Shown: positions 1 through 31,136, counted from the first letter of the stretch. The stretch is DNA of 31,136 nt from Candidatus Schekmanbacteria bacterium (GCA_016188575.1 JACPHN010000016.1:1-31136), one strand, 5' to 3'. Translations and numbers: made by a program. The notes: generated by a model not told the origin, from the sequence alone.

Positions 1-1042
1 AATTTCGCGGTGGTGGCGCACACCAGCCAGGAGTACGTCGCAGGAATCGGCTTCGCGGCCGACGGGGTGACGCTGGTGGTCGCGGAGACCGGGGCGCCGG
101 TGGGCGAGGCCTTCCGCACCCCGACGCTGACCGTGTGGCGAACGCTGTACGGGGAGCGGGACACCATGGCGGAACCGATTCTTACCCAGGAGCCGGGCCC
201 GAGCCGGATCCCGGCGGGCGCGATCACGGAGAAGGCCGACTTGACGATGACCATCGGCGTCGAGATCGATGAACCTGGTGGCACCGATCAGTTCTCGGGC
301 GGCGCGATCGCGCTCTACGAGGGGGAAACCCTGCTGAAGACCGACACGGTTGCGGCGAACACCACCGGACCCGGCTCGCGGATCGTGGTGCACTATCCGG
401 TGCCGGCGACGGCGGATACCTTTCGCGATCTCGTCGACGACGACGTGGCGCACGCGGTCACCGCAACGGACATGATCCCCGACCTCAGCCTGATGGCGTC
501 GCGGTTCCTGTTCGCCTGCGTGCGCGTCGACACCACCAAGACCGACCTCGCCTCCGACAGCACCGCTCAAGCTCAATGTGGGGACGCTGGGGACCCTGGA
601 GAACGAAATCAAGGAAAAAGATGATCTCGTGCGAGCCAATAAGCAGGCTCCGTCCTCGTCCGATTTCTGGGTCGCCTACATCCTGGGAGCCTATCAGGGG
701 CGCGTGGACCTCGACAACGATCCTTATGCAGAGGAACACGACGGTGGGATCGGCGGGCGAGGGGATGCCGGCCCATACGCGCTTGTGTACCGCGAGACGG
801 TGCGCGACGTCATCAGGGACCCGTGGGCGGGAGTCACCACCTCCGAAACCGACGCTTGGGCATTGACGGCGGTTCACGAAATCGCTCACCAATTCCGCTT
901 GCAAGACAACCTGAGCGATGGGCCGCTGATGAGCTATGTCGCCATGGGTACGGCGGACACGCAGGCGGAGCTCGACGCGCTGCAATTCAGCGGTACCGGT
1001 CTGCGCAAGATCGCTGCCGTCGACCTCTACGGGAGAAATTGA
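1..1042 (+). pseudogene. secreted metzincin-like metalloprotease, 3' part, frameshifted
   Basis: The reading frame is open from the left edge, so the true start lies outside. Frame 1 runs from base 1 to a stop at 624, but protease-like coding moves to frame 2 at about 555-580 and continues to the TGA at 1040-1042. In frame 2 a zinc-protease motif HEIAH is encoded at 875-889, with Asp as the sixth residue after the second His (HExxHxxxxxD). A later LMSY resembles the Met-turn of metzincins. Snapalysin-type enzymes also use Asp as third ligand, but the usual Gly two residues before the Asp region is replaced here. The N-terminal part looks like a beta-rich exported domain. The frameshift would separate the catalytic centre from the N-terminal domain. 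It could be a real lesion or a sequencing error. The next gene starts 2 bases after the stop. Confidence 0.6.
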
Positions 1043-1043
1043 A

Positions 1044-2021
1044 ATGAGCGTCATGTCACTGCTCTTCAAGACGTGCGAAGCTCTCCTCGTGCTCGCGATG
1101 AGCGTTGCCATCGCGAATGCAGAACCGGATTCTGACGCGCTACGCCTGCGCCTCGAGTGCCAGGGCAGCCACATCACCATTGGGGAGCCAGCGTGGTTTT
1201 TCATATCCATGCATAATTCTTCGAATCATACTATTAATCCCTATCCTTCAGTCATTGATAATACTATCTTACTATGTTCGATGGATGGCAATGACTACTC
1301 ACCCTGTGTCTATGGGCGAATGTGGAGGGATAGCCTGGGCACACTCGACATGTATCCGGGCCGAGTGGTATGGCATGGCGAGGTTCGCTTATATCTGAAA
1401 GGCACCCCCGGGACGGCGCTCGACCAGTACGAAAGCTACGTGGCGGAGCTAGTCTTTTCCCGGCCTGGCACCTACTACGTCAAGGCGGAACCCGGTGATC
1501 CGGCCGCGCATGAATCCGACCCGGTCCAGGTCACCGTGGCGCCGCTTCCGAAAGGCGAGCGGCCGGTGATGGAGATCTGGAGCCGTCCGGAGGTTGCCAC
1601 GTTCATTCAGGGCTACACCCACAAGGAAGGCGTGGCGCCCCTCGAACGCCTGCTCGAGCAGTATCCCGACTCGCTCTATGCGGACCACGCCCGCTACGCG
1701 CTCGGAGAATACTGGGCCGGCCAATACTTCACGAAAAAAACTTCCGACCCGCACATCCTCCGCAAGGCGTCCGTGCATTTCGCCGCGGTGACCGAACGCG
1801 TGCCCATTCGGAAGATGCGGGCCTTGTACCAGCAGCTCGTTATCGTCGACCGAAAGCTCTTCATGAGCGACGAGGTCGACTTGGAAGCGCTCGCCCGGGA
1901 GCTCGAGCCGCGGATGTCTCTCGCGGACCGGATCGGCCTGGGGGAAAAGATACGCGAACGGCTCCCGCGCGTCCTGGCCCGGGAAAAGCCGACCGCTGCG
2001 CCCACGGCGACGCAACCATGA
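1044..2021 (+). CDS. exported protein, Ig-like domain plus short helical repeat region, unknown function
   Basis: This gene encodes 325 residues. The start is ATG 1044, chosen because it follows GGGAGA at 1031-1036, lies just after the upstream stop, and opens a good signal peptide (hydrophobic LLVLAMSVAIANA, likely cleavage after residue 26). The longer in-frame ORF from 936 lies inside the upstream gene. Residues about 30-170 look like a beta-sandwich domain ending in SRPGTYYVKAE, reminiscent of bacterial Ig-like or inhibitor folds. After that comes a helical segment with LLEQYPDSLYADHARYALG, like a TPR or YbgF-type repeat. The tail is rich in A, P and T. Bases about 1195-1305 are strikingly AT-rich against GC-rich surroundings. 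The gene may be co-transcribed with the metalloprotease, perhaps as its partner or inhibitor. That role is inferred from position only. Confidence 0.7.
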   Translation: MSVMSLLFKTCEALLVLAMSVAIANAEPDSDALRLRLECQGSHITIGEPAWFFISMHNSSNHTINPYPSVIDNTILLCSMDGNDYSPCVYGRMWRDSLGTLDMYPGRVVWHGEVRLYLKGTPGTALDQYESYVAELVFSRPGTYYVKAEPGDPAAHESDPVQVTVAPLPKGERPVMEIWSRPEVATFIQGYTHKEGVAPLERLLEQYPDSLYADHARYALGEYWAGQYFTKKTSDPHILRKASVHFAAVTERVPIRKMRALYQQLVIVDRKLFMSDEVDLEALARELEPRMSLADRIGLGEKIRERLPRVLAREKPTAAPTATQP

Positions 2022-2926
2022 GCAGCAGGTGATTCTCGGCGCCGCCTGACCGGCCTCTCGTCGTGAACCACGCGCTGGCTTGAGCCACCGATACCAAGCA
2101 ATCGACGCGATGGCTGAGCGGTAATCTGGGATTCCGTCTTCACGAGTGGCGCATGGTCATGGCCTGGGCGCCACCCGTGTCACGCCGCGGGTGAGCACGC
2201 TCGAGATGGCGACGGCGACGGATTCTACGAGGATCATGTCCACACGATCGAGGGGCTTTTGGTCCCTCCTGCGCTCCTGGCTTCGGCCACACCGGGGCAT
2301 TCCCCAAGAGCATCTGCCCCTTTGCCTGGGCTTCTTCGAGCTCATTCACAACATTCGCAGGCGCGGCACGCCACCTGAATCCACCGCCCTTGCGGCTCTC
2401 CCTCGGCTGTTGAGGGAAGAGGACCAATTCGCAGCCTGAGCGGCTACCCCGGGGAGCGCGCTTTTCGTCTCAGCAGTGATGAAGCTACTGGCGCTACCGG
2501 CCGAGTGGGTCGTCGGAAAGCGACGGAAGACGATTCGCGCGCACCTGGTCAACCGGAGGGGGTGCGTGGTGGCGCGCCGCAGGAAACTGGTGATCCTGCA
2601 CACCGCCGCTCACCGGTCCAACCCGCTCGTCCGGGCCGTATGCTGCGAGATCGCGGAGCTCGCGCCAAGCCGAGCCGTCATCTGCGGGACGACATCACCG
2701 CCGCTCCGGCCAGGCTGGGCGGAGGAGAAGCGTGCGCGGCGCGCCTCGCCAGGCCCACCGCGACGCGGAAAAGAGACGCAAAGGACATGACAAGGAGCCG
2801 AGACCCGCCACCAAGACGTCTGCCCACTCCTCCCTGGCGTGCCCTGGAGGTATGCGTTTGGCACCGGCTGGACGCTACCGAGCAAAGTCGTCCGCGAGCC
2901 GGTCGATTCCGGGACGGGCTGCGCAG
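2022..2926. other. long intergenic region with no convincing intact gene
   Basis: About 900 bases lie between the exported-protein gene and the acnA promoter. Open frames here are short and lack good starts or domain texture, except for the transposase-like stretch listed separately. A second stretch at about 2476-2640 (frame encoding LLALPAEWVVGKRRKTIRAH) has a vague resemblance to IS transposase tails, but this is too weak to call. The segment reads like decayed mobile-element DNA. Confidence 0.5.
2146..2439 (+). pseudogene. probable transposase C-terminal remnant
   Basis: This open frame of 97 codons has a meaningful part from about residue 31 onwards: FWSLLRSWLRPHRG, then LPLCLGFFELIHNIRRRG. 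That texture (HRG, then LPLxLGFFExxHNxRRRG) resembles the C-terminal end of some DDE transposases. The match is from memory and the family is not identified. There is no catalytic core, no convincing ribosome binding site, and the upstream 30 residues do not look protein-like. It is best read as a decayed insertion-sequence fragment; a chance ORF remains possible. Confidence 0.35.
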
Positions 2927-2955
2927 TTGCGGCCGCCATCATCCCCACCTATGAT
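2927..2955 (+). promoter_or_regulatory. candidate sigma70-type promoter of acnA
   Basis: TTGCGG at 2927-2932 and TATGAT at 2950-2955 are separated by 17 bases. The -10 box is identical to that of the carD promoter candidate. Transcription would start near 2962, giving a leader of about 67 bases to the acnA ATG. The -35 box matches consensus only in TTG, so confidence is moderate. Confidence 0.45.
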
Positions 2956-3028
2956 GTGCGCCCGACTCACTCTCGGGCGGTTTTCGAGAGTCACGAGCAG
3001 ACAAGTCTTGGACCTTCGGAGGCGACCC

Positions 3029-5803
3029 ATGCGGACCATGTTGGATAGCTTCGGCACGAAATCGATACTCAAGCTCGGTGATACGTCGTACACCTACTAC
3101 TCGCTGCGTAATCTCGAGGCAGCGGGCTTTCCGCATTTGCCCTCGCTTCCGTATTCTCTACGCGTGCTTCTGGAGAACCTGCTGCGTTCGGAGGACGGCA
3201 AAGCCGTCACGAAGGCCGACATCGCGGCACTTGCGAGCTGGAATCCGGCCGCCGCCCCGGATCGGGAGATCGCATTCGCTCCGACGCGCGTCGTCCTTCA
3301 GGATTTTACCGGGGTGCCCGCCGTGGCCGACCTGGCGGCAATGCGTGACGCTGTCGTTGCGCTGGGCGGAGACGCGGCTCAGATCAACCCCTTGCAACCG
3401 GCCGATCTGGTCATCGATCACTCGGTGCAGGTTGATCGCTACGGCTCAGCGGATGCTCTGGCGTTCAACGCCCGCGTCGAGTTCGAGAGGAACAAGGAAC
3501 GCTACGTTTTTCTCAGGTGGGGACAGCGGGCTTTCCAGAAGTTCAGAGTGGTGCCGCCAGATACCGGCATCGTGCATCAGGTCAATCTCGAATATCTTGC
3601 CGAGGTGGTCAGTCAGCGGGAGCAGGACGCGGAAGTCGTGCTCGTGCCAGATACGCTCGTGGGCACGGACTCGCACACCGTGATGATCAATGGACTTGGC
3701 GTCCTGGGCTGGGGAGTCGGCGGCATCGAGGCCGAAGCGGTAATGCTCGGACAACCGATATCCATGCTGATCCCGCAAGTAGTCGGTTTCGAGCTCACCG
3801 AACGGCTGCCGGCCGGAGTCACCGCGACCGACCTGGTGCTCACCATCACGCAGCGGCTGCGGGAAGTGGGCGTGGTAGAGAAATTCGTCGAGTTCTACGG
3901 ATCGGGAGTGAGTGAGCTCAGTCTCGCGGATCGCGCCACCATATCGAATATGGCACCCGAATACGGAGCGACGATCGGGTTCTTCCCGGTCGACGTACAG
4001 ACACTCGAATATCTTCGCTTCACGGGCAGGTCCGACGAACAGGTCGCGCGCGTGGAAGCGTACTGCCGGGCCCAGGGGCTTTTTCGCACCCCGGAGTCGG
4101 CAACTCCTACCTTTTCGCAAGTGGTCCGTCTGGACCTGAGCACCGTCCGGCCGAGCCTGGCCGGCCCCAAGCGCCCTCAGGACAGGCTTGACCTCGGAGC
4201 CGTAAAGCTGTCTTTCCGCAAGGCGCTGAGCGAGGCTCACAAGGCGGAAGCGACGGCCATCCCAGGACCGGCGTTCGATGCCTGGATGGCCGGCGAGGAC
4301 GGCGTGGAGCTAGCGGCATTGGGCGTGCTTGGCAAGCGGGTGTCCATCTCATACGCGGACGGCCCACACAAGATTTCGCATGGCGCGGTCGCGATCGCCG
4401 CGATAACGAGCTGTACAAACACTTCGAACCCATCGGTAATCATCGCCGCGGGTCTGCTCGCGAAGGCCGCCGCCGAGCATGGGCTGCGCACCAAGCCCTG
4501 GGTGAAGACGAGTCTGGCGCCGGGCTCCCAGGTAGTCACCGAGTACCTGAAGGCGTCAGGCCTGCTGCCGTACCTGCAAAAACTCGGGTTCCACCTGGTT
4601 GGTTACGGGTGTACGACATGCATCGGCAACTCGGGTCCCCTGAGTGAAAAGGTGAGCACGGCCATTGTGGACAACGACCTGCTCGTGGCCGCGGTGCTTT
4701 CCGGGAACCGCAACTTCGAGGGCCGAATCAGCCCGCTCGTGCGCGCAAACTATCTCGCCTCGCCGCCGCTCGTCGTCGCCTTCGCAATTGCGGGAACTGT
4801 GGATATCGACCTCGAAAAGCAGCCGCTCGGCCACAATCACAACGGCAAACCCGTTTATCTGGCGGATATCTGGCCGACACCCGAGGACGTACAGGATGTC
4901 ATCCGCCATAGCGTGACCTCCGCACAGTACCGCTCCAAGTACGCCGACGTCTTCACCGGCCCCCCGATCTGGCGGGATCTCAAGGTGACCTCGAGCGACC
5001 TCTTCGCTTGGGATGCGGCGTCGACATACATCAAGCGGCCTCCGTTCTTTGACGGAATGAGCCTCGAGGTCACTGCTCCGGGCGACGTTACGGGCGCGCG
5101 AATCCTGGCCATCCTCGGAGACTCCGTGACCACGGACCACATTTCTCCGGCCGGTTCGATCAGCGCTCATGGCACGGCGGGCAAGTACCTGATCGAGCGG
5201 GGCGTGCCACCGGCGGAGTTCAACTCGTACGGCGCGCGCCGAGGCAACCACGAGGTCATGATTCGCGGCACGTTTGCCAATATCCGCTTGCGCAACCTCC
5301 TCGTGCCTGGCTCGGAGGGCAGCGTCACCAAACACTTCCCAAGCGGCGAGCAGATGACGATCTTCGACGCTGCGACGCGCTACGCGGGCGAGGCCGTTCC
5401 GTTGGTGCTCTTTGCGGGGCGGGAATACGGCACCGGCTCGTCGCGGGACTGGGCCGCCAAAGGGACGATGTTGCTCGGTGTCCGGGCGGTGATCGCCCAG
5501 AGCTTCGAGCGGATTCACCGCAGCAACCTGGTCGGCATGGGCGTGCTCCCGCTGCAGCTCGAACAGGGCGTGAGCGCCGGGTCGCTCCGTCTTCGTGGCG
5601 ACGAGACCGTGTCCATCCGCGGCATTTCCGACGGCCTGGTGCCTGGAATGCGGCTACAGCTCGAGGCGGTGCGAGCGGATGGCACGCCGGTCACGTTCTC
5701 TGCCGTAGCCCGGATCGACACGCCAAACGAAATCGACTACTATCGGCATGGCGGTATCCTCCGCTACGTGCTCCGTAACCTGATTTCACAGAAGTCGGGT
5801 TGA
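3029..5803 (+). CDS. acnA: aconitate hydratase A
   Basis: The product is 924 residues, the normal size for cytosolic AcnA/IRP-type aconitase, which interconverts citrate and isocitrate in the TCA cycle. The [4Fe-4S] ligands are visible as Cys462 in TSCTNTSNPS and Cys528/Cys531 in GYGCTTCIGNSG, with the spacing usual for AcnA. The swivelling C-terminal domain carries GREYGTGSSRDWAAKGT. ATG 3029 was chosen because CGGAGG at 3017-3022 lies 6 bases upstream; the longer open frame from 2732 has no such support, and ATG 3038 is a nearby alternative. The gene is intact. The stop TGA (5801-5803) sits inside a TTGACA that may serve as the -35 box of the next gene, so acnA may not be obligatorily co-transcribed with the TPR-PBP genes. 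Confidence 0.97.
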   Translation: MRTMLDSFGTKSILKLGDTSYTYYSLRNLEAAGFPHLPSLPYSLRVLLENLLRSEDGKAVTKADIAALASWNPAAAPDREIAFAPTRVVLQDFTGVPAVADLAAMRDAVVALGGDAAQINPLQPADLVIDHSVQVDRYGSADALAFNARVEFERNKERYVFLRWGQRAFQKFRVVPPDTGIVHQVNLEYLAEVVSQREQDAEVVLVPDTLVGTDSHTVMINGLGVLGWGVGGIEAEAVMLGQPISMLIPQVVGFELTERLPAGVTATDLVLTITQRLREVGVVEKFVEFYGSGVSELSLADRATISNMAPEYGATIGFFPVDVQTLEYLRFTGRSDEQVARVEAYCRAQGLFRTPESATPTFSQVVRLDLSTVRPSLAGPKRPQDRLDLGAVKLSFRKALSEAHKAEATAIPGPAFDAWMAGEDGVELAALGVLGKRVSISYADGPHKISHGAVAIAAITSCTNTSNPSVIIAAGLLAKAAAEHGLRTKPWVKTSLAPGSQVVTEYLKASGLLPYLQKLGFHLVGYGCTTCIGNSGPLSEKVSTAIVDNDLLVAAVLSGNRNFEGRISPLVRANYLASPPLVVAFAIAGTVDIDLEKQPLGHNHNGKPVYLADIWPTPEDVQDVIRHSVTSAQYRSKYADVFTGPPIWRDLKVTSSDLFAWDAASTYIKRPPFFDGMSLEVTAPGDVTGARILAILGDSVTTDHISPAGSISAHGTAGKYLIERGVPPAEFNSYGARRGNHEVMIRGTFANIRLRNLLVPGSEGSVTKHFPSGEQMTIFDAATRYAGEAVPLVLFAGREYGTGSSRDWAAKGTMLLGVRAVIAQSFERIHRSNLVGMGVLPLQLEQGVSAGSLRLRGDETVSIRGISDGLVPGMRLQLEAVRADGTPVTFSAVARIDTPNEIDYYRHGGILRYVLRNLISQKSG

Positions 5804-5828
5804 CATTCGCTGGGGCGCAGGGTAGAAG
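5800..5828 (+). promoter_or_regulatory. candidate promoter of TPR1, possibly giving a leaderless mRNA
   Basis: A perfect -35 box TTGACA (5800-5805), overlapping the acnA stop codon, is followed after 17 bases by TAGAAG (5823-5828, four of six matches). A start 7-9 bases downstream would fall at about 5835-5837, on the TPR1 ATG itself. The bases just before that ATG (GATCCCCCT) contain no Shine-Dalgarno sequence, which fits leaderless translation. Confidence 0.45.
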
Positions 5829-5836
5829 ATCCCCCT

Positions 5837-8257
5837 ATGCGGCAGTCCTGGCCAAAACTAGGGGTTCTTGTAGCGCTATTGGTGGCGATGGCCTCCTTGG
5901 TCGAAGCCCAGGTCTCGGTTTCGCCTCAGGCGCGCAATAACTACGACCAGGGCGTAGCCTTCGAAGAGCGGAGGGACTTGGAGCACGCGCGACAAGCCTA
6001 CGAGCGGGCGATCGAAATATCGCCGGGCTTCGCCTTGCCCTACGCCGCGCTCGGTCGCATGCATGCCAACGATGGGGCGCATGAGCGTGCCGTCGAGATG
6101 TTCCGGAAGTTTATCGCGCTCGACGCCACCGTCGCTGCCGTCCACTACAATCTGGGACGTTCGCTCCTGGCCTTGCAAAACCTTTCCGAAGCGACGAGCG
6201 AGTTTCGCCAGGCGGTGTCCCAGGATCCGACCTTCACGGAAGCGCGCGAGGCGTTGGGCGAGGTCCTTGCAGTTCAGGGCGACAAGGAGGGCGCGGCCGA
6301 GCAGTTTTCTCAGGCGCTGGAGCACAATCCGAGCTCGGTGCGAGCCAATACAGTCCTGGGCGGCATTCGCATGGAGCAGGGACGGCTCGATGAGGCGTTG
6401 TCCTATTTTCGCAAGGTCGTCGAGCTGACACCGAAGCAGCCGGTGCCGCGAATTCGCGTGGCCGATCTCCTGCGGATGACGGGGCAAGACGAGGAGGCGG
6501 CGAAGGCGTATCGGGAGCTGATAGAAGTCGCGCCTAATCTGAAGCAGGTCGCGATCGAGAACTTGGGCGACCTGGCTTTCAAGGCGGAAGATTTCGGCAA
6601 GGCGAAGGATTACTTCGAAGACTTGCGCAAGCTGCTCCCCGCCTACCCGGACGCCGCGGTGAAGCTGGCGCGCACCGAGGCCCGCCTGAAGCGAGTCGAG
6701 GCGGCGGAGAAGCTCTACCTGGAAGCGATCGGTCTCGCGGCCGGCCTGATGGACGCACGTCTGGAGCTCGCGGACCTGTACGCCGCGGCAAACCGTGCGG
6801 ATGATGCGGAAAAGACCCTGCTCGCTGCCCTCGCGCTGGCCCCGGAAACGGCGGCAGCACATGCGCGGCTGGCCGCGCTGCTCCAGGCCCGCGGCGATCG
6901 CGCGGGGGCGGCCGAGGCCTTCGAAAAGGCCGGAGCCGGCGCTGGGGCAGACGCGAGTCTGCTGGCCAAGGCCGGCTCGTTGTACCTCGAGATTGGAAAT
7001 CTGGAGAAGGCCGCCGGGATATTCGCGCAACTGATCGCCGGGGATCACGTTGCTGTCGGCGTGATTGTCGACTCCGGCGTCGCGGAATGGCTGCGAGGTG
7101 ACAGGGCGAAGGCTGTAGAGCGGTTCCGCGAAGCGGTCGAGTTGCATCCCGACGATCCGATTGCACAGTTCAGCGGCGCCGTTGCGCTGTTGGCAACGGG
7201 AAAGGCGGACGCGGCAGCGGAGCTTCTGGAAAAGGCCAAGGCTTCGCTCGGCAAGACCGCAGCCTTTGCCAACAACCTCGGTGCGCTCAGTCTGCTAAAA
7301 GGTGACGTGGCAGCCGCAGACCAGGCGCTCCAGAAAGCGGCCGACATGGAGCCTACCAACTGGCAGGTCAGCGTGAACCAGGCCCAGGCCGAGCTTCACA
7401 AGGGCGACGGCAGAGGGGCGTTCACGCGCCTGGAGGCGATTCTGCCAAAGGTAGAGGCGCCACCGGAGGAGTTGCTGTGGACGTACGCGGCTGCCGCAGC
7501 ACAAGCGGGCAGGACGGATGCAGCCAGCGCCACGCTGCAGACGCTCCGCGAGCGGCTCAAGGCGCGCGGCACTGACCTGCGGGAGCTCGACAAACTGCTC
7601 GCCTCCGTACTGCTTGCGCAACACAAGCCGCGTGAAGCTCTCGCCCTGCTCGACGAGCTCATCAAGGCAGCGCCGGAGCCGTCACCGGCGCTTCTGAATA
7701 ACCGCGCCGTCGCGCTGTTTGCTCTCGGTCAGGCAGCGGAAGCAGCCGCTGTACTGCAAAGCGCGGCGGCAAAGCAACCACAGGACGGCGATATCCAGGC
7801 AAACCTTGCCCTGGCATACGGAAGCACCGGCGACCGCGCCCAGGCGCTCGCGGCGCTGCGATCGTCTCTGGGAGCGGGCGGCGCACAGGCCAGTGCGGCC
7901 GACTACTACCGCCTGGGCCTTGCATACTACCAGAATGGCCTTTCCAAGGACGCGGCAGAAGCTTTCGCACAGTCGCTGCAGCGCGAGGAGCGGCAACCGC
8001 GCGCACTGGGAGCGCTCGCGGTCGTGCAGTACGAGCTCGGGGATCAGGCCGCGGCCCAACGCAGCGCTGAGCGCGCGCTGGCCCTCGATGCCGGAGAGCT
8101 CAACAGCTTGCTCGTCCTCGGCATCTGCCTGGACGAGCAAGCAAACGACAAGGCGCGCGCAGTCGAGCTCTATCGACGCTATGTTGCGGCCGGCGGCAAG
8201 CGGTCCACCGAAGTGACCGCCTGGATTGCCTCACTGGAGCGCGTTTATGGCCTGTAG
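5837..8257 (+). CDS. exported TPR-repeat protein (TPR1)
   Basis: The product is 806 residues. The N-terminus LGVLVALLVAMASLVEA is a Sec signal peptide with likely cleavage after residue 24, so the protein is probably periplasmic. Almost the entire mature chain is tandem tetratricopeptide repeats, recognisable from about residue 33 (NYDQGVAFEERRDLEHARQAYERAI) onwards, typically ending in A-x-x-x-x-P. No catalytic domain was seen. TPR arrays are protein-binding scaffolds. The C-terminus ends with RAVELYRRYVAAGG followed by a V-x-x-WI segment, shared in form with TPR2. The start codon lacks a ribosome binding site (see the promoter entry). The stop overlaps the PBP1 start by 11 bases, implying translational coupling. 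Partner proteins are unknown; the adjacent binding protein is the obvious candidate. Confidence 0.88.
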   Translation: MRQSWPKLGVLVALLVAMASLVEAQVSVSPQARNNYDQGVAFEERRDLEHARQAYERAIEISPGFALPYAALGRMHANDGAHERAVEMFRKFIALDATVAAVHYNLGRSLLALQNLSEATSEFRQAVSQDPTFTEAREALGEVLAVQGDKEGAAEQFSQALEHNPSSVRANTVLGGIRMEQGRLDEALSYFRKVVELTPKQPVPRIRVADLLRMTGQDEEAAKAYRELIEVAPNLKQVAIENLGDLAFKAEDFGKAKDYFEDLRKLLPAYPDAAVKLARTEARLKRVEAAEKLYLEAIGLAAGLMDARLELADLYAAANRADDAEKTLLAALALAPETAAAHARLAALLQARGDRAGAAEAFEKAGAGAGADASLLAKAGSLYLEIGNLEKAAGIFAQLIAGDHVAVGVIVDSGVAEWLRGDRAKAVERFREAVELHPDDPIAQFSGAVALLATGKADAAAELLEKAKASLGKTAAFANNLGALSLLKGDVAAADQALQKAADMEPTNWQVSVNQAQAELHKGDGRGAFTRLEAILPKVEAPPEELLWTYAAAAAQAGRTDAASATLQTLRERLKARGTDLRELDKLLASVLLAQHKPREALALLDELIKAAPEPSPALLNNRAVALFALGQAAEAAAVLQSAAAKQPQDGDIQANLALAYGSTGDRAQALAALRSSLGAGGAQASAADYYRLGLAYYQNGLSKDAAEAFAQSLQREERQPRALGALAVVQYELGDQAAAQRSAERALALDAGELNSLLVLGICLDEQANDKARAVELYRRYVAAGGKRSTEVTAWIASLERVYGL

Positions 8258-9269
8258 TGGGCGCGTTGCCTTCGGTCTGTGGGCCGCGGTCTCGGGGCTA
8301 CTGCTTCCGTGCCTTGCCGCAGCAGCCGCACCGACTCTGGTGCTCTACTACCCCGATGCCCGGTTTCACGACGCTGTCGAGGCAGGCAGCGTGTTACAGA
8401 AGCTTGCCAAAGATCTGAGCGAAGGTACAGGCCTCGAGATCTCTGCGCAGTTTTTCCAGAAGGGCAAGGACGCAACTGAACATTTCCGCAGCGGACGGCC
8501 CACAGTCGGGATTCTCGACAGCCGCTTCTACGCCGAGTACGGGGGCGAATTCGGCCTGACGTATCTCGCCAGCCCGCTGGTTTCGGGGCGCACCACCTAT
8601 GAGCTGGCCCTGGTCGTCAAGGCGGATTCTGCGGCCAAGAACATTCGCGACCTCGCGGGGACAATTCTCGCCACGTCCTACCCCGGACGGATTGGTGCGG
8701 CGTTCCTGTCGAACATCGCACTCGAGGGCCATCTGGATGCGCAGGTGCACTTCGGCGAGCTACGCCCCGTGGATAGTGCCGCCTCGGCAATCGCAGCGGT
8801 TCTCATCACCGAGGCAACGGCCGCTTTTGCGCCGCTGGACGGCCTGGCCGAGATGGGTCGCGCCGCGGAGGTGCGCGCGATCCTGACAACACAGCCCATT
8901 CCGCTGCCCCCCCTCTGCATGACGCGAGGCGCCCTCAGCGAGGAGGACGCACAACGGCTCGTCAGCGTGTTCGAGAAGCTTGGAGAGACCGCAAGCGGGC
9001 GCCAGATCCTCGCGGGTTTTGGGTTTACCGGTTTTTCGCGAGGCCCCGCACCGGCCCTTACCGCGGCGGTCTCCCTCTTGAACGCGGCACCCGCCTCCGT
9101 TCGCAAGCGGCCTGTCATCGAGGAGAGCGGTGCGGCGGGAGAAATGCTCGTAAAAACGGAGTTGCCGCAGCTCCAGCCACTATTGATTCCGATGCCGACC
9201 TACGCTGAGGACGACCTCCTCGTGGCCAAGAAGACGCCTGATGATCCCCAGGCAGCGGACCGGGAGTGA
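8247..9269 (+). CDS. PhnD-like periplasmic substrate-binding protein (PBP1)
   Basis: The product is 340 residues from ATG 8247, preceded by GGAG at 8236-8239 and overlapping the TPR1 end. A TTG seven codons upstream is less likely because the signal peptide (VAFGLWAAVSGLLLPCLAAAAA) fits ATG 8247. The mature part begins TLVLYYPDARFHDAVEAG and has the texture of phosphate/phosphonate-type binding proteins: LGILDSRFY-like strand, then YELALVVKADSAAKNIRDLAG, the usual hinge and PHN-like second lobe. The ligand cannot be told from sequence. No permease or functional ATPase is adjacent, so classical import is not supported here. It is paralogous to PBP2 at 12011 (both have a Y-[YW]-P then F-x-DAVE opening). 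TPR2 follows after 7 bases. Confidence 0.75.
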   Translation: MACSGRVAFGLWAAVSGLLLPCLAAAAAPTLVLYYPDARFHDAVEAGSVLQKLAKDLSEGTGLEISAQFFQKGKDATEHFRSGRPTVGILDSRFYAEYGGEFGLTYLASPLVSGRTTYELALVVKADSAAKNIRDLAGTILATSYPGRIGAAFLSNIALEGHLDAQVHFGELRPVDSAASAIAAVLITEATAAFAPLDGLAEMGRAAEVRAILTTQPIPLPPLCMTRGALSEEDAQRLVSVFEKLGETASGRQILAGFGFTGFSRGPAPALTAAVSLLNAAPASVRKRPVIEESGAAGEMLVKTELPQLQPLLIPMPTYAEDDLLVAKKTPDDPQAADRE

Positions 9270-9276
9270 GATGTAG

Positions 9277-11967
9277 ATGTTGTTTGGGAAGAAGAATCGG
9301 ACCGCCTACCTGAAGATCGCCCTGGCCAGCTTGTTCGCCGCATGGAGCTGGGTTGCTCCTGTCGTCGCCCAGCAGACACCGGAGCCTGCGGCCGCCACGG
9401 AAGCGGAAAAGAAGAGGCAGGCCGAACAGGCTTACGAACAGGCCCGCGACCTGATGGACGCCAAGAAAACCGACGAAGCGTTGGCGGCGCTAAAGCGCGC
9501 CAGTGAGCTTGATCCAACTTCCGCCAATGCCTTCTTCGACATGGGGGCGATATACTACCAAAAAGGCGATACCGAAAGCGCCGTGAAGAGCTTTCTCACG
9601 GCAAAGGACCTTTCACCCAATAATCCGGAAGTCTATTTCAATTTAGGGGCCAGCTACAATAAGATGGAGCAAGTTGACAAAGCGGAAGAGACGCTTCGTG
9701 AATGCTTGCGCCTGAAAAAGGACCATCTCAAGGCAACCTACTTGCTCGGGCTTGTTCTGACTAAGATGAAGCGATTCGATGACGCTATTGTAGTCTACCA
9801 GGGAGCTATATCCGCGAACGGATCCGACTGGAATCTGCATTATCTTCTTGGGAATTCCTACTACCTGAAGGGGTCCGAGGATAACGCAATCACCGCGTAC
9901 GAGCGCGCGCTTGAGCTGAACCGCGGGAATGTCCAGGTGGCGAATAACTTGGGGAACTTGTACTACAAGCGTGGAAACTATGAGCGGGCCCAGAAATATT
10001 ACAAGGAGGGGCTGGCTGACGTTGCCGGCGAGCTGGAGCGCGGCGCCGTTGTAGACAAGAAATTTGCACTTCCCTTTTATAATCTTGGCAACTCGTTATA
10101 CCAAAATCAGCAGTACGATGAAGCAGTCAAAGCTTATCAGAATGCGCTGAAGATAGACGCAAACAACGCCCTTGCGTATTTCAACCTTGGCAACATACTG
10201 TTCACAAAGAAACAGTATCAGGGCGCCCTCGATATGTACGAGATGACTCTGAAACAGGATCCGAATTATCTCGCAGTCCACTATAATATAGGAAATACGC
10301 TCTTCATGCTCGGAAATATCGAAAAAGCCTTTGAGCAATACCAGCTCATTTTAGGAAAAGGCGACGCATACAATAAGGTCCACTTCAAGGTCGGCCACTA
10401 TTACTTTGAGAAGGGCCAACTGGAGAAGGCTCTTCAGGAGTACCAGGCTGGCCTCAGCACCGCCGCAGACGCTGTGGACGGTGTTGTCTACAAGAACCTC
10501 AGCCAAATTTATCTGGAAAACGCCGATCACGCCAAAGCTATGGAAAGCGTCCAATCGGCCCTGGCAATCGATGCCAACGATACCGAGGCGAAAGTCTTGA
10601 TGGCAGTTACCCGATATCGAATGGGCGATACAAAGGGTGCCGAAGAGGCCTTCCAGGCTACGCTTCGGCAGGACTCCAAGAATGCGGCGGCGCTTTTTGG
10701 CCTGGGAGCGCTCTATTTTGAGATGGCGGATTACACGAAGGCCCAAGAAATGTTCGACGCCTCTAATAAGGCGTCTCCCAACATGGTGACATTGTATAAT
10801 GTCGCACAGTGCCTGAACCGACTTGGTCAGCAGGCGAAAGCTGCCGACTCGCTCAACGATGCCCTGCGGGCTCCGTTTGCGCGCTTTGGAAACGTCAAGC
10901 GCAAAGAAGTAGCCGTGGCTCGGATCAAGGCTCTGCAAGGCGACTTCCTCTTTTCCCAGGGTGACATGGCCAAAGCCGTATCTGCCTACGAGGAAGCCCT
11001 GGGCGAGGCCAAGGGGATTCAGGCCGTGACCATTCTCAATAACTTGGCGCTGGCCCATGCGCAGGAGAAGAACTACGACAAGGCACATGAAGCGCTGAAG
11101 CGCGCTCTCGGCTTGGGGACAGACACCGGCCTTACCCAGCACAGTCTGGGTCACCTCTTGACGACAATGGGCAAGGACCAGGAGGCAGTCGATGCGTTCA
11201 CCAAGGCTGTCCAGGCAGATGCGGAGAGTTTTTCGCCGCGCTACGGACTGGCCGCCGCATATTTTCGCTCCGGCCGCTATGCCGAAGCGATTCCGGAGTA
11301 CGAGGCGGCGCTGCGGATCCTCGGCGCGATCCCGGAGAGCGAACGTGTCGTCGGCGTGGATAGGAAGCAAGTCGCGGCGTCGATTACCGCGGCAATCGGC
11401 CAGGCGCACTACTTCGCCGGGCAGCTTGAGCCGGCGATCCAGAGCCTGGAACAGCTCAAAGGAACTCCCGAGGAGGCCAACGTCAAGCCCGTACTGCTGG
11501 CGTGCTACGCGCGGCTCGGCGACAGCCACCTGCAGGCCGGTGATTTCGAGCATGCCGTGCAGTTTTTCAAGAAGGCGATCGACGGCGGTCTCGGCGATGT
11601 TGTCGTGCATAACAACATCGGCGTCGCCTATTTCCACCAGGGCAACGGAGAGCGCGCGCGGGCGTCCTTCGACAAGGCCGTAGAGCTTGACGGCGCCTCG
11701 AAAGAAGCGCGTAACAACGCGGCTGTCAGCAAGTTGGAGAGCGGGCAGATCGACGCCGCAAAGGACGGATTCGAGCAGCTGGTCTCGGGAACAAGCGCCT
11801 TCGTTCCGGCGCTTCGAAATCTGGGAATCTACTACGATCGGTATCGCGGGCAACCTGGAGAGGCCATCGCAATGTATGAAAAGTACGTGGCGGCCAATGG
11901 GACCGACCGGGCTCTCGTGGAAAAGTGGATAGAAGTCAAGAAGCAGTTGTTTGTTCCCGAGAATTGA
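9277..11967 (+). CDS. exported TPR-repeat protein (TPR2)
   Basis: The product is 896 residues. ATG 9277 follows GGAGTGAG (9262-9269) that overlaps the PBP1 stop. The signal peptide IALASLFAAWSWVAPVVA is likely cut after about residue 32, followed by a charged Q/E/K-rich linker and then many canonical TPRs, many of the form A-x-x-x-x-NLGNxxxxxxxxxxA. The repeats cover nearly all of the mature protein. Residues about 100-480 are encoded by clearly more AT-rich DNA (AAT, TAT, ATA codons) than the C-terminal third or the neighbouring genes, suggesting mosaic history. The C-terminus (EAIAMYEKYVAANG, then VEKWIEVKKQL) parallels the TPR1 end. Probably a periplasmic scaffold paired with PBP1 or PBP2. 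Confidence 0.88.
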   Translation: MLFGKKNRTAYLKIALASLFAAWSWVAPVVAQQTPEPAAATEAEKKRQAEQAYEQARDLMDAKKTDEALAALKRASELDPTSANAFFDMGAIYYQKGDTESAVKSFLTAKDLSPNNPEVYFNLGASYNKMEQVDKAEETLRECLRLKKDHLKATYLLGLVLTKMKRFDDAIVVYQGAISANGSDWNLHYLLGNSYYLKGSEDNAITAYERALELNRGNVQVANNLGNLYYKRGNYERAQKYYKEGLADVAGELERGAVVDKKFALPFYNLGNSLYQNQQYDEAVKAYQNALKIDANNALAYFNLGNILFTKKQYQGALDMYEMTLKQDPNYLAVHYNIGNTLFMLGNIEKAFEQYQLILGKGDAYNKVHFKVGHYYFEKGQLEKALQEYQAGLSTAADAVDGVVYKNLSQIYLENADHAKAMESVQSALAIDANDTEAKVLMAVTRYRMGDTKGAEEAFQATLRQDSKNAAALFGLGALYFEMADYTKAQEMFDASNKASPNMVTLYNVAQCLNRLGQQAKAADSLNDALRAPFARFGNVKRKEVAVARIKALQGDFLFSQGDMAKAVSAYEEALGEAKGIQAVTILNNLALAHAQEKNYDKAHEALKRALGLGTDTGLTQHSLGHLLTTMGKDQEAVDAFTKAVQADAESFSPRYGLAAAYFRSGRYAEAIPEYEAALRILGAIPESERVVGVDRKQVAASITAAIGQAHYFAGQLEPAIQSLEQLKGTPEEANVKPVLLACYARLGDSHLQAGDFEHAVQFFKKAIDGGLGDVVVHNNIGVAYFHQGNGERARASFDKAVELDGASKEARNNAAVSKLESGQIDAAKDGFEQLVSGTSAFVPALRNLGIYYDRYRGQPGEAIAMYEKYVAANGTDRALVEKWIEVKKQLFVPEN

Positions 11968-12010
11968 CGTCGACTGACGCTCCATCGACCGCGCGTTGGT
12001 GAGAAAAGAG

Positions 12011-13027
12011 ATGAGCATGCTCTCGCGAAGATCGGTACAGTGTGCAACTTTGGTGATCGTGGGTGGGCTTTGCGCACTCTTTCCGCGCCCCGCCATGGCG
12101 GCCGCGGTAGCCATGTACTGGCCGGGAAATCCTTTTCCGGACGCAGTCGAGGGCACGGTCGCGCTGACGGCGTTCAGCGCTTACCTCGGCACCAAGGCCA
12201 ATGTCGGCGGCGAGCTCAAGACTTCCTTCTTCAAGAAGGCTGAGGACTTCGACTCTTTTGGGAAATCAGAAAGTTTGGCGCTGGCGCTGCTCGACCCGGC
12301 CTCATTTCTGGCGCGACAGGAGACCCTCGGGCTGGTCCCGGTCGGCCTAGCGCTGCAGGACAACTCCGTGCAGCTTGATTACGTAGTCGCGGTATCGCGT
12401 GACTCGCCAGCAAAGTCGCTCGCGGATCTTCGCGACAAGTCGGTGTCGGCCTCGGCAAGCGATGCGACGTCACTCAAGCTGCTCTCCAACTGGACCTTCT
12501 GGGGTGAAATCGATGTCGGCAAATTCTTCAGCGCGATCAAGTCGGCGGAGTCAGCGTCCTCGGCCGTACTGGCCGTAGTTTACCGAACCGCTGATGCGGC
12601 GATCACGCCCCTGAGTAACCCTGTGCTGAAGCAGAACGTGCAGGCGGGAAAAGTGAGGGTCTTGGTGCACTTGCACCGCACGGTGGATCTTGTTGCGTCT
12701 TGCTCCAGCGGCGCCATGGACGCTCAGGCGATCCAACGGGTGCGCGCCGCCCTGCTAGAAATGTCGACTGCGCCCGAGGGCCGCAAGGTGCTGGACAAGC
12801 TCGGGATTCAGGGATGGCAGACCGATGGCGTTTCCTTGCTCGTGGAGGACGTTCGCCAAGCGGTCAAGAAGAGCGCTGCGGAGCTCTATCCGCGCCCCCT
12901 CGAGGTGGTGGCGGTGCCCCTTGACAGCGACACCATGGAGAAGCCCACCTCCCCCTTTGTACTGCCCTGGACGCTACGCACGGATGCCTCGGTGCTGGGC
13001 CTATCTACTGCTCAACAGCACCCATGA
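12011..13027 (+). CDS. PhnD-like periplasmic substrate-binding protein (PBP2)
   Basis: The product is 338 residues. ATG 12011 was chosen because the AG-rich GAGAAAAGAG precedes it and because it opens a signal peptide (CATLVIVGGLCALFPRPAMA, cut near residue 30); TTG 11996 or GTG 11999 are alternatives. The mature chain starts AAVAMYWPGNPFPDAVEGT and runs through LDYVVAVSRDSPAKSLADLRDKSV, which aligns by eye with PBP1 (VLYYPDARFHDAVE; YELALVVKADSAAKNIRDLAG). The two are diverged paralogues. It lies 43 bases after TPR2, repeating the TPR-then-PBP order. The C-terminal extension PRPLEVVAVPLDSD lies beyond the usual domain. The ligand is unknown and no cognate permease is present in the window. 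Confidence 0.72.
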   Translation: MSMLSRRSVQCATLVIVGGLCALFPRPAMAAAVAMYWPGNPFPDAVEGTVALTAFSAYLGTKANVGGELKTSFFKKAEDFDSFGKSESLALALLDPASFLARQETLGLVPVGLALQDNSVQLDYVVAVSRDSPAKSLADLRDKSVSASASDATSLKLLSNWTFWGEIDVGKFFSAIKSAESASSAVLAVVYRTADAAITPLSNPVLKQNVQAGKVRVLVHLHRTVDLVASCSSGAMDAQAIQRVRAALLEMSTAPEGRKVLDKLGIQGWQTDGVSLLVEDVRQAVKKSAAELYPRPLEVVAVPLDSDTMEKPTSPFVLPWTLRTDASVLGLSTAQQHP

Positions 13028-13029
13028 GC

Positions 13030-13046
13030 GAGCGGGCCTGCCGCTC
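13030..13046. terminator. GC-rich hairpin between convergent genes
   Basis: GAGCGG, a five-base loop GCCTG, then CCGCTC forms a six-bp stem in the gap between the PBP2 stop and the convergent ATPase stop. No U-tract follows on either strand, so intrinsic termination is only a possibility. Confidence 0.25.
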
Positions 13047-13726
13047 AGACGTACTGGATAGGTCCATCTTCGCGCCCCTCCACGAACTGACGTACGTAGG
13101 GGTGCTCTGAGGCCATGATCTCCTGCGGCGTCCCCGTAGCGAGTATCTTTCCGCCGTAGAGCATCGCCAGACGCGTGCCAATTTTCCGCGCGGTGTGCAT
13201 GTCGTTCGACACTGCGAGGCTCGCAACTTCGTGCTTGCGGTTAAGCGTCAGAATGAGCTCATTGATGACGTCCGACGTCACCGGGTCCAGGCCACCGGTC
13301 GGGTCATCGTAGAGGACCACCCGCGGCCGATGAATCAGGGCTCGCGCGATACCGACGCGCTTTTTCATGCCACCGCTGAGCTGGGAAGGTTTCAGGTCCG
13401 CAATGCTCGGCGACAGATCGACAGCCTGGAGCATGGCAGTAACCTCTTTGCGGATCTCGGATGGTGTCAGGCGGGAGTACTCGATCAGCGCAAAGCCGAC
13501 GTTTTCGTAGACGGTCATGGAGTCGAACAGTGCGTAGTTCTGAAAAACCATGCCCATGTTTCTCCGGACATCTAGCAGGGCGGCACCCGACAGCGATGCG
13601 ATGTCCTGGTCGCCGATCCAGACCTCGCCCGAATCCGGCCGCATCAGTCCCATGCACCTCCACGGAGGTCCCGTCAAGAAGCAGATTGTTGCCGAAACGC
13701 TTGGTGATGCTGTTAAGGCGAATCAA
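13045..13726 (-). pseudogene. MlaF/Mkl-like ABC ATPase, Walker A deleted and frame broken
   Basis: TTG 13726 has GGAGA (13734-13738) seven bases upstream and encodes MIRLNSITKRFGNNLLLDG, a normal ABC ATPase N-terminus. At about 13650-13656 the frame changes and coding resumes at GLMRPDSGEVWIGDQD, so the segment that should hold the Walker A P-loop (about 25 residues) is absent. Downstream motifs remain: Q-loop MVFQNYALFDSMTVYENVGF, signature LSGGMKKRVGIARAL, and Walker B VVLYDDPTGGLDP, where the usual catalytic Glu is Asp (codon 13303-13305). The H-loop reads AVSNDMH, with Asn for the switch His (codon 13204-13206). The family normally powers MCE-type lipid transport with a permease and MCE protein, neither of which is here. 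It converges on PBP2 with 17 bases between the stops. It appears inactive, unless the deletion is an assembly fault. Confidence 0.75.
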
Positions 13727-13752
13727 CGCCGGGTCTCCAAGAAAGGTCGCAG

Positions 13753-13781
13753 TTGACGTCGCAATGCGGTGGCGGTATGAT
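13753..13781 (+). promoter_or_regulatory. carD promoter
   Basis: TTGACG (13753-13758), a 17-base spacer and TATGAT (13776-13781) give five of six matches in each box. Transcription would start near 13788, about 30 bases before the carD ATG. This is the best-scoring promoter by eye in the window. Its -10 box overlaps the -10 box of a promoter on the other strand. Confidence 0.75.
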
Positions 13782-13805
13782 AGGCATACCAGAAAAAGCA
13801 GTCAA
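13777..13805 (-). promoter_or_regulatory. promoter of the ABC ATPase, overlapping the carD promoter
   Basis: On the minus strand TTGACT (13805-13800) is followed after exactly 17 bases by TATCAT (13782-13777). The start point would be near 13770, giving a leader of about 44 bases to the TTG start. The seven bases 13776-13782 (TATGATA) hold both opposing -10 boxes. Confidence 0.65.
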
Positions 13806-13817
13806 GAGGAGGCGGAA

Positions 13818-14318
13818 ATGTTCTCAGCAGGAGACTTTCTTTTCTACCCTGCATACGGTATTGGAAAAGTCAAGGGGATCGAGGAGCAGCTCGACGGAGG
13901 AGCGGCACGGGCCTACTACATCCTCTCGATGCTGGACAAGAAGATGTCCGTCCGCCTTCCGATGGAGAACGCGGACGCCGTCGGCCTCCGCCCCCTCATC
14001 GGGCGGCAAGAAGTGGAGATGGTCTTCGATATCCTTCAGGAAGACCCGGACGTCAGCCAGTCGCAGTGGAACAAGCGCTACCAGATGAACAACGAGAAGC
14101 TGAAGACCGGGTCGATCTACGAGACCGCGGAGGTCGTGCGCGATCTTACGCAGCGCAACCGCAAGAAGACTCTCGGCACCAAGGAAGCGCGGATGCTCGA
14201 TACGGCCCGCCAGCTCCTCATCTCCGAGATTGCCTACGTCCTCGACATCAGCGAAGACGCCGCGGGGGAGCGCATCGTCCAGACGCTGGAGCGGGAGGTC
14301 GTCGTCGCCGCCGAGTGA
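13818..14318 (+). CDS. carD: CarD family transcription regulator (CdnL-like)
   Basis: The product is 166 residues, the standard length. ATG 13818 is preceded by AGAGGAGGCGG. CarD/CdnL proteins bind RNA polymerase beta through an N-terminal Tudor-like domain and stabilise open complexes at promoters, rRNA promoters in particular. The N-terminal domain is recognised from FSAGDFLFYPAYGIGKVKGI and YYILSMLDKKMSVRLPMENA (about residues 1-60), including the typical FxxGDxxxYPxxGxGxV pattern. The remaining helical domain holds WNKRYQMNNEKLKTGS, then EVVRDLTQRNRKKTLGTKE and LLISEIAYVLDISEDAA, as in the family. It is the first gene after a strong promoter. No downstream partner gene follows in the same direction before 16709. 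Confidence 0.93.
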   Translation: MFSAGDFLFYPAYGIGKVKGIEEQLDGGAARAYYILSMLDKKMSVRLPMENADAVGLRPLIGRQEVEMVFDILQEDPDVSQSQWNKRYQMNNEKLKTGSIYETAEVVRDLTQRNRKKTLGTKEARMLDTARQLLISEIAYVLDISEDAAGERIVQTLEREVVVAAE

Positions 14319-14802
14319 GGAGCATCCGGGCGCCTGCGGCATTACTTCCAGGCAACAACTCGCCAAACAGAGGGTGAGTGGCAGCCGGAGGCGCCAGTGT
14401 TCCAGGCGGACCGGTGAGGCGGCCCTTGCAGTAAGCGCGGCGTTGCGTGTTGGCGTCGCGCTCCGCTCTTCCCAGCAGGCGCTCGCGAAAAGAGGCGGCG
14501 CCGGGGCGGTGGTACGTCTGCCCGGCCTCGTCCGCCGCCCGCCCCTGGATGCGCGTATTTCGGCACCATTATCCACCGCCTCCAGTGTACTGGCGTCGTT
14601 CGAATGCGCCTTACACCATGGCGAGCGCAATGCGCGTGGCATGCGGCCCCCCACCTCACTTCCCTCCGCTTGCGGGGGAGGCAGGGGGGGCCTGCGACAC
14701 CTGCAAAGGAGCATCACTCGACAACCGGCCGACGCAGCTTTCTCCCTAGCTAAAAACCGTGTCCCCGTCGGCCGCTTCTCCTCGCACGCCCCGATCATGC
14801 TA
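14319..14802. other. intergenic region between convergent carD and acyl-CoA dehydrogenase
   Basis: About 480 bases contain no convincing gene; long open frames on both strands here are GC-driven and have no domain texture. The region holds a C-rich/G-rich repeat-like block (separate entry) and a short inverted repeat CCAGTGTACTGG near 14584. It looks like non-coding or decayed sequence. Confidence 0.5.
14647..14690. repeat. C-rich/G-rich imperfect inverted repeat
   Basis: A pyrimidine-rich block of C runs with CCTCC (14663-14667) is followed by GCTTGCGGG and GGAGG (14677-14681), then a G run. This is the shape of the dispersed non-coding hairpin elements often found between genes of high-GC proteobacteria. 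Only one copy is present in the window, so its repeat status is inferred. Confidence 0.35.
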
Positions 14803-16542
14803 CTACCGCGCCGCGCTCAGCCCGCGGTTCAGCTCGAGATACCGGAGATCCGCCGGGTCCACGCAGTCGAGGTAGCTCATGCGATATCGCTTCACGCTTC
14901 TTGCCTTGTCCTCTGCGTCCAGCCCGCTACGCTGCTGCCAGGACAGCTCCTGCAGCAGGCTCACAAAGCTGTTCACCTGACACATGCGATCGACGACAGG
15001 CCGAATGAGGAACGACGCCTGTTCCACACTGCTCGCGCCAAGCATCTGCTCGATTGCCCCGGAGACGGCCGCCAACGAGCGGCGCGCCACCTCCTTGTCG
15101 TCGCTCAGCTCGCGACCCTCGATTGCTTCGACGGTCTCGCGGACTTCCCACAGCCATGGCTCGGCCATCTGTCGCTGGGAGAAGTCCCGCAGGACCTGAG
15201 CGCAGAGAGTGTTGTGCGACCCCTCCCAGCTCTCCACCACGATAGCGTCCCGATACAGCCGTGGCAGCACAGAAAACTCCTCGACGGTGCCATTGCCGCC
15301 CAGAATCTCAATCCCGTCGCGCGCGACTTCGCTGCTCCGGATCGCCGTGCAGTACTTGTTGATCATGACGTGGATGCGGCGCGCCGCCACCATGTCGTCG
15401 TTGCCGTTTCCCCTGGCAATTCGGTCGCTCAGGGCGAGCAGCCGAAAGGTAGTCGCAACCGCCGCGTGAAGTTCCATCTTCATTTCCGCAAGCGTCCGTG
15501 ACACGCCCGGAAACGCGGCAATCGGCGATCCGAAGGCGACGCGACGACCAGCAAAGGCCTGGGCTTCAAGATAGGCCCGCCGCATGATCCCACAGGCAGA
15601 GATCGCGTTGAACACGCGCGATGTGTCCAGAACGATGCTGACGAGGTTCTTGAAACCATCCTCGAGCCGACCGATCGGTTCCGCGAGCGCGCCCGCGAAG
15701 TCCATCTCGCCCGTGGCCATCGACCGCGTGCCAATCTTCCCCTTGAGTCGCCGCAAGGAGAAACCGTTTACCTCACCGCCCAGTAACCGCGGAACGAGAA
15801 AGAGGCCGAGCCCGCGCGTGCCTTCGGCCGCTCTTTCCGGGCGGGCGCTAGCCACAAAAAGGCCCGCGTCGGCAACTGAGCAGAACCACTTCTCCCCGGT
15901 CAGTCGATAGCGCCCGGGGAGCTCGGCGCAGGGCGTTGCGACCATGTCGTTGGGGCCTACGTCGGAGCCTCCCTGCACCTCCGTAATGAACTGCGATGCG
16001 TGCAGGCGGCGGTCGTAGTTGTCCGAGATCAGCGCCGGGAGGAAACAATCCTTCTGCTCGCCGGTGCCGGCGGTCTGCAGCAGCTTGATGGCGCCCGCGG
16101 TACATGCGACAGGACAACCGTGCCCGCCTTCGCCGTTCTGTCCGAGCAAATAGGCGAGTGTCCCGGCCAAAACCTCATTGCCGGGTTCGCCCAACACGGC
16201 GAGCACCCCGGTGCGCCAGACCTGTCGTCCGAGCTCGTGGTACGTAGGGTGAAAAACAACCTCTTCAGCTCGTCGCCCGATGCCATCGTGGCGGCGCAGC
16301 ACAGGCAGATTCTCCTCGCGGTTCGACTCGATCACCAGATCGTTCATCACTCCCGCGGCGGCTGCGCCAGCAGCGGCCAGTCTCTCCACTTCGGTTTCGC
16401 GCCGCTCGCCGAGATAGAGTCCCAGTACGTCCCGCAGATTCGCATCTGCTTCGAAAAAATTCGCTGGGTGGTCGCGCTTCCAGGACTGCAAGTCTGACCG
16501 TCCGATGCCTACCGCGGACGCGGTTCCTTCGCTCTGTGACAT
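14803..16542 (-). CDS. AidB-like acyl-CoA dehydrogenase
   Basis: The product is 579 residues, longer than short-chain acyl-CoA dehydrogenases (about 380) and close to AidB and related enzymes (about 540-600). ATG at 16540-16542 has GGAG eight or nine bases upstream. Family marks include FITEVQGGSDVGPND, matching the AidB-type TEKxGGSDV motif, then YRLTGEKWFCSVADAGLFVASARP and GSPIAAFPGVSRTLAEM in the flavin domain. Near the C-terminal flavin-binding region are GIEILGGNGTVEEFSVLPRLYRDA and VESWEGSHNTLCAQVLRD. Such enzymes are FAD-dependent and oxidise acyl-CoA thioesters; AidB itself binds DNA and is linked to alkylation stress, and neither substrate nor DNA binding can be decided here. The gene is monocistronic and diverges from the operon at 16709. 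It ends with TAG. Confidence 0.88.
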   Translation of the reverse strand: MSQSEGTASAVGIGRSDLQSWKRDHPANFFEADANLRDVLGLYLGERRETEVERLAAAGAAAAGVMNDLVIESNREENLPVLRRHDGIGRRAEEVVFHPTYHELGRQVWRTGVLAVLGEPGNEVLAGTLAYLLGQNGEGGHGCPVACTAGAIKLLQTAGTGEQKDCFLPALISDNYDRRLHASQFITEVQGGSDVGPNDMVATPCAELPGRYRLTGEKWFCSVADAGLFVASARPERAAEGTRGLGLFLVPRLLGGEVNGFSLRRLKGKIGTRSMATGEMDFAGALAEPIGRLEDGFKNLVSIVLDTSRVFNAISACGIMRRAYLEAQAFAGRRVAFGSPIAAFPGVSRTLAEMKMELHAAVATTFRLLALSDRIARGNGNDDMVAARRIHVMINKYCTAIRSSEVARDGIEILGGNGTVEEFSVLPRLYRDAIVVESWEGSHNTLCAQVLRDFSQRQMAEPWLWEVRETVEAIEGRELSDDKEVARRSLAAVSGAIEQMLGASSVEQASFLIRPVVDRMCQVNSFVSLLQELSWQQRSGLDAEDKARSVKRYRMSYLDCVDPADLRYLELNRGLSAAR

Positions 16543-16626
16543 GATGCACGCTCCGTTCTTCGCACACTAGGTGCCGACAGCGTCCCCGAGCTTTGCCGAC
16601 GACGCCATCGCCAGGCTGTTGACGCG

Positions 16627-16655
16627 TTGACTCCGATGTTCTTCCACAATAACAT
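16627..16655 (+). promoter_or_regulatory. candidate promoter of the 16709-19244 operon
   Basis: TTGACT (16627-16632), 17 bases, then TAACAT (16650-16655, four of six) lies 53 bases upstream of the first start codon. A second TTGACG begins at 16619 but has no -10 box at a suitable distance. The gap is shared with the divergent acyl-CoA dehydrogenase, for which no clear promoter was found. Confidence 0.4.
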
Positions 16656-16708
16656 GAAACCCACCTTCTTGCGGCACGAAGAGACGAAATCCCTTACGGA
16701 ACCCCTCC

Positions 16709-17251
16709 ATGGAACGTGTAGGCTACCTGCGCACGGTGCGGTTCGGCGAAAAGTACCTCGGCGCCATCATGATCACGGATCCACGCGCCGTTCCGAAGGA
16801 GGTCTTGTATACCGAACCCATCATCCCGACCAGTATTCAGCGGATCCTCTATGGCGGCGTACTCGAAAGTTATCTGCGGGAGGAGATCCTCAGCGCGCAC
16901 CTGCTGCGTGAGATCAAGACGAAGCCCGGCGTCTACATTGTTCATCACGACGAGCTCGCGCTGGCGGGACAGCTCGGCGGTACGCCGAGCGTCGCCGTCC
17001 AGGCAACGCACATCGCATCCCTCGGCGAGGGCGGCGAGATTCGCCGCGTGAACCCCGACGAAGTGCTCGTTCAGCCCATGGCGAACGCCGACCCGCTTCG
17101 CTTCATCTTCGGGAGCAGCGATCCGGGTGTTCAGGAGGAGATCATTCACGAGCTCATCGAGCTTTCGCGTTCGATGGATATTGCCGAACCCTTGGAACGT
17201 ATTGAGCGCGCATTGGAGGTCTTGTGCGAAGGACGGTCAGACGAGCCCTGA
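16709..17251 (+). CDS. conserved-looking hypothetical protein, first gene of the GGDEF operon
   Basis: The product is 180 residues and the family is not recognised. It has no signal peptide and no membrane segment, so it is probably cytoplasmic. The N-terminal part looks like an alpha/beta domain (VGYLRTVRFGEKYLGAIMITD; KEVLYTEPIIPTSIQRILYGG) and the C-terminal third is helical (VQEEIIHELIELSRSMDIAE). The start ATG 16709 has only a weak ribosome binding site (ACGGA). The TGA at 17249-17251 overlaps an ATG at 17251 by one base, and the next open frame actually starts at GTG 17224, so translation of the two is probably coupled. Position suggests a role linked to the diguanylate cyclase two genes downstream. 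That link is inference. Confidence 0.7.
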   Translation: MERVGYLRTVRFGEKYLGAIMITDPRAVPKEVLYTEPIIPTSIQRILYGGVLESYLREEILSAHLLREIKTKPGVYIVHHDELALAGQLGGTPSVAVQATHIASLGEGGEIRRVNPDEVLVQPMANADPLRFIFGSSDPGVQEEIIHELIELSRSMDIAEPLERIERALEVLCEGRSDEP

Positions 17252-18168
17252 TGTGGATCGCGCGCCGCGCCAGCCGCCTGGTGCGCGCTGGTAATCCCAA
17301 TCTTCTGCTGTTCCACAGCCGCTTGCTGCCCCCGGCACGCGTGGTTAGCAACCTCGAGCCGTTCTCCGTCCGCAGCCTGGATGCCGGCCTGCGCGCCAGG
17401 ACCCAACCCCAAGATGTAGCTCTCCTTCACCAGCTCGCGAGCCGACACGTCGGTCTGGACCAGCAGGTGGCGGCCGCACTCGTCGCCGACGTCGGCTCTC
17501 AGGTGGTCGTGCGCAAGGCATCCTTCGACGCTTTTTCCGTCGCGACCACTACCGCGAGCCTGTGCGACTCCGCGGCCCCGGCCGTCACACGTGCTTGCGG
17601 GCACTTCGTCGTCAAGGCGGGGCCCCAGGTGCTTCGCCCATGCGCCGCCACCGTACGGCCTCACACGGGGCTCGAGATTCACCGCGCAGCGATTCACCAT
17701 CTGCAAGAGGCGCTCGGCCTGGGGCGGCTCCGGTCGCACGTGATTCCCATCTTGGCGCCCCGAGCGCGCGTCCGCAACGGCTTGCGATTGTTTTGCAACG
17801 TCCCGATTCGCAGGCACTCCAGAATCCTGTCGCGCATTCCCCGCGCAAACATCCTGGCATTTTGGCGCGAAATGGTGAAAAGCACCGGCGAGAGTCCTTC
17901 CGCCTATCGGTTGTGCGGTATCTTCGACAGCATTCCTGCGTCCGTAATGAGCGCGCTGCAACTCGACTCATCCGGGCAAGTTCTCTTGATTCACCCTTCC
18001 AAGGCCGGTGAGGAAGCCGGCGGCGGCCTTCTAAGGGGGCGACAGAAGGCGCGGCCAGAGGTCCTTATCGTCAGCGTCTACCGAAATCAGTCCACCGGGC
18101 GAGTCATCCTGTGCAGCCATCGGCGGGAGCCGCAACCTGAACCAGCCGCTGGAGAAGGCCGTCGATGA
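17224..18168 (+). CDS. hypothetical protein, second gene of the GGDEF operon
   Basis: The product is 314 residues and was not recognised. The third codon positions are GC-rich along the frame, and the frame joins its neighbours in a typical operon fashion: GGAGG (17215-17219) four bases before GTG 17224, and an ATGA overlap with the downstream gene (ATG 18165, TGA 18166-18168). ATG 17251, overlapping the upstream TGA, is an alternative start. The N-terminus is arginine-rich (RRTVRRALMWIARRASRLVR). The middle has few obvious motifs, and the C-terminal part contains SGQVLLIHPSKAGEEAGGG and VLIVSVYRNQSTGRVILCSH. A resemblance of the middle to amidases was considered and not supported. The chain might be a degraded or divergent gene. 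Confidence 0.5.
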   Translation: MRRTVRRALMWIARRASRLVRAGNPNLLLFHSRLLPPARVVSNLEPFSVRSLDAGLRARTQPQDVALLHQLASRHVGLDQQVAAALVADVGSQVVVRKASFDAFSVATTTASLCDSAAPAVTRACGHFVVKAGPQVLRPCAATVRPHTGLEIHRAAIHHLQEALGLGRLRSHVIPILAPRARVRNGLRLFCNVPIRRHSRILSRIPRANILAFWREMVKSTGESPSAYRLCGIFDSIPASVMSALQLDSSGQVLLIHPSKAGEEAGGGLLRGRQKARPEVLIVSVYRNQSTGRVILCSHRREPQPEPAAGEGRR

Positions 18169-19244
18169 GCGATTTGAACCAACAGCTTTCGACCACGGAC
18201 GCCGACCGCACGACCATAACCGATACTGGCGCACGCAGTGCCGCGGCAGACCCGAGCTCCGACCCTCAGGAGATTTTCTGCGTTCTCAGCGTCATCTCGG
18301 GCGCCGGGTTCGGCGCCGAATTCGTGCTGAGCGCGCCCAGCACGGTAGTGGGGAGGAGCTCTGAGGCCGAGATTGTCCTCCAAGACGATCGCATCTCTCG
18401 CCGCCACGCTCGCATTTTCCAGATTTCGGCGGAGAACGATCGACATGGCCCTGAGCATGAGGTTGAGGATCTCGGCAGCACCAACGGCATCTTCGTGAAC
18501 AACGAGCGTGTCTCGCGTCGCAAGCTCGCCGATGGGGACAAGATTCGCATCGGCAGCACCGTCCTGCGGTACGAATCCCGAGACGCGGTCGACCACGCCT
18601 ACCACGTCCGCATGTCGCGGCTCGCCCGCATTGACGAGCTCACGGGGTTGCTCAACCGCGCCAGCATCGAGCAGGAGTTTCATCGGGAGTACGCGCGCGC
18701 GCTGCGATACCGGCGCTCCCTTGCGATTGCGCTGCTCGACCTCGACCACTTCAAGCACATCAACGACACGCATGGCCACGCTGCCGGTGACATTACGCTC
18801 AAAAGGTTGGGCATGCTGCTCCTCGGAGCGCTGCGCCAGCAAGATCAGGCCGGTCGCTACGGCGGCGAGGAGTTCCTGTTGCTGCTGCCGGAAACAAGCC
18901 CCCAGGCGGCGGCCGCGGTTGCTGAGCGCCTGCGCCGTCAGCTCGAGTCTCAGCCTATGGTTCTCGACAAATGCGAGATCCCCGTCACAGCAAGCATCGG
19001 CGTCGCCGGTTTCGAGGGAAGTAGCCCCGCTGCGAAGCTGCTCTCGCGAAACGGCGGGTGGTTAGTCGAGCTCGCGGACGCCCGCCTCTATCGGGCCAAG
19101 GCCGACGGCCGGAATCGAGTTTGTAACGAAGGAGGCGACAGCGCGACCAGCAGTGCTTGCGCCGACGCTACCCAGGAGCGCGCGGCCGCGAATACCCACG
19201 AGATCGACCTGGGCCAGACCAACCTGGCTGGCAGCGGGGAGTAG
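18165..19244 (+). CDS. FHA-GGDEF diguanylate cyclase
   Basis: The product is 359 residues and makes cyclic di-GMP from two GTP. An FHA domain (about residues 38-135) shows STVVGRSSEAEIVLQDDRIS, RRHARIF and DLGSTNGIFVNNERV, the classic phosphothreonine-binding features. A GGDEF domain (about residues 150-315) follows with DELTGLLNRASIEQEF, DLDHFKHINDTHGHAAGD and the active-site GGEEF at residues 233-237. An inhibitory I-site RxxD (RQQD, residues 224-227) precedes it by five residues, so product feedback inhibition is expected. No signal peptide or membrane segment is present. The start overlaps the upstream stop (ATGA). The last 50 or so residues form a low-complexity tail, and the final 183 bases overlap the convergent mtaB gene. 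Input is probably a Ser/Thr-phosphorylated partner; the partner is unknown. Confidence 0.94.
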   Translation: MSDLNQQLSTTDADRTTITDTGARSAAADPSSDPQEIFCVLSVISGAGFGAEFVLSAPSTVVGRSSEAEIVLQDDRISRRHARIFQISAENDRHGPEHEVEDLGSTNGIFVNNERVSRRKLADGDKIRIGSTVLRYESRDAVDHAYHVRMSRLARIDELTGLLNRASIEQEFHREYARALRYRRSLAIALLDLDHFKHINDTHGHAAGDITLKRLGMLLLGALRQQDQAGRYGGEEFLLLLPETSPQAAAAVAERLRRQLESQPMVLDKCEIPVTASIGVAGFEGSSPAAKLLSRNGGWLVELADARLYRAKADGRNRVCNEGGDSATSSACADATQERAAANTHEIDLGQTNLAGSGE

Positions 19245-20480
19245 CACCTGCAGGTAGTTGTGGGTCAGCGCCTTACGCATGCCCGTAGTCGCGTCGAGCT
19301 CGGCGAATATCATGGCTTCCGTCGTGGTGCCGACTTGTTGAACGGCAAACTCGCGGGCTTTTCTTCGCCCGCAGTCGCGCAAGATCAGGTTCCGCCGCTG
19401 AATGACGTCCTGGGGAACCTGCCCGTCCAGAGCTGCAGCCTTGGTGCCATCTCGGCGGGAGTATGAGAACACGTGAAGGTATGTCACGGGTAACGATTCG
19501 ATGAAATCGACTGTCGTGGCGAAGCTCGCATCGTCCTCACCGGGAAACCCGACGATAACGTCGATTCCCAGGCCTAGATTCGGAATCCGGGTCCTGAGCT
19601 CCGTGACTAGCGCCGCATAGCGCTCGCGCTTGTACGGCCTGCGCATCGCCCGCAAGATGCGGTTGTCGCCGCTCTGCAACGGCAGGTGCAGGTGTTTGCA
19701 GATACGAGATTCGCCCGCCAACAGGTCCTGCAGGGCAGGCGTGAGCTCGGTTGGCAGCAGCGAGGAGAGCCTGATCCTCGGGACTCTCGTTTGCCCGAGA
19801 ATTCGCTCGACCAGACCAGCGAGGTCGAGGCGAGGCTTGAGGTCGCGGCCGTAGGATCCCATGAGCACGCCAGACAGCACGACCTCCGAATAGCCTTCAT
19901 CCACCAGGCGGGCGATGCGGTCCACGACGAGTCCGGGCGGCATGCTGCGACTCGCGCCGCGCACCGACGGAATAATACAAAACGTGCAAGCGAAGTCGCA
20001 TCCTTCCTGTATCTTGAGAAAGGCTCGCGTGTAACCGCGGAAGCGAGTCAAAGCGAGGTCTTCGAAAGGGCTGTCGGCCTCGAGCGGCGAGACGCGGATC
20101 GCAGCGGCCGGTTGTTTTGCCCCTGCGCCAACCACATCGAGATGCTCGGCAAACCGAATTTTCTCGCGATTGCCGAGCACCAAGTCGACGCCGGCGATGG
20201 CGGCAAAGCTTGCTGGGTCCCGTTGGGCGCCGCAGCCGACGACCACGACCTGAGCATTTGGGTTCAAGCGAATCGCGCGCCGCACCATTTGCCGCGAAGA
20301 ATGGTCGGCGCGACCCGTGACCGTGCACGTGTTGATGACGTACAGATCAGCGGCCTCAGTGAAGGGCACCTCGCGGAACCCCTCTCGGAAGAGCAGCTCT
20401 GCAATGCCCTTGGTCTCGTAGGTATTCAGCTTGCAGCCGAGTGTGGTCAATGCGACCCGGCGGGGGGAGCTCGTCTTCAT
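19062..20480 (-). CDS. mtaB: tRNA N6-threonylcarbamoyladenosine(37) methylthiotransferase
   Basis: The product is 472 residues. MtaB (YqeV family) adds a methylthio group at C2 of t6A37 in tRNAs decoding ANN codons, using two [4Fe-4S] clusters. The N-terminal cluster ligands are Cys16 (TLGCKLNTYET), Cys52 (NTCTVTGRAD) and Cys83 (VVGCGAQR). The radical SAM cluster is CDFACTFC (Cys161, Cys165, Cys168). TLGCKxNxYET points to MtaB over MiaB or RimO. The C-terminal TRAM-like domain includes MRKALTHNYLQVLLPAASQ. ATG 20480 was chosen; a TTG at 20501 extends the frame by seven residues but lacks a ribosome binding site. About 50 extra codons after the TRAM domain overlap the 3' end of the convergent FHA-GGDEF gene by 183 bases. 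The stop is TAA. Confidence 0.93.
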   Translation of the reverse strand: MKTSSPRRVALTTLGCKLNTYETKGIAELLFREGFREVPFTEAADLYVINTCTVTGRADHSSRQMVRRAIRLNPNAQVVVVGCGAQRDPASFAAIAGVDLVLGNREKIRFAEHLDVVGAGAKQPAAAIRVSPLEADSPFEDLALTRFRGYTRAFLKIQEGCDFACTFCIIPSVRGASRSMPPGLVVDRIARLVDEGYSEVVLSGVLMGSYGRDLKPRLDLAGLVERILGQTRVPRIRLSSLLPTELTPALQDLLAGESRICKHLHLPLQSGDNRILRAMRRPYKRERYAALVTELRTRIPNLGLGIDVIVGFPGEDDASFATTVDFIESLPVTYLHVFSYSRRDGTKAAALDGQVPQDVIQRRNLILRDCGRRKAREFAVQQVGTTTEAMIFAELDATTGMRKALTHNYLQVLLPAASQVGLAQVDLVGIRGRALLGSVGASTAGRAVASFVTNSIPAVGLGPIEAGVRELD

Positions 20481-20546
20481 CTGGGAATCAGCCGCGCGCA
20501 ATGTCAGGGTGAGGAGAGATTGCGGCCTGGAGGCCCGAGTACCGGC

Positions 20547-20576
20547 ATGCTATCGCGAGCCCGCGCCTCCGGTCAA
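20547..20576 (-). promoter_or_regulatory. candidate mtaB promoter
   Basis: On the minus strand TTGACC (20576-20571) is followed after 18 bases by TAGCAT (20552-20547). The same pair of boxes, with a 17-base spacer, is found before the lipoprotein gene at 24289-24317. Transcription would start near 20540, about 60 bases before the mtaB ATG. Confidence 0.5.
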
Positions 20577-20589
20577 GCGCGGCGCAGTG

Positions 20590-20605
20590 ACGTGGCGCGC
20601 CACGT
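20590..20605. promoter_or_regulatory. perfect 16-bp palindrome, candidate operator
   Basis: ACGTGGCGCGCCACGT is a perfect inverted repeat with no spacer. It lies 13 bases upstream of the -35 box of the mtaB promoter and 18 bases upstream of the start codon of the 1222-residue gene. TTCCCCGGGAA (20605-20615), an imperfect palindrome, adjoins it. The position in a divergent intergenic region fits a dimeric repressor or activator site, but no regulator gene was identified. Confidence 0.45.
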
Positions 20606-20623
20606 TCCCCGGGAATAGGATTA

Positions 20624-23600
20624 ATGAATACGCCTGTGGAAATCTCCGGGCCCCCGGAGTGGCGCACGAAGACCTGTCGCTTTCTGCTGATGACCAAGGC
20701 TCACCAAGACCACGCCGGGCGCGAGAAACCCGGCGATCGCGACAACACCGCGCGACTCTCACTTCGAGAGCTCGTGAGCATGATCCACGCGGTCAACCCT
20801 ACGGAGGACTCGACCATTCCCGCGGCGGAACGCGCGGCGCGATACCTGCGCAAGGACGCCCTGCAGCTTGAGTTGATGAGACGCTTCCCCGAAGACCTCC
20901 GCATCGAGCATGACGGGTCGGACGAAGTAGTCCTCCTGGCCCTGAAGGAGCCCGTCGAGGGCTGGCGCGATGCCTGTCACCTGCCACTGGACCGGATCTC
21001 TGTTGATACCCTGGATGTCTACATCTCAATCTTGGAGGCCAGCCGCGAGCAGCAATCGCACTTTCAGAATCAGGCGCCGCCGCCTCGACGGGAGAGCGAC
21101 GATGCGCCGGTCGACTCTACTCAGGACAGGGCCGAGAAGATGGTGGAGCAAGCCCGGCGACTGATCGCGGCATACGCGGATGACGAGGCGGAGCGGCTGT
21201 TGCGCTCGGCCAGTGCGCTCCTGCCCGATGATCCGGAGCCGCGCCGACGCCTGTTGGCGCTGTGGCGCGAGCGCGGGCGCATGGACAAGACAGCGGAGGT
21301 TGCCGAGATCTGCTCCGTCTTGCCGAAACTGTGCGCCGCCGGCGAGGGCGGCGGACCCGGCGCGAGAGCGCTTGCAGCCGACTGCCGGGCCACCTTTCAA
21401 CAGCTAGTGCACTTCTTCCTGTCGAGCCCGGAAGCCTTGCGGGCGGACGATAGCCGCGCTCTGCTCCGCGCCGCCACGTCGCTGGCCGCGGCGGGCGAGA
21501 TGGGCGCCGCGGATCTGCGGGCGATGGAGGCCCTGCTGCTGCGCGACCATCGCAAGATCGCCGGGTATCTGGAGAGCGCACGCCAGGGCATTGAACGCGA
21601 GGATTGGGAGATGGCGGCCAGCGCCATTGAAAGCGCCGAAGCGCATTGGCCGGCAGCTTGGGAGCAGCTTTTCGGTAGCTCGCGACGGGCTCCAGCGCTG
21701 GCCGAGCTCCACAAGAAACTCGATGCTGGCCGCCGCAGGTCCGTCCGCTCCAGAGACCGCCGGCGAGCCCTTCTCGACAACCTGCGCGCAGTCCTGCTCG
21801 AGCGCGGGGATCCGGGGTGCGTTGCCGAGCTCATGACCGCGGCGCAGGTCGAGGCTGAGGAGAAATCCTCTTGGGCGAAAGACGTGCTGGGGCAACTGGT
21901 CGCCTCAGGCGCGCGTCGCCTGGCAGAGGGGGCCGATGACATCGAGCTCGCGGCGCTCGAGAAGCACTTCCTTCGCCTGACCGAAGCGGTCCTTCCGCTC
22001 GCTGCCGACGCGCCGCTCGCTTTCCGCTTGGCGGAGCTGCTTCGCGATCTGCGCGGAGCGCGGGCACAGTCGCGGGCAGCCCTGATGGAGCGACAGGGAC
22101 ACGCGGCCCTCTCCGAGGAGGATGTTCTGAGCGCCTTGGGCTCGCTTTCTCGTCTTGAAGCCGAATGCTCGGACCCGCAGCTTCCGGAAACTGCCGCGGG
22201 CCCCGTCGCACTCGCCGCCGCGCGCCTGGAGCGCGCGATAGAGTCCCGGATCGAGGCGTGGTGCAACAATGGCCTTCCAGGCAGCCGCGCCGCATGGGCG
22301 GCAACGCGATCGCTACGCATGCTGGAGGCACGAGCTCCGCGCTCCGACCCGGCGACCCTGGACCAACTGCCCCCTCAGCTTGTGCGCTTCTGGGTGCAGT
22401 TTCTGGATTGCGAAGCGGCGCGCACGGGTCCGGAAGCCACCCTGCTACTCGGCGAGGCGGCCCTGCGTGGGCTCGCGGATGCTGGCATCCAGGGTGAGAC
22501 TCTCGACCCCATCGGCAATCAACTCATGGCACTGCGCCGGCAACTTGCGCTGCAGTGGCTTGACCAGGCGCACGCGCGGATTGCAGTCGATCCAGGTAGC
22601 GCCCAGGTGCTTCTCGCCAACGCCAGCCGCATGGCTCCGCAGGACCTGGCATCACAAGTGGCCGAGGCGCTGAGCGCCGCGACCGTCCGACAAGAGCTCG
22701 ACGCTCGCCTCGACAGGGTCGAACAAGCGTGTCGGGTGAGCGATTTTCGACAGGCGGTGACGCTCATCAGGGAAGTGAGCACAGCGTCCTTGCCGGCCGA
22801 TCAGGCGCAGCGCCTGTCGCGGCTGAGCGCCATCGTTCGCCACGTTCTGGGCGCGCAGCTTCGCTCGGCCCAGACCAGGCTTGAGAACGACCGCTCGCCG
22901 ACTTTGCAACCAGATGCGCACCGGTCTCGGGCGACGCGCGCGCGGTTCGCGGCCCAGGCTTGCTCGCTGCTGGCCGCGCTGCCGGCGGCGGTCGAGGGCA
23001 CGAACAACTGGCCGACAGGCACGGAGCTGGCGCGCAGGGCCGTCCAGTTCGCCGGCGTCGCGGCGCTCAATGACGGCATGGCCTCGTTCTTCAATGGGCA
23101 CTCCCGCGGCGCTGAGCGCCTGCTCAAGTCGGGTCTGGTCGACGCCGCTGGACGTGGAGGGGAGGCAGCAACTTGCTTGCAGGCCGTTATCTCCATGTTG
23201 CGTGAAAAGGCTCTCGCCGAGCGCCGGGTGGGACCGCTCGCGGAGGCCTGGCTCGCTTACCTGTGCAGACTCCGACGCGTCGACAAACAGCGCTGGCGCC
23301 CACTAGCCGTGCAGCTCGCCAGAGACGCACTGCTGTACCGATCCATGCTCACCCTGACGGCGCCCAACCACTCACCCGTAGATCCCGTCCCGATCGATTG
23401 GCTGCGGCTGGCCCTCAACGAGGATTGGCGAGGACCGCGGCGGTTCTTGGAGATCCTCGGGCGATACGGCAAGTCGGGATGGACTCACGTTCCGCTCGCT
23501 GATCCGTGTCCTGATGGCCCGTTGCGGCGCCACCAGGTCCGTGAGCTCGTCTGGCTTTCCGAACGCTTCTCGCTGCCTGCCGTCTTGCTCGACACGACGG

Positions 23601-24292
23601 TTTGTGGACCGGATACCGAGCCCCGTGGCTCCTGGACTGGTCTTGACGCCGGCTACAGGCGCTGGGTGCTGTCGGTGTCGGCATGGTGGCTCGGATCGAT
23701 TACTCAAGCCATGGCCATAGCCGGAGACTTCTCGCACGATTTTCTTCGCGAAGCTGCGGCGCGAACCTGCGTAGTTGCCGGAGGCAGCGCCTGGGCCGCC
23801 TCTCGATTGGCCGCGCATGCCGTGCAGATGTCTTCCCCGGGGCTGCGGACTGCCCTACCCGGCGACCTCGCCGCGTCCTTCGGCGCTCATCTGCGAGTCA
23901 CGGAAGTGAGTCCTGAGCCACTCTTGTCAGACGTCGAATGGCAGTCCTGGACCGCGGTCGACCAGCTCGCGTGTTTTTTTTCCAATCCCTGCGACTGGAC
24001 CCGGCCATCCTTTGGAGCCGCCGCTGAGAGCGTAATCCGCGGCGCTCGCAGGGCGCTCGGCTACCGGAGTGCGGTGCCGGCCGAAGCTGATCGGTCTGAA
24101 CCCGCCAGACAGTTACGAAGCGTATTCCTTACGGCACTGAACGGCGCCCTGTGGGCGCGCCAGGTGCTTGGTACCCTGGCACAAACCGGGCTGCTCGCGG
24201 ATGAGCTTGCCGGCGCGGCACTGCGCCGCTGCACGGCATGCGAAAGGTGGCTTCTCGAGCAGTGTCCGCAGCCAGGAATGCGCGCCGTTTGA
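20624..24292 (+). CDS. large unknown helical protein (1222 residues)
   Basis: The product was not recognised. ATG 20624 has AGGA four bases upstream; ATG 20690 is an alternative start. No signal peptide or membrane segment was seen, so it is probably cytoplasmic. Residues about 40-140 (LSLRELVSMIHAVNP; LRIEHDGSDEVVLLALKEPVEGW) look like a small folded domain. From about 165 the chain is mainly Ala/Leu/Arg-rich helices with TPR-like stretches (MVEQARRLIAAYADDEAERL; SALLPDDPEPRRRLLALW). The C-terminal third is more globular and Trp-rich. The last residues hold CTACERWLLEQC, a possible metal-binding knuckle. It is divergent from mtaB across a palindrome and lies upstream of a lipoprotein and a membrane protein. 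Its stop codon overlaps the downstream promoter. It could be a large scaffold, but function is unknown. Confidence 0.75.
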   Translation: MNTPVEISGPPEWRTKTCRFLLMTKAHQDHAGREKPGDRDNTARLSLRELVSMIHAVNPTEDSTIPAAERAARYLRKDALQLELMRRFPEDLRIEHDGSDEVVLLALKEPVEGWRDACHLPLDRISVDTLDVYISILEASREQQSHFQNQAPPPRRESDDAPVDSTQDRAEKMVEQARRLIAAYADDEAERLLRSASALLPDDPEPRRRLLALWRERGRMDKTAEVAEICSVLPKLCAAGEGGGPGARALAADCRATFQQLVHFFLSSPEALRADDSRALLRAATSLAAAGEMGAADLRAMEALLLRDHRKIAGYLESARQGIEREDWEMAASAIESAEAHWPAAWEQLFGSSRRAPALAELHKKLDAGRRRSVRSRDRRRALLDNLRAVLLERGDPGCVAELMTAAQVEAEEKSSWAKDVLGQLVASGARRLAEGADDIELAALEKHFLRLTEAVLPLAADAPLAFRLAELLRDLRGARAQSRAALMERQGHAALSEEDVLSALGSLSRLEAECSDPQLPETAAGPVALAAARLERAIESRIEAWCNNGLPGSRAAWAATRSLRMLEARAPRSDPATLDQLPPQLVRFWVQFLDCEAARTGPEATLLLGEAALRGLADAGIQGETLDPIGNQLMALRRQLALQWLDQAHARIAVDPGSAQVLLANASRMAPQDLASQVAEALSAATVRQELDARLDRVEQACRVSDFRQAVTLIREVSTASLPADQAQRLSRLSAIVRHVLGAQLRSAQTRLENDRSPTLQPDAHRSRATRARFAAQACSLLAALPAAVEGTNNWPTGTELARRAVQFAGVAALNDGMASFFNGHSRGAERLLKSGLVDAAGRGGEAATCLQAVISMLREKALAERRVGPLAEAWLAYLCRLRRVDKQRWRPLAVQLARDALLYRSMLTLTAPNHSPVDPVPIDWLRLALNEDWRGPRRFLEILGRYGKSGWTHVPLADPCPDGPLRRHQVRELVWLSERFSLPAVLLDTTVCGPDTEPRGSWTGLDAGYRRWVLSVSAWWLGSITQAMAIAGDFSHDFLREAAARTCVVAGGSAWAASRLAAHAVQMSSPGLRTALPGDLAASFGAHLRVTEVSPEPLLSDVEWQSWTAVDQLACFFSNPCDWTRPSFGAAAESVIRGARRALGYRSAVPAEADRSEPARQLRSVFLTALNGALWARQVLGTLAQTGLLADELAGAALRRCTACERWLLEQCPQPGMRAV

Positions 24293-24317
24293 CCTTTGGC
24301 GCTGAAACTGATAGCAT
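24289..24317 (+). promoter_or_regulatory. candidate promoter of the lipoprotein gene
   Basis: TTGACC (24289-24294) overlaps the TGA stop of the preceding gene. TAGCAT (24312-24317) follows after 17 bases. Transcription would start near 24324, about 105 bases before the GTG start of the next gene. Confidence 0.45.
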
Positions 24318-24429
24318 TGCTGCATCCAGGCGCCAGCAGGCGGTCCTCTCGTCGGCAACGCGGCACTCACGGCAGACCGACAGGCGCTTGGTGGCTACCT
24401 GCAGAACAACATGGCGGTTGGAGGCGAAG

Positions 24430-25074
24430 GTGAGCTCAAGTGGTCCGGCGATCTGTGCCCTCCTGGTGACGGTAGGCTTCTGCGCGTCGTGCGGAACCGG
24501 CGGCCGAAGCGTCAGTGGTGCCGCGATTCCGGAGGTCGATCTCGACGCACTGCTACGCGAATTCCAGAGTTTCAATCGCGGTGGCGCGAAGGACCCTCAG
24601 GCTTTTTGCGACAGCGTTGTCCAGCGCGGAATTTATTCCGGCGAGGCCGCGCTGGCATGCCAGGAAGAGCACACTGGGGCGCTCGTCGGCTACGTGGATG
24701 CAGATGCCATCCCGGGGTTTGACAATGACCAGGATTCTCTCGTCTTCCGACTGGAGGTCGAGCCGGACCGAAGCGGACGGGGCGGTTACTTGATTGCCTC
24801 GGATAGGGACCACTATCACCGGCGCTCGCTACTCGGAGACGTCGCTACCTTCTACTTGATCAGCCGCATGTTCGACAATCACCGCGGCTTCTATGGTTCT
24901 GGCTATCGCCACTCGTACTCGTATGCGCCCGCAGGTTACTATCAGTCGATTCGCTCCCAGCGCACGCTTCGCAACAATACTTCGAGCTGGCAGCGCTCGT
25001 TGCGCTCAGGGTCCCGAAACAGCCGCACAGGCTGGGGCGGGTACTCGGCTGGCGGTCTGCGGCGCGGCAAGTAG
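24430..25074 (+). CDS. putative lipoprotein of unknown function
   Basis: The product is 214 residues from GTG 24430, which follows GGAGG (24420-24424) at five bases and opens a short hydrophobic signal (AICALLVTVGFCASC). The Cys at the end of CASC would be the lipidated residue; the lipobox is imperfect because the -3 residue is Cys, so ordinary secretion is possible. A longer open frame from 24238 reaches into the upstream gene and has no support. The mature protein is acidic (EVDLDALLREFQSF; DADAIPGFDNDQDS) and then becomes Tyr/Ser/Arg/Gly-rich and low in complexity (YRHSYSYAPAGYYQSIRSQR; GWGGYSAGGLRRGK). Function was not recognised. The hydrolase-like gene starts 33 bases later, so the two are likely co-transcribed. 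Confidence 0.65.
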   Translation: MSSSGPAICALLVTVGFCASCGTGGRSVSGAAIPEVDLDALLREFQSFNRGGAKDPQAFCDSVVQRGIYSGEAALACQEEHTGALVGYVDADAIPGFDNDQDSLVFRLEVEPDRSGRGGYLIASDRDHYHRRSLLGDVATFYLISRMFDNHRGFYGSGYRHSYSYAPAGYYQSIRSQRTLRNNTSSWQRSLRSGSRNSRTGWGGYSAGGLRRGK

Positions 25075-25107
25075 GTACTGCGCCGGGCGCGCGAGAAGAG
25101 GTCACGA

Positions 25108-25740
25108 ATGCCGACTTCTGTAGGGCACGCCCTGGGCGGAGCGCTGGCGTACCTGCTCTTGCGGAATCAGCTCCCGCGGAGAAATCGAGGCCTGTTCACG
25201 ACGCTCATGGCAGCGGGCGCCTTGGGGACAGCGGCGGACCTGGATTTCGCCGTCGGTCCTCTGCTCGGCCAGGCGCCGGGAGCCTTCCACCACGGATTCA
25301 CGCACAGTCTCGGATTCGCGGCACTTGTCGCGGTCGCCGTGGCTGCGCTGCGACGCGCCGGTACCGGCAGTGCGGTGTCGCCGCAAACCAAGGCTCGCGC
25401 GGAGGCTGCGGCCTGGTCGCCCGGGCTGATCTTCGCCGTGTATTCGAGCCACATTGGCCTCGACCTGGTTGCTCAGGACTTCGTACCGCCGATCGGCATG
25501 CAGTTGTTTTGGCCGCTGACCGACCAGTACTTTGGCGTTCCGCTCCATCTGTTCCTCTCGGTGGAGCGGGATGGCCCCGAGATTCTCTTCGGCTGGGGAA
25601 ACGTCATCGCCGTCGCCGGGGAGATCTTGCTCCTCCTGCCGCCCTTTGTCGGGTTGTTGTGGTGGCGCCTGCGCCCGGGACAGCCGTGGGACGCGTCCGT
25701 CACAGCACTCAGGTCTACTGTAACTGCTTCGTCACGCTGA
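25108..25740 (+). CDS. YdjM/DUF457-like membrane-bound metal-dependent hydrolase
   Basis: The product is 210 residues. ATG 25108 has AGAAGAGG six bases upstream. It matches the texture of the inner-membrane metal-dependent hydrolase family (YdjM, LexA-regulated in E. coli): GHALGGALAYLLLR at the N-terminus, DLDF, HHGFTHSLGFAAL, SHIGLDLV and GMQLFWPLT. These His and Asp residues are the conserved putative metal ligands. Four to five hydrophobic helices are visible, the last near LLLLPPFVGLLWW. The substrate is unknown for the family. It follows the lipoprotein gene closely and ends in TGA before a long inverted repeat. Confidence 0.82.
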   Translation: MPTSVGHALGGALAYLLLRNQLPRRNRGLFTTLMAAGALGTAADLDFAVGPLLGQAPGAFHHGFTHSLGFAALVAVAVAALRRAGTGSAVSPQTKARAEAAAWSPGLIFAVYSSHIGLDLVAQDFVPPIGMQLFWPLTDQYFGVPLHLFLSVERDGPEILFGWGNVIAVAGEILLLLPPFVGLLWWRLRPGQPWDASVTALRSTVTASSR

Positions 25741-25759
25741 TACCCGACCGGCCCCGTGT

Positions 25760-25799
25760 TGGCCCCCAGAGATCGGCAGCGACATGCATTCTGGGGCCA
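25760..25799. terminator. long inverted repeat after the YdjM-like gene
   Basis: TGGCCCCCAGA (25760-25770) can pair with TCTGGGGCCA (25790-25799) over ten base pairs with one bulged C and a loop of 19 bases. It lies between the YdjM-like stop and the glycosidase start. No U-tract follows, so it may be a transcript-stabilising hairpin or attenuator instead of a terminator. Confidence 0.35.
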
Positions 25800-25848
25800 T
25801 TACGGATGCAACCAAGGAAGCGGCACATCCGTTGCAGGACAGAGTGCC

Positions 25849-27639
25849 ATGCGACACCACTCGGCTCCGCTTCTCTTGGCGCTTGCCGCCACCGTGTCAT
25901 TCGCCGTGACCCCCACGGCGTCGGCACTCGAGATTTCCGCGCCGCGCAACACTGTGCTCCACCATGAATCCTTGGAGCTCTCGGCGCGCGATGGCCAGAC
26001 CGACGTGAGCACGCGCGTATCCTGGCGCGTGGAGCCCGCGGGAGCCGCGAAAATCACGAGCGATGGGCGCCTCATTGCGAGCTCCGGCTGGTGGGGCATG
26101 CTCGGAGTGAGCGCCAGCCTGGGCTCGGAAACGACCCCGACTCTGCCGATTACCGTGCTGTCGGCGACACTGGAAGACGAAATCGGCACCGGAGCGCTGC
26201 TCTGGAACGTACGCGGAACCGGCTATGTCGCGGGTTCCTTGAGAACCGAGGCGGATGGCTCGCGCACCGTCGCCGCGGTCGATTTCGCCACGACCTCCGG
26301 CGGTGGCCAGGTGGAGCTCTATCGCACGGTGCCGACCGCCGAGAGCTGGCTGCGCGTCGATGAGCTTCGGCTCGACGCCCGGGCAGAGGGAGCGCCCGTG
26401 GACCTCTGTCTTGTGACCAAGAACGGTCCGTCCTGGACATGGACACAGCACGGTGATTGCCGCGAGCTGGCTACAAGCTGGACCGCGGGCGTGGCCTTGC
26501 CTCACGACGGTTACGGCACAGCTTTCGCGGATGAGGTCCGCGAGATCGTCTTGAAGCTGTGGATCAGCGATGCAGCAACGGGGACGGTGCGCGTCGACAA
26601 GATCAGGACTCAGGGGGGGTTTGTCCATGGCGTCAATCTCGCCTGGCTAGGCGGCGCGTACGACCACGACTTCGGGCCCAATCCCCATCATCCGACCTGG
26701 GGGACGGCTTTCGATCGCCGTAAGCTCGAGACCATGTTCGCCGCGGCCGCTGAGCTCGGCGTGCGCGTCATGCGGGTCTGGATGTTCGAGGGTTGCGAGG
26801 GATTCTTGCGGGACGAGCGCAAGCAAATCACCGGGCTCGATCCGACGTTTCTGGCCAATGTAGACGTCCTCGTGCGCGAGATGGCGCCGCGATTTCGCAT
26901 CGAGCTTTACCTGACCTTGCTGTCGTCGGCTCATGTCTGGGCAGACGCTGAGGCCCAAGAGCCGAACCTGATCACTGACGTGGCCGCCAGGCAGGCATAC
27001 CTGGACAGGGCGCTTGGACCGTTTGTAGCGCGCTACGCCGACAGCCCGTGGGTCTTTGCGATTGATCTTGCCAACGAGGCGGAGGCAGCGGTCGGCGGGA
27101 CGAGCGGCAACTGGAGCAGTGGGGTGACCTGGGAGCAGATGCGGGCATTCATCCAGGCGGGGGCGCGAAAAGCCCACGATGTGGCGCCGGCGATGCGGGT
27201 CAGCTCGAGTTCGGGCTGGCATGACTTCGAAAACGTCCGGGGTGGCGACGCCGCTCTCGAAGATCCCTTCTCGACACTCCGAGCGGGCCGTTTCACTGGG
27301 CTGGGTCTCGACTTTTACGACGTGCACACCTACCGAGACACCGCGATTATCCCGCGCGTGCGGGATTTGCACCTGGACCGTCCGGTCTTGCTCGGAGAAG
27401 TTGGACAGGCATCGAGCACCCGCGACGATGAGCTGCAGCGCTCGGCATACGCTTCCGCCGTCGGCGACGCGTACCGACTTGGCTACTGGGGAGTCCTCGG
27501 GTGGTACCTCGACTACCCCGGCTCCACCAACGAGCATGCCTTCTTCCACAGCAGCTCGACATGGCAGGATCTGCAACCGCGCCCGATCACCGGAGAGCTG
27601 GCGGACTTCGCAGCGACGCACACGGACCTGAGGCCCTGA
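25849..27639 (+). CDS. secreted GH-A clan glycoside hydrolase (GH5-like) with N-terminal Ig-like domain
   Basis: The product is 596 residues from ATG 25849, which opens a signal peptide (APLLLALAATVSFAVTPTASA, cut after about residue 26); the longer frame from 25756 lacks support. Residues about 30-105 resemble a bacterial Ig-like (Big-type) domain (VSWRVEPAGAAKITSDGRLI). Residues about 110-260 are a beta-sandwich like a carbohydrate-binding module. The TIM-barrel catalytic domain begins near HGVNLAWLGGAYDHDFGPNP. The acid/base Glu410 lies in FAIDLANEAEA and the nucleophile Glu517 in PVLLGEVGQ, as expected for clan GH-A endoglycanases such as GH5 mannanases or cellulases. Substrate is undetermined. 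It is convergent with the minus-strand small ORF that overlaps its last 53 bases. Confidence 0.82.
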   Translation: MRHHSAPLLLALAATVSFAVTPTASALEISAPRNTVLHHESLELSARDGQTDVSTRVSWRVEPAGAAKITSDGRLIASSGWWGMLGVSASLGSETTPTLPITVLSATLEDEIGTGALLWNVRGTGYVAGSLRTEADGSRTVAAVDFATTSGGGQVELYRTVPTAESWLRVDELRLDARAEGAPVDLCLVTKNGPSWTWTQHGDCRELATSWTAGVALPHDGYGTAFADEVREIVLKLWISDAATGTVRVDKIRTQGGFVHGVNLAWLGGAYDHDFGPNPHHPTWGTAFDRRKLETMFAAAAELGVRVMRVWMFEGCEGFLRDERKQITGLDPTFLANVDVLVREMAPRFRIELYLTLLSSAHVWADAEAQEPNLITDVAARQAYLDRALGPFVARYADSPWVFAIDLANEAEAAVGGTSGNWSSGVTWEQMRAFIQAGARKAHDVAPAMRVSSSSGWHDFENVRGGDAALEDPFSTLRAGRFTGLGLDFYDVHTYRDTAIIPRVRDLHLDRPVLLGEVGQASSTRDDELQRSAYASAVGDAYRLGYWGVLGWYLDYPGSTNEHAFFHSSSTWQDLQPRPITGELADFAATHTDLRP

Positions 27640-27871
27640 CTTGAGCTTTGGGGTCATAGACACGCGTGTTGATCGCAAAGCGCTTTTTCTGGTCTGAAAC
27701 CGGGGGCGTCTCCGCCGCCCCGCACGGCAACGCCGCTAACAGCACCAGGAGCAGCACCAGTGGCGTTCCGGCGGCGGCCCGCACCGCGGTTGACCCTGCG
27801 CCCGGCGAGAACGCGCGCGCCACGCCGGCGAGGCCTTCCAAATCACCGCCTACTCCGCGACGTCGGCCCAT
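27587..27871 (-). CDS. small exported or membrane protein, possibly truncated
   Basis: The product is 94 residues. ATG 27871 has a strong AAAGGAG (27884-27878) six bases upstream, which overlaps the stop codon of the upstream scrap. A long polar leader precedes a hydrophobic segment (TPLVLLLVLLAALPCGAAE), a plausible signal peptide, followed by a short tail (SDQKKRFAINTRVYDPK). The reading frame ends inside the 3' end of the convergent glycosidase gene. The strong ribosome binding site argues that this was a real gene; its short mature part suggests loss of its 3' end. No family was recognised. Confidence 0.4.
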   Translation of the reverse strand: MGRRRGVGGDLEGLAGVARAFSPGAGSTAVRAAAGTPLVLLLVLLAALPCGAAETPPVSDQKKRFAINTRVYDPKAQVRASGPCASLRSPPALR

Positions 27872-27883
27872 TCTGAGCTCCTT

Positions 27884-27946
27884 TCACAGCGACAGCGCAC
27901 AGCGGAAGCCGGCGTCGTGCACGTGCGTAAGATCGTCTATAGGCGG
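27884..27946 (-). pseudogene. C-terminal scrap resembling formylglycine-generating-enzyme domain
   Basis: A minus-strand frame ends DDLTHVHDAGFRCALSL followed by TGA at 27886-27884. GFRCA-type endings just before the stop are typical of FGE/SUMF1-like domains. Upstream the frame runs under the subtilase 3' end, so only this tail is likely genuine. It appears to be the leftover end of a deleted gene that was coupled to the small ORF downstream. Confidence 0.35.
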
Positions 27947-27984
27947 TTGCCCGGGTTCCGCTGGCCGGGCAGGGCCCTCCGGCC

Positions 27985-30900
27985 TCACTGCGGCGGAGCC
28001 ACGAGGGGAAACAGCGTCACGTAATCGTTGGCGAAGAATATGGAGTCGCCTTGTATGAGCCCGAGGAATTCGATGCTCACCATCACCACCCACGCTCCCG
28101 CCGTCGCGGACGAGGGCGCGGGCTCCAGGGGCTTGCCAGGCCCCATGTCGTAGGCGAAACCTTCGGCGATGCCCAAGGCTTCTCGGGATATCGGCGCCTC
28201 GCGGCGTCCCCCCAGGGAGACCGGCTCGGCCTCGCAGCCATTTCCGTCGTAGCAATCGCAGTCGCCGATGCAGGCGCGGGCGACGATCGACCGCTCGTCG
28301 GCGGTGATGGCGTGGGTGGTGATGACGAAAGTCGTGTACGGGGACCTGTCGAGCTCCGGAAAGTGTGCCAGCATTTCCGCACCGGCACCCAGATAGACGT
28401 CTTGCGCGGGCTGGATCCGCACCCAGCCGTTGCCGCGGACGTCATCGCGGGTGGGAGCGGAAATGGGAACGTCCATTCGCGCTTCGAGCAGCGAATCGCG
28501 GTGGCTCAGGCTCAGCACCGGGTCCTCGGAACCCCCCGGCCGGTTGCCCCGCCACGAGAGCCAGGTCCCGCTGGTGAATCGGTTCCCCGACAGCAGCTCA
28601 CAATCGGCGGCAGGCATGCTCGGCCGCGCGGCCGCACCGGCGCTTCCCCGATCGCTGGCGCGGTCGCCGATGTGCTCGGGGCATTCGGCAGCCGGCAGGA
28701 CGCGGCCGTCGGGTCCGGTGCACTCCGGACCGGTGCGCTGCTCCGACTCGACCCAGGCGATCTTGACCTGACCGGCGCCATAGGTGCGCGGGTAGGAGTT
28801 GCCTTCGCACCGCTGACACTCTGGATCGATCGCCGTGGCGAGCCCGGCGAGCGCGGCCACGGTCTGGGAGCGCTCGGGGAACGAGCCGGTTCGCCGCCGC
28901 TGCTGCTCGAGGTGGAGCGCAACCAGAGCTCCGGCCACGGGCGCGGCCGCCGAGGTACCCCGAAACGAGGCGCCGGCGCCGTTGGTCAGGTAACCGGGCG
29001 CGACGAAGGTCGGCTTCTCGACGTCGGTGACGCCGTCTTCCGTCGCGACGGTTCCCGGGCCGCGGCCGCTGTAGTCGGCGATCCGGCCCGCTTCGGTGGC
29101 GCCGATGGCCATGATCTAAGGGTGCGCCGCCCAGCCGAAGATGCTGTGGCTCGGGGTGTGCGGGGTCACCGCGACCCGTGCCTCTTCGGGGGAGATGAGC
29201 ACGAGGCGGAGTTGGAGCCCGGAGAGGTCGGCGCCCTCGGCACCTGGTGCAGGAACACGCCGACCTGGTAGCGCTTGGAGGCGCTGCACGCGTCAGGGTC
29301 GGCATTTCCCGGCGTCCACCGAGCCCTGGCCATGGGGTGCCACGGCTCGCCCTCGGGATACTCCTTGCGGCTCTTACTCTTCACCCTCGGGCAGTAGCCT
29401 GAAAGAGAACGACCCCCAGGTCCAGGTCGGGTCGATTCCACCACAGGTAGGCGCTGAACCGGTCGGCGGGATCGTAGTCGTCGGCGAGAGTCACCTCCCA
29501 GTTCCTGGAGGCGGTCCCGAAATCATGCGTGGTCCGCCCCTGCCGCACTCTGGCCGCGAACCCGGCGGTGTAGGCCAGCTTGGCGTTGTTGCCCGCCGCG
29601 AAGACGACGTGCACGTCCTTGGCCAGCGGATCGGTGAATTCGTTCATGATCGGCCCGGGCTGATCCAGGTAGGTCATCGGCGCTACGATGAGATTGGTGT
29701 TGGAGAGCCGCTCGAGGCACTTGCCGGGTTTTCGTTCTCCGCGGGTTTGCACGTGGAGACGTCGCTCAACTCGATCAGCTCCTATATCACCGCGATTGCC
29801 GTGTCACCGTGCGAGCCAGGCGTGAGATCCTTGTCGATGAGGCCGATGCGGATGCTCGACCCGTCGATGCCGGCCTTTCGGAGGGGCTCGATCCCCGTGA
29901 GCTCGCGGATCTCCGCCGTCGAGATCGCGGCGCCAGGCTCCGCCCGGGAGGTCGAGCCCGGAGTGTAGCCGGTAGGCAGCAGCAGATGACCCCTGACGAA
30001 CGGCAGCGCCGCGACCGCCTCGATCTGCTCCACAAAGCGGTCGTAGTCGTAAACCACGGTAGCAGATTCGCGACCCCTATCGGTAATCCGCAGGCCGATA
30101 GCCTCGAGCTCGTTGTACCATTCCTCGCGGGAGGGTTCGGTGAAGAATAGATCTAGTGGCAAACCATCCGGCGCGGTGTGAATCTCGTACTCGTTGCGCC
30201 CGAGCTCCTCGCGCGGGTCTTCGCCTTGCACGATGCGGGAGAAGGAGAGGCGCACTTCAGGCGGGAATTTCCTGGGCGCCTGCACCTCGAGGCGAGCCTC
30301 CTCGGGTATCCCGGCCCCCTCGACGCTGCGCGGTCCCTCCACGCCGCGGTCGTCGACAGCGGAGACCGAATAGTAATAGGTCTGCGCGGGATCGAGACCG
30401 CGGTCGGTGAAGGCGATTTCCGGCAGTACCTCGTCGATGAGGATCGGTGTGCGTTCCCCGGGCCAGCGACGGTACAGTCGATAGCGGACGGCGGCCGGGC
30501 TCACGCTCCAAGTGGGATGGAGCTCGTCCTCGATGCCCTTGAACGGGTCCGAGGGGCCGACATGGACGAATTCGGGGGGCGCCGGCACCCCTGGGTCGAT
30601 GGCCATGAAGGCGGCGGTGGGGCGTTCGCTCGAGGCGTTGCCGGCGCGGTCGAAGGCGATGAGCTCGGCTTCGTAGCGTCGTCCGGGCCGCAGCCCGGTC
30701 ACCGTCGCCTCGAGAGTAGACCCATCGGTCTCCGCCAGAAACCGGATCCTGCTCCCGACCACGTATTTCGTCACCCTCACGTCATCGGTTGCCGGCCCCC
30801 AGCGCAGCCGCGCCGTCGTCCCGGTCACCTCCACGACCTCCAGGGTACTGCTGAGCAGGCTCGGCGGCTCTCTGTCCTCCGGCTCGGTGCGCACCGTCAA

Positions 30901-30999
30901 GGTGGGCCCCTCGGTGGACCAGTTGCCCGCCGCGTCCCCCGCCTGCACCTGGAAGCGGAAGTCCTCGAGGGAGGTGAGCCCGGCAGCCACGTACCGCCT
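27985..30999 (-). pseudogene. subtilisin-family protease with FnIII-like domains, multiply disrupted
   Basis: The coding path runs leftwards from an incomplete fibronectin-III-like domain (GLTSLEDFRFQVQAGDAAGNWS) through at least one more (VVEVTGTTARLRWGPATDD) to an S8 catalytic region. Catalytic motifs are in order: Asp in RIGLIDKDL, His in SHGDTAIAV only about 11 residues later, the oxyanion Asn in VVFAAGNN, and Ser in FRGTSAAAPVAG. In-frame TAG codons occur at 29782-29784 and 29116-29118. The frame changes at about 29710-29750, 29395-29440 and 29225-29250. The C-terminal 375-codon frame (27985-29112) is open and ends WVVMVSIEFLGLIQGDS. The 5' end is cut at about 31000. The family is secreted; no product of this copy should be functional unless the sequence is in error. 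Confidence 0.8.
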
Positions 31000-31136
31000 T
31001 CAACGCTGGCGAAAAACGACCGGGGTGTGCCGGCGAAAAGTAGGCCAGACGGGGCGTGGCAGTTGGGTGGGTATGGCCGGGAGCAAGTAGGCCTGTGGTG
31101 GCTTGATCCGTGAACCGACGGCCGGGGATATCGGTC
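31000..31136 (+). mobile_element. terminus of an IS21-like insertion sequence, continuing past the right edge
   Basis: The subtilase-like frame stops making sense at a TGA (31002-31000). Beyond it are internal imperfect repeats: CAACGCTGGCGAAAAACGACC (31001-31021) is given here only by position, a unit GCCGGCGAAAAGTAGGCC (31029-31046) and a 14-of-18 match GCCGGGAGCAAGTAGGCC (31076-31093). Multiple repeats with a CAACGC-GGCGAAAA core are a hallmark of IS21 family ends, where IstA binds. The orientation implies that istA would begin to the right of the window. The family match is from memory. Confidence 0.5.

Follow-up and report, generated by a model that had tools for sequence, protein, structure and literature searches.

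What do two exported, PhnD-like periplasmic binding proteins (PBPs) do in a locus that encodes no permease? The question is raised by four genes at positions 5837-13027 of the window, that is, the whole 31,136-nt stretch of DNA analyzed here, which corresponds to contig C272 in a genome of 9.2 Mb where the binding-protein family PF12974 has 37 matches. Each of the two PBP genes follows a gene for a long TPR protein. We report that such pairs form a previously unnamed gene module, present in at least two bacterial phyla, which has no inner-membrane importer in the loci read and usually has a TonB-dependent receptor (TBDR) next to it. A description of a TPR-PBP-TBDR unit was not found in the open-access literature, to which the search was confined (subscription journals were outside its scope).

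The tandem cassette and its surroundings

The four genes lie on the plus strand in the order TPR1-PBP1-TPR2-PBP2. TPR1 (5837..8257) encodes an exported, all-TPR protein of 806 aa with about 22 helical hairpins and a C-terminal cap, and TPR2 (9277..11967) encodes an exported all-TPR protein of 896 aa, as judged from Pfam and a BLASTP matrix. PBP1 (8247..9269 from an ATG; a TTG at 8226 is possible and would give 347 aa) is an exported type II PBP of PF12974, and PBP2 (12011..13027 from an ATG; TTG at 11996 possible, 343 aa) is an exported member of the same family. With the ATG starts, TPR1 and PBP1 overlap by 11 bases, while 7 bases separate PBP1 from TPR2 and 43 bases separate TPR2 from PBP2, exactly the spacings given in an earlier sequence-only reading of the window. 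By eye, the N-termini of the cassette proteins resemble signal peptides.

That reading had described both TPR proteins as almost entirely repeats with a common C-terminal signature, and the two binding proteins as paralogues. All of this holds. Pfam TPR families cover nearly the full length of both TPR proteins, the AlphaFold model of TPR1 is all helix, with the hairpins counted above and a mean pLDDT of 87.3, and the C-terminal signature occurs in TPR1 and TPR2 and is recognizable in most of their relatives. The matches to PF12974 lie far above the curated cut-off of 27 bits (PBP1, E 5e-25, 88.7 bits; PBP2, E 6.9e-20, 71.9 bits), and the two PBPs are 27% identical over 248 aa (E 4e-20).

Upstream, acnA (aconitate hydratase; 3038..5803, plus strand; NCBIfam AcnA over its cut-off) ends 33 bases before TPR1. 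No terminator-like site was found in the gap, and acnA is possibly co-transcribed with TPR1. Downstream, and convergent with PBP2, lies the remnant of an MlaF-like ABC ATPase (13045..13677, minus strand), which is outside the module. It matches ABC_tran with an E of 5.1e-20 over profile positions 32-136 only, and Walker A is absent from it in every frame, in keeping with its first description as degenerate. No permease is encoded anywhere in the window, as had also been noted, and neither window pair has a TBDR, SpoIIE, kinase or cyclase gene immediately adjacent.

Recurrence and shared history of the pair

Neighboring TPR and PBP genes recur well beyond the window, in the same genome, in its phylum and in Myxococcota, as the sequence-only reading had proposed to check. 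The genome itself holds seven TPR-PBP units at six loci: two in the window, four pairs on contigs C225, C262, C241 and C264, and a natural fusion on C235. In the fusion protein (1203 aa), the TPRs span residues 32-769 and the PF12974 match spans residues 911-1138, with no second signal peptide by eye. This fusion is the only pointer to contact between the two partners, and a suggestive one. Altogether, a long TPR gene lies directly upstream of, or is fused to, 7 of the 37 PF12974 genes. At most 0.7 such neighbors are expected by chance (P ~1e-5), a generous figure that assumes 150 TPR genes and an estimated total of ~8,000 genes, and the pairing is thus beyond chance. An 817-aa gene upstream of the PBP gene on C217 was considered as a further TPR partner and proved to encode a ClpB-type AAA protein; neither aconitase nor CarD recurs with the module.

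Within the phylum, pairs are also present in its two other large genomes, G001 and G002, which belong to two other families; the two genes overlap by 8 bases in one pair and stand 1 base apart in the other. An FHA-GAF-cyclase gene begins 111 bases past the PBP gene of G001, and the G002 pair has no TBDR, SpoIIE, kinase or cyclase gene immediately beside it. A search for related loci with PBP1 alone returned no matches.

The two partners appear to have been inherited together. TPR and PBP similarities are correlated among the seven units of the genome (Mantel r 0.69, p 0.0012) and among twelve units (r 0.62, p 5e-5). Mapped onto a tree of 95 PBPs, linkage to a TPR gene changes 4 times, against 14.2 times with shuffled labels, and a single clade of the TPR-linked PBPs is not rejected by the AU test (p 0.638), its likelihood lying above that of the free search. 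A single origin of the TPR-linked PBPs is therefore likely, not proven; the branches are long. In the BLASTP matrix, cassette 1 is nearest to the G001 pair, from another family. Cassette 2 has its closest relatives within its own genome, in the C235 fusion and the pair on C241, TPR2 being closest to the TPR half of C235 and the TPR protein of C241, and PBP2 to the PBP half of C235. Since their nearest relatives differ, the window tandem consists of two old lineages standing side by side, and the earlier description of the cassette as duplicated and diverged is right only in a deep sense.

Four of the ten TBDRs in the genome adjoin TPR-PBP pairs, and the remaining TBDR loci have no such pair; there is no TBDR at C235 or in the G001 locus. 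This outer-membrane receptor, the usual partner of the module, was beyond the view of the sequence-only reading. A PhnE-type permease adjoins just one of the 37 PF12974 genes, on C37, where an ATPase accompanies it. Other PF12974 PBPs, here and elsewhere, often have histidine kinase, GGDEF or chemoreceptor genes adjacent to them, and roles other than transport are thus common for this fold. No TPR-PBP pair of the genome has an adjacent sensor histidine kinase, the trait of AioX and ArrX.

The binding pocket and the nearest known systems

The residues with which AioX and PhnD hold an oxyanion have been described (PMC5908839). We compared 15 TPR-linked PBPs at the AioX positions Y88, Y131, S161, S163 and H192. 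The histidine at 192 is kept in none of the 15, Y131 in one, and a serine or threonine at 161 in two, whereas the ABC-type protein of C37 keeps all five pocket residues. An aspartate occupies the cleft position of AioX Cys106 in 12 of the 15. With the oxyanion pocket lost, a phosphonate or phosphite ligand appears unlikely from the sequences, and a larger or hydrophobic ligand is plausible. The ligand is named neither by a riboswitch, since Rfam, run on the window together with eight related loci, gave only one tRNA (in L091), nor by the receptors, two of which were compared with the PDB and matched generic siderophore, heme and B12 receptors only.

These residues bear on the reading that the module serves ordinary ABC import, with permease and ATPase encoded elsewhere. 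Binding proteins are sometimes encoded away from their permease, and the genome has 32 BPD_transp_1 matches besides its one PhnD-type ABC locus on C37. However, no permease was seen near any TPR-PBP locus read, across many genera of two phyla, and the pocket residues of the C37 protein are gone from the TPR-linked PBPs. We consider this reading very unlikely: unlike the PhnCDE and PtxABC importers, the module has neither a linked permease with an intact ATPase nor the oxyanion pocket.

Among solved proteins, the profile of the TPR-linked PBPs is nearest to BstB (95.8 bits, vs. 42 for AioX). The AlphaFold model of PBP1, built from five sequences only and with a core pLDDT of ~85, has BstB as its nearest solved fold (7t1m, Z 22.7; next 18.7), and it also matches the folds of PtxB, AioX and PhnD, all consistent with a type II PBP fold. 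BstB belongs to a lipid-transport system, an observation that runs counter to sensing.

The likeness to BstB gives weight to a relay, in which the TPR solenoid would take a hydrophobic or bulky ligand from a TBDR or the outer membrane and hand it to the PBP for delivery to an inner-membrane transporter encoded elsewhere (or work the other way round, outward), the signaling neighbors found in myxobacteria being an addition and not the purpose. Two known systems offer models. In TPAT (TatT-TatP) of Treponema pallidum, a TPR-like periplasmic protein is encoded beside a PBP and has been crystallized in complex with it, with a hydrophobic cleft and pore (PMC5812351); the physical pairing in our module would be comparable. 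In the Bst system of Methylococcus (BstA-BstB-BstC), a PF12974 PBP that likewise lacks the oxyanion pocket has a TPR-like partner, BstC (PMC10942540). The differences are nevertheless clear. The TPAT PBP is of the DctP type, its TPR protein is a short TAtT protein and its operon includes a DctQM permease, whereas the module has a PF12974 PBP, a TPR protein of ~22 canonical repeats and, as its usual neighbor, a TBDR instead of a permease. Neither TPR1 nor TPR2 belongs to the TAtT (T-component) family PF16811, whose sole match in the genome is on C37 (29522-30325). Against the BstB model NF045601 (cut-off 350 bits), PBP1 scores 46.8 and PBP2 19.6, compared with 401 for a true myxobacterial BstB. 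MMPL (BstA) and TAtT (BstC) are absent from the window but present with BstB in another locus, L204; myxobacterial BstB loci keep MMPL, while no DctQM, MMPL or ABC permease occurs in any TPR-PBP locus. We regard the relay as a serious contender that is probably not the explanation, and we prefer sensing.

Precedent for sensing comes from AioX and ArrX, which demonstrate that PF12974 proteins can signal without transport; the AioXSR and ArrXSR arsenic-sensing systems differ from the module in their histidine kinase output, their intact oxyanion pocket and the lack of a TPR protein or TBDR (PMC5908839). The module thus joins a TPR-type protein to a PBP as TPAT and Bst do, uses PF12974 without transport as AioXSR does, and lacks a defining feature of each.

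Myxobacterial loci and a model for sensing

A profile from nine TPR-linked PBPs was run against 386 genomes. The best match outside the phylum of the window was in G035, where the TPR and PBP genes are directly followed by a TBDR gene. G035 belongs to a phylum represented by 195 genomes; among them, 58 from a single family, the Myxococcaceae, score at least 174 bits. We read 49 of these 58 loci with small profiles of our own making, using Pfam as a check on representatives. The TPR gene is directly upstream of the PBP gene in all 49, with a 4-base overlap in 45. Every one of the loci also contains a TBDR and a HAMP-SpoIIE phosphatase; a homologue of a ~280-aa gene is present in 48 and a Ser/Thr kinase in 46, the missing ones falling at contig ends. 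A permease is found in none of the 49, nor in any other TPR-PBP locus read. With the pairing conserved and no permease in the loci read, neither of the two observations that the sequence-only reading had named as contrary to it, a linked permease and intact ATPase throughout or an unconserved pairing, was made.

These neighbors suggest partner switching (SpoIIE/RsbW/STAS), as judged from the proteins they encode. The ~280-aa protein has ELxxNA, DxxG and GGGLGL motifs, which are GHKL-like, and its G401 homologue has a weak Pfam HATPase match (E 0.12); a protein profile search of the PDB matched no GHKL structure, so the assignment remains a reading of motifs. The Ser/Thr kinase has a STAS-like match below the Pfam cut-off. 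In G401, from a different myxobacterial family, the genes occur in another order (TPR-PBP-GHKL-like-Cache/HAMP/SpoIIE-TBDR), and in G492 and G451 the TPR gene adjoins the PBP gene with no receptor within the stretch read. None of the partner-switching components is beside the window cassette. In Myxococcus xanthus the only SpoIIE-like phosphatase is MXAN_4562, which carries a HAMP domain (PMC2887360), and the outer-membrane vesicles of this species contain the TonB-dependent receptor MXAN_4559 (PMC3222651, PMC4158809). We infer that the operon in this species runs from MXAN_4562 to about MXAN_4557, with MXAN_4561 and MXAN_4560 as the expected tpr and pbp genes.

The recurrent neighbors also bear on a role in envelope assembly, in which the TPR solenoid would be the scaffold of a machine in the outer membrane or the periplasm, with the PBP as a ligand-free structural partner. 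Long TPR proteins often work in machines for secretion and motility, the top NCBIfam matches are PrsT, PilW and MamA (all generic TPR matches), and the PBP pocket residues have diverged. On the other hand, what recurs beside the pairs is TBDR and SpoIIE genes and not secretion, pilus or polysaccharide genes, and the aspartate at the cleft position is mostly retained. Assembly seems to us highly improbable.

Given the lack of an inner-membrane importer, the usual receptor and the myxobacterial signaling genes, the module probably senses (or relays) a molecule and does not import it. Sensing is favored over import by the partner-switching type of membrane phosphatase present in all 49 Myxococcaceae loci and in one locus of another myxobacterial family; of the earlier proposal of sensing or assembly instead of transport, the preference for sensing over import stands, while transport or a relay of the TPAT or Bst kind is a less probable alternative. 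The reading that we prefer, with a probability of about 0.5, is that of a conserved periplasmic TPR-PBP ligand-capture module, usually served by a TBDR, that signals at the inner membrane and feeds no permease. The long TPR solenoid and the BstB-like type II PBP would act as one unit, probably as a physical complex. Evidence for the unit comes from adjacency, one fusion and co-inheritance; the lack of permeases, the frequent TBDR and the invariant SpoIIE of the Myxococcaceae loci read are likewise observed. As the gene neighborhood and the lost pocket suggest, the neighboring receptor would admit a specific ligand, probably other than an oxyanion, to the periplasm, where the binding protein would capture it and the TPR solenoid dock it. 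At the inner membrane the liganded complex would then act as a signal and not be passed to an ABC permease. In the Myxococcaceae, where the operon is observed, a partner-switching system would read the complex through its HAMP-SpoIIE phosphatase, and the two window pairs may each signal the presence of a different ligand to an output whose genes lie at another site.

In TonB-dependent signaling of the FecA-FecR type, the receptor FecA uses its N-terminal domain to signal to FecR and a sigma factor. The proposed arrangement is similar in linking an outer-membrane TBDR to inner-membrane signaling, and it would differ in placing a PBP and a TPR protein between the two and in having a SpoIIE phosphatase as partner in myxobacteria. 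Because the pairs next to a TBDR in the window's genome have no SpoIIE or kinase genes, the evidence for signaling comes from another phylum, at ~25% identity. That no pair of this genome, TBDR-linked or otherwise, has an adjacent SpoIIE gene, and that the window pairs lack a receptor too, is the strongest point against sensing in the window.

More tentatively, the module may be part of a new form of trans-envelope signaling, in which a TBDR would import the ligand, a BstB-like PBP on a TPR solenoid would capture it, and the complex would set a membrane SpoIIE in a partner-switching circuit. Such signaling would be both widespread and uniform within the Myxococcaceae (including, by inference, MXAN_4562-4557 of M. 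xanthus), and the genome of the window would hold an expanded, partly fused sensory half. The module joins in one conserved unit three parts that are normally studied apart, namely TonB-dependent uptake, PBPs and TPR solenoids, and it offers a testable reason why many genes annotated as PhnD have no permease. The operon is shared with the Myxococcaceae, some of which are genetically tractable, so the molecule that is sensed or carried is directly approachable.

Genes flanking the cassette

The 3' end of acnA lies 33 bases ahead of the start of TPR1 (window 3038-5837). No terminator-like site was identified in this acnA-TPR1 gap, so the aconitase promoter may be a source of cassette transcription in this genome, by read-through. 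On the other side of the cassette is the remnant of an MlaF-like ABC ATPase (window 13045-13677, minus strand), which lacks its N-terminal portion, including Walker A, and whose apparent N-terminus sits in a different frame. The missing part reflects either a deletion or an assembly error.

PhnD-like binding proteins are greatly expanded in the genome that carries the cassette, which has 37 PF12974 loci. Many of these are lone genes without a recognisable partner, and a permease adjoins the PF12974 gene at only one of the 37.

Candidate signalling genes and TonB-dependent receptors

Second-messenger outputs may be encoded by an FHA-GGDEF gene lying about 5 kb beyond the 3' end of the cassette (window 18165-19244, plus strand) and by an FHA-GAF-cyclase gene (L121 9212-10843, plus strand) directly downstream of the TPR-PBP pair in G001, a genome from another family of the same phylum. 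At another locus (L172 4661-10098), one run of genes encodes a TonB-dependent receptor, two substrate-binding proteins (one of PF12974, the other of PF04392) and a HAMP-chemoreceptor, possibly representing receptor-to-chemotaxis wiring without a TPR protein.

On C264, a contig of the cassette's own genome with another TPR-PBP pair, the receptor gene is followed after a 6-base gap by a gene for a 258-aa protein with a 5'-nucleotidase C-terminal domain (PF02872, 2.7e-31); the stretch is L092 478-3345. The TonB-dependent receptors of Myxococcaceae (L165, L197, L202) carry a Lys-, Pro- and Ala-rich N-terminal extension of ~170-200 residues ahead of the plug domain.

Probable Bst-type loci in myxobacteria

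Many myxobacteria outside Myxococcaceae encode a large multi-TM protein followed by a PF12974 protein, often with a ~270-aa protein (L204, L205, L206, L208 and L210-L214, among others). The L204 genes were verified as encoding an MMPL protein, a true BstB and a TAtT-like protein, and thus loci of the Bst sterol type are probably common in the myxobacterial phylum.
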